From Marmoricola sp. URHB0036 (GTDB lineage: Bacteria; Actinomycetota; Actinomycetes; Propionibacteriales; Nocardioidaceae): a DNA stretch of 64,000 nucleotides. The translations under genes and the position numbers were made by a program. The notes under the pieces are model-generated. The model was given only the letters and a program-made list of their open reading frames with translations, was not told where the DNA came from and made no database searches. This document shows, piece after piece, positions 1 through 64,000 of this stretch; position 1 is the first letter of the stretch, and each line of letters begins with the position of its first letter. Where the stretch lies: assembly GCF_000426045.1 (NCBI RefSeq), contig NZ_KE384490.1, forward strand, positions 186,001-250,000. Direction: 5' to 3'.

Positions 1-395
1 CGCACGTAGGCCATCCGCACGCTGTTCTCGTACTCGCCGATGCCGCCGACGAGCCCATACCCGTCCGCAGCCACTGCAGCGACTGCCGCGTCGAGGTCGC
101 CGACCTCGAAGGACACGTTGCGCAGTCCGAGCTCGTTGGCCATCGCCGTGGGCGACCCGGGCTCGTGGTCGGGCGTCACGAAGCTCGCGAGCTCGAGCCC
201 GGACCCTCCGTCGGGTGACCGCAACATCGCGATCTCGCAGTGCGCGCCGGGGATGGCGCAGACGGTCTCGACGAACTCGCCCTCCACGGATCCGGTGCCT
301 TCGACCTCGAGACCCAGTCCGACGAAGAACGCCGTTGCTGTCTCGAGGTCCGCGACGGTGATGCCGATGTGGTCGAAGCGTCGTACGTGTGCCAT
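1..395 (-). CDS. VOC (glyoxalase/bleomycin-resistance fold) family protein, partial
   Basis: About 131 residues are visible and the C-terminus runs off the left edge. The N-terminus (MAHVRRFDHIGITVADLE) is a typical VOC opening with an early metal-ligand histidine, and a second half-module follows (GLRNVSFEVGDLDAAV). VOC enzymes use a metal on paired beta-alpha-beta-beta-beta units for lyase, dioxygenase or thiol-transfer chemistry; the substrate cannot be told. I chose ATG 395 because AGAGG lies 9 nt upstream; an in-frame ATG at 404 has no useful spacing. The next gene upstream on the same strand is a flavin/F420-type oxidoreductase 62 nt away. Confidence 0.8.
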   Translation of the reverse strand, partial: MAHVRRFDHIGITVADLETATAFFVGLGLEVEGTGSVEGEFVETVCAIPGAHCEIAMLRSPDGGSGLELASFVTPDHEPGSPTAMANELGLRNVSFEVGDLDAAVAAVAADGYGLVGGIGEYENSVRMAYV

Positions 396-457
396 GGGAT
401 CCATCCTCTGGTTGTTGTCGTGCCGGTTCGGTGCTGGAGTGCAGACAGATGCGGCGC

Positions 458-958
458 TCAGCCGTGTTGGCGTTCCTGCCGCCGTCGGACCAGTTCCTCG
501 ACCGCGCTCGGCAGCGTCGTCTCGAAGTCGATCAGCTTCACCCAGGTCGGGGTCACGACGATCCGGACCATGCCATCGGCGTAGAGCGACCGCACCTCCA
601 CCTCCCACTCGACCCGCTGCTCTGGGGTCATCTCATAGGAGCTGGTCGTCTGCAGATACTCCTCCGGGATGCCATCGACGTAGTCCAGCTCGGCCCGGCC
701 GCGGATGAGCAGGATCTTCGGCGGGTGCACCTCGGTGTCGATCGTCAGTGCAACCGTCGGGTTGGTGCGCAGGCCGGCGAGCTTCGGCGCGTTCTTCGCC
801 GTGCACATGACGATCTCCGAGCCGTTCCACGCGAACGCGACCGGGACGTTGCGGGGTGTCCCGTCCTTGGCGACGTACGCCAGGCGGGTCAGGTCGCGGG
901 CCAGCAGCTCCCTGCTGATCGGTCTGTTCAGAACCTCGCTGATCTCGTTCAGTTGCAT
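458..958 (-). CDS. Pyridoxamine 5'-phosphate oxidase-fold (FMN/F420-binding) protein
   Basis: A 166-residue split-barrel protein. Family features include RLAYVAKDGTPRNVPVAFAW near the N-terminus, a central NPTVALTIDT strand, and an RGRAEL segment typical of actinobacterial PNPOx-like proteins. Such proteins bind FMN, F420 or heme and act as small reductases or oxidases; the substrate is unknown. The open frame extends to 1069, but AAGGAG lies 7 nt before ATG 958, and the residues upstream overlap the neighbouring transporter region and look non-coding, so I use 958. Confidence 0.8.
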   Translation of the reverse strand: MQLNEISEVLNRPISRELLARDLTRLAYVAKDGTPRNVPVAFAWNGSEIVMCTAKNAPKLAGLRTNPTVALTIDTEVHPPKILLIRGRAELDYVDGIPEEYLQTTSSYEMTPEQRVEWEVEVRSLYADGMVRIVVTPTWVKLIDFETTLPSAVEELVRRRQERQHG

Positions 959-1005
959 CGTCAGCTCCTTCATCGTCGGTAGGGCGGATCGTGCTGGTCG
1001 GGTCG

Positions 1006-2283
1006 TCAGCTGAACTGCTCGCGCGGCCCGTCGCGGCCCCCGGTGAAGCTGGGACGGAGCCAGTGCCACGTTCTCGACCTGACCGGGTCTGCCGATGTCT
1101 CGACGTGGGGTGGTGGCTGGGTGGCTCGGGTCAGCGGGCGGGTGAGAGCTCCGGACACGAGGAGGGAGACGATGGCGAGCACGGCGACTGCGTACCCGAC
1201 GTCGATCACCTCGGCCACGGCCCCCGCCACGAGAGCACCGAGTCCCTGGCAGGTGGCTCGGGCAGCGGACTCGGCGCCGAGCACCTGTCCGGACAGGTCA
1301 GACGGGGTGAGCTGCACCAGCAGCTCCTGCTGTGCGAGCGTCGCGGCGTACCCGAGAGACGCGCAGCCCGCCAGGAGTGCTGCCATCGGCGTGCCCGGGT
1401 GCAGGACGAAGAAGAGGAACGGCAGCGCCAGCCACCAGCGCAGCCACCGGGCCGATGCCCGTCTCTGCGTGGCGTCGAGGACTCGCCCCACCAGCACGTC
1501 CCCCACGAGCATCCCGGTCGCCCCGGCGAGGAAGAGTGCCGCGGCTGCGTCGCCGGCGTACGGCACGAACAGCGCCTCGCACCCCGCGACAAGTCCGTTG
1601 GGAACGGTCAGCGCGAGCATGAGCGGCCGCGTGGACGGGAGCGCCAACAGAAGCCGGTTGCCGCTCCAGGTCTCGCGGAGCCCGATCCGTCCGGTGCGGC
1701 GTGGGCGACGGTCCCGGACTCCGATCCACGTGATCGGGACCGCCGAGGCGGCCAGCGCGGCTGCGACCCAGAGCACCTGGTCCGCGGTCAGGACGTGGAG
1801 CAGCAACCCCCCGACGGCGAAGCCGAGCACCTGCGTCACGCCGACGGAGACGTTCATCGACGAACGCGCCAGTGCGTACTGGCCACGTGGCAGCACCTCC
1901 GCTAGGAGACCCCACCGGACGCCGCTGCTGATGGACATCACGAAGGCCGCCGCGAGCGCCACAAGCAGGCGGGTCCACGGAGCGAGCGGCAGTGCCGCCT
2001 GCAGCGCGAGCCCGAGGGCCACGGCCGTGCTCACTGCGCTCAGCGCGTGTCGCGGCCGGACGGTGTCGGCCGCGGACATCAGGGTGCTCGCCCCCGCGAG
2101 CTGGACGAGCGAAGGTCCGAACATCGTGGTCGCGGCCAGCAGGGGCGACCCCGTCTGCGCATAGACGAGCGTGCCGAGGCTCAGACCCGCCACCGTGCCG
2201 GCGGCGACGCCCAGCGCGTTGCCGGTCCACAGCGCACGGAACTCCCGCTGCCTGAAGAGCTCGCGGTATCCGTGGGTGGTCAT
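1006..2283 (-). CDS. MFS transporter
   Basis: A 425-residue membrane protein with roughly 12 hydrophobic segments. The RELFRQREFRALWTGNALG start and the central charged loop (VRDRRPRRTGRIG) fit the enterobactin-exporter/MFS_3-like group of drug or metabolite exporters. It is transcribed divergently from a LysR regulator 74 nt away, the usual arrangement for a regulator-controlled efflux pump. The substrate cannot be predicted. The Arg/Pro-rich C-terminal tail of about 35 residues is probably cytoplasmic. Confidence 0.85.
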   Translation of the reverse strand: MTTHGYRELFRQREFRALWTGNALGVAAGTVAGLSLGTLVYAQTGSPLLAATTMFGPSLVQLAGASTLMSAADTVRPRHALSAVSTAVALGLALQAALPLAPWTRLLVALAAAFVMSISSGVRWGLLAEVLPRGQYALARSSMNVSVGVTQVLGFAVGGLLLHVLTADQVLWVAAALAASAVPITWIGVRDRRPRRTGRIGLRETWSGNRLLLALPSTRPLMLALTVPNGLVAGCEALFVPYAGDAAAALFLAGATGMLVGDVLVGRVLDATQRRASARWLRWWLALPFLFFVLHPGTPMAALLAGCASLGYAATLAQQELLVQLTPSDLSGQVLGAESAARATCQGLGALVAGAVAEVIDVGYAVAVLAIVSLLVSGALTRPLTRATQPPPHVETSADPVRSRTWHWLRPSFTGGRDGPREQFS

Positions 2284-2357
2284 GGAGCAAGCGTCTTCTG
2301 GAACGACTCATACGTCCAATGCCAATACTTGCGATGATTGTTCGATATATTCGATGA
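2284..2357. promoter_or_regulatory. Divergent MFS/LysR intergenic promoter-operator region
   Basis: This 74-bp spacer is AT-rich for the window. It holds TATATT (2346-2351), the likely -10 of the LysR gene, and a near-dyad around 2341-2355 (TTCGATATATTCGAT) resembling the T-N11-A symmetry of LysR binding sites. Binding is inferred from position and symmetry only. Confidence 0.5.
2346..2351 (+). promoter_or_regulatory. -10 hexamer TATATT, leaderless LysR gene
   Basis: Six nt separate this hexamer from ATG 2358, placing the predicted transcript start on the start codon. No clear -35 is seen. Confidence 0.55.
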
Positions 2358-3275
2358 ATGCTCGACCTGTTCCGACTCAAGGTGCTGGCGGCGTTGGCCC
2401 GGCACGGCTCGGTGACCGCCGCGGCGCGTGAGCTCGGATACGCCCAGCCCTCGATCAGTCACCACCTCTCGCGGCTCGAGGCGGAGGCGGGCGTCCCGCT
2501 CACCCGGCGCGCTGGGCGTGGCATCCGCCTGACACCGGCCGGCGAGCTGCTGGCACAGCGGGCTACGGAGATCCTCGGGAGGGTCAGCTCGGCGGAGGAC
2601 GAGCTCGCCGCGATCGCGGGGCTGCGCAGCGGCAGGGTCCGGGTGGCCGGCTTCCAGTCCGCGCTCAGCAGCGTGGTCACCGCCGCCGCGGCGCGCATGC
2701 GAGCGGCGGCTCCAGACATCGAGCTGACTCTCCAGGACCTTCACCCCGACGTCGCGCTTCAGCAGCTCCGTGAAGGTGTCATCGATGTCGCCGTGGTGTT
2801 CCGCTACGACGACGAGGTGCCGGACGACATGCGATTCACCCACCTGTTCGACGACGCGATGCATCTCCTGAGCACCGAGCCCGGCCAGGCGCTGAGGGAC
2901 CACGCGGACTCGCCGTGGATCGCTGGCTGCGAGCGGTGCCGGAGCGAGCTCGTGAGCGCCTGCGAAGGTGCCGGATTCGCGCCGCGGATCAGGTACACGA
3001 GCGACGACCCCTTGGTCCAGCAGTCCATGGTGGCCGCCGGGCTGGGGGTCACGATGTCGCCGGGGCTCTCCGTCGCGCAGCACCAGGTGCCCGGGGTGGA
3101 GACGACCGAGCTGGACGACTTCAGGCGGCGTGTCTACGTCGCGACGTACGGCGAGCCGCCCGACCTCCCGGCAACGAGCGCCTTCGTCCAGGCCGTCGTC
3201 GAGGCGGCCAGAGGGCAGCTCAGGGCAACGGCTCGACCACGTCGTACGACGTCAGCCGGCGCGAGAGGTTCTTGA
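2358..3275 (+). CDS. LysR family transcriptional regulator
   Basis: A 305-residue protein with an N-terminal winged helix-turn-helix (LDLFRLKVLAALARHGSVT, then AARELGYAQPSISHHLSRLE) and a periplasmic-binding-protein-like effector domain from about residue 90. It probably controls the divergent MFS gene and itself. ATG 2358 has no Shine-Dalgarno sequence, but TATATT lies exactly 6 nt upstream, so the mRNA is probably leaderless. The 3' end overlaps the convergent acyl-CoA dehydrogenase gene by 56 nt. Confidence 0.92.
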   Translation: MLDLFRLKVLAALARHGSVTAAARELGYAQPSISHHLSRLEAEAGVPLTRRAGRGIRLTPAGELLAQRATEILGRVSSAEDELAAIAGLRSGRVRVAGFQSALSSVVTAAAARMRAAAPDIELTLQDLHPDVALQQLREGVIDVAVVFRYDDEVPDDMRFTHLFDDAMHLLSTEPGQALRDHADSPWIAGCERCRSELVSACEGAGFAPRIRYTSDDPLVQQSMVAAGLGVTMSPGLSVAQHQVPGVETTELDDFRRRVYVATYGEPPDLPATSAFVQAVVEAARGQLRATARPRRTTSAGARGS

Positions 3276-4317
3276 TCTGCTGGCGGCCGTCGCCGAGGAG
3301 GTGGTCGATGGCCGTGAGACGGGCGGTGAGGTGGCCGACGGCGTACTCCGCGGTCATCCCGATGCCGCCGTGGAGCTGGATCGCCTCCTGGCCGATGTGG
3401 CGGCCGGCCTTGCTGACCTGGAGCTTGGCGCGCGCGGCGGCCTCGCGCTTCTTCTCGGCGTCGGAGTCCTCGTCGGCGAGCACCATGGTCGCCCAGGTGA
3501 CGATGCTGCGGGTCAGCTCGAGCGAGGTGTACATGTCGGCGGCGCGGAAGGTGAGCGCCTGGAACCGGTTGAGGGTCATCCCGAACTGCTTGCGGGTGGT
3601 GAGGTACTCCGTGGTCATCTTCAGTGCGCTGTCCATCGCGCCGAGCGCCTCGTGGCAATAGGCGATCGTCGCGGCCGCGATGACGTCCTTGGTCGCCTCG
3701 GTGGCGTCGCCGCCCTCGCCGAGGGGGGTCGCGGGGGACTTGTCGAACGAGACGTGAGCGGCACGGCCGCCATCGAAGGTGGAGTACGACGTGACCTCGG
3801 TATCGGCAGGGTCGACGAGGAACAGCCGACCGTCCGCGAACACGACGAACAGGTCGGCGCGACCGGCGTTGAGCACCGGCTCCTTGACGCCGGAGAGCGT
3901 GTCACCGTCGACGCTCACCCCGCCCTCGCCGCCGGTCGGGTCGCTCCACGCGAAGGCGGGGACGAGCTCGCCGGAGGAGAGTCCACCGAGGATCTCCTTC
4001 TTCTGCTCGTCGCTGCCGAGCGCAGCCACCAGTCCGCCCGCGAGCACGACCGCCTCGACGAACGGCTCGGGCGCGATCACCCGGCCGAGCTCCTCGGCCA
4101 CGACCGAGACCTCGGCCGGTCCGGCGCCCATGCCGCCGTCGTCCTCGGCGAACGGGAGTCCGAGCACGCCCATCTCGGCCAGCTTGCCCCACAGCGACTC
4201 GTCGAAGCCCGGGTCCTCGGCGACGACCTCGCGGCGGTGCTCGTTGTCGTACCCCTTCAACAGTCCGCGTACGGCGTCGCGCAGTGCGGTCTGCTCACCG
4301 TCGAGCGTGAAGTCCAT
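3220..4317 (-). CDS. Acyl-CoA dehydrogenase, RKQFG-type subunit
   Basis: A 365-residue flavoprotein of the acyl-CoA dehydrogenase superfamily with FAD-fold landmarks: TRKQFGMTLNRFQAL near residue 235 and IQLHGGIGMTAEYAVGHL near the C-terminus. It removes hydrogens from the alpha-beta bond of an acyl-CoA. It lies 14 nt downstream of another dehydrogenase gene on the same strand with a complementary motif set, as in actinobacterial alpha2-beta2 (FadE28/FadE29-like) steroid or branched side-chain dehydrogenases. AAGGACG precedes ATG 4317. The substrate is unknown. Confidence 0.88.
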   Translation of the reverse strand: MDFTLDGEQTALRDAVRGLLKGYDNEHRREVVAEDPGFDESLWGKLAEMGVLGLPFAEDDGGMGAGPAEVSVVAEELGRVIAPEPFVEAVVLAGGLVAALGSDEQKKEILGGLSSGELVPAFAWSDPTGGEGGVSVDGDTLSGVKEPVLNAGRADLFVVFADGRLFLVDPADTEVTSYSTFDGGRAAHVSFDKSPATPLGEGGDATEATKDVIAAATIAYCHEALGAMDSALKMTTEYLTTRKQFGMTLNRFQALTFRAADMYTSLELTRSIVTWATMVLADEDSDAEKKREAAARAKLQVSKAGRHIGQEAIQLHGGIGMTAEYAVGHLTARLTAIDHLLGDGRQQIKNLSRRLTSYDVVEPLP

Positions 4318-4331
4318 GTCAGTCGTCCTTC

Positions 4332-5492
<1,161 letters not shown>

Positions 5493-5576
5493 CGGGGCTC
5501 CTGTTCGGACGACGTCCTGGCTACGTTACCGCGCAGTACCCACGTGCCGAACAGGTCCTCACCGGACCGCGACGGA

Positions 5577-6059
5577 TCAGGCCGCGAGTGCCTTCTCGAT
5601 GTCGGAGGCGATCTTGTCCGGCGCCGTCGTGGAGCCGTAGCGCTTGATCACCGTGCCGTCCTTGCCGACCAGGAACTTGGTGAAGTTCCACTTGATCTTG
5701 TCGCCGAGGACGCCGCCCTTCTCCTCGCGCAGCCAGGCGAAGAGCGGGTGGGCGTCGTCACCGTTGACGTCGACCTTCTCGAACATCGGGAAGCTGACGC
5801 CGTAGTTGCGTTCGCAGAACGCGCCGATCTCCTCGTTGCTGCCGGGGTCCTGGCTGCCGAACTGGTTGCAGGGGAAGCCGAGCACGACGAGCCCCTGGCC
5901 GGCGTACTCCTGGTGCAGCTTCTCCAGGCCCTCGAACTGAGGGGTGAAGCCGCACTTGGAGGCCGTGTTGACGACCAGTGCCACCTTGCCCGCGTAGGTC
6001 TCGAGCGGCTGCTCGTCCCCCGTGATGGTGGTGGCGGTGAAGTCGCTCAGGGTCGGCAC
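5577..6059 (-). CDS. Glutathione peroxidase family (thiol peroxidase)
   Basis: A 160-residue peroxidase. The peroxidatic Cys36 sits in NTASKCGFTPQFEGL, the Gln of the active site in GFPCNQFGSQDPGSNEEI, and the Trp/Asn pair in KWNFTKFLV. The selenocysteine position is Cys, and the Cys64 region supports a thioredoxin-dependent mechanism, as expected in an organism that makes mycothiol rather than glutathione. GTG 6059 is chosen because AGGAG lies 8 nt upstream; the longer open frame to 6491 is antisense to the next gene. Confidence 0.92.
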   Translation of the reverse strand: MPTLSDFTATTITGDEQPLETYAGKVALVVNTASKCGFTPQFEGLEKLHQEYAGQGLVVLGFPCNQFGSQDPGSNEEIGAFCERNYGVSFPMFEKVDVNGDDAHPLFAWLREEKGGVLGDKIKWNFTKFLVGKDGTVIKRYGSTTAPDKIASDIEKALAA

Positions 6060-6130
6060 GCTGGATGCTCCTCGATCGGGGGACAGGGATGGTTGCCCTG
6101 TACAACGCTCGGGTGCCGGTTTTGTTCCGA

Positions 6131-7585
6131 CTACCTGACGGTGACCTTCACCTTGAACAGTCGGGCCGGCCCGGTGGTGCCGGTGTTGGCGACGACCACG
6201 GCGACCGAGCGCAGGCCCTTGTGGTTGAACGCGACCAGCAGCTGCCTGTTGCCGGCGGCGGTGAGCGGGATCATCGTCTGCGAGACCCGACCGTCGACGA
6301 AGCGACGCTGGAGGATGGCCCGCGAGCCCGTCCAGGTGGAGGGCGCGTCGACGGTCACGAGCAGGTGCTTGCGCGTGGAGAGGTGCTGGCCGGGAACGAC
6401 CTGGACGGAGGCCGAGGCGAGGTGCGGGATCCGCACCGACTGCAGGCCCGTCGTCGCGTGGGCGCCGGTCATCGTCTTGCGGTGCCACCACACCGGGGCG
6501 GGATAGCCGGCCCGTTCGGTGTAGCTGTGCGCCGGCAGGGTGTTCCAGCTGGCGAACAGGGTGAAGAACGCGGGCCAGGCCGTCGTACCGACCACCGACT
6601 GGATGGCGGGCAGTGATCGGGGCGCTCCGACGGCGCCGTCCCAGAAACGACGTACGACGTTGTTGCCGAACCGTTGCGAGGCGTACTTGAAGAAGATGAA
6701 CGAGCCGTAGGGGTAGGACCCGCCGCCGTAGTCCAGCGGCGTCCGTGAGTGGGTGATCGGGCTGCTGTGGAGGTACTGGTAGTTGTCGTTGATCCAGTTG
6801 TAGACGACGTCCTCGGCCCAGGTCGCCGAGCCCTCCATGAACCAGGTCGCCTCGGTGACGTCGGCGGCGAACTGGATGGCGTGGAAGAACTCGTGGGCCG
6901 CGGTGACCCGCAGGGAGTTCAGCGGTGCGGCGCCGAACTGGGACTTCGCGAAGTCGTCATCGAGGGCGCAGTACGCCGGGACCTGGTGAGCGCCGGAGGT
7001 GTCATCGGTCGTGCAGTAGCCGTAGTAGCCCTCGCTGCCGAGGTCCTCGAGGTAGACGTCGAGGCGGTCGTCGGGGTTGTCGGCGGTGGGGTTCGCCGAG
7101 CCGTTGTCGGAGAGCGGCGCGCGACCCATGAGCGGTACCTCAGTCGCCCAGACGTGCTCGAGGGTGCTCCACGTGGTCTCGGCCCACGTCGTCGTGGTCG
7201 GCGCGGCGTAGTGCACGCAGAAGTGCCCCCGGCAGATCACGTGCAGCGCCGGTGCTGCTGCCTGCGCCTTGGCGGCCGGGGTGGACCGGGAGAGCAGCCG
7301 GTCGGCAGCGCGCCGGTCGGCGCCGGTCAGGGCCGGCCGGGCCAGGTGCAGGTCGCGCAGGGCCATGGTCAGGTCGGGGGTCGCCGGACGGCCGGCGGAG
7401 TCGGGCCCGTGCTGCATCAGGGCCTTGGCCTGGTGGAGCACCTGCCTGGCCTCGCTGCGGGAGTACCCGTTGGGCTGCCCCGACCCCCGGTCGGCACGGT
7501 CGTCGGCGCCGAAGGCGGCGGGTGCCGAGGCGAGGAGGACGCAGCCCAGGGCAGCAGCGATCAGGGCACGAAAGGGGAAGGACAC
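6131..7585 (-). CDS. Secreted zinc metalloprotease, MXAN_6640-like
   Basis: A 484-residue exported protein. From GTG 7585 it begins MSFPFRALIAAALGCVLLA, a clean signal peptide ending at AFGA. The catalytic motif is H231-E-F-F-H235, followed about 15 residues later by FMEGSATWAED, whose glutamates (E251 or E258) could be the third zinc ligand in gluzincin fashion. This matches the family called MXAN_6640 putative metalloproteases; substrates are unknown. The start is set by TATGCT 6 nt upstream (leaderless); an ATG at 7618 would put charged residues before the signal peptide. It is divergent from the DUF445 gene. Confidence 0.8.
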   Translation of the reverse strand: MSFPFRALIAAALGCVLLASAPAAFGADDRADRGSGQPNGYSRSEARQVLHQAKALMQHGPDSAGRPATPDLTMALRDLHLARPALTGADRRAADRLLSRSTPAAKAQAAAPALHVICRGHFCVHYAAPTTTTWAETTWSTLEHVWATEVPLMGRAPLSDNGSANPTADNPDDRLDVYLEDLGSEGYYGYCTTDDTSGAHQVPAYCALDDDFAKSQFGAAPLNSLRVTAAHEFFHAIQFAADVTEATWFMEGSATWAEDVVYNWINDNYQYLHSSPITHSRTPLDYGGGSYPYGSFIFFKYASQRFGNNVVRRFWDGAVGAPRSLPAIQSVVGTTAWPAFFTLFASWNTLPAHSYTERAGYPAPVWWHRKTMTGAHATTGLQSVRIPHLASASVQVVPGQHLSTRKHLLVTVDAPSTWTGSRAILQRRFVDGRVSQTMIPLTAAGNRQLLVAFNHKGLRSVAVVVANTGTTGPARLFKVKVTVR

Positions 7586-7591
7586 TTCGGC

Positions 7592-7597
7592 AGCATA
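7592..7597 (-). promoter_or_regulatory. -10 hexamer TATGCT, leaderless metalloprotease gene
   Basis: It lies 6 nt upstream of GTG 7585 and decides the start in favour of the form beginning with the signal peptide. Confidence 0.5.
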
Positions 7598-7629
7598 TGT
7601 GGCAGATCGGACGAGCATCGGCGGTTGGG

Positions 7630-7635
7630 TAGGTT
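7630..7635 (+). promoter_or_regulatory. -10 hexamer TAGGTT of DUF445 gene
   Basis: Ten nt precede ATG 7646, so the predicted transcript has a leader of about 3 to 4 nt and no ribosome-binding site. Confidence 0.5.
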
Positions 7636-7645
7636 TCTGGCAGCC

Positions 7646-8902
7646 ATGTCACTGCCCCTGATGACCCCCGAGACCGCGGCCGACGCCGTTCGGCGTACTC
7701 GCCTGCGACGGATGCAGGCGGTGGCGCTGGGACTGCTGCTGTTCGCGGCGATCGTGTACGTCGCCACGCTCGACCAGGACGGGTTCCTCGGGTTCGTCAA
7801 CGCGGGCGCCGAGGCCAGCATGGTCGGCGCGATCGCGGACTGGTTCGCGGTGACCGCCCTGTTCCGGCACCCGCTGGGACTGCCGATCCCGCACACCGCG
7901 CTGATCCCGAAGCGCAAGGACGAGTTCGGCAAGAGCCTGGAGGAGTTCTTCTCCGAGAACTTCCTCAGCGAGCAGGTGATCCGTGAGCGGCTCGCCTCTG
8001 CCGACATCGCGCGGCGAGTGGGCGTCTGGGTGAGCGTCCGCGAGAACGCCGACCGGGTGGTGGCGGAGAGCGCGACCGTGCTCGCGCTCGGTCTGCGCAG
8101 GATGCGGGACACCGACGTCGCCGCGCTCGTCGAGGAGGTGCTGATCCCGAGGTTCATGGCCGAGCCGATCTCGCCGATCGCCGGCGGCCTGCTCCAGGAG
8201 ATCGTCGCCGACGACGCGCACCACGGGTTGGTCGACCTGGCCCTGGAGGAGGGGCACCGCTGGCTGGTGCACAACGCGGAGACGTTCACCGAGGTGATCG
8301 GTGAACGAGCCCCGTGGTGGGCCCCTGACCGGGTCAACGAGATGGTCACCACCCGGCTGCACCTCGAGGCCGTCCGCTGGCTGGCCGACATCCGCCGCGA
8401 TCCCGACCACCATGCCCGGCAGGCGCTGGACAGCCTGCTGCGGCAGCTCGCGCAGGACCTGCTCACCGACCCGTCGACACAGGAACGTGCCGAGCGGCTC
8501 AAGGCCCGGGTGCTCGAGCAGCCGCAGATGGTCCACACCGGCATGTCGCTGTGGAGCGCCTTCCGCAAGGCGCTGCTCGAGGGGCTCGAGGACGAGACCG
8601 GCCCGCTGCGCGCGCGGGCGTCGCGCGAGCTGGTGGAGTTCGGCGAGCGCATCGGCCGGGACGACGTGCTCCGGGAGCGGCTGGACGCCTGGGGCTCCGA
8701 CTTCGCGGTCTGGGCGGTCGAGCGGTACGGGGACGAGCTGACCACCGTGATCACGCACACGATCGAGCGCTGGGACGGCGAGGAGGCCGCCCGCAAGATC
8801 GAGCTGCACGTCGGCCGCGACCTGCAGTTCATCCGGATCAACGGCACCATCGTCGGCGGCCTGGTGGGCGTGCTGATCCACGCCGTCTCGCTGGCGCTCT
8901 AG
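7646..8902 (+). CDS. DUF445 domain-containing membrane protein
   Basis: A 418-residue protein with an N-terminal membrane helix (about residues 23-42), the conserved DUF445 block GAEASMVGAIADWFAVTALF and IPHTALIPKRKDEFG, a long helical middle, and a C-terminal hydrophobic anchor (GTIVGGLVGVLIHAVSLAL). This is the YjiN/YheB-like family of unknown function, thought to be an inner-membrane protein with a coiled cytoplasmic or periplasmic region. The open frame extends to 6749, but that part is antisense to the metalloprotease. Confidence 0.88.
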   Translation: MSLPLMTPETAADAVRRTRLRRMQAVALGLLLFAAIVYVATLDQDGFLGFVNAGAEASMVGAIADWFAVTALFRHPLGLPIPHTALIPKRKDEFGKSLEEFFSENFLSEQVIRERLASADIARRVGVWVSVRENADRVVAESATVLALGLRRMRDTDVAALVEEVLIPRFMAEPISPIAGGLLQEIVADDAHHGLVDLALEEGHRWLVHNAETFTEVIGERAPWWAPDRVNEMVTTRLHLEAVRWLADIRRDPDHHARQALDSLLRQLAQDLLTDPSTQERAERLKARVLEQPQMVHTGMSLWSAFRKALLEGLEDETGPLRARASRELVEFGERIGRDDVLRERLDAWGSDFAVWAVERYGDELTTVITHTIERWDGEEAARKIELHVGRDLQFIRINGTIVGGLVGVLIHAVSLAL

Positions 8903-8905
8903 ATT
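8900..8905 (+). promoter_or_regulatory. -10 hexamer TAGATT, leaderless S4 gene
   Basis: It overlaps the TAG stop of the DUF445 gene and lies 6 nt before ATG 8912. Confidence 0.5.
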
Positions 8906-8911
8906 TCTGCC

Positions 8912-9124
8912 ATGGACGACGTGCCCATCCGCGACGAGTCGATACGGCTCGGCCAGTTCCTCAAGCTGGCCAACCTGATCGACACCGGCTCCGACGCCAA
9001 GGAGCTGATGATCCAGGGGTTGGTGACGGTCAACGGGGACGTCGAGACCCGCCGCGGTCGCCAGCTGGTGCCCGGCGACGTGGTACAGCTCGGTGGCGCG
9101 GAGGCGCGCGTCGCGCGCGCCTAG
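8912..9124 (+). CDS. S4-domain RNA-binding protein (YbcJ/RlbA-like)
   Basis: A 70-residue protein that is almost entirely one S4 domain: IRLGQFLKLANLIDTGSDAK, then VTVNGDVETRRGRQLVPGD. Stand-alone S4 proteins bind structured RNA and are linked to ribosome quality control or assembly. The stop overlaps the stop of the convergent methyltransferase gene in a shared CTAG. Confidence 0.88.
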   Translation: MDDVPIRDESIRLGQFLKLANLIDTGSDAKELMIQGLVTVNGDVETRRGRQLVPGDVVQLGGAEARVARA

Positions 9125-9840
9125 TCCGCGCGGCGGGCCACGAAGACGTACTCGCGGCCGGGCCGGTCGGGCGCGTCCCGGACCTCGATGACGGTGAACC
9201 CGGTGTCGGCGAGTGAGGACTCGATCTGTTCGCGGCTGCGAAAGCGGAGGGTGGAGTCCGAGGTGAGCACCACTGTGTCCTCGAGGACGAAGGTCGAGCG
9301 GAAGCTGACCAGGTCGTCGCGTGCCCCGATCAGTTCTCTCCAGCTCTCGACGCCGCCGACACCGGGTACCTCAGTGCGGTCCCAGGTGTGCGCGCGGTCC
9401 CACTCCAGCCATGCGCGGCGCTCCGGCACACGGGACTCGAAGACGAGATGGCCGCCAGCTCTCAACGCCTCGCGGATGCCGCGCAGGGTGGCCAGCCAGT
9501 CCTCGTCGGTGACGAACACCTGCGCGACGTTGGCTGTCATCGTGGCCGCGTCGACGTCGAGCGGGGGGAGACGGGTCGCGTCGGTGACGAGCCAGGTCAC
9601 GGCATCGCTCTTGGTGCGGGCGATCTCGACGGAAGCCTCGGCCGGGTCGACGCCGATCACCTCGAGGCCACGGTCGGCGAGCAGGGCGGCGAAGGTGCCG
9701 GTGCCACATCCGACGTCGAGCACGCTCCGGGCGCCGAGCTCGGTCAGGATCGCGGCGTACGGCTCGAGATCGCTGCGGTCGGGGTCGAGCGGGTCGTAGA
9801 GCGCGGCGAGGCGCGGGTCGTCGAAGGCTCGGTCCGGCAC
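9121..9840 (-). CDS. Class I SAM-dependent methyltransferase
   Basis: A 239-residue methyltransferase. The SAM-binding motif I is VLDVGCGTGTFAALLADRG, followed by the acidic loop VIGVDPAEAS and motif IV around ATMTANVAQVF. PDRAFDDPRLAALYDPLDPD at the N-terminus is common in this uncharacterised actinobacterial group. I use GTG 9840; the frame continues to a TTG at 9897, but those 19 residues are Arg/Pro-rich and unlike the family start. The substrate is unknown. A palindromic module (9903-9990) lies upstream. Confidence 0.82.
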   Translation of the reverse strand: MPDRAFDDPRLAALYDPLDPDRSDLEPYAAILTELGARSVLDVGCGTGTFAALLADRGLEVIGVDPAEASVEIARTKSDAVTWLVTDATRLPPLDVDAATMTANVAQVFVTDEDWLATLRGIREALRAGGHLVFESRVPERRAWLEWDRAHTWDRTEVPGVGGVESWRELIGARDDLVSFRSTFVLEDTVVLTSDSTLRFRSREQIESSLADTGFTVIEVRDAPDRPGREYVFVARRAD

Positions 9841-9902
9841 GGTGGCAGTCTTGCTGGGTCGTCGTACCGGGGCCAGTGGATTTCGGCCGCGGGACAAGAC
9901 GT

Positions 9903-9990
9903 GCGGGGCTGGCGGGCAAGTCTGGGGGCTGGCGGGCGAAGTATTGACTGCCAGCCCGGAGTTTCCCCGGACGTCCGGGGAAACCGACGC
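9903..9990. repeat. Palindromic interspersed module, copy A
   Basis: The module has two dyads: GGGCTGGC (9926-9933) paired with GCCAGCCC (9950-9957), then a perfect 24-bp palindrome at 9961-9984 made of GTTTCCCCGGAC and its reverse complement. A partial direct repeat of the first arm starts at 9903. A near-identical module in the same orientation lies at 58155-58250. Both are intergenic, 48 kb apart, resembling REP or other small dispersed palindromic elements. Confidence 0.8.
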
Positions 9991-9992
9991 CC

Positions 9993-10367
9993 CTACTTCA
10001 CACCGATCAGGTCCACCACGAAGATCAGCGTCTCGCCGGGCTTGATGACGCCACCGGCACCGCGGTCGCCGTACGCCAGGTGGGGCGGGATGACGAGCCG
10101 GCGACGGCCGCCGACCTTCATGCCCTGCACGCCCTGGTCCCAGCCGGAGATGACCTGGCCGACGCCGAGGCGGAAGTCGAGCGGGGCGCCGCGGTTGTAC
10201 GACGCGTCGAACTCCTCGCCGGTCGAGTGGGCCACGCCCACGTAGTGCACCGACACGGTGCTCCCGGAGGTGGCCTCCGCGCCGTCACCCTCGGCCAGCT
10301 CGACGACCTCGAGGTCGGCGGGCGGCGGGCCGTCGGGCGGATCGATCTCGGGCTTCTCAGCAGTCAT
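9993..10367 (-). CDS. FKBP-type peptidyl-prolyl cis-trans isomerase
   Basis: A 124-residue single-domain FKBP: VSVHYVGVAHSTGEEFDASY, the GQVISGWDQGVQGMKVGGRR core, and LAYGDRGAGGVIKPGETLIF at the C-terminus. It catalyses proline isomerisation during folding; with no signal peptide it should be cytoplasmic. ATG 10367 has a GGTGGAG site nearby. The upstream frame is antisense to the VOC gene. The 3' end abuts the palindromic module. Confidence 0.92.
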   Translation of the reverse strand: MTAEKPEIDPPDGPPPADLEVVELAEGDGAEATSGSTVSVHYVGVAHSTGEEFDASYNRGAPLDFRLGVGQVISGWDQGVQGMKVGGRRRLVIPPHLAYGDRGAGGVIKPGETLIFVVDLIGVK

Positions 10368-10424
10368 GGGCTCCACCTTGCCATGCCTCCCGATCGCGTC
10401 CGTCCGGTGGTTGACTGCGGAGGC

Positions 10425-10808
10425 ATGAAGCACGGGATCAAGCTCGCCACTGTCAACCTCAACGCTCCCGACCCGAGCGCGCTCGGTGCGTTCTACGCCC
10501 GGCTGCTCGACTGGGAGGTCGTCCACGACGACGGGGGATGGGTGGTGCTCGGGCACGGTGACGACTACTTCCGGCTCACCTTCGAGAAGGACGAGAACTA
10601 CCAGCGCCCGGTCTGGCCGAGCGAGCCGGGCCAGCCGCCGATCCAGATGCACCTCGACATCCGGGTCACCGATCTCAAGGGTGCTGTCGAGCACGCACTT
10701 GCCTGCGGTGCCGAGCTCTCGTCGTACCAGCCCCAGGACGACGTGCGCGTCTGCCTCGACCCGGCGGGCCATGCCTTCTGCCTCTTCCTCGACGAGTCCG
10801 GCGCCTGA
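10425..10808 (+). CDS. VOC family protein
   Basis: A 127-residue VOC protein: KLATVNLNAPDPSALGAFYA opens the first module and CLDPAGHAFCLFLDESGA closes the second. The PAGHAFCL end is typical of actinobacterial glyoxalase-like proteins. Enzyme activity is not predictable. The next gene starts 13 nt downstream on the same strand. Confidence 0.85.
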   Translation: MKHGIKLATVNLNAPDPSALGAFYARLLDWEVVHDDGGWVVLGHGDDYFRLTFEKDENYQRPVWPSEPGQPPIQMHLDIRVTDLKGAVEHALACGAELSSYQPQDDVRVCLDPAGHAFCLFLDESGA

Positions 10809-10821
10809 GGACGTGGCGACC

Positions 10822-11232
10822 ATGGACGGCGGGCTGCCGTTCGTCGACGAGCACCGCACCACGATCGAGGCACCGCGCGAGATGGTCTGGCCGCCGCTGC
10901 GGGAGTACGTCGACCGCATGCTCGCGCCGGACACGCACGGCGTGCTGACCCGGCTCCTCGGGACCGAGCCGCCCGCGGGGTTCGAGGTCTCGGAGGAGGT
11001 ACCGGGGGAACGGGTCGTGCTCAGCGGGCGGCACCGGTTCTCGCGCTACGCCCTCGTCCTCGAGCTCGACCCGTCGGGCAGGCACACCGTGCTGCGTGCG
11101 CGCACCTTCGCCGCGTTCCCCGGACCACACGGTCGCGTCTACCGGTTGCTGGTGATCAGCAGCAGGGCCCACGTGGTGGCCACCCGGCGCATCCTGGCGT
11201 CGATGCGGCGGGCGTGCCTGTCGGGCCGCTGA
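10822..11232 (+). CDS. SRPBCC/DUF2867-like small protein
   Basis: A 136-residue protein with the pattern of a helix-grip (START/Bet v 1-like) fold: TTIEAPREMVWPPLREYVDR at the start, SGRHRFSRYALVLELD in the middle and a long basic C-terminal helix. I infer a ligand-binding or DUF2867-like protein but do not recognise a function. A GTG at 10813 is an alternative start, 4 nt after the VOC stop. It converges on the CBS gene with a 3-nt gap. Confidence 0.65.
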   Translation: MDGGLPFVDEHRTTIEAPREMVWPPLREYVDRMLAPDTHGVLTRLLGTEPPAGFEVSEEVPGERVVLSGRHRFSRYALVLELDPSGRHTVLRARTFAAFPGPHGRVYRLLVISSRAHVVATRRILASMRRACLSGR

Positions 11233-11235
11233 GGC

Positions 11236-11667
11236 TCAGGTCTGGTGCACGTAGGAGTCGAGCTGGTCGCGCTCGAACTCCAGCTGGGTGATCCGGCTCT
11301 TCACCACGTCGCCGATGCTGATCACCGCGACCAGGTCGCCGTCGTCGACCACGGGGACGTGGCGGATGCGCTTCTCGGTCATCTGGACCATGAGCTCGTC
11401 GACGTCGTGACCCGGCTCGCAGGTCTGCACGACCGAGGTCATGATCTGCTCGACCGCAGAGTCGAGGATCGCGTCGTTGCCGTTGAGCTTGCGTACGACG
11501 TCGCGCTCGCTGACGATCCCGTCGACGGAGTTGCCGTCGCCGCTCACCACCACGGCTCCGATGTTGTGCTCGGCCAGCAGCGCCAGCAGATCGCGCACCG
11601 TGGCGTCGGGCGTGATCGTGATGACCTTGCTGCTGGACTTGCCCTTGATCACGTCGTTGATGTTCAT
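11236..11667 (-). CDS. CBS-domain pair protein
   Basis: A 143-residue protein made of two CBS modules: ITITPDATVRDLLALLAEHN with GIVSERDVVRKL, then VDELMVQMTEKRIRHVPVVD with VISIGDVVKSRI. Tandem CBS modules bind adenosyl nucleotides and act as energy or redox sensors; stand-alone pairs resemble HRP1-like proteins of mycobacteria. AAGGGG lies 8 nt before ATG 11667. Confidence 0.9.
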   Translation of the reverse strand: MNINDVIKGKSSSKVITITPDATVRDLLALLAEHNIGAVVVSGDGNSVDGIVSERDVVRKLNGNDAILDSAVEQIMTSVVQTCEPGHDVDELMVQMTEKRIRHVPVVDDGDLVAVISIGDVVKSRITQLEFERDQLDSYVHQT

Positions 11668-11714
11668 GTGCTCGGCCCCTTCGTGAGCGTTGACGTCGAG
11701 GTCTCTGAGTCCTG

Positions 11715-11720
11715 AATCTA
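11715..11720 (-). promoter_or_regulatory. -10 hexamer TAGATT of CBS gene
   Basis: It predicts a leader of about 40 nt containing the AAGGGG ribosome-binding site. Confidence 0.4.
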
Positions 11721-11761
11721 GTGCTCCCGGGCGCCGATGCACAGGGGGTCGTCGCTCGGCG

Positions 11762-12631
11762 TCAGTCGTCGTCCGGGGCCGGCTCGCCCCGCCTCGCGCT
11801 GAGGTCGTGCACGGTGCCGCCGGGGTGCGGATCGGCGTGGTCGGAGTGGGATCCGAGGAAGGCGAGCGCCTGGTCGTGCAGCTTGCCGTTGGTGGCGAGC
11901 GCGCTGCCGCCCGTGGGGCCGGGTTCGCCGTCGAGCGAGGTGAACACGCCGCCGGCCTCGCGCACGATCACGTCGAGGGCGGCCATGTCGTAGACGTGCA
12001 GGTCGGGCTCCGCGGCGATGTCCACGGCCCCCTCGGCGACCAGCATGTAGGACCAGAAGTCGCCGTACGCCCGGGTGCGCCAGCAGCGACGGGACAGCGA
12101 CATGAAGTCCTCCAGCCGGCCGCGCTCGTCCCAACCGTGCAGCGAGCTGTAGGAGAGCGAGGCGTCCTCGACCCGCGAGACGTCCGAGACCTGGCAGGCC
12201 GTGGCGCGGAGCAGGGACTTGCCGGTCCAGGCGCCCCCGTCCTTCATCGCCCACCATCGCCGGTTCAGTGCGGGTGCGCTGACGACACCGACGACGACCT
12301 CGTCGTCGACCATCAGCGAGATCAGCGAGGCCCACACGGGTACGCCGCGCACGAAGTTCTTGGTGCCGTCGATCGGGTCCACCACCCACCGGCGCTGGCT
12401 GTGGCCGGTCGACCCCGACTCCTCACCGTGTACGGCGTCACGCGGCCGGGCCCGGGAGAGCACCCGACGGATGCCTTCCTCCACGGAGTGGTCGGCGTCG
12501 GTGACGGGAGTCAGGTCCGGTTTGGTCATCACGTGCAGGTCGAGTGCCTTGAAGCGCGCCTGCGACGTGGAGTCGGCATCGTCCGCGAGGACGTGGGCGA
12601 GCCGGAGGTCGTCGGTGTAGTCGGACGGCAT
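11762..12631 (-). CDS. hisN: Histidinol-phosphatase / inositol monophosphatase family
   Basis: A 289-residue Mg2+-dependent phosphatase with family motifs PVTDADHSVEEGIR, HGEE, VVDPIDGTKNFVRGVPVW and the C-terminal YDMAALDVIVREAGG. Actinobacteria use this inositol-monophosphatase-type HisN for the penultimate histidine step; KNFVRG and the length fit HisN, but a general inositol or PAP phosphatase is possible. ATG 12631 has TAGCCT 7 nt upstream, so leaderless; the upstream frame to 12706 is rejected. Confidence 0.82.
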   Translation of the reverse strand: MPSDYTDDLRLAHVLADDADSTSQARFKALDLHVMTKPDLTPVTDADHSVEEGIRRVLSRARPRDAVHGEESGSTGHSQRRWVVDPIDGTKNFVRGVPVWASLISLMVDDEVVVGVVSAPALNRRWWAMKDGGAWTGKSLLRATACQVSDVSRVEDASLSYSSLHGWDERGRLEDFMSLSRRCWRTRAYGDFWSYMLVAEGAVDIAAEPDLHVYDMAALDVIVREAGGVFTSLDGEPGPTGGSALATNGKLHDQALAFLGSHSDHADPHPGGTVHDLSARRGEPAPDDD

Positions 12632-12638
12632 GGGGCAC

Positions 12639-12644
12639 AGGCTA
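12639..12644 (-). promoter_or_regulatory. -10 hexamer TAGCCT, leaderless hisN
   Basis: Seven nt separate it from ATG 12631. Confidence 0.55.
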
Positions 12645-12737
12645 AGCCCAGCGAGCAGAGGCCGCGTGCCGCAGTCCGACGCGCGCCGCGCTGGTGCTAG
12701 GACCAATGGACAGCAGAGCGCGGCGGTCGGCTCCCCC

Positions 12738-12743
12738 TAGCCT
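12738..12743 (+). promoter_or_regulatory. -10 hexamer TAGCCT, leaderless DUF2231 gene
   Basis: Seven nt separate it from ATG 12751. It faces the hisN promoter in a 119-bp divergent spacer. Confidence 0.55.
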
Positions 12744-12750
12744 GACCCCC

Positions 12751-13218
12751 ATGGAGATCAACGGGGTGCCCCTGCACCCGCTCGTCGTGCATGGTGCCGT
12801 CGTCTTCGTCCCCCTGGCCGCACTGGCCTCGATCGCCTACGTCGTGCCGCGGTGGCGCTGGCTGGCCCGATGGCCGGCCCTGCTGCTGACCCTCGTCGCC
12901 TCGGTCGCCGTCCAGCTCTCGATCATGACGGGGGAGGACATCGAGGAGTCCAGGCACCTCGACTCGCCGCTCGTGCACAACCACTCGGAGTGGGCCGAGA
13001 AGCTGCGCATCGCCGTCTTCGCGCTGACCGCCGTCATGGTGGTCGCGTTCTGGGCCCTCGGCCACGTCACCCGGCTCAGCGGTGCGCAGGACCGCGACGC
13101 GAAGCTCGCGGTCCTGGAGAAGCCGATGATCGTGCTGCTGCCGCTGCTGGCCGTCGCCGTGCTGGTGCTCGTCTTCCTCACCGGCGACGCCGGTGCCCGC
13201 GCCGTCTGGCAGCAGTAG
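12751..13218 (+). CDS. DUF2231 membrane protein
   Basis: A 155-residue protein with four hydrophobic segments. The opening GVPLHPLVVHGAVVFVPLAA carries the conserved HPLVVHG motif of DUF2231, and SPLVHNHSEWAEKLRIAVF contains a second His cluster. Family members are often found near redox proteins and have been suggested to bind heme or quinone, which is unproven here. Confidence 0.85.
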   Translation: MEINGVPLHPLVVHGAVVFVPLAALASIAYVVPRWRWLARWPALLLTLVASVAVQLSIMTGEDIEESRHLDSPLVHNHSEWAEKLRIAVFALTAVMVVAFWALGHVTRLSGAQDRDAKLAVLEKPMIVLLPLLAVAVLVLVFLTGDAGARAVWQQ

Positions 13219-13222
13219 CGAG

Positions 13223-14212
13223 CTAGTACTGCTCGCCGGCCTCACGGCTCGCGAGCAGGCGCCGGAACGAGCGCACCCGCTCGAGCTGGGTCCCGGTGGC
13301 CTCGTCGAGTCCGCACTCCGGCTCGTCCTCCCCGTGGGTGCACCCGCGGGGGCAGTCCTCGGTGAGGTCGTCGAGGTCGGGGAAGGCCTCGATCAGCTTG
13401 TCGGGGTCGACGTGGGCCAGGCCGAAGGACCGGATGCCGGGGGTGTCCATGATCCAGCCACCCCCCGGCAGGGGCAGCATCCAGACGCTGGTCGAGGTGT
13501 GCCGCCCGCGGCCGGTCACGGCATTGACCACGCCGACCTCGCGGAACGCGTCGGGCACGAGCGCGTTGACGAGCGTCGACTTGCCGACGCCGCTGTGCCC
13601 GAGGAGCACGCTGGTGCGGTTCGCGAGCCGCTCCCGGATCTCGGTGAGGTCGGCTGCACGCTGCGTCACGACGTAGGGCACCCCCAGCGGGCGGTAGCCG
13701 GCCAGCAGGGTCTCGGGGTCGGCGAGGTCGGCCTTGGTCAGGCACAGCAGCGGGTCCATGCCCGCGTCGTACGCCGCCACGAGGGCGCGGTCGACCAGTC
13801 CCTGTCGGGGCTCGGGGTCGGCGAGCGCCGTGACGATGACGAGCTGGTCGGCGTTGGCGACCACGACTCGCTCGACCGGGTCGTCGTCGTCGGCCGTACG
13901 CCGCAGCACGGTCACGCGCTCGTCGACCAGCACGATCCGGGCCAGCGATCCGTCGGCCCCGGAGGTGTCCCCGACCAGTCGCACCCGGTCGCCCACGACC
14001 ACGCCCTTGCGGCCGAGCGGGCGGGACTTCATCGCGGTCACCGGCGGCCCGCCCTCGCCGAGGTCGCAGGTGTAGCGCCCGCGGTCGACGGTCACCACCA
14101 CCGCCGGGACGGCGTCGTCGTAGCTGGGGCGGTTCTTGGTCCTCGGGCGGGTGTGCCGGCGGGGACGCTCGTAGCTCTCCGGGTCGTGCTCCTCGTAGCG
14201 CCCGCTCGTCAT
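13223..14212 (-). CDS. rsgA: Ribosome small subunit-dependent GTPase A
   Basis: A 329-residue circularly permuted GTPase. An OB-fold ([10 protein letters not shown] to VVVGDRVRL) precedes the GTPase motifs in the order G4 (LTKADL), G1 ([14 protein letters not shown]) and G3 (DTPG), then a zinc-knuckle region with [15 protein letters not shown]. RsgA assists late 30S maturation. The ATG overlaps the aroA stop as ATGA, indicating translational coupling. Pairing of aroA with rsgA is common in actinobacteria. Confidence 0.95.
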
Positions 14213-15489
14213 GCGAACAGTCCCGCCCACACGTCGGCGAAGCCCGGGAACGTCTTCGAGGTGGTGGCGACGTCCTCGACGAGCACGTCCTCGACGGCGG
14301 ACCCCACCACGACGGCGGCGTGCGCCATCCGGTGGTCGGCGTAGGTGTGGAACGTCCCGCCGTGCAGCGGCGCGGGCTCGAAGGAGAGGCCGTCCTCGTG
14401 CTCGGTCACCTCCGCTCCCAGGCCGCGGAGCTCGGTGGCCAGCGCCGCGAGCCGATCGGTCTCGTGGCCGCGGATGTGGGCGATGCCGCGCAGCCGCGAC
14501 GGCGTCTCGGCGAGTGCGCAGAGCGCGGCCACGGCAGGGGCGAGCTCGCCGACGTCGTGCAGGTCGGCGTCGATGCCCAGGAGGGTGTCGGAGCCGTCCA
14601 CGGTGAGGCCGTGCGCGTCGAGCGACACCTCGGCCCCCATCCGCACCAGCAGGTCGCGCAGGGCGTCCCCGGCCTGGGTGGTCGCGGTTGGCCAACTGGG
14701 CACACGAACGCGCCCGCCGCTGGTCATGGCCAGCATCACGAACGGCGCAGCGTTGGACAGGTCGGGCTCGATGGTCACGTCGACGGCACGCACGGTGGTG
14801 GGCGGGACGGTCCAGGTGTCGTGGCCGGTCTCGACCTCCACGCCGTGCTCGCGCAGGCACGTGACGGTCATCGCGACGTGGGGGAGCGACGGCATCGGAG
14901 GCCCCGCGTGACGAACACTGATGCCCTCGTCGTACGACGCACCGGCGAGCAGCAGCGCTGAGACGAACTGGCTCGACGCGGACGCGTCGATGACGACCGA
15001 GCCGCCCCTGACGCGGCCCGTGCCCGTGACCGTGAACGGCAGCGTGCCGCGACCGTCGTCGTCGACCTCGACTCCGAGCGCCCGGAGGGCGTCGATGACC
15101 CCGGACATGGGACGGGTGCGCGCGTGCGGGTCACCGTCGAAGGTGACCGGACCGTCCGCCAGGGCCGCGACCGGTGGGACGAAGCGCATCACCGTGCCGG
15201 CGAGCCCGCAGTCGACGACCCCTGCTCGAAGAGAGCCCGGGGTCACCGTCCAGTGCTCGCCCGCGGTGTCGACGCGGGAGCCGAGCGTGGTCAGGGCAGC
15301 CGCCATCAGCTCGGTGTCGCGCGAGCGCAGGGCTCGGCGTACCACTGAGGGGCCGTCGGCCAGGGCGGCCAGCACGAGCGCCCGGTTGGTCAGCGACTTC
15401 GAGCCGGGGAGCTCGATGCGCGCGTCGACCGGACCACGCGCCGTCGGCGCGGGCCAGAGGTCGAGTCGTTGCGTCGGGCGCGTCTCCAC
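14209..15489 (-). CDS. aroA: 3-phosphoshikimate 1-carboxyvinyltransferase (EPSP synthase)
   Basis: A 426-residue enzyme of the shikimate pathway that joins PEP to shikimate-3-phosphate. Key segments are [20 protein letters not shown] (phosphate-binding Lys), [19 protein letters not shown], and the C-terminal [19 protein letters not shown] with [10 protein letters not shown]. It starts at GTG 15489, 6 nt after TAGCCT, so is probably leaderless even though it follows the DoxX gene on the same strand. Confidence 0.95.
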
Positions 15490-15495
15490 GCCCCG

Positions 15496-15501
15496 AGGCT
15501 A
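15496..15501 (-). promoter_or_regulatory. -10 hexamer TAGCCT, leaderless aroA
   Basis: It overlaps the TAG stop of the upstream DoxX gene and lies 6 nt before GTG 15489. Confidence 0.5.
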
Positions 15502-16029
15502 TTGGCCGATGGACTTCGCGGCGAGTCGAGCCTCGAGCTTGGCCTGCTTGGTCAGGTGGCGTGCCTCGCGCCGACCTCCCCGGACCGCGTGCTTGGCCCG
15601 CCACGCCACCCCGGGACGACCCTCGGTGTCGACCGACGCGAGCAGCAGGCCGCCGAGCACCGAGAGGTTCTTGAAGAAGTGCAGCTTCTGGTTCGCCTTC
15701 AGTGCGGGATCGGTCTCGTTCCAGAACTGGTGGCCGGCCATCGTCGTCGGTGCCAGCGAGGCGGCGAGCACGGTGCTGGACAGCCGAGGTGCCCGCCCCC
15801 GGGCCAGGGCCAGCGCCGCCAGGATCTGTGCGGCCGCGTTGATGCGCACCAGGGTCACGGTGTCGTCCGGGATCTGCACCGGGACCACCTTCTCGAGCGT
15901 CGGTCGGAGCCGGTCGACCACGGGCTTGGCCTTGATGGCCAGGGCATCGGCGTTCTTCAACGCGCTCACCGCGCCCACCACGAAGGTGGAAGCCAGCATC
16001 GGGCGCGCAATCAGTCGGGTGGCTGTCAT
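15499..16029 (-). CDS. DoxX family membrane protein
   Basis: A 176-residue membrane protein with four hydrophobic stretches and a basic C-terminal tail (about residues 148-176). RLIARPMLASTFVVGAVSAL and NLSVLGGLLLASVD are typical of the DoxX/SURF4-like family. Mycobacterial DoxX acts with SodA and SseA in a membrane oxidoreductase complex; such a role here is inference. It lies 29 nt downstream of the fused sigma-factor gene on the same strand. Confidence 0.82.
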   Translation of the reverse strand: MTATRLIARPMLASTFVVGAVSALKNADALAIKAKPVVDRLRPTLEKVVPVQIPDDTVTLVRINAAAQILAALALARGRAPRLSSTVLAASLAPTTMAGHQFWNETDPALKANQKLHFFKNLSVLGGLLLASVDTEGRPGVAWRAKHAVRGGRREARHLTKQAKLEARLAAKSIGQ

Positions 16030-16058
16030 GCCCTCATCTTTACCCCATCGACCCCGGG

Positions 16059-17798
16059 TCAATCCGAGCCGGAGTCGCCGGGGAGCGTGTAGGTGCGGCT
16101 GTTGTTGCCCTGCGCGGGGTCGGTCCAGCCGTCGGGAGGAGTGACCGAGAACGTCACCTGCTGGGGGGCGAAGCTCGTCGAGTGGAACAGGAAGGACTGT
16201 CCGTCGCGGGTGGCGGTGCAGACCCACGTGGTTCCGCCGGAGTGGTGGCACGTCGGGCTGTTGTGCGTGTGGAACTTCCCGCGGCTGCCGGTGGCCGTCA
16301 CGGTCACGGTCGTGCCGTTGGGGACGCCCGAGACGATCACCGTGACGGTGGCGCGCCCACGGAGGTCTCCTGCGCGAAGGTCGAGCGAGAGGTCCGCGCT
16401 CAGCGCCGGCGGAGTCGTGGGCTCGGTCGGTGTCGGTTCGGTGGGGGTCGGGTTCGTCGGCTTGGTGGGCTGGGGTGTGCCGGGGTCGGTCGGCTTGGTG
16501 CCACCGCCGTTCCCGTTGCCGTGGCCGTTCCCGTTCCCTCCGTTGCCGTTCCCGTTCCCGTTGCCCCCGCCGCCTCCGTTCCCGCCGCCTCCGTTGGCTC
16601 CGTTGCCTCCGTTGCCCGTCGAGGTCGTTCCGGTGCTGGTGAGTGCGCTGGTGCCGGTGAGGGAGCCAGTGGCGGTCGCCGTGCTCGTGGCCGCATCCGT
16701 GGGCAGCGTCTGCTCGGTGGCAGGCGTGGTCGCCGTCGGCGCGCTGGGGCTGGGGAGGCCCGAGGTTGAGTTGGGCGAGGAGGAGTCCGAGGGCGACGGG
16801 GTCGAGGAGGTGGCGATCCCCACGGCTCCGGGCGGCTGCGCCGAGGTCGGCTGCTCGCTCGGTCCGCGGTTGGCGATGGCGAGGCCGGTGATGGTGGCGA
16901 CCCCGACGGCGGTCACCGTCGCGGCAGCGGTGGCGGGGAGGTTGGACAGGGCCAGGTCGCGGATGCGGCCGAAGGCCGCCGCCACTCCCGCGCCGGCTCC
17001 TGCGCCGGCGACCACGCCGCCGCCGAGGTACCCGGCAGCGGCGCCGCCGAGCAGTACCGGCCCGAGCAGTCCGGCGAGCGAGGAGTTGACCTCGGCCAGC
17101 TCGAGGTAGACGGCCGTGCAGCGTCGGCAGTGGTCGAGGTGGTCCTCCACCTTGGCCGTGTCGCGGCGTGACAGGGCGTGGCGCACGTACCCGCCCATCA
17201 GGTCGTTGGTCTCGCGGCACTCCTCGCTGACCAGGTCGCCGGCGTGCATGGTCAAGAACGCCTGGCGCAGACCCTCACGGGCACGGTAGGCGAGCGCGGA
17301 GACCGAGTTGGCGCTCATCCCGAGGAGCACGGCGATGTCAGCCGGCTTCTGGTTCTCGACCTCGAGGTGCCACAGCACCATCTGCCAGCGCTCCGGCAGC
17401 GAGGCGAACGCCTTGGCGGCAGCCCCGCCCTCGAAGCCGGCCACCGCCGTGTCGGCGAACGGCACACCCGGGTCGTACGGCGTCATGTCGCCCGCCGTGG
17501 TGAGCTTCTGCTGGCCACGCACCTTGTCGATGTGCAGCCGCCGGACCGCCGTCAGCAGGTAGGCGCGGAACGCCACGTCGGGACCGCCGCCCCCGAGCAG
17601 GACGTTGAGGACCTTGACGAACGCCTCGGAGACCAGGTCGTCGGCGTCCGAGGGACCCACGAGCAGCCGGGCCAACCGGGTGGCCGCGTCCACGTGTCGG
17701 GCGAACAGCGTGCCGTAGGCGCCGACGTCACCCTCACGCACCCGGGAGATGAGCTCCGGATCCGTCAGTTCGTGGGGAGTCGCGTCGGCGGAGCTCAT
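16059..17798 (-). CDS. Sigma-70/ECF factor fused to zinc anti-sigma motif, membrane region and exported domain
   Basis: A 579-residue chimera. Residues 12-95 form sigma region 2 (DADDLVSEAFVKVLNVLL); 134-185 form region 4 (LPERWQMVLWHLEVEN then MSANSVSALAYRAREGLRQA). An H220-x3-C224-x2-C227 zinc anti-sigma signature follows, with C194 upstream. Two hydrophobic stretches (about 238-275 and 286-310) precede a low-complexity Ser/Thr then Gly/Asn linker (about 315-465), and a C-terminal beta domain (466-579) has two cysteines and a DPAQGNNSRTYTL end like CARDB/DUF11 modules. Known actinobacterial ECF groups have long membrane C-termini. I infer a self-inhibited membrane-tethered sigma factor. It is divergent from a degenerate GGDEF gene. 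Confidence 0.85.
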   Translation of the reverse strand: MSSADATPHELTDPELISRVREGDVGAYGTLFARHVDAATRLARLLVGPSDADDLVSEAFVKVLNVLLGGGGPDVAFRAYLLTAVRRLHIDKVRGQQKLTTAGDMTPYDPGVPFADTAVAGFEGGAAAKAFASLPERWQMVLWHLEVENQKPADIAVLLGMSANSVSALAYRAREGLRQAFLTMHAGDLVSEECRETNDLMGGYVRHALSRRDTAKVEDHLDHCRRCTAVYLELAEVNSSLAGLLGPVLLGGAAAGYLGGGVVAGAGAGAGVAAAFGRIRDLALSNLPATAAATVTAVGVATITGLAIANRGPSEQPTSAQPPGAVGIATSSTPSPSDSSSPNSTSGLPSPSAPTATTPATEQTLPTDAATSTATATGSLTGTSALTSTGTTSTGNGGNGANGGGGNGGGGGNGNGNGNGGNGNGHGNGNGGGTKPTDPGTPQPTKPTNPTPTEPTPTEPTTPPALSADLSLDLRAGDLRGRATVTVIVSGVPNGTTVTVTATGSRGKFHTHNSPTCHHSGGTTWVCTATRDGQSFLFHSTSFAPQQVTFSVTPPDGWTDPAQGNNSRTYTLPGDSGSD

Positions 17799-17943
17799 GG
17801 GCGTTGGCGGGGCCTTCGGGGAGGTCGGGAAGGAACTGCCTGAGTTTATTCCGGTTTTCCCGTCATGGAACCCGTGCAGCCCCGTTACTTCCTCGAGGCC
17901 ACTACGTGGGGGGTGGCCTTGACCGAGGAGAGACGGAGCTGGC

Positions 17944-18726
17944 ATGGGCATCTTTGCGACATTGGTTCGCAGGGGCGCGCACGCCGAGGTGACGGCGGAC
18001 GCCGTACCGGACCGGGACGTGCTGCAGCGGGGGCTGCCTGCGCGTTTCGAGGCGGTCGGCGAACGCATCGCCGCAGGGCACGACGTGAGCAACGCGTGCG
18101 CAGACGTGGGCCGGGAGACTGCCCGTGACGGTGCCGACCTGGGTGAGGCACTGGACGGGCTGAGGGCCACCTACGCGCGCGTTCAGGGAGGGGAGCCCGA
18201 CTACCGGGCTCTGCGAGCGTTGTGCCTGGCGTGGAGCGAGGAGACCCTCGGATACCTCCACCAGCTCTCCTGCGAGGACCCTCTGACGGGACTGGCCAGC
18301 CTTGCGCACCTGCGGGCCAGGCTCTCGGAGGTCTATCGCGGGGCCGAGCAGGGGGGACGGTCGACGAACACCAGCCACGCGCTGGTGGTGGTCGACGTCC
18401 CCCTGCTCGCACGCCGGCCGTCCGTGGAGGGCGGCCGCGCAGGCGTGGGCGTGGTGGCCGGCTTCGAGTCAGCCTTGTGGCTGGCCCGGCTGGCCGACTA
18501 CGCCCGCATGGTGTTTCCGGGAGGGGAAACCATCGGCCTGGCGAGCCCGTCGCGGCTCGTCGTGGTCGCTGAACGGGGGGACCTGCTCGCTCCGCGAGTG
18601 GGGCTGTTGCGCGGTCTCGTCGAGGACATGGATCCGGGGGGAGAGAGGGCCCGGGTCTGGATCGAGGGTCTGCCGCCGTCCGACGACGGCGCTGGCCTTC
18701 TCCTCGACGAGATCGCGCGCAGCTAG
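17944..18726 (+). CDS. Degenerate GGDEF-like protein
   Basis: A 260-residue soluble protein. Residues about 110-240 align by eye to a GGDEF domain: CEDPLTGLASLAHLRARL matches the DPLTGL-x-NR opening, ALVVVDVP the first core strand, and GLASPSRLVVVAERGDL the active-site hairpin, but GGDEF is replaced by ASPSR, so no diguanylate cyclase activity is expected. The N-terminal 100 residues are helical. GAGGAG lies upstream of ATG 17944. It is transcribed divergently from the membrane-fused sigma factor, suggesting linked function; that link is inference. Confidence 0.65.
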   Translation: MGIFATLVRRGAHAEVTADAVPDRDVLQRGLPARFEAVGERIAAGHDVSNACADVGRETARDGADLGEALDGLRATYARVQGGEPDYRALRALCLAWSEETLGYLHQLSCEDPLTGLASLAHLRARLSEVYRGAEQGGRSTNTSHALVVVDVPLLARRPSVEGGRAGVGVVAGFESALWLARLADYARMVFPGGETIGLASPSRLVVVAERGDLLAPRVGLLRGLVEDMDPGGERARVWIEGLPPSDDGAGLLLDEIARS

Positions 18727-18763
18727 GGCGGTCTCGGCGTACGGCGCTGTCTGCGCCTGCGAC

Positions 18764-18769
18764 TAGCCT
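18764..18769 (+). promoter_or_regulatory. -10 hexamer TAGCCT, leaderless SRAP gene
   Basis: Seven nt separate it from ATG 18777. Confidence 0.55.
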
Positions 18770-18776
18770 TGCCGCC

Positions 18777-19523
18777 ATGTGCGGTCGCTACGCCTCGAGT
18801 CGTCAGCCCGAGGACCTCGTCGAGGAGTTCGAGATCCGCAACCCCGACCTGCCTCACCTCGAGCCCGACTTCAACGTGGCGCCGACCAAGGAGGTCTACG
18901 CCGTGGTCGAGCGTCCGCCCAGCGGTGAGAAGGAAGCCACCCCGGAGCGACAGCTGCGCGCGCTGACCTGGGGCCTGGTGCCGTTCTGGGCCAAGGACCC
19001 CAAGGTCGGCAGCCGGATGATCAACGCCCGGATGGAGACCGTGGCCGAGAAGCCGGCCTATCGCCGCGCCTTCGAGCGCCGTCGCGCGATCCTGCCGGCC
19101 GACGGCTACTTCGAGTGGTACCCGACCGAGGAGAAGACCAAGGCCGGCAAGCCCCGCAAGCAGCCCTACTTCATCCGGCCCAAGGACGGCGGCGTGCTGG
19201 CGATGGCCGGCCTCTACGAGATCTGGCGCGATCCGGCCAAGGACGAGGACGACCCGACCCGGTTCCTGTGGACCTGCACCGTGCTGACCACCAGCGCCGA
19301 GGACTCCCTGGGCCACATCCACGACCGGATGCCGCTCATGCTGGGTCCCGACCGCTACGAGCAGTGGCTGGACCCCCGTGTCAACGCGACCGACGACCTG
19401 CTGGCGCTGCTCGAGCCGGCCGCACCCGGTCGGCTGGAGGCCTACCCGGTCTCCACGCTGGTCTCCAACGTCAAGAACAACGGCCCCGAGCTGCTCGCCC
19501 CGCTGCCCCTCGAGGAGGCCTGA
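18777..19523 (+). CDS. SOS response-associated peptidase (SRAP/HMCES, YedK-like)
   Basis: A 248-residue SRAP protein. Catalytic Cys2 follows the initiator Met (MCGRYASS). Other conserved features are NVAPTKEVYAVVE, WGLVPFWAKDPKVGSRMINA, RRAILPADGYFEWYP and LGHIHDRMPLML, whose His is an active-site residue. The family caps abasic sites in single-stranded DNA with a thiazolidine crosslink. The stop overlaps the start of the next gene by 1 nt (TGATG). Confidence 0.95.
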   Translation: MCGRYASSRQPEDLVEEFEIRNPDLPHLEPDFNVAPTKEVYAVVERPPSGEKEATPERQLRALTWGLVPFWAKDPKVGSRMINARMETVAEKPAYRRAFERRRAILPADGYFEWYPTEEKTKAGKPRKQPYFIRPKDGGVLAMAGLYEIWRDPAKDEDDPTRFLWTCTVLTTSAEDSLGHIHDRMPLMLGPDRYEQWLDPRVNATDDLLALLEPAAPGRLEAYPVSTLVSNVKNNGPELLAPLPLEEA

Positions 19524-20167
19524 TGCCTCCCGAGCGCATGGTGCCCACTCCCAAGGGCGACGCCCGGCTGGTCGTACGCCGCGCCAAGCGACCGCTCGCG
19601 ATGCTGGTGCTCACCCACGGGGCCGGTGGCGGGATCGACGCACCTGACCTGCTCCGGCTCGCGCGCACCCTGCCCCAGCAGGACATCTCGGTGGCCCTGG
19701 TCGAGATGCCCTGGCGGGTGGCCGGCAAGAAGCTCGCGCCCGCCCCGCCCGTGATCGACGAGTGCTACACCGCCGTGCTCGACGACATGCGCACCCGCAG
19801 CCCGCTCGTGCTCGGCGGCCGCAGCGCCGGAGCCCGTTCGGCCTGCCGGATCGCGAGGGGAGTCGGCGCCCGCGGCGTGCTGGCGCTCTCGTTCCCGCTG
19901 CACCCGCCCGGACAGCCGGAGAAGTCCCGCCTCGCCGAGCTCCAGCACACCCGGGTGCCGACGCTCGTGGTGCAGGGCGAGCGTGACCCGTTCGGCACAC
20001 CCGCGGAGTTCCCCGACGGGATCGACCTCGCCGTCGTCCCCGCCGCCGACCACTCGATGAAGGTCCCGAAGTCCGCCGAGCTGAGCCAGGCCGACGCCTT
20101 GGCCGTGGTGCTGGAGGCCACCCTGGAGTGGGTGGTGCGCGAGATCGCGGGGAATCGAAACGGCTGA
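19523..20167 (+). CDS. Alpha/beta hydrolase, KANL3/Tex30-type
   Basis: A 214-residue hydrolase with LVLTHGAGGGIDAPDL (oxyanion turn), nucleophile Ser in LGGRSAGARSACRIA, acid in VVQGERDPFG and His in VVPAADHSMKV. The substrate is unknown. It is translationally coupled to the SRAP gene. The last codons contain the GGGAAT -35 element of the predicted SigR promoter. Confidence 0.85.
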   Translation: MPPERMVPTPKGDARLVVRRAKRPLAMLVLTHGAGGGIDAPDLLRLARTLPQQDISVALVEMPWRVAGKKLAPAPPVIDECYTAVLDDMRTRSPLVLGGRSAGARSACRIARGVGARGVLALSFPLHPPGQPEKSRLAELQHTRVPTLVVQGERDPFGTPAEFPDGIDLAVVPAADHSMKVPKSAELSQADALAVVLEATLEWVVREIAGNRNG

Positions 20168-20176
20168 GGCCGTGTT
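20150..20176 (+). promoter_or_regulatory. SigR-dependent promoter GGGAAT-N18-GTT of sigR
   Basis: GGGAAT (20150-20155), an 18-nt spacer and GTT (20174-20176) match the consensus used by sigma-R of Streptomyces and SigH of mycobacteria. It lies upstream of the sigR gene, so it predicts autoregulation with a leader of roughly 60 nt to GTG 20241 and 115 nt to ATG 20298. Confidence 0.8.
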
Positions 20177-20225
20177 CCTCCTGTGGATCCCGGGAGCCCC
20201 CGGACCACAACCGTGACAAACCTGC

Positions 20226-20243
20226 GGAGGAGGATCGCCCGTG
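20226..20243 (+). promoter_or_regulatory. Strong ribosome-binding site and upstream in-frame GTG of sigR
   Basis: GGAGGAGG (20226-20233) lies 7 nt before GTG 20241, which is in frame with sigR and would add 19 residues. This start can be used only on the longer, SigR-driven transcript, giving a second isoform like sigma-R' of Streptomyces coelicolor. Confidence 0.65.
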
Positions 20244-20283
20244 CTCGCGACGCTCGACCGGCCGTCGTCCGCCACCCCTCGTC

Positions 20284-20289
20284 TACTCT
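20284..20289 (+). promoter_or_regulatory. -10 hexamer TACTCT, near-leaderless sigR
   Basis: Eight nt separate it from ATG 20298. It would supply a basal transcript for the short SigR form. Confidence 0.5.
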
Positions 20290-20297
20290 GGGACACG

Positions 20298-20963
20298 ATG
20301 AGTGACACCGACCCCGAGACCCTCGACCCCGCCGACGCCGCTGTCGTCGACCCGGCCGAGATCGACCCCCAGACCGAGACCGAGGCAGAGCGCCAGACGC
20401 GGTTCGAGCGCGACGCGCTGCCGTTCCTGGACCAGCTCTACTCGGCCGCGATGCGGATGACCCGCAACCCCGCCGACGCCGAGGACCTCGTCCAGGAGAC
20501 GTTCGCCAAGGCCTACGGGTCCTTCCACCAGTTCCGGCCCGGCACCAACCTCAAGGCGTGGCTGTACCGGATCCTCACCAACACCTTCATCAACACCTAT
20601 CGCAAGAAGCAGCGCGAGCCGCAGCAGTCGATGGCCGAGGACGTCGAGGACTGGCAGCTCGCCCGCGCCGAGTCGCACTCCTCCAGCGGGCTGAAGTCCG
20701 CGGAGATGCAGGCGCTCGAGCACCTGCCCGACTCCGACGTGAAGGACGCCCTGCAGCGGCTGCCGGAGGAGTTCCGGCTGGCGGTCTATCTCGCCGACGT
20801 CGAGGGATTCCCCTACAAGGAGATCGCCGAGATCATGGAGACGCCCATCGGCACCGTGATGTCACGGCTGCACCGTGGGCGTCGCCAGCTCCGCGAGATG
20901 CTGGCCGACTACGTCCGAGACAACGACCTGCTCTCCAGTGGGGCCACGAAGGGAGCCTCGTGA
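20298..20963 (+). CDS. sigR: ECF sigma factor SigR (SigH-type, redox stress)
   Basis: A 221-residue ECF sigma factor (240 from GTG 20241). Region 2 contains [39 protein letters not shown] and the [20 protein letters not shown] stretch; region 4 contains [20 protein letters not shown] and [18 protein letters not shown]. Sequence and the ZAS anti-sigma gene downstream identify the SigR/SigH group controlling thioredoxin, mycothiol and protein-quality genes on thiol oxidation. It has a predicted autoregulatory promoter and a basal near-leaderless promoter. The stop overlaps the rsrA ATG (TGATG). Confidence 0.93.
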
Positions 20964-21265
20964 TGACGACCCACGACCCCGAGATGCCGACCGGAGACCC
21001 TTCGTCGAACTTCTCTGCCAAGGACTGCTCGGAGGTCCTCGGTCGCGTGTTCTTCTTCCTCGACAACGAGCTCGAGCAGGCCGACTGCGCCGAGATCCAG
21101 CACCACCTCGACGAGTGCGGCCCGTGCCTCGCCCGCTACGACCTCGAACGCACCGTGAAGACCCTGGTGGCCCGTTCGTGCAGCGAGAAGGCGCCCGACG
21201 GGCTGCGGCAGCGCGTGATGCTGTCGATCCGCCAGGTGCAGGTCGAGATCACCCGCCGCGACTGA
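20963..21265 (+). CDS. rsrA: Zinc-binding redox anti-sigma factor RsrA
   Basis: A 100-residue ZAS-family anti-sigma factor. H48-x3-C52-x2-C55 is the zinc signature, with C22 and C42 as further thiols and C73 late. In the family, oxidation forms a disulfide, expels zinc and frees SigR. The start overlaps the sigR stop by 1 nt, which should balance production of the two proteins. Confidence 0.93.
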   Translation: MTTHDPEMPTGDPSSNFSAKDCSEVLGRVFFFLDNELEQADCAEIQHHLDECGPCLARYDLERTVKTLVARSCSEKAPDGLRQRVMLSIRQVQVEITRRD

Positions 21266-21364
21266 GCGGTCCTGGTCGCCCGATTCGTCTTGTCGCGGCG
21301 TACCTGAGAGGATGTACGCCGGCTCCGGGAGCAACCCCAGGGCCACCGACGTAGGAGGACCACC

Positions 21365-21439
21365 ATGGGCAAGACCGGCCGCAAGCGCCGCGCTCGCAAG
21401 AAGAAGGGCGCGAACCACGGCAAGCGCCCCAACGCCTGA
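21365..21439 (+). CDS. Large-subunit ribosomal protein bL37
   Basis: A 24-residue very basic peptide starting MGKTGRKRRARKKK and ending ANHGKRPNA. It matches the actinobacterial ribosomal protein bL37 first seen in mycobacterial 50S structures. AGGAGG lies 6 nt before the ATG, the strongest ribosome-binding site in this part of the window. A 12-bp hairpin follows 19 nt after the stop. It is often missed because of its size. Confidence 0.85.
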   Translation: MGKTGRKRRARKKKGANHGKRPNA

Positions 21440-21458
21440 GCGCACAGTGTCGATCCCG

Positions 21459-21486
21459 GAGCCCCGGACCACCAGGTCCGGGGCTC
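21459..21486 (+). terminator. Hairpin terminator after bL37 gene
   Basis: GAGCCCCGGACC (21459-21470), loop ACCA, and a perfectly complementary arm (21475-21486). It has no long T-tract, which is common in high-G+C actinobacteria. Confidence 0.75.
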
Positions 21487-21508
21487 TCGTGCGTCCGGAC
21501 TTGATTGG

Positions 21509-22003
21509 ATGGGGGACATGGAACTCGAGACACTCGTGACCGAGGGGCACGCCGAGATCGCCCGCACGACCGAGGAGCACTCCCAGCGCTGGGGACTCGG
21601 TACGGCGCAACGGTGGTCGCTCGACCAGGGCCAGGGACGGATCTTCTGGGCCTTCGAGGACCACGTCGCCTCGGCGCCGGTGCAGATCCTCGGCTCCTGG
21701 AACGCGAAGGTGAGCAGCTTCGTGTGGTCCTGGGACAACGCCTCCATCGCCGAGTCGCTCTCCCGGACCGCCTCGGAAGTGCGTGCCTACGGGGCCGAGC
21801 ACGGCATCGGCGCCCTGACCTCGTCCCCGCTGGAGCTCGACGAGGGGCGGGTCCGCGACGTCATCGCGCTCGCCTTCCGGATCGGTCGCTGCACCGGGCT
21901 CTACCACCCCTTCGACGGCAGCCTCGCCAGCTACATCGCCTTCGGCGAGGTCACCCTCGAGGAGGCGGGCCGCACGTCGGTGTTCGAGGTCCCGGCCAGA
22001 TGA
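21509..22003 (+). CDS. DUF6882-like protein
   Basis: A 164-residue soluble protein. EHSQRWGLGTAQRWSLDQ, IFWAFEDHVASAPVQILGSW, FVWSWDN and the C-terminal GRCTGLYHPFDGSLASYIAF suggest the DUF6882 family. No function is known. The start could be ATG 21509 or 21518; neither has a clear ribosome-binding site. The stop overlaps the next start as ATGA. Confidence 0.68.
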   Translation: MGDMELETLVTEGHAEIARTTEEHSQRWGLGTAQRWSLDQGQGRIFWAFEDHVASAPVQILGSWNAKVSSFVWSWDNASIAESLSRTASEVRAYGAEHGIGALTSSPLELDEGRVRDVIALAFRIGRCTGLYHPFDGSLASYIAFGEVTLEEAGRTSVFEVPAR

Positions 22004-22404
22004 GCCCGGCGCCGATCCCACAGCCGCTCGTCGCCGGCCTCACCGCGACGATCGAGCGCACCGTCACCGAGGCCGACACCGCCGCCGCCGTGGGCTCGGG
22101 CAGCCTGCCGGTGCTCGGTACGCCGGTGCTGCTCGCCTGGAGCGAGGCGGCCACCTGTGCGGCGGTCGAGTCGTGCCTCGCCGAGGGGCAGACCACGGTC
22201 GGCACCCGGGTCTCGGTCGAGCACCTCGCGCCCTCGGCGGTCGGTGCCGTCGTACGCATCTCGGCGGGCACCACCCACGTCGACGGCAAGCTGGTGCGGT
22301 TCAGCGTCGCCGTCCGCCAGGACGGCAAGCTGGTCGGCTCCGGTGAGGTGACGCGCGTGATCGTCGACGCCGAACGGTTCATGGGGCGCGTCGCGGGCGC
22401 TTGA
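22000..22404 (+). CDS. Hotdog-fold thioesterase-like protein (FlK type)
   Basis: A 134-residue single hotdog domain. GTPVLLAWSEAATCAAVESC supplies the Glu of the central helix, VGTRVSVEHLAPSAVGAVV the catalytic His, and the C-terminal strands end in RVIVDAERF. The arrangement resembles fluoroacetyl-CoA thioesterase-like proteins that hydrolyse small acyl-CoAs; the substrate is unknown. Coupled by ATGA overlap to the preceding gene. Confidence 0.8.
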   Translation: MSPAPIPQPLVAGLTATIERTVTEADTAAAVGSGSLPVLGTPVLLAWSEAATCAAVESCLAEGQTTVGTRVSVEHLAPSAVGAVVRISAGTTHVDGKLVRFSVAVRQDGKLVGSGEVTRVIVDAERFMGRVAGA

Positions 22405-22520
22405 TCTTCCGGATTCCGCGTCCGGTGTGTGGCATTTGCTCTTAATCTGGAGCCGGCGTCGCGTGCTGCGGCGCCGGACGGCCGACGGATCGGCGGTCCC
22501 GGGGCCATGGAAGGCAGAGC

Positions 22521-25163
22521 ATGAGGCGTCTCGTCGTACCGCCGCACGGACGGACCGGAGTGGTCCTCCGAGCCTGTGGCGTCCTCGTCTCGGCCCTGCT
22601 GGTCACGGCCCCGGTGTTCCTGGCCGCCATGGGCCATGGTTCGAGCGCCTCGGTGTGCGGCCCCGGCGGTGAGGTCCTCGAGCGGATGCCCGGTCCGGTC
22701 GTCTGCGCGCACGCCGACGTCGCGCCGCCCGGCGTCGACGTCACCGAGCCCGTCAGCACCGCCGAGCTGCGTTCCCGCGTCGGCGCCGGCCCGGCGGCCT
22801 ACGAGGCGGCCGAGGACCTCGGCGTGCCGATGGCCGCGGCCTCCAACGCGACCACCCCGGCGGTGACGTGCGACGGGGACGGCAGCAGCGGCTTCCGGGT
22901 CCAGGCGATGTACGTCGTGGAGGCAGGCCACGCCAACCGCTACGCGAGCCTGCTGGCCAACTTCAAGCTGTGGGCCGCCGGCGTCGACGACGTCGTCAAC
23001 CGCTCGGCCGCGGTGACCGGTGGGGTGCGCAACGTGCGCTACGTGACCGAGGTGGGCGCCGGCGGCACCTGCGAGGCCAAGGTCCTCAACGTGACTGTGC
23101 CGGCGGGCTCGATGAGCAGCTTCAGCGCCACCATCAGTGCGGTCCAGGCGCTCGGCTACACCGACCCGACCCGCAAGTACCTGATGTGGACCGACGGCAC
23201 CGGGCAGTGCGGGATCGCGTCGCTCTACCCCAACGACGGGGCCACGCAGGCCAACCCGAACAACGGCTCCTACGCCCAGTACGCCCGGATCGACTCCGCC
23301 TGCTGGGGCTTCGGTGACGGTGCCGGCGACCACTCGGTCGAGGCGCACGAGCTGGTGCACACCCTCGGGGCGGTGAACCGCAGTGCGGCGCACTCCACGG
23401 CCAACGGTCACTGCTGGGACGAGAGCGACACCATGTGCTACGCCGATGGCGGCGGCCACGCCATGGTGCAGGTCTGCCCGCCGACGCTGGAGTATCTGCT
23501 CGACTGCAACTCCGACGACTACTTCTCGACCTACCCCGACCCCGGCAGCTATCTCTCCGGACACTGGAACGCGGCCGACTCGCGCTTCCTCGTCGGGGGC
23601 GGCGACGGATCGGGCGGCGGCTCGGCCGGTACGCCGACGCACCTCGGCGCGACCATCGGTGTGAACAACCCCGCCGTCCCCGGACTGGGCACGCAGGTCG
23701 AGGTGGCGCCGGTGCTGCCCACCGGTCGCAGCGTGCAGACCGTTGCGTGGAAGGCGGGCCGTGCCGACTGCACCTTCGCCGACCCGACCGCCGTGCAGAC
23801 CACGGTCACCTGCCCGGCCAAGGCCAGCGGGTCGACGACCGTCACCGTCACCGTCACCGACTCGACCGCGGCCACCAAGGTCGTCACGAGCCCACTGGTC
23901 TTCGCGACCGGCACCGCGCGCCCCGTCGGGATCACTCTCGGCCTCGACGGCCAGCAGGGTGCTGCGTCGGTGTGCACCAGCGCGACTTTTCCCGTGCGGG
24001 CCACCGTCACCGACACGGCGACCGGGCAGCCGGTGCTCGGGCTGTCCGTCGCGTTCACCAAGAAGACCTCCGCGATGACCGTTGCTGCTGCCGCAGGCGC
24101 AGCCACGACGGTCAGCGGCGGCGTGGCCACCGCCAGTGGTGTGGCCACGCTGCCGACGTCGTACGCCGCCCGGACCACGGTTGGCTCCGTGTTCGCCGCC
24201 GCGACCTCGGCCACCGGCACCGCGACTCCGGCGAAGTGCACCCTCGACCTCGACGCCGCCGCCAGCGACGACGACGTCTACCAGGGGGACCCGGTCACGG
24301 TGTCCGGCACGCTCAACCGGAGCGTGGGCGGCGCGGACGTCGGCGTGGCTGGCGTCTCGGTGCCGGTGAAGCTCACCTGGACGGAGGGCTCGACCACGAA
24401 GTCGCTGGCCCTCGCGACGGTGCGTACGACGGCCGACGGCTCGTTCACGACGACCGTCAAGCCGATCCGTTCCGGACACCTGGGCATCGCCGTACCGGCC
24501 GCGGCCTCCTGGAACGCCGTCGGCGCCGAGCTCGGGTCACTGACGGTCCGGACACCGAGCACCGAGCTCACGGCGAGCGCCGACGCCTCCGACGTCGGCT
24601 ACGGCGGGAGCGTGCACGTCACCGGGCGGCTGACCCGCACCGCCGGCAGCAGCACCACCGGTGTCGCCGCTGCCACGGTGACGGTGAAGGTGCTGGCGAG
24701 CGGGGCCAGGGCCGCTACCGCGGTGGGCACGGCCCGCACGCTGGCGGACGGCACCTACAGCCTCGCGGTGCCGCTGAAGCTCTCCGGCACCCTGTCGGCG
24801 ACGTACGCCGGCGCGACCGGCCTTCCAGCGGACAGCGTCGACCTCGGCGCCGTCACCGCCGGCACCTGGACGACCTCGTTCACCTCGGCGGCCGCCACCC
24901 GCTCGGGCACCAGCGTGACGGTGACCGGCGGGCTGTCCCGGACGTACGGCGGCGGCACCGTCGTCGCCCCGGGCGTGCCGGTCAAGGTGTTCTTCACGCC
25001 GACCAGCACCGGCGTCTCCGCCCAGGTCGCCTCGGCGACGACCAGTGCGAGCGGCACGATCTCGGTCCGGACGACCTACCGTTCGGCCGGCAGCTACACC
25101 CTGAAGGTGCTCAAGGTGGCGGGTCATGCCGACGCCACCTCGCAGGCGGTCCCGATCGCCTAG
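22521..25163 (+). CDS. Secreted metalloprotease-like protein with Ig-like repeats
   Basis: An 880-residue exported protein. An N-terminal signal peptide (about residues 1-40) is followed by a catalytic-like domain with H276-E-L-V-H280-T-L-G, a distal H291 in NRSAAH and a later ESDTMCY, resembling a metzincin zinc site and Met-turn; it has several cysteines. From about residue 370 to the end are repeated Thr/Ala/Val-rich Ig-like beta domains of about 90 to 110 residues. It probably acts outside the cell or on the wall; the target is unknown. A purine-rich site precedes ATG 22521. Confidence 0.72.
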   Translation: MRRLVVPPHGRTGVVLRACGVLVSALLVTAPVFLAAMGHGSSASVCGPGGEVLERMPGPVVCAHADVAPPGVDVTEPVSTAELRSRVGAGPAAYEAAEDLGVPMAAASNATTPAVTCDGDGSSGFRVQAMYVVEAGHANRYASLLANFKLWAAGVDDVVNRSAAVTGGVRNVRYVTEVGAGGTCEAKVLNVTVPAGSMSSFSATISAVQALGYTDPTRKYLMWTDGTGQCGIASLYPNDGATQANPNNGSYAQYARIDSACWGFGDGAGDHSVEAHELVHTLGAVNRSAAHSTANGHCWDESDTMCYADGGGHAMVQVCPPTLEYLLDCNSDDYFSTYPDPGSYLSGHWNAADSRFLVGGGDGSGGGSAGTPTHLGATIGVNNPAVPGLGTQVEVAPVLPTGRSVQTVAWKAGRADCTFADPTAVQTTVTCPAKASGSTTVTVTVTDSTAATKVVTSPLVFATGTARPVGITLGLDGQQGAASVCTSATFPVRATVTDTATGQPVLGLSVAFTKKTSAMTVAAAAGAATTVSGGVATASGVATLPTSYAARTTVGSVFAAATSATGTATPAKCTLDLDAAASDDDVYQGDPVTVSGTLNRSVGGADVGVAGVSVPVKLTWTEGSTTKSLALATVRTTADGSFTTTVKPIRSGHLGIAVPAAASWNAVGAELGSLTVRTPSTELTASADASDVGYGGSVHVTGRLTRTAGSSTTGVAAATVTVKVLASGARAATAVGTARTLADGTYSLAVPLKLSGTLSATYAGATGLPADSVDLGAVTAGTWTTSFTSAAATRSGTSVTVTGGLSRTYGGGTVVAPGVPVKVFFTPTSTGVSAQVASATTSASGTISVRTTYRSAGSYTLKVLKVAGHADATSQAVPIA

Positions 25164-25648
25164 AACCGCATCCCGTACGCGAGCAGGGAGACCCCCGGCT
25201 CGGGCGACCAGTCGTCGTCGGGAAGCCTGGTGAAGCCCAGGCGCTCGTAGACGCGGTGGGCCGAGGTCATCTGGTCCATCGTCGACATCCGCACGCCGGC
25301 GTACCCCTGCTCGCGGGAGCGCCGCAGGCACAGCTCGACCAGTGCCTGACCGACGCCGCGACCGCGTGCGGCCGGGTCGACCGCGAGCATCCGGAACTCG
25401 CCCTCGTCGTCGCGGGCGATCTCGCGGTAGGGCGAGCCGGGCAGCACGAAGGTGACCGAGCCGAGCACCTGCTCGCCGTCGACCGCCACCCAGACCTCGG
25501 CCTCCCGGGCACGGCGGGCAGTGTCGGCGAGCTTCTCGACGTAGCCGTCCGACTCGACGACGAACCCGTCGCCGATGTAGACGTCGGCCGTCAGCTGCCC
25601 GACGGCCGCGAGCTCCTCGGCGCGGACCAGGCGGAGCTCGTGGCCCAC
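25160..25648 (-). CDS. GNAT family N-acetyltransferase
   Basis: A 162-residue acetyltransferase. FRMLAVDPAARGRGVGQALV contains the acetyl-CoA loop R-G-x-G-x-G/A, followed by MTSAHRVYERLGFTRLPDDD. The substrate is unknown. I use GTG 25648, 4 nt after the stop of the preceding gene (TGA-TCCG-GTG); ATG 25693 is possible but overlaps that gene by 41 nt. The 3' end overlaps the convergent secreted-protein stop by 4 nt. Confidence 0.85.
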   Translation of the reverse strand: MGHELRLVRAEELAAVGQLTADVYIGDGFVVESDGYVEKLADTARRAREAEVWVAVDGEQVLGSVTFVLPGSPYREIARDDEGEFRMLAVDPAARGRGVGQALVELCLRRSREQGYAGVRMSTMDQMTSAHRVYERLGFTRLPDDDWSPEPGVSLLAYGMRF

Positions 25649-25652
25649 CGGA

Positions 25653-27362
25653 TCAGATGCCGAAGGTGTTGCGGGGATAGGGCGCGTTGACATCGGTGAT
25701 CACGTTGACCAGGTAGGGGACGTTGGCTGCGAAGGCTCGGTCGAGCGCCGGTCCGATCTGCCGGGGGTCGGTGACGGTCTCGCCGGCTCCGCCGAGCGCC
25801 GTGACCACCTGGTCGTAGCGGGTCTGCGGAGCGAGGTCGGCGGCCACGTCGTACCCGTAGAGCATCTGCATCGGGCCCTTCTCCAGGCCCCACGCGGAGT
25901 TGTTGCCGCAGACCATCACGACGGGGAGGTTGTGCCGGACGAGGGTGTCGACGTCCATCAGCGACATGCCGGCCGCGCCGTCGCCGTACAGCAGGACGAC
26001 CTGTGCCGACGGCCGGGAGAGCCGGGCGGCGATGGCGGCACCGAGACCGGCGCCGAGGCAGCCGTAGGGGCCGGGGTCGAGCCAGCCACCCGGTCGCTTC
26101 GGCTCGATGAACTTGCCGGCGAACGAGACGAAGTCACCGCCGTCGCCGATGACGACGGCGTCCTCGGCCAGCCGGGGCACCAGCTCGCCGTAGATGCGCG
26201 CAGGGTGGATCGGATCGGCTGTCGCGCCGAGCAGCTCGGCGTCCCGGGCGGTGGCCTGCTTGACCGTGTCCTGGAGGTCGCTGACCCACGAGGACCAGTC
26301 GGGACGTCGTACGAGACCTGCGACGGCGTCGCGGAGCCCGTCGAGCACCAGGGTGAGGTCGCCCGAGGCCTCGGCGGCCAGCTCGGCGTGCTGGGAGACC
26401 TGGCCGGGGGAGTCGGCCAGGTGTACGACGCGGGCGGGGGTCGCCCCCTCCTTCCCGCCGAAGAGGCCGTAGCCGAGCCGGAAGTCGAGCGGAGTGCCGG
26501 CGACGACGACCAGGTCGGCACCGTTGAGCGCGACTCCGCGGGCCTTGGTCGCCAGCTTGGGGTGCCCGCCGGGGATGACGCCGCGGCCCATCCCGTTGGT
26601 GATGACCGGGATCCCGGTCTCCTCGACGAGCCGGAGCGCAGCCTCCTCGGCGCCGTCGGCCCAGACGTCGGTGCCGAGGATCAGCACCGGCCGTTGCGAC
26701 TGGCCGAGCAGCTCGGCGATGTCGGCGATGGCGTCGCCGTCGGGCTCGAGCCGCTGCCGGGGACCGACGGTCGGACGGGCCGAGGCCGAGGTGTTGAAGA
26801 ACTCGTCCATCGGCACGTCGACGAACACCGGCCCGCGGTGCGAGCTCCCGGCCAGCGTGAACGCCTCGTGCATCCCCTGGGCCACCTCGCCGGCGGTGTG
26901 GATGGTGCGGGCCAGCTTGGAGACCGGCGCCAGGATCGGCGGCTGGTCGAGCTCCTGGAGCGAGCCGCTGCCCCAGCGGTTCTGCGGCGCCCGCCCGCCG
27001 ACCACGACCAGGGGCGAGCCGCTGAACTGGGCCTGGGCGACCGCGCTGACCCCGTTGGTGACGCCGGGACCGGCGGTGAGCACCGCGAGACCCGGCGTGC
27101 GGGTCAGCTTGCCCATCGCCTCGGCGGCGAAGGCGGCGGTCTGCTCGTGGCGTACGTCGAGGATCCGCATCGGCGGCTCGGCGGTCACCGCCCCGTCGTA
27201 CATCGGGAAGACGTGGGCCCCCGAGAGCGTGAACATGACCTCGACCCCGTGGGCGCGAGCGACGGCGACGGCGTGCTGCCCGGAGTGGGCCTCCACGGTC
27301 CCGGCCGGGTCGCCCGTCTGGTCGGTGGGTTGCTCCGTCGGTTGCTCGGGTGCCTGGGTCAT
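25653..27362 (-). CDS. Thiamine diphosphate-dependent acetolactate synthase-like enzyme
   Basis: A 569-residue TPP enzyme in three domains. The catalytic Glu is in DVRHEQTAAFAAEAMGKL, the central domain carries PVLILGTDVWADGAEE, and the C-terminal TPP/Mg motif runs GDGAAGMSLMDVDTL to CGNNSAWGLEKGP. It resembles the extra acetolactate synthase large subunits (IlvG/IlvX type) of actinobacteria that lack a partner small subunit. The reaction is probably pyruvate or 2-oxoacid carboligation; oxalyl-CoA decarboxylase or related activity cannot be excluded. TAACCT lies 7 nt upstream of ATG 27362. Confidence 0.85.
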   Translation of the reverse strand: MTQAPEQPTEQPTDQTGDPAGTVEAHSGQHAVAVARAHGVEVMFTLSGAHVFPMYDGAVTAEPPMRILDVRHEQTAAFAAEAMGKLTRTPGLAVLTAGPGVTNGVSAVAQAQFSGSPLVVVGGRAPQNRWGSGSLQELDQPPILAPVSKLARTIHTAGEVAQGMHEAFTLAGSSHRGPVFVDVPMDEFFNTSASARPTVGPRQRLEPDGDAIADIAELLGQSQRPVLILGTDVWADGAEEAALRLVEETGIPVITNGMGRGVIPGGHPKLATKARGVALNGADLVVVAGTPLDFRLGYGLFGGKEGATPARVVHLADSPGQVSQHAELAAEASGDLTLVLDGLRDAVAGLVRRPDWSSWVSDLQDTVKQATARDAELLGATADPIHPARIYGELVPRLAEDAVVIGDGGDFVSFAGKFIEPKRPGGWLDPGPYGCLGAGLGAAIAARLSRPSAQVVLLYGDGAAGMSLMDVDTLVRHNLPVVMVCGNNSAWGLEKGPMQMLYGYDVAADLAPQTRYDQVVTALGGAGETVTDPRQIGPALDRAFAANVPYLVNVITDVNAPYPRNTFGI

Positions 27363-27369
27363 GGAGGCG

Positions 27370-27375
27370 AGGTTA
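27370..27375 (-). promoter_or_regulatory. -10 hexamer TAACCT, leaderless TPP-enzyme gene
   Basis: Seven nt precede ATG 27362. It shares a 58-bp divergent spacer with the pdtaS promoter. Confidence 0.5.
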
Positions 27376-27408
27376 GCCCTCGGCCAGTCGTGCCGACATG
27401 GCTGTCTC

Positions 27409-27414
27409 TAGGCT
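27409..27414 (+). promoter_or_regulatory. -10 hexamer TAGGCT, leaderless pdtaS
   Basis: Six nt precede GTG 27421. The two divergent -10 elements are only 33 bp apart, so their polymerase footprints overlap. Confidence 0.55.
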
Positions 27415-27420
27415 GGCCAC

Positions 27421-28899
27421 GTGCCGTCGCTCAAGGCGCTTGCCCGTGCCCACACCGACCTCTCGCGCGAGGACGTGGAGTGGCTCTCGTTGCTGCTCGC
27501 GGACTGGCAGATCATCGCCGACCTCAGCTTCGCCGACCTGGTGCTGTGGCTGCCAGCGCGCGACGGGTCCGGCTACTGGGCCGGCGCGCAGATGCGACCC
27601 ACGACCGGTCCGACGGCGTTCGTCGACGACATCGTCGGGTCGTTCATGGAGGCCGGCAAGCGGCCGCTGCTCGACGCCGCCCTGCGCGAGGGGCGCATCG
27701 CCCGCGAAGGTGATCCGGAGTGGCGAGACGACGTACCCGTCCGCGTCGAGGCGATACCCGTACGACGCGGCGACCACCTGATCGCGGTGGTGGCCCGCAA
27801 CACCAACCTCCAGGGCGTGCGTACGCCGAGCCGGCTGGAGCTGTCCTACCTGCAGACCGCCAGTGAACTCTCGCAGATGATCGCCCGAGGGGCGTTCCCG
27901 TTCCCCGGGCAGCGCTCCGACCATGCCGACACCCCGCGCGTCGGCGACGGGTTCATCCGGGTGGATGCCGACGGGCACGTGACCTACGCCAGCCCCAACG
28001 CCTTGTCGGTCTACCGCAAGCTCGGGCTGACCGGTGACCTCAGCGGCACCTCGCTGGCCGGACAGACCCGTGAGCTGGTCCCCGCAGGGACGCGCCCGGA
28101 CGAGGAGACGATCAGCGCCGTGCTCGGTGGGCGGATGCCGCGCGACACCGAGCTCGGCAACGCGCAGGCCACGCTGATCCTGCGATCCATCCCGCTCAGC
28201 CCCACCGGCGAGCACACCGGGGGCCTGGTGCTGCTGCGCGACGTGACCGACCTGCGGCGGCGCGACCGCGAGCTGGTCACCAAGGACGCGACCATCCGTG
28301 AGATCCACCACCGGGTCAAGAACAACCTGCAGACCGTCGCGGCCCTGCTGCGGCTGCAGGCCCGTCGGATCGGCGTACCGGAGGGCCGGGTCGCGCTGGA
28401 GGAGGCGGTACGCCGGGTCGGCGCGATCGCCGTCGTCCACGAGACCCTCAGCCAGGCCTTCGACGAGAGCGTCGACTTCGACGACGTCACCGATCGGCTG
28501 ACCCGGCTGGTCACCGACGTCGGCTCGCAGGGGGCGCCGATCCGGGCTCACCGGACCGGCTCGTTCGGCTCCATCAGCTCGGATGCCGCCACGCCCCTGG
28601 CCATGGTGTACACCGAGCTCATCCAGAACGCCGTCGAGCACGCCTTCTCGGCGGAGCGCTCGGGCACCATCGAGATCCGCTGCGCCCGCGAGGACGACGG
28701 CCTGCGGCTCGCCGTGGAGGACGACGGGGTCGGCCTGCCCGACGGGTTCAGCGTCGAGGAGACGGCCAGTCTGGGCCTGTCCATCGTGCTCACCCTCGTG
28801 GGTGAGCTCGGGGGTCAGATCGGGCTGGGACCCCGGGGCGAGGGGAGCGGGACGCGGGTCGAGGTGTGGATCCCGAACGTGGCTCCCCAGCCGAGGTGA
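27421..28899 (+). CDS. pdtaS: Cytoplasmic sensor histidine kinase PdtaS
   Basis: A 492-residue soluble kinase. An N-terminal GAF-like domain (VEWLSLLLADWQIIADLSFA) and a PAS-like region (about 180-280) precede a HisKA_2 phosphoacceptor with His296/His297 in IREIHHRVKNNLQTVAALL and an HATPase domain with ELIQNAVEHAF and DDGVGLPDGF. This order and the neighbouring whiB1 match PdtaS of mycobacteria, which phosphorylates the antiterminator PdtaR. No pdtaR is in the window. GTG 27421 is leaderless by position of TAGGCT. Confidence 0.9.
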   Translation: MPSLKALARAHTDLSREDVEWLSLLLADWQIIADLSFADLVLWLPARDGSGYWAGAQMRPTTGPTAFVDDIVGSFMEAGKRPLLDAALREGRIAREGDPEWRDDVPVRVEAIPVRRGDHLIAVVARNTNLQGVRTPSRLELSYLQTASELSQMIARGAFPFPGQRSDHADTPRVGDGFIRVDADGHVTYASPNALSVYRKLGLTGDLSGTSLAGQTRELVPAGTRPDEETISAVLGGRMPRDTELGNAQATLILRSIPLSPTGEHTGGLVLLRDVTDLRRRDRELVTKDATIREIHHRVKNNLQTVAALLRLQARRIGVPEGRVALEEAVRRVGAIAVVHETLSQAFDESVDFDDVTDRLTRLVTDVGSQGAPIRAHRTGSFGSISSDAATPLAMVYTELIQNAVEHAFSAERSGTIEIRCAREDDGLRLAVEDDGVGLPDGFSVEETASLGLSIVLTLVGELGGQIGLGPRGEGSGTRVEVWIPNVAPQPR

Positions 28900-28917
28900 G
28901 AGAGCCGAGGACGAGGG

Positions 28918-29169
28918 TCAGGCGGTGCGGACGCGGGCCCGGGCGTTGCGACGCTTCAGCGCGCGCCGCTCGTCCTCGCTGAGGCCTCCCCAGACACCGT
29001 GGTCCTGCCCGGCCTCGAGGGCCCACGCGAGGCACTGTTCGCGCACGTCGCAGCGTCGGCACACCTGCTTGGCCTCCTCGATCTGCAAGATCGCGGGACC
29101 GGTGTTGCCGATCGGGAAGAACAATTCCGGGTCCTCGTCGAGGCACGCGGAACGGTGACGCCAATCCAT
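28918..29169 (-). CDS. whiB1: WhiB1-type [4Fe-4S] transcription factor
   Basis: An 83-residue WhiB protein. C9, C37, C40 and C46 match the four cluster ligands at the spacing of mycobacterial WhiB1; GVWGGLSEDERRALKRRNAR is the conserved turn plus basic DNA-binding tail. WhiB1 is essential, binds the sigma-A region 4 and senses nitric oxide. It converges on pdtaS. A CRP-like palindrome lies 28 to 43 nt upstream of the start, over the predicted transcription start. Confidence 0.95.
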   Translation of the reverse strand: MDWRHRSACLDEDPELFFPIGNTGPAILQIEEAKQVCRRCDVREQCLAWALEAGQDHGVWGGLSEDERRALKRRNARARVRTA

Positions 29170-29242
29170 GGGTGGGGAACCCCTCCGAACTCATTTGTGA
29201 ACGCGTTCACTATCGTAGCCCGGTGCTCATGGGTGGGGAACC
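29167..29242. repeat. 15-bp direct repeat flanking the whiB1 promoter
   Basis: CATGGGTGGGGAACC occurs at 29167-29181, covering the whiB1 start codon, and again at 29228-29242, 61 bp apart in the same orientation. The second copy falls upstream of the predicted -10. Confidence 0.8.
29196..29211. promoter_or_regulatory. CRP-like operator in whiB1 promoter
   Basis: TGTGA-N6-TCAC with a perfect 14-bp palindrome GTGAACGCGTTCAC at 29197-29210, matching the CRP/FNR-family consensus TGTGA-N6-TCACA in 9 of 10 positions. Mycobacterial whiB1 is known to be CRP-controlled. On the minus strand TACGAT (29212-29217) is a fitting -10, which puts the site at +1. Confidence 0.7.
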
Positions 29243-29364
29243 GGGAGTGTGTAGGTGGTGCGCACGGCGAAGATGTGCTGCGGCGCACGTATTCGATCGT
29301 TGCAACTCCCGGGCGCGATGACAACCCCCCTTGATCGTCGCCTTGGTCACAGCACCTCGAGGAA

Positions 29365-29370
29365 TAGGGT
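29365..29370 (+). promoter_or_regulatory. -10 hexamer TAGGGT, leaderless membrane-protein gene
   Basis: Seven nt precede GTG 29378 and decide that start over an upstream in-frame codon at 29255. Confidence 0.55.
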
Positions 29371-29377
29371 CGGACCC

Positions 29378-29821
29378 GTGACTGACTCCCGTCCCGACCC
29401 CTCCGGGCGCGCCCCCGAGCCGGACCCGACGACGCGGTCGCCGTACTCCCGGTACGGCGCGCCGGCCCCGCTCGCAGTGGCCGCCGGCATGACGTTCGTC
29501 GAGGGTCTGCTGATCGTGCTGTTCGGCATCAGCGAGCTGGTCAGCCTGGACAGCGACCGGCTGGTGATGGGGCTGACCACCGCGGTGTTCTTCGTGGTCT
29601 ACGGAGCCGTGCTGCTGGCCTGCGCCCGCGGACTGCACATGGTGCGTGGCTGGGCGCGCGGACCGGTGCTGCTCTCCCAGCTGATCCTGCTGGGCCTGGC
29701 CTGGAGCTTCAAGGGTGGCGACACCCTGCCGATCGCCATCGTGCTCGCGCTCGCCGGGGCGATCGTGCTGGCCGGACTGCTGCACCCGCGCTCCATCGAC
29801 GCGCTCGAGCACACCGGGTAG
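29378..29821 (+). CDS. Four-TM hypothetical membrane protein
   Basis: A 147-residue protein: a Pro-rich cytoplasmic N-terminus (about 30 residues) followed by four hydrophobic helices (GMTFVEGLLIVLFGISELV, VFFVVYGAVLLACARGL, PVLLSQLILLGLAWSF and PIAIVLALAGAIVLAGLL). Similar integral membrane proteins are common near whiB1 and sigF in actinobacteria; no function is known. It converges on the SigF-type gene. Confidence 0.75.
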   Translation: MTDSRPDPSGRAPEPDPTTRSPYSRYGAPAPLAVAAGMTFVEGLLIVLFGISELVSLDSDRLVMGLTTAVFFVVYGAVLLACARGLHMVRGWARGPVLLSQLILLGLAWSFKGGDTLPIAIVLALAGAIVLAGLLHPRSIDALEHTG

Positions 29822-29839
29822 CCCCTCCGGGAGGCGGCG

Positions 29840-30649
29840 TCAGCCGACCTCGGTCAGCGAGGTGCGCAGCTGCTCGAGGGTGCGGTTGAGCAGTCGGGAC
29901 ACGTGCATCTGGGAGACGCCGATCTCCTCGGCGATCTGCGACTGGGTCATGCCGCGGAAGAAGCGCAGCAGCAGAATCCGCTTCTCCCTGGTGGGCAACG
30001 CCTCGATCAGCGGCTTGATCGACTCGCGGATCTCGACGTGGTTGAGCGCCTCGTCGTCCATCCCGAGGCTGTCCAGCATGCTGTTGCCCGGACGGTCGTC
30101 ATTGCTGTCGCCGGCGTCGAGGGAGAGCGTGGAGTAGGCGTTGGCCGACTCGATGCCCTCCATCACCTCCTCGACGCTGACCCCGATCTTGTCCGCGATC
30201 TCGCGCGGTGTGGGGGAGCGGCCGAGCTCCTGGGACATGTCGCCGGTGACCGCGCTGATCGACATGCGCAGCTCCTGGAGCCGCCGCGGCACCCGGATCG
30301 CCCAGCCCTTGTCGCGGAAGTAGCGCTTGATCTCGCCGATGATCGTCGGGGTGGCGTACGTCGAGAACTCCACGCCGCGGTCGGTGTCGAAGCGGTCCAC
30401 CGACTTGATCAGGCCGATGGTGCCGACCTGGACGAGGTCGTCGAGTGGCTCGCCACGGTTGGTGAAACGGCGTGCGCAGTGGTCGACCAGTGGCAGGTGC
30501 AGCTGCACGAGCTCCTCGCGGCACTGGGTTCGCCGTACCTCCGAGGTGTCGGCGTGGCCCAGCTCGCTGAACAGCGCGAGGCTCAGCTCGCGGGTCGTCT
30601 GAGCGGCGGCCCCGCGTCGCTCGAGCGCGTCGGACCCGGCATCCTCCAC
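29840..30649 (-). CDS. RNA polymerase sigma factor, SigB/SigF/SigG subfamily
   Basis: A 269-residue group 3 sigma factor. Region 2 has LPLVDHCARRFTNRGEPLDD and VGTIGLIKSVDRFDTDRGVE; region 3 ISAVTGDMSQELGRSPTPRE; region 4 LPTREKRILLLRFFRGMTQS and GVSQMHVSRLLNRTLEQLR. The rsbW-type gene immediately upstream fits the partner-switching system of SigF. I use GTG 30649, 4 nt after the rsbW stop (TGA-CGCG-GTG); ATG 30706 would overlap rsbW by 53 nt. Confidence 0.9.
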   Translation of the reverse strand: MEDAGSDALERRGAAAQTTRELSLALFSELGHADTSEVRRTQCREELVQLHLPLVDHCARRFTNRGEPLDDLVQVGTIGLIKSVDRFDTDRGVEFSTYATPTIIGEIKRYFRDKGWAIRVPRRLQELRMSISAVTGDMSQELGRSPTPREIADKIGVSVEEVMEGIESANAYSTLSLDAGDSNDDRPGNSMLDSLGMDDEALNHVEIRESIKPLIEALPTREKRILLLRFFRGMTQSQIAEEIGVSQMHVSRLLNRTLEQLRTSLTEVG

Positions 30650-30653
30650 CGCG

Positions 30654-31034
30654 TCACGCCGCAATGCTGGAGCGCACGGTGAACGAGACCCAGCGAAGGC
30701 GTCCATCGCGGCTGGTGACGACCTCGCTCGTCAACGCGGTGAGCACCTGCCAGCCGAAGCTGTCCACGTCGGGCTCGATGTCACCGAGGGCGTCGGCCGA
30801 GACCGAGACCCTGATCGAGCCGTCACGCAGGCCGAAGGCGGCGTACAGGTCGCCCTCCGGGTTGGCGTTCTCCAGCACGAGCGCGCACGCTTCGCCGACC
30901 GCCATCCGCAGGTCCTCGATGTCGTCGAGGGTGAAGTCCAGGCGGGCGGCCAGACCTGCGGTGGTCATGCGCAGCACCGCGACGTAGGCGCTCTCTGCCG
31001 GCAGGCGCAGCTCGACGTCCGGTCGTTGGCTCAC
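30654..31034 (-). CDS. rsbW: RsbW-type anti-sigma factor (HATPase kinase)
   Basis: A 126-residue GHKL ATPase-fold anti-sigma factor: DDIEDLRMAVGEACALVLEN carries the N-box Glu/Asn residues and DSFGWQVLTALTSEVVTSRD the C-terminal strands. It should bind the SigF-type factor encoded just downstream and release it when an unphosphorylated antagonist protein binds. No antagonist gene is adjacent. AAGGA lies 7 nt before GTG 31034. Confidence 0.88.
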   Translation of the reverse strand: MSQRPDVELRLPAESAYVAVLRMTTAGLAARLDFTLDDIEDLRMAVGEACALVLENANPEGDLYAAFGLRDGSIRVSVSADALGDIEPDVDSFGWQVLTALTSEVVTSRDGRLRWVSFTVRSSIAA

Positions 31035-31070
31035 GGTGGTGTCCTTGGGAAGGGTGTGGTCTGTGAGAAC

Positions 31071-31076
31071 AGACTA
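31071..31076 (-). promoter_or_regulatory. -10 hexamer TAGTCT of rsbW-sigma operon
   Basis: It predicts a 30-nt leader with the AAGGA site. It could be a vegetative promoter; no SigF-type GTTT/GGGTAT pair was seen. Confidence 0.4.
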
Positions 31077-31139
31077 ATCCGAGATATGCCGCGGCGTGGC
31101 GGTTCGCCGACGCTCTCGGACACCTCGCACCTGCAGACA

Positions 31140-31170
31140 TCGACCCCGGAACGCGGGGCTCCGGGGTCGA
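31140..31170 (-). terminator. Hairpin downstream of lipoprotein gene
   Basis: TCGACCCCGGA (31140-31150) pairs perfectly with 31160-31170 across a 9-nt loop, 34 nt after the lipoprotein stop. No T-tract. Confidence 0.65.
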
Positions 31171-31204
31171 CGTGATCGTGCGTGCGGCTGCTGGCCGCGC
31201 CGGC

Positions 31205-31891
31205 TCAGTCGCCGGGGGTGGTGCTGACGGTGATCTTGGCGATGCCGACGAGCAGGCCGGGCTTGACCGCGTCGGTCTTGAAGACCTTGTCGAGCAGGGG
31301 GGCCGCCACGGGGGAGATCTCCACCTTGGTGCCCTCCAGGGTGGCCGTGCCACTGCCGGTGCTCAGCGGCTCGAGGGTGCGGCCGTCGAGCTTGAACAGG
31401 TAGGCGCTGGACACCACGGGCTTGCCGTTGAGGCTCACGTCGCCGTACACCCGCGAGACGCCCGGGTCGACGTTGAGGTTGGTCAGCTCGACCTTGGTGC
31501 CGCCGGCGCTCAGCGAGAGACCGGAGCCCTCGTGCTGGATCTGGCCGATGACGTACGGCGAGACCTGGCCCGGCTTGAACACGGTCACGTTGCCGCCCGT
31601 GATCGGGAAGATGAGCGCGCCGTTCTCGAGCTTGGCGGTGCCGACGGTGCCCGGGGTGAGCTTGAGCTGGGTCAGGGCGTCGACGAAGCCCTGGTCGAGG
31701 GTGACCTGGGTGTCGTTGCCGGTCAGCGAGTCGATGGCGGCGACCGGCTTGGGAGCCGAGGCCTTGGTCGTCGCCGACGCGTTGGAGGTGTCGTCGCTGC
31801 TGCCGCAGGCTGCGACGGAGAGGCTGGCGGTGGTCACGAGCGCCGCGGCCGCGATGGCCTTGCGGGTCCGAGTGGAGAAGATCGAGCTCAT
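31205..31891 (-). CDS. Hypothetical secreted lipoprotein
   Basis: A 228-residue protein with a lipoprotein signal: KAIAAAALVTTASLSVAACG, lipobox SVAAC with the lipidated Cys at residue 29. The mature part has a short Ser/Thr/Ala linker then a beta-rich domain (TGNDTQVTLDQGFVDALTQL, ALIFPITGGNVTVF, GSGLSLSAGGTKVELTN). No enzyme motif is visible; a structural or ligand-binding role on the membrane outer face is possible. A hairpin terminator follows. Confidence 0.78.
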   Translation of the reverse strand: MSSIFSTRTRKAIAAAALVTTASLSVAACGSSDDTSNASATTKASAPKPVAAIDSLTGNDTQVTLDQGFVDALTQLKLTPGTVGTAKLENGALIFPITGGNVTVFKPGQVSPYVIGQIQHEGSGLSLSAGGTKVELTNLNVDPGVSRVYGDVSLNGKPVVSSAYLFKLDGRTLEPLSTGSGTATLEGTKVEISPVAAPLLDKVFKTDAVKPGLLVGIAKITVSTTPGD

Positions 31892-31982
31892 CGGGGTTCA
31901 CATCCTGAACGTTGGGTTCGTTGTGTCCCACGTCGTTCGTGACGGTGCCCCGACCGGATTGGTCCGGAGTGCTGCGAGACGG

Positions 31983-32019
31983 CAGAACCCCCGTCGCCAT
32001 GGGGCAAACGGGGGTTCTG
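31983..32019 (-). terminator. Hairpin terminator of sodN
   Basis: CAGAACCCCCGT (31983-31994) pairs with 32008-32019 across a 13-nt loop; a perfect 12-bp stem about 80 nt after the sodN stop. Confidence 0.7.
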
Positions 32020-32097
32020 ACCTTTGGTTGCGCTAGAAGCGTGCGTCAGGGCTTCGCAAGCTCAGCCCTTCCTCAGACCTCCAGTCCTTCACTTCGT

Positions 32098-32499
32098 TCA
32101 GGACTTCTTGGTCTCCCAGAAGATCTCTGCGATCTCGTCGATCTTGGCGAGCAGCTCGTCGGCCTTGGCCTCGTCGAGCTCGCCCTTGGTGCCGCTCGCA
32201 CCGGCCAGCTTGGTGGCCTCGTTGACCAGCGTGTGCAGCTGCGGGTACTTCTCGAAGTGCGGGGGCTTGAAGTAGTCGGTCCACAGCACCCACAGGTGGT
32301 GCTTGACCAGCTCGGAGCGCTGCTCCTTGATCAGGATGGCGCGGGTGCGGAAGTCGGGGTCGTCGTTGTCGGCGACCTTCGCGATGATCGCCTTGACCGA
32401 CTCGGCCTCGATCCGTGCCTGGGCCGGGTCATACACACCGCAAGGAAGGTCGCAGTGGGCGGAGACCTCGATGGTCGGGGCGAAGAACTTCTTCAGCAT
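32098..32499 (-). CDS. sodN: Nickel superoxide dismutase
   Basis: A 133-residue NiSOD precursor. A 14-residue propeptide (MLKKFFAPTIEVSA) precedes the nickel hook HCDLPCGVYDPAQ, so mature His1, Cys2 and Cys6 (precursor H15, C16, C20) bind nickel after cleavage. The remainder is the four-helix bundle (RIEAESVKAIIAKV onward). The enzyme removes superoxide as a hexamer. The sodX peptidase gene is divergent. GAGAGGAAAG precedes ATG 32499; the longer frame to 32598 is rejected. Confidence 0.95.
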   Translation of the reverse strand: MLKKFFAPTIEVSAHCDLPCGVYDPAQARIEAESVKAIIAKVADNDDPDFRTRAILIKEQRSELVKHHLWVLWTDYFKPPHFEKYPQLHTLVNEATKLAGASGTKGELDEAKADELLAKIDEIAEIFWETKKS

Positions 32500-32536
32500 G
32501 CGGTTCTTTCCTCTCGCTGTCGGCTGTGCTGGCGTC

Positions 32537-32552
32537 ACCGTGCCGTCACGGT
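32537..32552. promoter_or_regulatory. Inverted repeat in the sodN-sodX divergent spacer
   Basis: ACCGTG (32537-32542) and CACGGT (32547-32552) around a 4-nt centre. A regulator such as a Fur-family nickel sensor is possible, but the sequence does not match a known box. Confidence 0.35.
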
Positions 32553-32614
32553 CACGACCTGCCTGCGACACTACTGCGCACGCAGCGACGCGCTCCATGG
32601 GAGGTCCAGCGCAG

Positions 32615-32971
32615 ATGTTCGGTCGTTCCGTACCCCGTTCGGGCGGACTGATCCCCCTCGGGGTCGCCGTGGTCCGTGGACGGTCGATGACGCCGACGCT
32701 GGAGGAGGGTGACCGGCTGCTGGTGCGCTACGGCGCCACGCCACGACCAGGTGCGATCGCGATCGTGCGCTTCGCCGACGGGGTGGTCGCGGTCAAGCGG
32801 CTCGACCACCGCTCGAGCGACGGCTGGTGGGTGGTGCGCGACAACGCCTTCGAGGGGCGCGACTCCTGGTCGGGTGGGGCGATCGCCGAGGACGGCGTAC
32901 TCGCCCTGGTGGTGCTCCGGTTGTGGCCACGCCCCGGCCGGCTGCCGGCCGCGCCGGACGACGCTGCGTGA
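32615..32971 (+). CDS. sodX: NiSOD maturation protease SodX (S26 family)
   Basis: A 118-residue signal-peptidase-like protein without a membrane anchor. Catalytic Ser24 sits in VRGRSMTPTLEEGD and Lys61 in GVVAVKRLD. In NiSOD loci this protein trims the propeptide so that His1 becomes the nickel ligand. GGAGG (32600-32604) lies 10 nt upstream of ATG 32615. Divergent from sodN. Confidence 0.92.
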   Translation: MFGRSVPRSGGLIPLGVAVVRGRSMTPTLEEGDRLLVRYGATPRPGAIAIVRFADGVVAVKRLDHRSSDGWWVVRDNAFEGRDSWSGGAIAEDGVLALVVLRLWPRPGRLPAAPDDAA

Positions 32972-33135
32972 TACCTCACATTCACCAGGCCGTACGCCGC
33001 AGGCAGTCATCGTTGTGCCACGATGGGGCTGGGTCACCCCCCACTCGTACCGCGAGTCCGCGGCCACACCACCGGTCCTGCGTCGACTCGCCCTCGTCAC
33101 TTCACTGACCCACCCATGCCCCAGGGGAGCCCTTC

Positions 33136-34332
33136 ATGGTTGCATCGGAACACATGCCTGATCTCGAGAACCCACGCGCCCACGATCCCGTCTTCGCCCT
33201 GCACGCCGGCGGCAAGATGGAGATCGCGTCGCGCGTCGCCCTCAACGGTCCGGAGGAGCTCTCGCTCGCCTACACGCCCGGCGTCGCGCGGGTGTGCGAG
33301 GCCATCGCGGCCGAGCCTGCCCTGGCCGACGACTACACGTGGGTCTCCAACACCGTCGCGATCGTCACCGACGGCACCGCCGTGCTGGGCCTGGGCGACA
33401 TCGGTGCGAAGGCAGCGATGCCGGTGATGGAGGGCAAGGCGGTGCTGTTCAAGCAGTTCGGCGGGGTCGACGCCGTGCCGATCTGCCTGGACACCACGGA
33501 CGTCGACGAGATCGTCGAGACCGTCGCGCGGCTCGCGCCGAGCTTCGGTGGCGTCAACCTCGAGGACATCTCCGCGCCGCGCTGCTTCGAGATCGAGGAC
33601 CGTCTCAAGCAGGCGCTGGACATCCCCGTCTTCCACGACGACCAGCACGGCACGGCCGTGGTGGTGCTGGCCGCGCTCGAGAACGCGCTGCGGCTGACCG
33701 ACCGGCTGATGGAGACGACCCGGGTGGTCGTCTCCGGTGCGGGGGCGGCCGGTGTCGCTGTCTCGCGCATCCTCCTGGCAGCCGGCATCACCGACGTCTC
33801 CGTGATCGACCGGGCCGGCGTACTCGCCTCCTCCCGCGGTCCCCTCAACGACTCCAAGAAGGCGCTCGCCGAGGTCACCGCCGACCTGACCGGTCGCACC
33901 GGCACGCTGGCCGACGTGATGGCCGGTGCGGACGTGTTCATCGGCGTCTCGGGCGGGACCGTTCCCGAGGAGATCGTCGCGACCATGGCGTCCGACGCCA
34001 TCGTGTTCGGGCTGGCCAACCCGCATCCCGAGGTGCACCCCGACGTCGCCCACCGGCACGCCCGCATCGTCGCGACCGGTCGCTCGGACTTCCCCAACCA
34101 GATCAACAACGTGCTGGCGTTCCCGGGGATCTTCCGCGGCACCTTCGACGCGCGCGCCACCGCGATCACCGAGGGCATGAAACTGGCGGCCGCCGACGCC
34201 CTCGCCTCGATCGTGGCCGACGTCGCGACCGAGGAGCTGATCATCCCCTCGCCCTTCGACCCCCGCGTCGGCCCGATGGTGGCCGAGGCCGTGGCCGCCG
34301 CTGCCCGGCGGGACGGGGTGGCTCGTCGTTAG
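33136..34332 (+). CDS. NAD(P)-dependent malic enzyme
   Basis: A 398-residue short-form malic enzyme. The active-site Tyr is in LSLAYTPGVARVCEAIA, Lys in GKAVLFKQFGGVDAVP, metal ligands in GVNLEDISAPRCFEIED and FHDDQHGTAVVVLAAL, and the nucleotide fold in VVVSGAGAAGVAVSRIL. It decarboxylates malate to pyruvate, supplying NAD(P)H and pyruvate. AGGGGAG precedes the ATG. The 164 nt upstream hold no gene that I can recognise. Confidence 0.93.
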   Translation: MVASEHMPDLENPRAHDPVFALHAGGKMEIASRVALNGPEELSLAYTPGVARVCEAIAAEPALADDYTWVSNTVAIVTDGTAVLGLGDIGAKAAMPVMEGKAVLFKQFGGVDAVPICLDTTDVDEIVETVARLAPSFGGVNLEDISAPRCFEIEDRLKQALDIPVFHDDQHGTAVVVLAALENALRLTDRLMETTRVVVSGAGAAGVAVSRILLAAGITDVSVIDRAGVLASSRGPLNDSKKALAEVTADLTGRTGTLADVMAGADVFIGVSGGTVPEEIVATMASDAIVFGLANPHPEVHPDVAHRHARIVATGRSDFPNQINNVLAFPGIFRGTFDARATAITEGMKLAAADALASIVADVATEELIIPSPFDPRVGPMVAEAVAAAARRDGVARR

Positions 34333-34351
34333 TGGCGCATCGACCGGCCGC

Positions 34352-34357
34352 TAGGGT
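34352..34357 (+). promoter_or_regulatory. -10 hexamer TAGGGT, leaderless MDR gene
   Basis: Six nt separate it from ATG 34364. Confidence 0.55.
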
Positions 34358-34363
34358 CGAATC

Positions 34364-35332
34364 ATGTTTGCCGTGTACGCCGAAAGCTTCTCCTCCGACG
34401 CACCGCTGGACGGTCTCGTGGTCGGTGAGCGACCCGATCCCGACGTGCCCGACGGGTGGACCACAGTCACCGTCAAGGCGGCCTCGCTGAACCACCACGA
34501 CCTGTGGTCGCTCAGGGGGGTCGGCCTCAAGGAGGAGGCACTCCCGATGATCCTCGGCTGCGACGCGGCCGGCCTCGACGAGGACGGCAACCCGGTCGTC
34601 GTGCATGCCGTGATCAGCGACCCGTCGTGGCGCGGGGACGAGACCTTCGACCCGAAGCGGTCGCTGCTCAGCGAGCGCTACCAGGGCACCTTCGCCGACA
34701 AGGTCGCGGTGCCGAGGACCAACGTCGTGCCCAAGCCGGAGTCGCTGTCCTTCGAGGAGGCGGCCTGCCTGCCGACAGCGTGGCTGACGGCGTACCGGAT
34801 GCTCTTCACCCAGGGCGGCCTCAAGGCCGGCGACAGCGTCCTCGTCCAGGGCGCCGGCGGTGGCGTCGCGACGGCCCTCATCACGCTGGCCCGGGCAGGA
34901 GGCCTGAAGGTCTACGCGACCAGTCGCGACGACGCCAAGCGCAAGCGCGCCCTGGAGATCGGTGCCCACGAGGTCTTCGAGTCCGGCGAGCGGCTGCCGA
35001 CCAAGGTCGATGCGGTGATGGAGACCGTCGGGCGCGCCACCTGGTCGCACTCGATCCGGTCACTGCGTCCGGGTGGCGCCATCGTGATCTCGGGTACGAC
35101 GTCGGGTCCCGAGCTCGACGACGCCGAGCTCACGCGCATCTTCTTCCTGCAGCTGCGGGTGATCGGGTCGACCATGGGCACCCGAACCGAGCTCGCGAGC
35201 CTGGTCAACCTGCTCGACGCCAGCGGCACCCGCCCGCTCATCGACCGGGCCCTCCCGATGGAGCAGGCCACCGACGGCTTCGCGGCGATGGCCGAGGGCG
35301 ACGTGTTCGGCAAGATCGTCTTCACCCGCTGA
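34364..35332 (+). CDS. Zinc-independent medium-chain dehydrogenase/quinone oxidoreductase-like
   Basis: A 322-residue MDR protein. The GroES-like part has VKAASLNHHDLWSLRGVG and the nucleotide fold VLVQGAGGGVATALITLARA followed by a basic SRDDAKRKRA that suggests NADPH. The zinc-ligand Cys pattern is absent, fitting a quinone oxidoreductase or alkenal reductase. The substrate is unknown. Stop and next start overlap by 1 nt. Confidence 0.87.
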   Translation: MFAVYAESFSSDAPLDGLVVGERPDPDVPDGWTTVTVKAASLNHHDLWSLRGVGLKEEALPMILGCDAAGLDEDGNPVVVHAVISDPSWRGDETFDPKRSLLSERYQGTFADKVAVPRTNVVPKPESLSFEEAACLPTAWLTAYRMLFTQGGLKAGDSVLVQGAGGGVATALITLARAGGLKVYATSRDDAKRKRALEIGAHEVFESGERLPTKVDAVMETVGRATWSHSIRSLRPGGAIVISGTTSGPELDDAELTRIFFLQLRVIGSTMGTRTELASLVNLLDASGTRPLIDRALPMEQATDGFAAMAEGDVFGKIVFTR

Positions 35333-36009
35333 TGCCCACCCACCTGATCACCGGGGCCGGGTCCGGGATCGGTGCCGCCCTGGCCGAGGTGCTCCGTGCC
35401 CGCGGCGACGACCTCGTCCTCCTCGCACGGTCGGAGCGGCGTGCCGAGCAGCTGTCCGAGCAGTACGACGGCGCGCAGACCCTGGTCGCCGACCTCGCCG
35501 ACGTACCCTCCCTCGCCGCCCTCGAGCTGCCCGACTCGCTGGACTCCGTCGTCCACGCCGCCGGGGTGGTCGACCTCGGAACCATCTCCGAGCTGACCGC
35601 CGCGCAGTGGCGCGAGCACCTCGACGTGAACCTGCTCGCCCCGGCCGAGCTGACCCGGCTCGCGCTGCCGGCCCTGCGCGCTGCTCGCGGCACCGTCGTC
35701 TTCGTCAACTCCGGCGCCGGGCTCCGGGCCAACCCCGAGTGGTCGGCCTACGCCGCCTCCAAGCACGGCCTGCGAGCACTTGCGGATGCACTGCGGGCAG
35801 AGGAGCTCGGCTCCGGCGTACGCGTCACCACCGTCTTCCCCGGCCGCACCGCCACCCCGATGCAAGCCAGGGTGCACGAGCAGGAAGGCAAGGAGTACGA
35901 CGGAGGCGACTGGATCCGGCCGGAGACGGTGGCCGACGCCATCCGTCACGTGCTCGACCTGCCGCGGGACGCGACCATCCCCGACCTGACGGTCAGTCCC
36001 GGTCCTTGA
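35332..36009 (+). CDS. Short-chain dehydrogenase/reductase
   Basis: A 225-residue classical SDR: cofactor motif TGAGSGIGAALAEV, VVHAAGVVDLG in place of NNAG, catalytic Ser in VFVNSGAGLRANPEW and Y-x3-K in SAYAASKHGLRA. RSERR after strand 2 suggests NADPH. Coupled to the preceding MDR gene, so the two may act on one carbonyl substrate; which one is not predictable. Confidence 0.9.
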   Translation: MPTHLITGAGSGIGAALAEVLRARGDDLVLLARSERRAEQLSEQYDGAQTLVADLADVPSLAALELPDSLDSVVHAAGVVDLGTISELTAAQWREHLDVNLLAPAELTRLALPALRAARGTVVFVNSGAGLRANPEWSAYAASKHGLRALADALRAEELGSGVRVTTVFPGRTATPMQARVHEQEGKEYDGGDWIRPETVADAIRHVLDLPRDATIPDLTVSPGP

Positions 36010-36020
36010 TCGAGCAACAC

Positions 36021-36061
36021 CCGGTCGGCCCGTAACCGATGAGTTTGTCGGTGCCGACCGG
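36021..36061 (+). terminator. Hairpin after SDR gene
   Basis: CCGGTCGGC (36021-36029) pairs with GCCGACCGG (36053-36061) across a 23-nt loop, followed by TCTTATTGGTTT. Confidence 0.6.
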
Positions 36062-36132
36062 TCTTATTGGTTTGCAGGGACCTCCCCACACAAGAGACCC
36101 TGTCCACCGATCTCGAGCAGTGAGGACCCGAC

Positions 36133-37620
36133 ATGAACGCCGTTCCGGCACTCCAGGAGCGCGACGCCGCCCCCGACTACGGCGTGCTGCGCTGGCTGGT
36201 TGGCGCCACCTTCGTGGTGATCCTCAACGAGACGATCATGATCAACGCCATCCCGCGGCTGATGGACGACTTCCAGGTCGACGCCAGCGCCGCGCAGTGG
36301 CTCTCCACGGCGTTCATGCTGACCATGGCGGTGGTCATCCCGATCACCGGCTGGTTCCTCCAGCGCGTGACCACCCGGTTTGCCTTCGGGCTGGCCATGG
36401 CCACGTTCTGCACCGGCACCCTGCTGGCCGCGCTGTCCTGGTCGTTCCCGGTGCTGCTCGTCGCGCGGGTCGTGCAGGCCAGCGGCACCGCTGTGATGAT
36501 GCCGCTGCTGATGACGACCCTGATGGCCGTCGTCCCCGTGCACGACCGCGGCCGCGTGATGGGCAACGTCACCCTGTCCATGTCGGTCGCGCCGGCCCTC
36601 GGCCCGGCCGTCTCCGGCGTGGTCCTGCAGTCCCTGTCGTGGCGCTGGATCTTCCTGGTGGTGCTGCCGATCGCGGCCGGCATCGGCATCCTCGGCCTGC
36701 GTCGGCTGCGCGACGTCGGCGAGCCCGTGCCCGGCACCGTCGACTGGTGGAGCGTGCTGATCTCCGCGATCGGCTTCGGCAGCCTCGTCTACGGCCTGAG
36801 CGAGATCGGCGCGACCGGTGACCACACCACGGCGTACGCCGCCCTCACCATCGGCGTGCTCGGCATCGCCGCCTTCGTCCGTCGCCAGCTGGTGCTCCAG
36901 CGCGAGGACAAGCCGCTGCTCGACCTGCGCACCCTCAAGCTGCGTGTCTTCTCGATCTCGCTCGGCGCGATGTCGATCGCGTTCATGGCGATGCTCGGCT
37001 CGATGATCCTGCTCCAGCTCTACCTGCAGAACGTCCGCGGCATGACCCCGCTCGCCACCGGCCTGCTGGTGATGCCGGGTGGTCTGGCGATGGGACTGCT
37101 CGGTCCCAGGGTCGGCCGGGTCTACGACACCTACGGCGCTCGCGTGCTGGTGCTCCCCGGTGCCACCGGGCTGCTGGCCGCGATGACCCTGCTCGCGTTC
37201 CTCGGCTCCGAGACCCCGACGTGGCAGATCCTGATCGTGCACGTCGTGCTGATGGTGAGCCTGGCCGCCCTGTTCACGCCGCTGTTCACCATGGGGCTGG
37301 GCGTGCTGCCGCCGCACCTGTACTCCCACGGCAGCTCGCTGCTCGGCACCCTGCAGCAGGTCGCCGGTGCGACGGGCACCGCCCTGGTCGTGATGATCAT
37401 GTCGACGCGCACTGCCTCGCAGATCGGTGACGGCGTCGCTCCGGTGGCGGCCCAGCTCAACGGCATGCAGTGGGCCTTCGCGGTCTCCGCGCTCCTGTGC
37501 GTGGTCGTGCTCGGCCTGGTGGCGCTGCTCCCGGCGCGGATCGCGGGCGGGCCCGAGGCGGGCATGGACCTCGAGATGGTCCCCGAGGTGGACCCCGAGT
37601 CCGTGGAGTGCGCCAGCTAG
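36133..37620 (+). CDS. MFS transporter, DHA2 (14-TM drug:H+ antiporter) family
   Basis: A 495-residue membrane protein with about 14 hydrophobic segments. Motif A is weak, while motif C-like PALGPAVSGVVLQSLSWRWI and the first-helix VVILNETIMINAIPRLMDDF are typical of DHA2 multidrug exporters. GAGGACCC lies upstream of the ATG. The convergent TetR gene overlaps its stop by 4 nt, a common local-repressor arrangement. Confidence 0.9.
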   Translation: MNAVPALQERDAAPDYGVLRWLVGATFVVILNETIMINAIPRLMDDFQVDASAAQWLSTAFMLTMAVVIPITGWFLQRVTTRFAFGLAMATFCTGTLLAALSWSFPVLLVARVVQASGTAVMMPLLMTTLMAVVPVHDRGRVMGNVTLSMSVAPALGPAVSGVVLQSLSWRWIFLVVLPIAAGIGILGLRRLRDVGEPVPGTVDWWSVLISAIGFGSLVYGLSEIGATGDHTTAYAALTIGVLGIAAFVRRQLVLQREDKPLLDLRTLKLRVFSISLGAMSIAFMAMLGSMILLQLYLQNVRGMTPLATGLLVMPGGLAMGLLGPRVGRVYDTYGARVLVLPGATGLLAAMTLLAFLGSETPTWQILIVHVVLMVSLAALFTPLFTMGLGVLPPHLYSHGSSLLGTLQQVAGATGTALVVMIMSTRTASQIGDGVAPVAAQLNGMQWAFAVSALLCVVVLGLVALLPARIAGGPEAGMDLEMVPEVDPESVECAS

Positions 37621-38285
37621 CGCGAGCTCCAGCGCAGGGCGCCCACGAGCATCATCCGCAGCTGGGTGCGTGCGGTCTCCAGGATCGCCGGCCGGGTCTC
37701 GGGGCGGGCGTTCACGATGGTCTCGGTCGCCCCCACCATCAGGGTGACGATCAGGTTCGACAGCACGCGCAGGTCCTCGGCTGACCAGTGCGCCGGATCG
37801 GTGAGACGAGCCAGGTCGGTGGCCAGCTCGCGCTCGACCAAGTCGATCTGGTGACGGATCGCCTCGCGCACCGCGGGAGGTCCCGCCACCCGTTCGCGCG
37901 AGATGAAGGCGAAGTGGGAGTGCTGGGCCATGGTGTGCTCGCCGAGCACCCTCACCGAGCTGTCGATGATGGTGCGGTACGTCGGGTCGCTGCGGCGTAC
38001 GTCCTTGAGCATCTCCCGCAAGGAGACGAACGACTCCTCGACCAGGGCCAGCCCGAGATCCTCGATCGAGTCGAAGTGACGGTAGAAGGCAGTCGGCACG
38101 ATGCCGACCTCCTTGGCCACCTGGCGCAGGGACAGGGCCACCAGGCTGCTGTCCTCACAGAGGTCGAGGGCGGCGTCCAGGATGTGCCGTCGGGTGCGCT
38201 CCTTGCGCTCCCCACGGGACTCGCTCCGGCCCTCGTCAGCCACCCCGGCGACGGGGACGGCGGGTCGGCTCACGGACTGCACCAT
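37617..38285 (-). CDS. TetR family regulator
   Basis: A 222-residue TetR protein. The DNA-binding domain is RTRRHILDAALDLCEDSSLV then SLRQVAKEVGIVPTAFYRHF; the remainder is the ligand domain. The length and the FYRHFDSIEDLGLALVEESF helix resemble DesT/FadR-like lipid-sensing members. It could repress the MFS gene or the ferredoxin reductase-desaturase operon 1.4 kb away, whose promoter holds a DesT-like palindrome. TACCCT 6 nt before ATG 38285 sets the start; the frame to 38339 is rejected. Confidence 0.9.
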   Translation of the reverse strand: MVQSVSRPAVPVAGVADEGRSESRGERKERTRRHILDAALDLCEDSSLVALSLRQVAKEVGIVPTAFYRHFDSIEDLGLALVEESFVSLREMLKDVRRSDPTYRTIIDSSVRVLGEHTMAQHSHFAFISRERVAGPPAVREAIRHQIDLVERELATDLARLTDPAHWSAEDLRVLSNLIVTLMVGATETIVNARPETRPAILETARTQLRMMLVGALRWSSR

Positions 38286-38291
38286 CCACCG

Positions 38292-38297
38292 AGGGTA
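38292..38297 (-). promoter_or_regulatory. -10 hexamer TACCCT, leaderless TetR gene
   Basis: Six nt precede ATG 38285. Confidence 0.5.
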
Positions 38298-38340
38298 GCC
38301 TCCAGCGCGATCCGGTGGACGGTCGTGCACCGGGACCACC

Positions 38341-39549
38341 TCACTGGCGTCGGCTGACCTCGGCGCCGTCGAGGTAGACCGCCCGCACCCGCCCGCCGAG
38401 CCCGGCGACGTCCTCGGGGCGGCCGTCGACGACCACCAGGTCGGCGCGCTGGCCGGGCCTGATCGTGCCCCGGTCGTCGGCGACGTCGAGCAGCTCGGCC
38501 GCCGACGCGGTGGTGGCGTGGAGCGCCTCGAGCGGCGACAGGCCGGCGCCCACCATCAGCTCGACCTCCTCGAGGTTGGTGCCGTGGGCGCCGACGCCGG
38601 CGTCGGTCCCCATGGCGATGCGTACGCCGGCGTCGTGGGCTCGGCGCACGGCATCGACGTGCACCGCGGTCAGCATCCGTGCCTTCTCCACCTGCTGGGC
38701 GGGGATCGAGGCCCCCGACTCGGCAGCGGCGATCACCGCGCGGGGCGCCTGCAGGGTCGGCACCAGCCAGGCGCCCTGCTGCAGCATCAGCTCGATGGCC
38801 TCGTCGTCGAGGAAGATGCCGTGCTCGATGGACCGCACGCCGTTGCGCAGCGCGGCCTTGATGCCGGCCGCCGCCTGCGCGTGGGCCATCACGTGGATGC
38901 CGGCGGCGGCGGCCTCCTCGGTCATGGTGGCGATCTCGGCGTCGCGGAGCTGGCCGTGGTGCGGGTTCGAGGACGACAGCACGCCACCGCTGGTGGCCAC
39001 CTTGATCACGTCGGCGCCGGCACGGACCAGCTCGCGCACCCGCTTGCGCACCTCGTCGGGTCCGTCCACCACTCCGCTCGGGCGGCCCGGGTGGGGCAGG
39101 AAGACGGGGATCTCGGCGCCGCAGACGCTCCAGTCGTCACCGTGGCCGCCGGTCTGGCTGAGCATGATCACCGAGATCTGCATCCGCGGTCCGGGGATGA
39201 GACCGCGCTGCACGGCGGTCTTGACGCCGAGGTCGGCACCACCGGCGTCGCGCACGCTGGTGACGCCGGCAGCGAGGGTCTTCTCGAGGTTCGCAGCTGC
39301 CTTGTAGAACTGAAGGCTGAACGGCTGCTCGATCATCTCGACGAAGCTCGGGTTGTCCATCACCACATGGACGTGGCAGTCGAAGAACCCGGGTGAGACG
39401 AACGCGCCGGAGCAGTCGACGGCCTCGTCGCCGTCCAGGCCCGGTCCGACCTCGACGATGCGGCCGTCCTCGACCGCCACGTCGCCCTCGGCGGGAGCAG
39501 CCGTCGTGCCGTCGTACACCACGCCGCCGGTGAACACAGTTCTGGTCAT
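38341..39549 (-). CDS. Metal-dependent amidohydrolase (imidazolonepropionase-like)
   Basis: A 402-residue amidohydrolase. Metal ligands are H-x-H in GFFDCHVHVVMDNP, the carboxylated Lys in DVIKVATSGGVLSS, His in GIHVMAHAQAAAG and SIEHGIFLD, and Asp in RIAMGTDAGVGAHG. The family includes Xaa-Pro dipeptidases (prolidases) and organophosphate-acting enzymes. The true substrate is probably a dipeptide or cyclic amide. TAGCCT 8 nt upstream supports ATG 39549. Confidence 0.88.
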   Translation of the reverse strand: MTRTVFTGGVVYDGTTAAPAEGDVAVEDGRIVEVGPGLDGDEAVDCSGAFVSPGFFDCHVHVVMDNPSFVEMIEQPFSLQFYKAAANLEKTLAAGVTSVRDAGGADLGVKTAVQRGLIPGPRMQISVIMLSQTGGHGDDWSVCGAEIPVFLPHPGRPSGVVDGPDEVRKRVRELVRAGADVIKVATSGGVLSSSNPHHGQLRDAEIATMTEEAAAAGIHVMAHAQAAAGIKAALRNGVRSIEHGIFLDDEAIELMLQQGAWLVPTLQAPRAVIAAAESGASIPAQQVEKARMLTAVHVDAVRRAHDAGVRIAMGTDAGVGAHGTNLEEVELMVGAGLSPLEALHATTASAAELLDVADDRGTIRPGQRADLVVVDGRPEDVAGLGGRVRAVYLDGAEVSRRQ

Positions 39550-39557
39550 GGGACGTG

Positions 39558-39563
39558 AGGCTA
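39558..39563 (-). promoter_or_regulatory. -10 hexamer TAGCCT, near-leaderless amidohydrolase gene
   Basis: Eight nt precede ATG 39549. Confidence 0.5.
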
Positions 39564-39607
39564 GTCGCACTGCCCGCGTGGGTGGCGGGCGTCACGCGGG
39601 GATCGCC

Positions 39608-39636
39608 TTGACCCTGCCGGCCGACCCCACCATGAT
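39608..39636 (+). promoter_or_regulatory. Promoter of ferredoxin reductase-desaturase operon
   Basis: TTGACC (39608-39613), a 17-nt spacer and CATGAT (39631-39636). The predicted start near 39643 falls inside the 18-bp palindrome, so a bound repressor would block it. Confidence 0.6.
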
Positions 39637-39640
39637 TTTG

Positions 39641-39658
39641 AGTGAACACATGTTCACT
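39641..39658. promoter_or_regulatory. 18-bp operator AGTGAACA-CA-TGTTCACT
   Basis: Perfect 8-bp arms around CA, directly over the predicted transcription start of the reductase gene. The sequence resembles the palindrome recalled for Pseudomonas DesT, a TetR-family repressor of an oxidoreductase-desaturase operon. The TetR gene at 37617 is a candidate. Confidence 0.65.
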
Positions 39659-39681
39659 GAAAATGTGGAGGGAGACCTGGC

Positions 39682-40791
39682 ATGACGATCACTCAGAGAC
39701 TTCTCGGCTCCCGCACCTTGGCGGCGCTGACGGCGCCGCACAGCGTGGACCGCTACCTCGAGCTGGTGAACCCGATGTGGGCGGCGACCGAGGTCCGGGC
39801 CCGCGTCGTCGACATCACCCGCGAGACCTCCGGCGAGCACCCGGTGGCCACCCTCACCCTCCAGCCCACCAGCACCTGGCGCGGGCACCGTGCCGGCCAG
39901 TACGTCCAGGTCGGCGTGGAGATCAACGGCGCCCGGCGTACGACGCGGTGCTTCTCGATCTCCTCGGCCGAGTCCGACCCGGGCGAGCGGTTCACCATCA
40001 CCGTCCGGGCCCACGACGAGGCCAAGCCGGGTCAGCAGCGAGTCAGCCGGTTCCTGGTCCGCGAGGCCGAGCCCGGCCAGATCCTGCACCTCAGCCAGGC
40101 CCAGGGCGACTTCACCCTCACCGAGAGCCCTGCCACCCCGACCAACAACCACCTGTTGATGATCTCGGGCGGTTCCGGCATCACCCCGGTGATGTCGCAG
40201 GTCCGCACCCTGCTCCGCGACGGGTACGACGGCAAGGCCAACCGCAAGGTGACCTTCCTGCACTACGCCCGCTCGGAGGAGGACCTGATCTTCGCCGACG
40301 AGCTGCGTCGGCTGCAGTTCGAGGACAACCACGTCGACGTGCACCTGAAGTTCGGGGACGAGGTGTTCAGCGCCGAGTCGCTCGCCCGGCTGGTGCCTGC
40401 GTACCGCGACACCGACACGTGGGCCTGCGGACCGGCGCCGATGATGCACCTCATCCACGAGGCGTACGGCGAGTCGCCGCGGCTGCGCTCGGAGTTCTTC
40501 AAGCTCTCCACCGCGGTCGGGGCGGCCAGCGGCTCGGTCGAGGGGGACCTCAGCTTCACCCGGTCGGGCGCGTCCGCCACCAACACCGGCGACTCGATCC
40601 TCGAGCAGGCCGAGGCGCAGGGGCTGAGCCCAGAGTTCGGCTGCCGGATGGGCATCTGCTTCTCCTGCGTGTCCCGCAAGACCGAAGGCACCGTCCGCAA
40701 CGTGCTCACCGGCGAGGAGTCCGCACTTCCTGACGAGGACATCCGCATCTGCGTCAGCGCTCCTGTCGGCGACTGCGCCGTCGACCTCTGA
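39682..40791 (+). CDS. Ferredoxin reductase with C-terminal [2Fe-2S] domain
   Basis: A 369-residue flavoprotein. The FAD-binding barrel has GQYVQVGVEI and RTTRCFSISSA; the NAD(P) domain has LMISGGSGITPVMSQVRTLL and the TWACGPAPMMHLI end; the C-terminal plant-type ferredoxin has C-x4-C-x2-C in FGCRMGICFSCVSRK and a final Cys in RICVSAPVGDC. It should pass electrons to the desaturase encoded 26 nt downstream, as mycobacterial Rv3230c does for DesA3. Confidence 0.92.
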   Translation: MTITQRLLGSRTLAALTAPHSVDRYLELVNPMWAATEVRARVVDITRETSGEHPVATLTLQPTSTWRGHRAGQYVQVGVEINGARRTTRCFSISSAESDPGERFTITVRAHDEAKPGQQRVSRFLVREAEPGQILHLSQAQGDFTLTESPATPTNNHLLMISGGSGITPVMSQVRTLLRDGYDGKANRKVTFLHYARSEEDLIFADELRRLQFEDNHVDVHLKFGDEVFSAESLARLVPAYRDTDTWACGPAPMMHLIHEAYGESPRLRSEFFKLSTAVGAASGSVEGDLSFTRSGASATNTGDSILEQAEAQGLSPEFGCRMGICFSCVSRKTEGTVRNVLTGEESALPDEDIRICVSAPVGDCAVDL

Positions 40792-40817
40792 TCCGCTTCC
40801 AACGAAAGGAAGACACC

Positions 40818-41945
40818 ATGACCACCAGGACCACCAGCACCAACGCCAGGCTCACCCCCGAACAGCTCGAGGCGTTCGGCAACGAGATGGACGCCATCCG
40901 TCAGCGCCTGATCGCCGACCTCGGCGAGGAGGACGCGGCGTACATCCGCGGCATCGTGAAGAAGCAGCGTCAGCTCGAGGTCGCCGGTCGCGCCCTGATG
41001 TACCTCCCGCCGGCCTGGCCGCTCGCCGTCGCTGCGCTGAGCGTCTCCAAGATCCTCGACAACATGGAGATCGGCCACAACGTCATGCACGGCCAGTACG
41101 ACTGGATGGGCGACCCCGGCCTGAACTCGCGCATGTACGAGTGGGACAACGTCTGCCCGAGCGAGCAGTGGAAGTACAGCCACAACTACATCCACCACAC
41201 GTTCACCAACATCCTCGGCAAGGACCGCGACATCGGCTACGGCATCCTGCGGATGGACGAGGACCAGAAGTGGCACCCCTACTACCTCGGCAACCCGCTC
41301 TACGCCTTCCTGCTGATGGTGTTCTTCGAGTGGGGGGTGGCGATGCACGACCTCGAGGTCGAGAACATCGTCAAGGGCACCCGCAAGCTCGAGGAGAACA
41401 AGGCCCTGCACGCCGGGATCATGCGCAAGGTGCGCACCCAGGCGCTCAAGGACTACCTGCTGTTCCCGGCGCTCACCGGTCCGCTGTTCCCGCTCACCTT
41501 CGCGGGCAACGCCACGGCCAACCTGGTGCGCAACATCTGGGCGTTCAACATCATCTTCTGCGGCCACTTCCCGTCGGGCGCCGAGACGTTCACCGAGGAG
41601 GAGTGCCAGGACCAGGACGGCGAGGAGTCGCGCGGTCACTGGTACTACCGGCAGGTCCTCGGCTCGGCCAACATCAGCGGCGGCAAGCTGTTCCACATCA
41701 TGAGCGGCAACCTGTCGCACCAGATCGAGCACCACCTGTTCCCGGACCTGCCGGCCCGGCGGTACCCCGAGATCGCCGCCGAGGTGCGCGAGATCTGCGG
41801 GCGCTACGGCCTGGAGTACACGACCGGTCCGCTGCACAGGCAGCTCGGCAGCGTCGCGAAGAAGATCTTCCGGCTCGCGCTGCCGGGCAAGCGGGCTCCG
41901 CGTCCCGGGCCGGAGGCGGAGCAGCCGGTCACCCTGGCCGCCTGA
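40818..41945 (+). CDS. Acyl-CoA/acyl-lipid fatty acid desaturase
   Basis: A 375-residue membrane desaturase. The three His boxes are H-x4-H in IGHNVMHGQYDW, H-x3-HH in KYSHNYIHHTF and H-x2-HH in LSHQIEHHLFPDLPARRY, all diiron ligands. Four hydrophobic segments lie between. It introduces a double bond, probably delta-9 on stearoyl-CoA as DesA3 does, with electrons from the upstream reductase. AAAGGAAG precedes the ATG. Confidence 0.92.
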   Translation: MTTRTTSTNARLTPEQLEAFGNEMDAIRQRLIADLGEEDAAYIRGIVKKQRQLEVAGRALMYLPPAWPLAVAALSVSKILDNMEIGHNVMHGQYDWMGDPGLNSRMYEWDNVCPSEQWKYSHNYIHHTFTNILGKDRDIGYGILRMDEDQKWHPYYLGNPLYAFLLMVFFEWGVAMHDLEVENIVKGTRKLEENKALHAGIMRKVRTQALKDYLLFPALTGPLFPLTFAGNATANLVRNIWAFNIIFCGHFPSGAETFTEEECQDQDGEESRGHWYYRQVLGSANISGGKLFHIMSGNLSHQIEHHLFPDLPARRYPEIAAEVREICGRYGLEYTTGPLHRQLGSVAKKIFRLALPGKRAPRPGPEAEQPVTLAA

Positions 41946-41973
41946 GCATCACCGGTTGAGGGAGACTGGACCC

Positions 41974-42246
41974 ATGGAACGAGGACCCGACCGCGACCGG
42001 CTCAGTCGCGCCGAGATCCGCAAGGACGCCGTGCAGGAGACCTTCACGGCCGCCACGCACACCGTCGGCACGGTGACGACCATCATCACCGGTGCCGTGG
42101 GCGACATCGGCCGGGCGATCGGCGGCTTCGCCACGGAGCTCTTCGAGATCCGTGAGTCGACGCGTCGTGCCTCCCGCGACCACGAGGTACGCGCGGAGGT
42201 CGACGAGACAGACGAGATCGACGAGGCTCAGCCGAACGACATCTGA
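41974..42246 (+). CDS. Small hypothetical protein downstream of desaturase
   Basis: A 90-residue protein with a basic start (MERGPDRDRLSRAEIRKDAV), a central amphipathic or weakly hydrophobic segment (TVGTVTTIITGAVGDIGRAI) and an acidic tail. GAGGGAG lies 9 nt before the ATG, and it is 28 nt from the desaturase, so probably in the same operon. It may be a membrane-surface accessory of the desaturase; this is inference. It overlaps the convergent gene by 19 nt. Confidence 0.7.
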   Translation: MERGPDRDRLSRAEIRKDAVQETFTAATHTVGTVTTIITGAVGDIGRAIGGFATELFEIRESTRRASRDHEVRAEVDETDEIDEAQPNDI

Positions 42247-42806
42247 AAGTCGGCCATCCGGAACGACGCGAGGGACCGCTTGCCTGCCAGCCAGGCGAGC
42301 GGTCCCGCCTCGTTGAACTCCCAGGTGCCCCGGCACGGGAGCACCTTGGCGCTGCCGGCCAGCGTGGCGACGACCTCCTCGCCACTCTCGCGCTCCTGCC
42401 TGGTGGCGCCCTTGAACGGAGTGCGCAGCGTCGCGTGGGAGACGTCGCTGAAGCGGGCGCGGGCGATCGGACGCCCCTCGAGGCTGGCCGTCCACGACGT
42501 GCGCTGCACCCGCTTGCCGGTGTTGTCGAGACGGAAGTCGCAGAGGTCCTTCGGGATCGCCCAGAGCTCGCGGCCGCCGTCACGCGAGTCCGCCGAGTCG
42601 ACCCAGATGTCGGTGATGGTGACCCTCTTCCCGACGGGTCGGGCGACGAGGAGCTCGGAGTAGGTCAGCGGGCTCGGTCGCTCGTAGGAGACGAGCGCGG
42701 CGCCGTACACCCCAGCTGGCCGGTCGGGATGGTCCCCCTCGCGTACGCGGAACAACGACAACCAGAGCTGGCCGTGCATGTTCCACGGCGCCGGGGGATA
42801 GGTCAT
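42228..42806 (-). CDS. Acetoacetate decarboxylase-family protein
   Basis: A 192-residue protein. The family block RELWAIPKDLCDFRLDNTG contains the lysine that corresponds to the Schiff-base residue, and YPPAPWNMHGQLWLSLFRV opens the sheet. It is shorter than classical acetoacetate decarboxylase (about 245 residues), like many actinobacterial members with unknown reactions. TACCCT 6 nt before ATG 42806 indicates a leaderless transcript. Confidence 0.82.
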   Translation of the reverse strand: MTYPPAPWNMHGQLWLSLFRVREGDHPDRPAGVYGAALVSYERPSPLTYSELLVARPVGKRVTITDIWVDSADSRDGGRELWAIPKDLCDFRLDNTGKRVQRTSWTASLEGRPIARARFSDVSHATLRTPFKGATRQERESGEEVVATLAGSAKVLPCRGTWEFNEAGPLAWLAGKRSLASFRMADFQMSFG

Positions 42807-42812
42807 GGCGCG

Positions 42813-42818
42813 AGGGTA
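42813..42818 (-). promoter_or_regulatory. -10 hexamer TACCCT, leaderless decarboxylase-family gene
   Basis: Six nt precede ATG 42806. Confidence 0.5.
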
Positions 42819-42830
42819 GTGAGCAGGCGG

Positions 42831-43799
42831 CTACCCGGCGCGCACGTCCGGAGTGCGGAACGTACGGCGGTACTCGGCCGGCGCGACTCCGACCGCCGTA
42901 CCGAAGTGGTGGCGCAGCAGCGCGGCCGACCCGAACCCGGCGCGCGAGGCGACCGTCTCGACGGCCAGGTCGGTGCTCTCCAGCAGCGTCCTGGCGTGGT
43001 GCAGGCGTTGGGCCAACAGCCACTTGCCCGGGGTGGTCCCGGTCTCGGCGGCGAAGCGACGGGCGAAGGTGCGCTCCGACATCGCAGCCCGCTTGGCGAG
43101 CAGGCGCACCGGCTGGTCCTCGGCGAGGTGCTCGCGCATCCAGGTCAGCAACGGCGTGAGGCTGTCGGCGCTGCAGTTGGGCACCGGCAGGTCGATGTAC
43201 TGGCGCTGGCCGCCGTCGCGCTGGGGCGGCACCACCATCCGGCGGGCGATCAGGTTGGCGACCGAGGCGCCGAGCTCGCAGCGGACGTGGTGCAGGCAGG
43301 CATCGATGCCGGCGGCGGTGCCGGCACTGGTGATGACCCGGTCGTCCTCGACGAACAGCACGTCGGGGTCGATGCTCGCCTCGGGGAAGCGCCGCTTCAG
43401 CTCGTCGGTGTGCCGCCAGTGGGTGGTGCACGCGCGGCCGTCGAGCAGCCCGGCCTCGCCGAGCAGGAACGCGCCGGAGCACACCGAGAGCACCCAGGCG
43501 CCGCGCGCGTGTGCACGACGGAAGACGTCGAGCAAGGCCTCGGACGGCGGGGTGGCGTAGTCGTAGGCCGGTGCGATCACGAGGTCGGCGTCCTCGGCCG
43601 CCTCCAGCCCGAACGGCGCGGTGAGGGTGATCCCGTTGTCCAACGCGATCGGCTCGCCGGGACTCTCCGAGCAGGCCCGGAAGTCGATCGCGGGCACCCC
43701 GTCCTCGGTGCGGTCGACCCCGAAGACCTCCTGCACCACCCCGAGCTCGAAGAAACCGGGCCGCTGCGGCACCACGACGGCGACTGTGGAAAGAGCCAT
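42831..43799 (-). CDS. GlxA-family transcriptional regulator (DJ-1/PfpI plus AraC HTH)
   Basis: A 322-residue regulator. Residues about 1-180 form a DJ-1/PfpI domain (VVVPQRPGFFELGVVQEVFG; nucleophile-elbow Cys in VLSVCSGAFLLGEAGLLDG; THWRHTDELKRRFP). Residues about 220-320 form a double AraC HTH (LAKRAAMSERTFARRFAAET, AGFGSAALLRHHFGTAVGVA). The ligand is unknown. It is divergent from a 59-residue membrane peptide, and the spacer carries four symmetric TGGCAG half-sites. TACTGT lies 5 nt before ATG 43799. Confidence 0.92.
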   Translation of the reverse strand: MALSTVAVVVPQRPGFFELGVVQEVFGVDRTEDGVPAIDFRACSESPGEPIALDNGITLTAPFGLEAAEDADLVIAPAYDYATPPSEALLDVFRRAHARGAWVLSVCSGAFLLGEAGLLDGRACTTHWRHTDELKRRFPEASIDPDVLFVEDDRVITSAGTAAGIDACLHHVRCELGASVANLIARRMVVPPQRDGGQRQYIDLPVPNCSADSLTPLLTWMREHLAEDQPVRLLAKRAAMSERTFARRFAAETGTTPGKWLLAQRLHHARTLLESTDLAVETVASRAGFGSAALLRHHFGTAVGVAPAEYRRTFRTPDVRAG

Positions 43800-43804
43800 G
43801 TCCG

Positions 43805-43810
43805 ACAGTA
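43805..43810 (-). promoter_or_regulatory. -10 hexamer TACTGT of GlxA-family gene
   Basis: Five nt precede ATG 43799, so leaderless or nearly so. It abuts the first regulator half-site. Confidence 0.45.
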
Positions 43811-43884
43811 TGGCAGTAAGTATGCGGAGAGTGTCAATGCTGCCACTGGTGGCAGGAAACACAGGGGAGCAAACTTACTGCCAT
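43810..43884. promoter_or_regulatory. Symmetric operator with four TGGCAG half-sites
   Basis: ATGGCAGTAAGT (43810-43821) and its exact complement (43873-43884) flank a central dyad CTGCCAC-TG-GTGGCAG (43840-43855). The four half-sites alternate in direction with spacings of 29, 10 and 29 bp, symmetric about 43847. It lies between the divergent GlxA-family gene and the small membrane gene. Confidence 0.75.
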
Positions 43885-44062
43885 GACCATCTTCGCAGCC
43901 CTCATCCTCGTCGCCATGATCGCCGGGATCGCAGCTCTCCTCGAGCGCAACAACCGGCACAACGCCGGCCAGCCCGGCCTGCCGTTCGGCTCGGAGCTCG
44001 ACCGCGAGGCCGACCTGTGGCGCGTGCGCCACGACCTCGACGTCGCTCGTCCGGCCCACTGA
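43883..44062 (+). CDS. Small single-pass membrane peptide
   Basis: A 59-residue peptide: one hydrophobic helix (MTIFAALILVAMIAGIAALL) then a polar tail with ELDREADLWRVRHDLDVAR. GGGGAG lies 12 nt before ATG 43883. It is not similar to a family I recognise. It is transcribed divergently from the GlxA-family regulator, sharing the symmetric operator, so it may be the regulated gene. The small size lowers certainty. Confidence 0.6.
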   Translation: MTIFAALILVAMIAGIAALLERNNRHNAGQPGLPFGSELDREADLWRVRHDLDVARPAH

Positions 44063-44125
44063 GCGCCGGTCAGGGAGGTCATACGTTGCGGTCGCCATAA
44101 CAGCCGATTCGTATGACGTCCGGGC

Positions 44126-44305
44126 TCAGTCGTCGTCGGGGTCGTCGAGGCGGGCCAGCCAGGTGGCGAACCGCTCGACCGGAGTCTCGAACTCCGGGTG
44201 CACGTCGGTGAACTCCTGGAGGCGCTCGGCCAGCCAGGCCAGGGTGACCTCCTCGTCACCGCGCCTGGTCTGGAGCTCCTCGATGCCGCGGTCGGTGAAG
44301 TACAC
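44126..44305 (-). CDS. DUF6104-like small protein
   Basis: A 59-residue acidic protein beginning VYFTDRGIEELQTRRGDEEV, with ERFATWLARLDDPDDD at the end. This matches the DUF6104-type peptide found after 2-oxoglutarate decarboxylase genes in actinobacteria. GTG 44305 lies 4 nt after the kgd stop (TAG-ATCG-GTG), suggesting translation by reinitiation. No function is known. Confidence 0.78.
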   Translation of the reverse strand: MYFTDRGIEELQTRRGDEEVTLAWLAERLQEFTDVHPEFETPVERFATWLARLDDPDDD

Positions 44306-44309
44306 CGAT

Positions 44310-48263
<3,954 letters not shown>

Positions 48264-48310
48264 GGCCAGTTTCGCCTCTTCCGACACGCGTGTGTATGAG
48301 TACGTCGTCA

Positions 48311-48316
48311 AGGCTA
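48311..48316 (-). promoter_or_regulatory. -10 hexamer TAGCCT of kgd
   Basis: The predicted start near 48304 gives a leader of about 40 nt to GTG 48263. Confidence 0.45.
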
Positions 48317-48388
48317 GTCCCCACGGTGGGAGAACCGCAGGGCAGGAGCCCGAATCGGGCGTGGTGTAGCGAGCATCACGTTCGGAGC

Positions 48389-48450
48389 GCCTCCGGCAGG
48401 ATTCGAACCCGCGACACCTGGTACCGGAGTGCGGGAGAGCCTCTATCCCC
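48389..48450 (-). pseudogene. Truncated tRNA-Arg(CCG) copy 1
   Basis: A 3'-half copy: acceptor 3' strand, T-arm, variable loop and anticodon-stem 3' side including CCG, with one T-arm change (C-G rather than C-A in the stem), then a diverged stretch ending near the D-loop remnant. The 5' acceptor strand is missing. It lies 90 bp before copy 2. Confidence 0.8.
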
Positions 48451-48478
48451 CTGGACTCTGTTGCGTCGTTCGATTGGC

Positions 48479-48540
48479 GCCTCCGGCAGGATTCGAACCT
48501 GCGACACCTGGTACCGGCGATCGGCAGAGCCTCTATCCCT
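48479..48540 (-). pseudogene. Truncated tRNA-Arg(CCG) copy 2
   Basis: It is identical to the functional tRNA over the 3'-terminal 40 nt up to and including the anticodon; the rest is replaced by GATCGCCGG-type sequence and a GGGATAGAG D-loop remnant. Its 5' side reads GAGCCCTAAGGGATAGAGGC, which can form a new short hairpin. Confidence 0.82.
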
Positions 48541-48567
48541 TAGGGCTCGGTCGTGGGCTGGTGGAGC

Positions 48568-48630
48568 GCCTCCGGCAGGATTCGAACCTGCGACACCTGG
48601 TACCGGAGATCGGCAGAGCCTCTATCCCTT
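48568..48630 (-). pseudogene. Truncated tRNA-Arg(CCG) copy 3
   Basis: Nearly identical to copy 2 (GATCT in place of GATCG), with the same 3' flank as the functional gene, so copies 2 and 3 form an 89-bp tandem duplication. A 15-bp sub-duplication (TCCCTTAGGGCTCGG) separates copy 3 from the functional gene. Confidence 0.82.
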
Positions 48631-48670
48631 AGGGCTCGGTCCCTTAGGGCTCGGTCGTGGGCTGGTGGAG

Positions 48671-48743
48671 CGCCTCCGGCAGGATTCGAACCTGCGACAC
48701 CTGGTACCGGAAACCAGTGCTCTATCCCCTGAGCTACGGAGGC
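48671..48743 (-). tRNA. tRNA-Arg, anticodon CCG
   Basis: A full cloverleaf of 73 nt with discriminator G: acceptor GCCTCCG/CGGAGGC, D-arm GCTC-AGGGGATA-GAGC, anticodon stem CTGGT/ACCAG with loop TTCCGGT (anticodon CCG, reads CGG), 5-nt variable loop and T-arm GCAGG-TTCGAAT-CCTGC. No CCA is encoded. It sits 75 bp upstream of argS on the opposite strand and 5' of three truncated copies. Confidence 0.96.
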
Positions 48744-48805
48744 TTGCTGGCGCGCCGCGAAGACTACCGGCCGATATCCCCGCGAAGGAAACCGAGGAGC
48801 GCCGA

Positions 48806-48811
48806 TACGCT
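48806..48811 (+). promoter_or_regulatory. -10 hexamer TACGCT, leaderless argS
   Basis: Six nt precede GTG 48818, so the argS-lysA-hom-thrC-thrB operon probably starts with a leaderless gene. Confidence 0.5.
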
Positions 48812-48817
48812 GGGGCG

Positions 48818-50509
48818 GTGAATCCCGCCCAGCTCTCCGCCGCCGTCGTCGAGGCGCTCACCGCGCTCGTGGACGACGGTCGTCTCACCCTCACCGACGG
48901 CGTCCCGACCGAGGTGACGGTGGAGCGTCCGCGGCAGAAGGGACACGGGGACTACGCCACCAACGTGGCGCTCCAGCTGGGCAAGAAGGCGCTGGTCGAC
49001 GGGGCTGCCACCAACCCGCGTGCGCTCGGGGAGCTGCTGGCCGAGCAGCTGCGCGCGGCCCAGGGCATCAGCGCCGTCGAGGTGGCCGGTCCCGGCTTCC
49101 TCAACGTGACCGTCGAGGCCGGCGCGCAGGGTGAGGTCGCCGCCGACGTGGTGGCCGCCGGCGCGGCGTACGGCCAGAACGAGACGCTCGCCGGCACCCG
49201 CATCAACGTGGAGTTCATCTCCGCCAACCCGACCGGGCCGCTGCACCTGGGCCACACCCGGTGGGCGGTGGTGGGTGACGCGATCGCCCGGGTGCTCGCT
49301 GCCGCGGGCGCGGAGGTGTCGCGGGAGTTCTACATCAACGACCGCGGCAACCAGATGAACCTGTTCGGGGCGTCGCTGGAGGCGGCGGCGCTGGGTCAGC
49401 CCGTCCCGGACGACGGCTACCACGGCGAGTACGTCCACGACCTGGCCCAACAGGTCGTCGCCGAGAACCCCGCGATCCTCGACCTGCCCCCCGACGAGCG
49501 CGTGGTCGCGTTCCGGGAGGCCGGTTACGCGCTGCAGCTGCGCGAGCAGCGGGAGCAGCTCGAGGCGTTCCGGACCCACTTCGACGTCTGGTTCTCCGAG
49601 CGGTCGCTGCACGAGAACAACGCGGTCGTGGAGAACATCGAGAACCTGCGAGGGCAGGGACACCTGTTCGACGAGGACGGCGCGCTCTGGATGCGCACCA
49701 CCGACTTCGGCGACGACCGCGACCGGGTGCTGATCCGCACTGACGGCGAGCTGACCTACTTCGCCTCCGACACCGCCTACTACCTCGACAAGCGGGCTCG
49801 CGGGTTCGACATCTGCGTCTACCTGCTCGGCGCCGACCACCACGGCTACGTCCGGCGGCTGCAGGCGATGGCGGCATGCGCGGGCGACGACCCGTCGTAC
49901 AACCTCGACGTGCTGATCGGCCAGCTGGTCAAGATCATGAAGGACGGCGAGGAGCTGCGACTCTCCAAGCGGGCCGGGACGATGGTCACGCTGCAGGAGC
50001 TGGTCGACCTGATCGGCGTCGACGCGCTGCGCTACTCGCTGGCCCGCTACCCGGCGGACTCGCCACTCGTGCTCGACGTCGCCGAGATCACCAAGGCCTC
50101 CAACGACAACCCCGTCTACTACGTGCAGTACGGCCATGCCCGCACCTGCCGGATGATGGAGAACGCCGCCGACCTCGGCATGTCGCTCCCCGACCTGACG
50201 TCTGGCTTCGACCCGTCGCTGCTGTCCCACGAGCGGGAGGGCGACCTGCTGCGGGCGCTGGCCGAGTTCCCCCGCGTGGTGGCCACCGCCGCCGAGCTGC
50301 GCCAGCCGCACCGGGTGGCGCGCTACCTCGAGGACACGACGGCGATCTTCAACCGGTGGTACGACACCCGCGAGTGCCGGATGCTGCCGAAGGGCGACGA
50401 GCCGGTGGCGCCGGTCAACGAGGCCCGGCTGGTGCTGACAGTCGCCGCGCGGACGGTGCTCGCCAACGGCCTCGCGCTGCTCGGCGTCTCGGCACCGGAG
50501 CGGATGTAA
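48818..50509 (+). CDS. argS: Arginyl-tRNA synthetase
   Basis: A 563-residue class I synthetase. The N-terminal Arg-S domain binds the tRNA D-loop; the HIGH motif is H143LGH in ANPTGPLHLGHTRWAVVGD; the KMSKS-like loop is LRLSKRAGTMVTL; the C-terminal DALR anticodon domain starts near RALAEFPRVVATAAELRQP. It charges the adjacent tRNA-Arg(CCG) among others. The frame extends upstream through the tRNA array, which is not coding. First gene of the Lys/Thr operon. Confidence 0.96.
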   Translation: MNPAQLSAAVVEALTALVDDGRLTLTDGVPTEVTVERPRQKGHGDYATNVALQLGKKALVDGAATNPRALGELLAEQLRAAQGISAVEVAGPGFLNVTVEAGAQGEVAADVVAAGAAYGQNETLAGTRINVEFISANPTGPLHLGHTRWAVVGDAIARVLAAAGAEVSREFYINDRGNQMNLFGASLEAAALGQPVPDDGYHGEYVHDLAQQVVAENPAILDLPPDERVVAFREAGYALQLREQREQLEAFRTHFDVWFSERSLHENNAVVENIENLRGQGHLFDEDGALWMRTTDFGDDRDRVLIRTDGELTYFASDTAYYLDKRARGFDICVYLLGADHHGYVRRLQAMAACAGDDPSYNLDVLIGQLVKIMKDGEELRLSKRAGTMVTLQELVDLIGVDALRYSLARYPADSPLVLDVAEITKASNDNPVYYVQYGHARTCRMMENAADLGMSLPDLTSGFDPSLLSHEREGDLLRALAEFPRVVATAAELRQPHRVARYLEDTTAIFNRWYDTRECRMLPKGDEPVAPVNEARLVLTVAARTVLANGLALLGVSAPERM

Positions 50510-50513
50510 GACA

Positions 50514-51917
50514 GTGCGTGCTCACGAAGCGGGCTGGGCGCACGCCGCCGTCTCGGTCCGGGGGCCGGCGTGGTTGCGCGAGCCCGGCGACGTCAACGCG
50601 CTGGTGCCCGAGCTGTGGTCGCAGACCGCACGCAAGGTCGACGGGGTGCTCGAGGTGGGTGGCGTGCGGCTGACCGACCTGGTCGAGCAGCACGGGTCAC
50701 CGGCGTACGTCCTCGACGAGGCCGACTTCCGGGCCCGGGCCCGGGCCTTCCGCGACGGGTTCGCAGGCTGCGACGTCTTCTACGCCGGCAAGGCGTTCCT
50801 GTGTACGACGGTCGCGAGGTGGATCGACGAGGAGGGACTCAACCTCGACGTCTGCTCCGGCGGTGAGCTCGCCGTCGCCGAGCGGGCCGGCTTCCCGATG
50901 AAGCGGGTCGGCTTCCACGGCAACAACAAGACCCTGGCCGAGCTGGAGCGGGCCGTCGAGCTCGGGGTCGGCCGGATCATCGTCGACTCCTTCCACGAGA
51001 TCGACCGGCTGGCGCACGTCACCCGCGAGCTCGGTCGCACCGCCCGGGTGATGGTGCGCGTGACGGCAGGCGTCGAGGCGCACACCCACGAGTACATCGC
51101 CACCGCCCACGAGGACCAGAAGTTCGGGTTCTCGATCAGCAGCGGGGACGCCCTCGACGCCGTACGCCAGATCCGCGCCGCCGAAGGACTCGAGCTGCTC
51201 GGCCTGCACTCCCACATCGGCTCGCAGATCTTCGACTCCTCGGGCTTCGAGGTGGCGGCGCGTCGGGTGCTGGAGCTGCACGCCCAGATCTCCAGCGAGA
51301 TCGGGGTGCAGCTGCCCGAGCTCGACCTCGGTGGTGGCTTCGGCATCGCCTACACCACCCAGGACGACCCGTCCGACGCGGCGCAGCTGGCCACCGAGAT
51401 GACCAAGATCGTGCGTGACGAGTGCCGCGCCCGCGACCTCGAGGTGCCGCGGCTCTCCGTCGAGCCCGGTCGCGCGATCGCCGGCCCGGCCGTGTGCACG
51501 GTCTACGAGGTCGGCACCGTCAAGGCTGTCGAGCTCGACGGCGGAGCGGTGCGCACCTACGTGTCCGTAGACGGCGGGATGAGCGACAACATCCGCACCG
51601 CGCTGTACGACGCCGACTACTCCTGCACGCTCGCCAACCGGGTCTCGGACGCCCCTGCCCTGATGACCCGGCTGGTCGGCAAGCACTGCGAGGCCGGCGA
51701 CATCGTGGTCAAGGACGAGTTCCTCCCCGGCGACGTGGCCCCGGGCGACCTGGTGGCCGTGCCCGGCACCGGTGCCTACTGCCGGTCGATGGCCAGCAAC
51801 TACAACCACGCCCTCCGGCCGCCGGTCGTCGCGGTCAAGGACGGCGAGTCGCGGGTCGTCGTACGCCGGGAGACGCTGGACGACCTCCTGAGACTCGACG
51901 CCGCCCCCGAAGCGTGA
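50514..51917 (+). CDS. lysA: Diaminopimelate decarboxylase
   Basis: A 467-residue PLP enzyme making lysine from meso-diaminopimelate. PLP-binding Lys93 is in DVFYAGKAFLC; other motifs are LDVCSGGELAVAE, LHSHIGSQIFD, LPELDLGGGFGIAY and SVEPGRAIAGPAVCTVYE. GTG 50514 is 4 nt after the argS stop (TAA-GACA-GTG). The same gene order occurs in mycobacteria (argS-lysA-thrA). Confidence 0.96.
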   Translation: MRAHEAGWAHAAVSVRGPAWLREPGDVNALVPELWSQTARKVDGVLEVGGVRLTDLVEQHGSPAYVLDEADFRARARAFRDGFAGCDVFYAGKAFLCTTVARWIDEEGLNLDVCSGGELAVAERAGFPMKRVGFHGNNKTLAELERAVELGVGRIIVDSFHEIDRLAHVTRELGRTARVMVRVTAGVEAHTHEYIATAHEDQKFGFSISSGDALDAVRQIRAAEGLELLGLHSHIGSQIFDSSGFEVAARRVLELHAQISSEIGVQLPELDLGGGFGIAYTTQDDPSDAAQLATEMTKIVRDECRARDLEVPRLSVEPGRAIAGPAVCTVYEVGTVKAVELDGGAVRTYVSVDGGMSDNIRTALYDADYSCTLANRVSDAPALMTRLVGKHCEAGDIVVKDEFLPGDVAPGDLVAVPGTGAYCRSMASNYNHALRPPVVAVKDGESRVVVRRETLDDLLRLDAAPEA

Positions 51918-51934
51918 ATGGAACACTGATCTCG

Positions 51935-53242
51935 ATGAATGAGAAGACAAGCGTGCGAGTCGCGCTGCTCGGCTGCGGTGTCGTGGGCTCCCAGGTCGCC
52001 CGGCTGCTGCACGAGCAGGCCAACGATCTCGCGGCCCGCGTCGGCGCGCCCGTGGAGCTGGTCGGTGTCGCCGTACGCCGTCTCGGCATCCCGCGCGACG
52101 TCGACCTGCCCGAGCACCTGTTCACCACCGACGCCGAGGAGCTGGTCTCCCGCGAGGACGTCGACGTCGTCGTCGAGGTGATCGGCGGGATCGAGCCGGC
52201 CCGCACACTCATCCTCTCCGCGCTGGAGCACGGCGCCAGCGTCGTGTCGGCCAACAAGGCACTGCTGGCCGAGGACGGCGGCACCCTGTTCGAGGCCGCC
52301 GAGAAGGCGGGTCGCGACCTCTACTACGAGGCAGCCGTGGCAGGCGCCATCCCGATCCTGCGACCGCTGCGGGAGTCGCTCGCCGGCGACCAGGTGACCC
52401 GGGTGCTCGGCATCGTCAACGGCACCACCAACTTCATCCTGGACCGGATGGACTCCTCCGGCGCGGGCTTCAACGAGGCGCTGGAGGAGGCCCAGGAGCT
52501 CGGCTACGCCGAAGCCGACCCGACGGCCGACGTCGAGGGCTTCGACGCTGCCGCCAAGGCCGCCATCCTGGCCAGCCTCGCCTTCCACACGCGGGTCACC
52601 GCCGCCGACGTCCACCGCGAGGGCATCGCCGAGGTGACTGCGAGCGACGTCGCCTCCGCCGCCGAGATGGGCTGCGTGGTCAAGCTGCTCGCCATCTGCG
52701 CCCTGGAGAACGGCCCCGACGGTCCGGCCGTGTCCGCCCGCGTGCACCCGGCGATGATCCCGAGGACGCACCCGCTGGCCAGCGTGCGCGAGGCCTACAA
52801 CGCGGTCTTCGTGGAGAGCGAGGCCGCCGGGCAGCTGATGTTCTACGGTCCCGGCGCCGGTGGCTCCCCGACCGCGAGCGCCGTGCTGGGCGACCTCGTC
52901 ACGGTCGCGCGCAACCGGCTCGAGGGCGTCCGCGGGGCGGGGGAGTCGTCGTACGCCGACCTGCCGGTGCTGCCGATGGGGCGCACCCAGACGCGCTACC
53001 ACGTGCAGATCGACGTCGACGACAAGGCGGGCGTGCTCGCCACCGTCGCCCAGGTCTTCGCCGAGCACGACGTGTCCATCCAGACCGTGCGGCAGGAGGG
53101 ACGCGGCGACGACGCGCAGCTCGTGGTGGTCTCGCACCGCGCCAGCGACGCCGACCTGGCCGCCACCGTCGCCCACCTGCAGGGTCTCGCCAACGTGCGC
53201 GAGGTCTCCTCGGTGATGCGCGTGGAGGGCGACCAGGAATGA
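51935..53242 (+). CDS. hom: Homoserine dehydrogenase with ACT domain
   Basis: A 435-residue enzyme. The NAD(P) fold is [19 protein letters not shown], the catalytic region [15 protein letters not shown] to [19 protein letters not shown], and the C-terminal ACT domain (from about 355) gives feedback control by threonine. It reduces aspartate semialdehyde to homoserine. An alternative GTG 51914 overlaps the lysA stop as GTGA; ATG 51935 fits the family start better but has no ribosome-binding site. Confidence 0.95.
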
Positions 53243-54303
53243 GTGGGCCGTGGATGGGTGTGCTCGAGGAGTACGGCGACCGCCTCGACATCCCCGAGGG
53301 CACCCCCACCATCACCCTGCGTGAGGGCGGCACCCCGATGGTCGACTCGGCCTGGCTCTCGCACCTCACCGGCGCCGAGGTCTGGCTCAAGGTCGAGGGC
53401 GACAACCCGACCGGCTCCTTCAAGGACCGCGGCATGACCGTGGCCCTGTCCGTGGCCGTCGGCCAGGGTGCGGAGGCGGTGGTCTGCGCGTCCACCGGCA
53501 ACACCTCGGCCTCGATGGCGGCCTACGCCGCCCGCGCCGGGGTCAAGCCGCTGGTACTGGTGCCGCAGGGCAAGATCTCGGCCGGCAAGCTGGCCCAGGC
53601 CATCGTGCACGGCGCCCAAGTGATCATGGTGCGCGGCAACTTCGACGACTGCCTGCGCATCTCGCGCGGACTGGCCGAGCACTACCCGGTCGCGCTGGTG
53701 AACTCGGTGAACCCGATGCGCCTCCAGGGCCAGAAGACCGCCTCGTTCGAGATCGTCGAGTTCCTCGGCGACGCCCCCGACGTGCACGTGCTGCCGACCG
53801 GCAACGCCGGCAACATCTCGGCGTACTGGCTCGGCTACCGCGAGGCCCACCAGGCCGGCGACTCCACCAAGCTCCCGGTCATGCGCGGCTGGCAGGCCGA
53901 GGGCGCGGCACCTCTCGTGGGTGGCGCTCCGGTGCCGGACCCCGAGACGGTGGCCTCCGCCATCCGCATCGGCAACCCGGCCTCGTGGGACCTCGCGATG
54001 GAGGCCGCCGACTCCTCCGGCGGCAAGTTCCGCGCCGTCAGCGACTCCGAGATCCTCGCCGCCCAGACCGAGCTCGCCAGCCGCGACGGCGTCTTCGTCG
54101 AGCCCGCCTCCGCCGCCGGCATCGCCGGGCTGCTGCTGGAGGCGCGCGAGGGAGTGCGGTACGCCGGACAGCAGGTCGTGGTCACCGTGACCGGACACGG
54201 GCTCAAGGACATCGACACCGCCCTCTCCAGCTTCACCGACCTCGTGGACACCGTCTGCGACCCCGACGTCGACGCGGCGGCGGCAGCGGCCGGGCTGGGC
54301 TGA
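53239..54303 (+). CDS. thrC: Threonine synthase
   Basis: A 354-residue PLP enzyme converting O-phosphohomoserine to threonine. PLP-binding Lys62 is in [19 protein letters not shown]; the phosphate-binding loop is [19 protein letters not shown]. It starts at an ATGA overlap with hom and ends 1 nt before the thrB ATG, showing tight coupling. Confidence 0.96.
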
Positions 54304-54304
54304 G

Positions 54305-55210
54305 ATGGCGTTCGTCGACGGACCGGTCACCGTCGAGGTCCCGGCCACGAGCGCCAACCTCGGGCCCGGCTACGACTGCCTCGGCCTCGCCCTCGAGCTG
54401 AGCGACACCCTGGTCGGTGAGGTGCTCGGCTCCGGCCTCGAGGTCACCGTCGAAGGGGAGGGAGCAGACGTCGTCCGCGACGAGTCCCACCTCGTCGTAC
54501 GAGCCATGCGGGCAGCGTTCGAGCTGATGGGGGAGCAGCCGCCGGGTCTGCGGCTCACCTGTGCCAACCGGATCCCGCACAGCCGCGGCATGGGATCCTC
54601 CTCGGCCGCCATCGTCGGCGGGATCGTGCTCGCGCGTGCTCTCGTGGCCGACGGCGCCGCGATGCTCGATGACCAGGCGGCGCTGCTGCTGGCCAACCGG
54701 CTCGAGGGGCATCCCGACAACGTGGCGCCGGCCCTCCTGGGTGGGTTCGTCATCTGCGGACAGGCAGGTGAGGTGGTGTGGGCGCAGCAGGTTCCCGTCG
54801 ACCCCTCCATCTCGGCGGTCGTCCTCGTCCCGCCGTACGGCGTGCGCACCGACCTGGCGCGCGGCCTGCTCCCCGAGACGGTGCCCCACGCGGAGGCCGC
54901 CGCCAACGCCGGACGTGCCGCGCTGCTGGTGGCGGCGCTGGGTGGCGAGACCACGATGTTGCTCCGCGCGACCGAGGACTTCCTGCACCAACGACAGCGT
55001 GAGCCGGCCATGCCGGAGTCGATCGCCCTGCTCGCCGACCTGCGATCGCAGGGGGTTCCGGCGGTCGTCTCGGGGGCCGGCCCGACCGTGCTCGCCCTCA
55101 TCGCCGCGGGCGTGACACCGGACGCCGACGAGGTCGACAGCCTGGCTCCGAACGGCTGGCAGACATCCACGCAGTCTGTCGGTGGGCCCGGAGCCCGCGT
55201 GCTAATCTGA
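54305..55210 (+). CDS. thrB: Homoserine kinase (GHMP family)
   Basis: A 301-residue GHMP kinase: VEVPATSANLGPGYDCLGLA, P-loop-like SRGMGSSSAAIVGGIVLARA, and the C-terminal VVSGAGPTVLALIAAG. It phosphorylates homoserine for ThrC. TGA-G-ATG coupling with thrC. The last gene of the argS operon; rho follows after 187 nt. TAATCT near its 3' end (55203-55208) could be part of a rho promoter. Confidence 0.95.
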   Translation: MAFVDGPVTVEVPATSANLGPGYDCLGLALELSDTLVGEVLGSGLEVTVEGEGADVVRDESHLVVRAMRAAFELMGEQPPGLRLTCANRIPHSRGMGSSSAAIVGGIVLARALVADGAAMLDDQAALLLANRLEGHPDNVAPALLGGFVICGQAGEVVWAQQVPVDPSISAVVLVPPYGVRTDLARGLLPETVPHAEAAANAGRAALLVAALGGETTMLLRATEDFLHQRQREPAMPESIALLADLRSQGVPAVVSGAGPTVLALIAAGVTPDADEVDSLAPNGWQTSTQSVGGPGARVLI

Positions 55211-55397
55211 GCGGAGCGTCACGCCCGGCCTCTCGGTTGAGCATCTTCCGGAGCCGACGACATTCGACGCAAAGCCGACCACCTCCCGCAGGGGAATCCC
55301 GACATGCCCATGTCCGGGTTCCTCCCTGAGGATCGGTTACCACCCATGCAGCTGGCGGCGTCGCCGTACAGCCACCAAAAGGGGGAAGGAACCCCGC

Positions 55398-57247
<1,850 letters not shown>

Positions 57248-57248
<1 letters not shown>

Positions 57249-57267
57249 TGTGCAGGGACCTGCGCAT
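57248..57267 (+). terminator. Hairpin at the 3' end of rho
   Basis: ATGTGCAG (57248-57255) pairs with CTGCGCAT (57260-57267), one G-T pair, loop GGAC. No T-tract; could also be part of the response-regulator leader. Confidence 0.4.
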
Positions 57268-57347
57268 CTAGGTCCGATATGCCCGCGCCCGCCCATGGGT
57301 GTGGATATGCTCATCTGGGACTTACGAACATTTTCGAGGGGAAACAC

Positions 57348-57719
57348 ATGGCTCGCATCGTGATTGCGGATGACGACGCAGACATCCGCGAGCTCGTCGT
57401 GTTCAAGCTGCGTCACGGCGGGCACGACGTCGTACCGGTGGGGGACGGTGCTGCAGCCGTGGAGGCCTGCACCGCCGAGAAGCCCGACCTGGTGATTCTC
57501 GACGTGATGATGCCCGGCATGAGCGGCCTGGACGCTGCCCGCGCCCTGCGCGCCGACTCCAACATGGACGGTCTGCCGATCATCATGCTGACCGCCCGCG
57601 CCCAGGAGTCGGACATCGAGCAGGGCTTCGAGGCCGGCGCCGACGACTACATCGTCAAGCCGTTCAGCCCCCGCGAGCTCGCCTCGCGCGTCTCCGCCGT
57701 ACTCGCCCGCAGCCGCTGA
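57348..57719 (+). CDS. Single-domain response regulator
   Basis: A 123-residue receiver domain with no output. Acidic pocket DDDADIRE, phosphoacceptor Asp in LVILDVMMPGMSGLD, Thr in IIMLTARAQESD and Lys in DYIVKPFSPRELA. GAGGGG precedes ATG 57348. It interrupts the rho-rpmE pair adjacent in mycobacteria. A CheY-like carrier or kinase partner is possible; none is adjacent. A terminator with a TTTT tract follows. Confidence 0.9.
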   Translation: MARIVIADDDADIRELVVFKLRHGGHDVVPVGDGAAAVEACTAEKPDLVILDVMMPGMSGLDAARALRADSNMDGLPIIMLTARAQESDIEQGFEAGADDYIVKPFSPRELASRVSAVLARSR

Positions 57720-57741
57720 GGGTCCCGGACCGGGCCCTTTT
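57720..57741 (+). terminator. Rho-independent terminator of response regulator gene
   Basis: GGG and CCC (57720-57726, one bulged T) pair with GGG and CCC (57732-57737) across GGACC, followed by TTTT. The best intrinsic terminator in the window. Confidence 0.75.
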
Positions 57742-57923
57742 GCCCGATCTGACGGCCGTGCGCGCCGCGGCGTCGTACGAGGAACAGACCGGCACCTGCG
57801 AGCGTTGAGCAGGCGTCAAGGTCGATTCGCCCCCATGCGGTAGGCGATGGCACACTTGGACGCTGGCTCCGGTTCACGTACCCACACGGGTGCGACCCGG
57901 CGGCTGTAACCCGAGAGGAAACC

Positions 57924-58142
57924 ATGAAGAAGGACATCCACCCCGAGTACGTGACCACCGAGGTGACCTGCACCTGCGGCAACACGTTCACGACTCGCAG
58001 CACCGCCACGAGTGGCACCATCCACTCCGAGGTCTGCTCCAACTGCCACCCCTTCTACACCGGCAAGCAGAAGATCCTCGACACCGGTGGCCGCGTGGCC
58101 CGGTTCGAGGCCCGCTACGCCAAGAAGAAGGCCGAGAAGTAG
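57924..58142 (+). CDS. rpmE: 50S ribosomal protein bL31 (zinc-binding form)
   Basis: A 72-residue bL31 with C16-x-C18 and C38-x2-C41 (the C+ zinc form), including [14 protein letters not shown] and [19 protein letters not shown]. It belongs to the bridge between subunits. AGAGGAAACC precedes the ATG. The palindromic module copy B follows the stop. Confidence 0.96.
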
Positions 58143-58154
58143 CTCCAGGGGCTT

Positions 58155-58250
58155 CCAGGTTTCCCCGGACGTCCGGGGAAACCTGGGGCTGGCGGGCCAA
58201 ACATTGCCTGCCAGCCCACAGTTTCCCCGGACGCCCGGGGAAACCGACAC
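58155..58250. repeat. Palindromic interspersed module, copy B
   Basis: A 32-bp perfect palindrome (58155-58186: CCAGGTTTCCCCGGAC and its reverse complement), then GGGCTGGC (58186-58193) paired with GCCAGCCC (58210-58217), then a 24-bp near-perfect palindrome (58221-58244, one mismatch). From the GGGCTGGC arm on, it is nearly the same as copy A at 9926-9990, same orientation. Here it lies between rpmE and prfA. Confidence 0.82.
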
Positions 58251-58268
58251 CCACCCCAGGAGCCTCCC

Positions 58269-59342
58269 GTGTTCGAAGTCGTCTCCCAGCTCCTCGAGGA
58301 GCACGCGGAGCTCGAGACTCAGCTGGCGGAGCCGTCGGTGCACTCCGACCAGTCACTGGCCCGTCGCCTCAACCAGCGGTACGCCGAGCTGAACTCGATC
58401 CTGCGCGCCCACGCCGAGTGGACCCGGCTGGGGGACGACCTCGAGGCGGCTCGTGAGCTGGCCGGTGAGGACGCGACGTTCGCGACCGAGGCCGAGCAGC
58501 TCGAGAAGGCTCGCGGCGTCGCCGAGGAGCGGTTGCGCCACCTGCTGGTGCCGCGCCCGGCCACCGACAGCAAGGACGTGCTGCTCGAGGTCAAGTCCGG
58601 CGAGGGCGGCGAGGAGTCGGCGCTGTTCGCGGGCGACCTGCTCCGCATGTACACGAGGTACGCCGAACGCCGGGGCTGGTCCACCGAGATCCTGGACGCC
58701 ACCGAGTCCGACCTGGGTGGCTACAAGTCGGTGACCCTCGCCGTGAAGGCGAAGGGGACTCCCGAGCCGGGCGAGGCGCCGTTCGCGCTGCTCAAGTTCG
58801 AGGGCGGCGTCCACCGCGTCCAGCGGGTGCCGGTCACCGAGAGCCAGGGCCGCGTGCACACCAGCGCCGCCGGCGTGCTCGTGCTGCCGGAGGCCGAGCC
58901 GGTCGACGTGCAGATCAACGACAACGACCTGCGCATCGACGTCTTCCGCTCCAGCGGCCCCGGAGGTCAGAGCGTGAACACCACCGACTCCGCGGTCCGG
59001 ATCACCCACCTGCCCAGCGGCATCGTGGTCAGCTGCCAGAACGAGAAGTCCCAGCTGCAGAACCGCGAGCAGGCACTGCGCATCCTGCGGGCCAGGCTGC
59101 TCGCCCTGGCCGAGGAGGAAGCGAGCGCCGAGGCCAGTGACGCGCGCCGTTCGCAGGTGCGCACCGTCGACCGTTCCGAGCGCATCCGCACCTACAACTA
59201 TCCCGAGAACCGCATCTCCGACCACCGCACCGGCTACAAGTCCTACGACCTCGACCGCGTGCTCGACGGCGACCTCGAGGCCGTGATCGCGTCCTGCGTC
59301 GACGCCGACATGGCGACGCGGATGGAGTCGATCGGCCAGTGA
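58269..59342 (+). CDS. prfA: Peptide chain release factor 1
   Basis: A 357-residue class I release factor. The codon-reading motif is P-V-T in [17 protein letters not shown] (PxT of RF1, reads UAA and UAG); the GGQ motif is residues 232-234 in [23 protein letters not shown] lies 6 nt before GTG 58269. It is coupled by GTGA overlap to prmC, which methylates the GGQ glutamine. Confidence 0.96.
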
Positions 59343-60181
59343 CCGCTGCGCGTCCCTTGCTCAGGTCGGCCGAGCAACGGCTGGCCGACGCGGGTGTCGC
59401 CAGCCCGGCGTACGACGCGAGCGCGCTCCTGGCGTACGCCGTCGGCACCTCCCGAGGCAGTCTCAGCCTCCTCCGCGACGTGAGCGACGAGCAGCTCGCC
59501 AGCTTCGAGGCGCTGCTCGACCGGAGGGTCGCGCGCGAGCCGTTGCAGCACCTGACCGGCTCGACCGGCTTCCGCCACGTGGAGCTGTACGTCGGACCGG
59601 GGGTCTTCGTGCCCCGACCCGAGACCGAGCTGGTCGCCGGGTGGGCGATCGACCGGGCGCGGGAGTGCGACGAGCCGGTCGTCGTCGACCTGTGCACCGG
59701 TTCCGGCGCGATCGCTGCCACCCTCGCCTCCGAGGTCCCGGGAGCGCGGGTGCACGCCGTCGAGCTGGACCCGACCGCCTTCGAGTGGGCCGAGCGCAAC
59801 CTGGTCGGCACCGGCGTCGACCTCCGGCTCGGTGACATGGCCGATGCCTTTCCCGAGCTCGACGGCACCGTCGACGTGGTGGTCTGCAACCCGCCGTACA
59901 TCCCGCTCGAGGCCTTCGAGAGCGTCGCGCCGGAGGCCCGTGACCACGACCCGGCGCTCGCGCTGTGGTCGGGGGAGGACGGCCTCGATGCGATGCGCGT
60001 GCTCGAGGCGACCGCGGCCCGGTTGCTCCGGCCGGGAGGCTGGGTGGGCGCGGAGCACGCCGACGTGCAGGGCGAGTCGGCGACCCAGGTGTTCCTCGAC
60101 TCCGGCCGATGGGTCGACGTACGCGACCACCAGGACCTGGCAGGTCGGGCGCGCTACGTCGTCGCTCGACTGGCACGATGA
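59339..60181 (+). CDS. prmC: Release factor glutamine N5-methyltransferase
   Basis: A 280-residue methyltransferase with an N-terminal helical domain, SAM motif [20 protein letters not shown] and catalytic N-P-P-Y starting at Asn184 ([14 protein letters not shown]). It methylates the GGQ Gln of release factors. Coupled to prfA by GTGA. Confidence 0.95.
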
Positions 60182-60199
60182 CCCGGTGAGGAGGACGCC

Positions 60200-60880
60200 G
60201 TGAGCACCCAGTACGACCTGGCCGACCCGCAGGCCCGCGAGGCCGGGCTGGCCGCCGCCGTCACCGCCGTACGACGCGGACAGCTGGTCGTACTGCCGAC
60301 CGACACCGTCTACGGCGTCGGTGTGGACGCCTTCGACTCCGACGGTGTGCAGCGGCTCCTCGACGCCAAGGGCCGGGGACGCGACATGCCCCCGCCGGTG
60401 CTGATCTCCTCCGACACCACGCTGGAGGCGCTCGCCACCGAGCTCCCGGGATGGGCGAGCGGGTTGGTCGCGGAGTACTGGCCCGGCCCGCTGACCATCG
60501 TGTGCCGCCAGCAGCCCTCGCTGCGGTGGGACCTCGGTGAGACGCGCGGGACCGTCGCCATCCGGATGCCCGACCACGAAGGTGCCCTCGAGCTGCTGGG
60601 ACGCACTGGTCCGCTGGCGGTCTCCTCGGCCAACAACACCGGCCACCCGGCCGCCACCACCGCCGAGGAGGCGGAGGAGATGCTCGGGTGGGGCGTCGAG
60701 GTGATCCTCGACGGTGGGCCCAGCAGCGGGTCGGTGGCGTCGACCATCGTCGACTGCACCGGCACCCGGCCGCGCGTGCTGCGCGAGGGCGCGATCAGCG
60801 TGGCCGAGCTGAGCAAGGTGCTGGAGGGACTCGGGACCGAGCTGGAGACCGAGCCCGACCCCGGCGACGACAGTGCGTGA
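60200..60880 (+). CDS. L-threonylcarbamoyladenylate synthase (Sua5/YrdC family)
   Basis: A 226-residue protein with the KxR/S-x-N family core: LVVLPTDTVYGVGVDAFDSD, RDMPPPVLISS, LGETRGTVAIRMPDH and LAVSSANNTGHPAATTAEEA. It makes the precursor for t6A37 of ANN-reading tRNAs. GAGGAGG lies before GTG 60200. It overlaps wecA by 8 nt. Confidence 0.93.
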   Translation: MSTQYDLADPQAREAGLAAAVTAVRRGQLVVLPTDTVYGVGVDAFDSDGVQRLLDAKGRGRDMPPPVLISSDTTLEALATELPGWASGLVAEYWPGPLTIVCRQQPSLRWDLGETRGTVAIRMPDHEGALELLGRTGPLAVSSANNTGHPAATTAEEAEEMLGWGVEVILDGGPSSGSVASTIVDCTGTRPRVLREGAISVAELSKVLEGLGTELETEPDPGDDSA

Positions 60881-62003
60881 GTACCTCCTCGTCTTCCTGG
60901 TGGCCGGCGTCGCCAGCTACCTGCTCTGTGTCTTCGCCCGCGAGCTGGCCATCCGCTCCGGTGCCGTCGCGCGGGTGCGCGACCGCGACGTGCACGCCAC
61001 GCCGATCCCGTACTTCGGCGGGGTCGCGATGCTCGGCGGGCTCGGGGCCGGGCTCCTGGTGGCGCGCCACCTCCCGTTCCTGGGGACCTCGCAGCCGACG
61101 GTGTTCCACGATGCCGGGATCGTGCTGCTCGGCGGCGCCATGATCTGTGCCGTCGGCGTCGTCGACGACCTCATCGAGCTCGACGCGCTGACCAAGCTCG
61201 GCGGCCAGATCGTGGCCGCCGGGTTCCTGGTGCTCAACGGGGTCCAGCTCTGGTCGCTGAACCTGCCCGGCGTCGGTCAGTTCTCGCTCGACCCGACGCA
61301 GGCGATGCTGCTCTCGATCCTGCTGGTGGTCGGCACGATGAACGCCGTCAACTTCGTCGACGGTCTCGACGGGCTCGCTGCCGGCGTGGTGTTGATCGGC
61401 GCCGTGGCCTTCTTCGTGTTCAGCTACCAGCTGGCCGACGCCAACGGCTACACCCTCGCGATCACCGCCGCGATGCTGTGCGCCGCGATGGGCGGGGCCT
61501 GTGCCGGCTTCCTGCCGCACAACTTCTTCCCGGCCCGCATCTTCATGGGCGACTCGGGGTCGATGCTGCTGGGACTGGTGCTCTCGGGGTCGGCCCTGAC
61601 GCTGACCGGCCAGTTCGCCAGCATCACGGTCAGCGACGGGGGAGGGTTCGCGCAGCTGCTGCCGATCCTGCTGCCGATCTCGATCCTGGTGGTGCCGCTG
61701 GCCGACCTGGTGCTGGCCGTCGTACGACGCACCCGGCGTGGCCAGGCCTTCTACCAACCCGACAAGGAGCACCTGCACCACCGGCTGCTCGAGTTCGGCC
61801 ACAGCCAGCGACGGGCCGTGATCGTGATGTGGCTCTGGGCCGGCCTGATCGCCTTCGGCGGCGTGCTGATCAGCCTCTACTCGGGTCCGCTGATCTGGGC
61901 TCTGCTCGCCCTGGGGGCGATCGTCACCGTCGCGCTGACCTTCCTGGTGCCCCGCGTCCAGCGCCCGGGAGAAGCCCGGATCGAGGAGCACCTCGTCCGC
62001 TGA
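60873..62003 (+). CDS. wecA: Undecaprenyl-phosphate GlcNAc-1-phosphate transferase (MraY/WecA family)
   Basis: A 376-residue polytopic transferase of about 11 TM segments. Catalytic motifs are GVVDDLIELDALTKLGGQI (DD pair), TMNAVNFVDGLDGLAAGVV, MGDSGSMLLGLVLSG and PDKEHLHHRLLEFGHSQRR. It starts cell-wall glycan or arabinogalactan-linker type lipid synthesis. GTG 60873 overlaps the preceding gene. In mycobacteria it also lies before the ATP synthase operon. Confidence 0.94.
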   Translation: MREYLLVFLVAGVASYLLCVFARELAIRSGAVARVRDRDVHATPIPYFGGVAMLGGLGAGLLVARHLPFLGTSQPTVFHDAGIVLLGGAMICAVGVVDDLIELDALTKLGGQIVAAGFLVLNGVQLWSLNLPGVGQFSLDPTQAMLLSILLVVGTMNAVNFVDGLDGLAAGVVLIGAVAFFVFSYQLADANGYTLAITAAMLCAAMGGACAGFLPHNFFPARIFMGDSGSMLLGLVLSGSALTLTGQFASITVSDGGGFAQLLPILLPISILVVPLADLVLAVVRRTRRGQAFYQPDKEHLHHRLLEFGHSQRRAVIVMWLWAGLIAFGGVLISLYSGPLIWALLALGAIVTVALTFLVPRVQRPGEARIEEHLVR

Positions 62004-62283
62004 GCGGGACTCGATTGGAAGCCTGCCAGGACTTTGTGCTAATTTTCACAAGACCGCCGCACGACGACGATCCGACGAGGCCGCCAATGATGACGACCCC
62101 CAGCTCCAGCACCCGGTGTCCGGGTGCGATCGTGCGGCCGATCGAGGAGCCGGAGGCTCCCGCGCGCTGTGATAGTTTCGCGCGGTCGGGGTCGGGTACT
62201 GACGTGGCCAGCCACCGTCTGTCCAGCAGGTTCGCCAGGCGGAAGCCCCGCACGCGGAGTCTTCAAGAAAGCGATCCGGCCGA
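62004..62283 (+). promoter_or_regulatory. Candidate atp operon promoter region
   Basis: The 280-bp spacer before the atp genes has two candidates: TTGGAA-N17-GCTAAT (62015-62043) and an extended -10 TGTGATAGT (62166-62174). TTGTG and CACAA arms flank the first. Neither is decisive. No open frame here looks coding. Confidence 0.4.
62109..62127 (+). terminator. Stable hairpin downstream of wecA
   Basis: GCACCCGG (62109-62116) pairs with CCGGGTGC (62120-62127) across TGT. It lies 105 nt after wecA and could terminate it or shape the atp leader. No T-tract. Confidence 0.45.
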
Positions 62284-62502
62284 ATGGACGATGAGCGCAC
62301 CGAGAACACCTTGCGGGGACGTGATCTCGCTGGCCTCGGGGGGCTCCTGGTCGCAGCGGTCGTGGGGGGCATGGTCCTCGGCCTGGTGTTCGACAACAGC
62401 GCCGGTACCTCACCGGCCGGCGTCTTGGTCGGCATCGCCGTCGGTGTCGTGGTCGGATGCGTCGCCTTCTGGCTCCGCGTCCGTTCTGCATTGCGAGACT
62501 GA
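62284..62502 (+). CDS. AtpZ/AtpI-like small membrane protein
   Basis: A 72-residue protein with two hydrophobic helices (GLGGLLVAAVVGGMVLGLVF and AGVLVGIAVGVVVGCVAFWL) after a charged start (MDDERTENTLRGRD). First of the atp cluster; AtpZ/AtpI-type proteins assist c-ring assembly or Mg2+ uptake. Confidence 0.8.
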   Translation: MDDERTENTLRGRDLAGLGGLLVAAVVGGMVLGLVFDNSAGTSPAGVLVGIAVGVVVGCVAFWLRVRSALRD

Positions 62503-62511
62503 GGTGCTCCC

Positions 62512-62988
62512 GTGACCCACCAGCCCGTGACCCCGATCCACGACCCCGAGGCCAACGACCCCCAGGCCACGGACACCTCCCCGCTCGCCCCGGGTGAGAA
62601 GGCCACCTTCGGCCGGGTGCTGCGCGACCAGCGCAAGGTGCTCCTGGTAGCGGTCGTGCTCATCGTCGCCGCCTACTGGATCCTCATCCAGCTCGGCGAG
62701 TGGACGCTCGCCGGCTGCATCGCCGGGGGCATCGCGCTGGGCGTGGTGAACCACCTCGTCACCGAGTACTGGCTGCTCAAGCTGCTGGTCTCGGGGGAGC
62801 AGCCGACCCGCAAAAAGCTGATCGCATCCACGATCACCCGACTGGCAGTCCTCTCCGTTGTGGCCGTAGGCTGCGCCGTGGCCTTCTGGCCCGATGGCAT
62901 CGGTCTCCTCCTCGGACTGGCCGTGTTCCGTTTGATCGCCCTCGTGATGACCACGATCCCGTTGCTCAAGGAGTTGAAGTCACAGTGA
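62512..62988 (+). CDS. atpI: ATP synthase protein I-like
   Basis: A 158-residue protein: a polar 35-residue N-terminus then four hydrophobic helices (VLLVAVVLIVAAYWILIQLG; TLAGCIAGGIALGVVNHLV; LAVLSVVAVGCAVAFWPDG; GLLLGLAVFRLIALVMTTI). The position just before atpB and the topology fit AtpI, which helps assemble the c-ring. The stop overlaps the atpB start as GTGA. Confidence 0.8.
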   Translation: MTHQPVTPIHDPEANDPQATDTSPLAPGEKATFGRVLRDQRKVLLVAVVLIVAAYWILIQLGEWTLAGCIAGGIALGVVNHLVTEYWLLKLLVSGEQPTRKKLIASTITRLAVLSVVAVGCAVAFWPDGIGLLLGLAVFRLIALVMTTIPLLKELKSQ

Positions 62989-63836
62989 CGTCCGCCGTGA
63001 TCGCACCGCTCGCGATCGAGATCCACCCGGGCGAGCACCCTGAGGGGCACTTTCTCGGGATGACCTTCAACCTCGACACCATCTGGGTGACGGTCGTCGC
63101 CGGAGCCATCGTCGTAGCGCTCGGTTTCTGGGCCAGGGCCAAGCTCACCGAGGAGACCCCCGACCACGTCCCGACCAAGATCCAGCTCGTCTGGGAGACG
63201 ATCATCGACCAGGTCACCACGCAGGTGACGGCCAACCTCGGCAAGGTGAACCCGTTCGTCATACCCCTGGCGACCGCGCTGTTCTTCTTCATCCTGATCG
63301 CCAACTGGCTCGAGGTCATCCCCACCGAGCTCAACTCCGACACCCACCTGCTCCCGTCGCCGACGGCGGACACCAACCTCACCTACGCGATGGCGGCGCT
63401 GGTGATCGTCGGGGTCTGGACCTTCGGCGTCCGGCAGAAGGGCCTGAAGGGCTACCTCAAGCACTTCCTGGAGCCCTACCCCTACCTGCTGCCGCTGAAC
63501 ATCCTCGAGGAGCTGGTCAAGCCGATCACGCTCGCGCTGCGACTCTTCGGCAACATCTTCGCCGGTGGCATCATGCTCGGCCTCATCGCCGGGCTGGTCA
63601 GCCTGGCACCGAGCAACATCCCCGTCGGCCCCGCTCTCGCGATCATCCTCAACGTGATCTGGAAGCTGTTCGACACGATGTTCCTCGGCGGGCTGCAGGC
63701 CTTCATCTTCGCGCTGCTGACCGTCCTGTACTTCGGGATGGCCGGCGGCGACCACGGGGACCACGACGAGCAGGACGAGCACGTGCAGCACGACCAGGCC
63801 GAGCAGAAGTCGGCCGAACCCGAACCAGCGCACTGA
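62985..63836 (+). CDS. atpB: F-type ATP synthase subunit a
   Basis: A 283-residue membrane protein. The proton-path arginine is in VKPITLALRLFGNIFAGGIM; FFFILIANWLEVIPTELNSD and LNVIWKLFDTMFLGGLQAFIF are further family blocks. The C-terminus is a His/Asp/Glu-rich tail. GTG 62985 overlaps atpI by 4 nt. It forms the proton half-channels beside the c-ring. Confidence 0.95.
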   Translation: MTSAVIAPLAIEIHPGEHPEGHFLGMTFNLDTIWVTVVAGAIVVALGFWARAKLTEETPDHVPTKIQLVWETIIDQVTTQVTANLGKVNPFVIPLATALFFFILIANWLEVIPTELNSDTHLLPSPTADTNLTYAMAALVIVGVWTFGVRQKGLKGYLKHFLEPYPYLLPLNILEELVKPITLALRLFGNIFAGGIMLGLIAGLVSLAPSNIPVGPALAIILNVIWKLFDTMFLGGLQAFIFALLTVLYFGMAGGDHGDHDEQDEHVQHDQAEQKSAEPEPAH

Positions 63837-63910
63837 GCTCCACGGCACAGGCGCAGCAGAGGTAACCAGAGCGCCGGGGAACCGGCGCCCAACCAAGGAG
63901 AGAAACTGAC

Positions 63911-64000
63911 ATGGCAGTAAGCGATTCGGCCGTCACGACCGCTGGCGCGTTCATCGGCGGTGGCATTGCGCTCGCCGGTGGTGCGATCGGTGCCGGCGTT
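63911..64000 (+). CDS. atpE: F-type ATP synthase subunit c, partial
   Basis: The first 30 residues are visible: MAVSDSAVTTAGAFIGGGIA and then ALAGGAIGAGV, the Gly-rich first helix of subunit c. The gene runs off the right edge before the proton-carrying acidic residue. AAGGAGAGAAACTGAC precedes ATG 63911. Confidence 0.93.
   Translation, partial: MAVSDSAVTTAGAFIGGGIALAGGAIGAGV

What the first reader, a model, noticed from the sequence alone, without database searches (positions are those of the whole stretch)
48389..48743. Tandem array of three truncated tRNA-Arg(CCG) 3' halves beside the intact gene
The last 40 nt of the tRNA (anticodon through acceptor) recur three times downstream of the intact gene at 89-104 bp spacing, with 62-63 bp related in each unit. 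Copies 2 and 3 are nearly identical, including 3' flanks, and there is a further 15-bp sub-duplication. Each copy lacks the 5' acceptor strand and has a new D-arm-like hairpin instead. tRNA 3' ends are standard attachment sites for tyrosine integrases, and repeated integration and loss can leave att remnants; simple tandem duplication with decay is the alternative. If transcribed with the tRNA, the copies could also be tRNA-like RNAs. No integrase is in the window.
Basis: partly seen in the sequence, partly recalled or inferred. Interest (0 to 1): 0.75.

Follow-up and report, generated by a model that had tools for sequence, protein, structure and literature searches.

The report
Decayed tandem tRNA-Arg gene copies
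Next to a normal arginine tRNA gene sit three worn-out partial copies whose tail ends stay identical to the working gene; they look like old gene duplicates kept alike by recombination rather than scars of inserted viruses, though one short conserved box in them is not explained.

Summary
The array is real: an intact tRNA-Arg(CCG) (48670-48743, minus strand) is followed by three units of 104, 89 and 90 bp, each ending in the tRNA's last 40 nt. The attachment-site reading is not supported. Of 341 family genomes, 82 carry this tRNA 3' half and 78 carry it once; the other four, all in the window's genus, have extra copies only in the same short tandem array. The left part of the window's units is itself a decayed tRNA 5' half (shuffle p 0.0002-0.007), unlike a real attR in the genus (p 0.40); in the other three species this similarity is weak (p 0.05-0.27). 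Units follow lineage-specific changes of their own tRNA (4 of 4 variable columns), and carriers are scattered on the tree. Similar arrays sit beside tRNA-Arg genes in three further genomes of the order. Best reading: an old tandem tRNA duplication, 5' half decayed, 3' half homogenised and copy number changed by homologous recombination. Unexplained: a box GAGGCTCT, absent from the tRNA, 8 nt before the conserved 3' half in all seven units of four species. Transcription and function are untested.

The parts
48670..48743 (-). intact tRNA-Arg(CCG), divergent from argS (start GTG 48818, +)
   Evidence: ARAGORN; Rfam tRNA 64.3 bits; ArgS by Pfam
48567..48670 (-). unit 1 (104 bp): decayed tRNA copy; 3' half at 48567-48606 identical to the tRNA
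48478..48566 (-). unit 2 (89 bp); 3' half at 48478-48517 identical to the tRNA
48388..48477 (-). unit 3 (90 bp), most diverged; 3' half at 48388-48427 with one mismatch
48613..48622 (-). conserved box GAGGCTCTGC of unit 1
48524..48533 (-). conserved box GAGGCTCTGC of unit 2
48434..48443 (-). conserved box of unit 3 (GAGGCTCTCC, one change)
48625..48656 (.). 15-bp sub-duplication inside unit 1
   Evidence: TRF; direct repeats

Best explanation
An old head-to-tail duplication of the tRNA-Arg(CCG) gene. The extra copies lost their 5' half by decay and are pseudo-tRNAs; their 3' half (anticodon to acceptor end) is kept identical to the working gene by gene conversion or unequal crossing-over, which also multiplies units (units 1 and 2) and can delete the whole array by recombination between the tRNA 3' half and a distal copy, leaving a perfect tRNA. 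Shown: the copies, the decayed 5' similarity in the window, lineage-specific changes shared by tRNA and unit, patchy presence. Inferred: the recombination mechanism, the direction (loss rather than gain in sister species), and neutrality.
For: Left part of the window's units resembles the tRNA 5' half (p 0.0002, 0.0018, 0.0068), as in arrays at other tRNA-Arg genes in G108 (0.0002), G122 (0.0002) and G401 (0.016); a true attR (G003) does not (0.40). All 4 columns in which the four carriers' tRNAs differ are matched by each carrier's own units. Units 1 and 2 are near copies of each other. Carriers are not a clade; G016 and G015, next of kin of carriers G004 and G021 (support 1.000, 0.992), lack the array. 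G016 has an exact array-free junction, and G004 keeps what I read as a decayed third unit there. Unit-like sequence is absent from 450 bp downstream in 32 of 32 array-free genomes examined (best score 27; 3 of 32 pass the 95th percentile of their own shuffles, none the maximum), as expected for clean deletion.
Against: The box GAGGCTCT, not in the tRNA, is invariant in all 7 units while the rest of the left part is 27-63% identical; 2 of 100000 column shuffles give such a run. Neutral decay does not predict that. In G004, G018 and G021 the tRNA-like signal of the left part is weak (p 0.12/0.05, 0.19, 0.27), so for them the att control is not beaten. Shuffles were mononucleotide, and the left boundary of the G108, G122 and G401 tests was set by eye. 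Homology of copies ends at or within a few bases of the tRNA 3' end, which att sites also do. Recent re-duplication in each lineage could mimic concerted evolution. The tree mixes two ArgS types and covers 19 of 24 genus genomes.
Confidence: 0.6

Rival explanations
1. att-site scars: repeated integration and loss of tyrosine-integrase elements, or of tiny integrative cassettes, at the tRNA 3' end; the box would be the recombinase's element-side site.
For: Each copy spans anticodon to 3' end, the same extent as the copy flanking a 5.4-kb island at tRNA-Arg(TCT) in G003 of the same genus. Exact empty sites in relatives: G016 against G004, G121 against G108. tRNA-Arg is a published accretion site for actinomycete integrative elements (PMC9513070, PMC3218068; passages seen). 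The box is conserved.
Against: No core copy outside the arrays in 341 family genomes; box plus core in 0 viral contigs and, of 341 family genomes, only in these four arrays. Spacers of 33-64 bp hold no gene. The window's left parts are tRNA-derived. No integrase near the array.
Confidence: 0.17
2. A functional element: read-through of the tRNA gives tRNA-like 3'-half RNAs (in the manner recalled for rtT RNA of the E. coli tyrT operon), or the box plus 3' half is a protein-binding DNA site.
For: Invariant box at fixed 8-nt spacing (7 of 7 units) and conserved 3' halves. Array follows the tRNA on the same strand with no terminator-like site found.
Against: Unit folds no better than shuffles (9 of 9 between z -0.41 and 1.21); the whole region z -1.33. 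No Rfam family reaches its gathering score on the units and RtT is not among the 13 matches to E 10. Absent from most close relatives; downstream genes differ (2-oxoglutarate dehydrogenase-type, Usp, DUF222). No expression data.
Confidence: 0.2

Closest known systems
Partial tRNA gene copies (attR) left by integrative elements
   Same: Copy of the tRNA 3' part downstream of the intact gene, from about the anticodon to the acceptor end (PMC9897764, passages seen; G003 example)
   Different: Here 78-104 bp units in tandem, no element between them, left side tRNA-like in the window, no distant copies
E. coli tyrT operon repeats / rtT RNA / tpr (recalled; only the 1981 and 1991 titles seen in a reference list; the 1991 paper is not held)
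   Same: Tandem repeats downstream of a tRNA gene, each with the tRNA 3' end
   Different: Recalled units of 178 bp with 19 nt of tRNA, against 78-104 bp with 40 nt here; no Rfam RtT match; expression unknown here
Tandem tRNA gene duplication with pseudogene decay and concerted evolution
   Same: Decayed 5' half, 3' half following the functional gene
   Different: Strongly one-sided conservation and an invariant extra box; recurrent at tRNA-Arg genes in the genomes found

Membership tests
att remnants of tyrosine-integrase elements | tRNA 3' end block repeated at the far end of an element | tested here: not met
   Blocks lie 78-104 bp apart with no element; 78 of 82 genomes with the block have it once
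att remnants of tyrosine-integrase elements | sequence left of the block is the element's, unrelated to the tRNA | tested here: inconclusive
   Not met in G000 (p 0.0002-0.007); undecided in G004, G018, G021 (p 0.05-0.27); control attR p 0.40
att remnants of tyrosine-integrase elements | cognate integrase in the genome, near the site | tested here: not met
   6 PF00589 matches in G000, none near the array and no tRNA-Arg within about 1.5 kb of any; an unlinked integrase acting in trans is not excluded
att remnants of tyrosine-integrase elements | precise empty site in relatives | tested here: met
   G016, G121; homologous recombination predicts the same
decayed tandem tRNA duplicates | similarity to the tRNA beyond the conserved 3' half | tested here: met
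   window units p 0.0002-0.007; not significant in 3 other species except G004 unit 2 at 0.049
decayed tandem tRNA duplicates | copies no longer recognised as tRNA genes | tested here: met
   ARAGORN calls only the intact gene; best tRNA-model match in a unit 14.5 bits against 29
rtT RNA (E. coli tyrT) | match to the Rfam family | tested here: not met
   not among 13 matches to E 10
rtT RNA (E. coli tyrT) | stable RNA processed from the tRNA transcript | not testable with these tools
   no expression data

The most novel reading that the evidence does not exclude
Each unit is a selected element: the box GAGGCTCT at fixed 8-nt spacing before a tRNA-Arg 3' half is recognised by a protein or RNA partner (recombinase, RNA-processing factor or regulator), making the array either a tiny mobile cassette of about 80-90 bp that inserts at tRNA-Arg 3' ends, or a source of tRNA-half RNAs that compete for tRNA-Arg processing beside argS.
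Probability: 0.2. Interest if true: 0.7.

Novelty: new variant of a known kind. Interest (0 to 1): 0.35.

Why it matters
Partial tRNA copies are commonly read as attR scars and used to delimit genomic islands (PMC9897764, passages). These arrays are a counter-example: short-spaced partial copies that come from the tRNA gene itself. If the box proves to be under selection, it points to an undescribed recognition site attached to a tRNA-Arg 3' half.

Tried and rejected
Searches for occupied sites: the anticodon-to-T-arm pattern in 341 family genomes and the T-loop-to-end pattern in 24 genus genomes. In one search, eight genomes outside the carriers have a second place scanned or listed: seven of those places, and G003's second, are intact tRNA genes by ARAGORN (tRNA-Arg(TCT), or tRNA-Lys in G016); one in G003 is the attR-like copy of a 5.4-kb island; G023's second place was not scanned. 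The G003 island: 7 ORFs within it were scanned, one matched (HTH_17) and no integrase was seen, so it is an island by its repeats, not by an identified integrase.

Box as a genome-wide repeat: GAGGCTCTGC in four genomes is no commoner than the reversed control (72 places against 122); 30 loci fetched plus 2 regions were read and only the array places are followed by a tRNA 3' half. The one non-genus hit of the genome-wide scan (Gemmatimonadota, L042) has no tRNA half after it and was dropped as chance.

Coding: the argS-strand ORF 48290-50509 runs open through the array as a spurious extension; dropped because argS starts at 48818 and the box shows no silent changes (inference). YrlA-like RNA: 16.2 bits against 69, dropped. 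CRISPR-like stepwise acquisition: dropped because units 1 and 2 are near copies. Class-wide search (394 genomes) found only G000 and G108.

Literature: searches found no description of such arrays in the library's listings; that is eight searches of an open-access library, not proof of absence.

Own errors: the ArgS query was in the wrong frame (start 48820) and was replaced (start 48818).

Full report
OBSERVATION. The intact tRNA-Arg(CCG) is at 48670-48743 on the minus strand, 74 bp from divergent argS (Pfam arginyl-tRNA synthetase domains). Downstream of it, toward the 2-oxoglutarate dehydrogenase-type gene at 44310-48311, lie units of 104, 89 and 90 bp. The last 41 nt equal the tRNA in units 1 and 2 and differ at one base in unit 3.

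DISTRIBUTION. In 24 genus genomes the pattern GAGGCTCTN8CCGGTACC occurs in four: G000 (3), G004 (2), G018 (1), G021 (1); in 341 family genomes again only these; in viral contigs never. The G021 contig ends inside its unit, so its copy number is a lower bound. The longer core CCGGTACC...TCCTG is present in 82 of 341 family genomes, once in 78 of them; the extra copies are all in the four arrays. 259 genomes carry no exact match to this core, so nothing is said about them.

TREE. On ArgS+LysA+ThrC from 19 of 24 genus genomes and two outgroup genomes, carriers are scattered; G004 pairs with array-free G016 (1.000) and G021 with array-free G015 (0.992). ArgS falls into two groups of about 57-62% and 71-78% identity to the window's, with carriers in both.

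WHAT THE UNITS ARE. Aligned against the tRNA 5' half, anchored at the conserved block, the left parts of the window's units score above shuffles (p 0.0002, 0.0018, 0.0068). So do those of other arrays found by a T-arm pair pattern in 391 genomes of the order (5 matching: G000, G018, G108, G122, G401): tRNA-Arg(TCT) in G108, tRNA-Arg(CCT) in G122, tRNA-Arg(CCG) in G401, p 0.0002, 0.0002 and 0.016. G004 (0.12, 0.049), G018 (0.19) and G021 (0.27) do not clearly pass. A real attR, at a 5.4-kb island in tRNA-Arg(TCT) of G003, gives 0.40. In all four tRNA columns that differ between carriers, units carry their own tRNA's letter. Three of these four changes are in G021 and are also in the tRNA of its relative G015, so the unit followed changes older than that split or was re-made after them.

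EMPTY SITES. G004 and G016 align across the site with the array exactly missing in G016; the 26 bp after G004's last unit read as a remnant of a third unit (my reading). G108's two units are exactly missing in G121, whose downstream flank begins at the same point; flanks there are 496 of 600 and 391 of 622 identical. Both loss by recombination and insertion predict this. Downstream of the tRNA, 32 of 32 array-free genomes examined show no remnant: best score 27, three slightly above their own shuffle 95th percentile, none above the shuffle maximum.

UNEXPLAINED. The box GAGGCTCT is invariant in seven units. In five taken as independent, it is the 8-column run among 10 invariant of 38 columns, reached by 2 of 100000 column shuffles; the other columns are 27-63% identical between units. 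The alignment was anchored on the block and the units were first grouped by this box, so the figure flatters it. The box is not in the tRNA, so conversion with the tRNA cannot hold it; exchange between species or selection could.

RNA. Nine units are no more stable than shuffles; the whole region has z -1.33. No promoter- or terminator-like site was found at 48100-49000.

VERDICT. Observation confirmed; att-remnant reading not supported; duplication with decay and concerted 3' halves most likely (0.6), function open.

Noticed in passing
47696-47822: 12-bp tandem repeat (10.6 copies) inside the 2-oxoglutarate dehydrogenase-type gene, giving a KAGD repeat in its N-terminal linker.
   Followed up: no
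48818-50509 and relatives: ArgS beside the tRNA comes in two diverged types within the genus (about 57-62% and 71-78% identity to the window's), suggesting replacement of argS in some species.
   Followed up: no
L175 (G003:C1:311089-316540): 5.4-kb stretch flanked by copies of the tRNA-Arg(TCT) 3' half; one HTH_17 protein among 7 ORFs scanned, no integrase seen.
   Followed up: partly
L126/L130, L127, L125: Short-spaced partial tRNA copies also beside tRNA-Arg(TCT), (CCT) and (CCG) in three other genomes of the order; whether tRNA-Arg is favoured is unclear because the pattern fixed one T-arm sequence.
   Followed up: partly
48290-50509: Spurious open frame runs through the array into argS; an annotation hazard.
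   Followed up: no
57863-57905: L31-Actinobacteria ribosomal protein leader, 47.4 bits.
   Followed up: no
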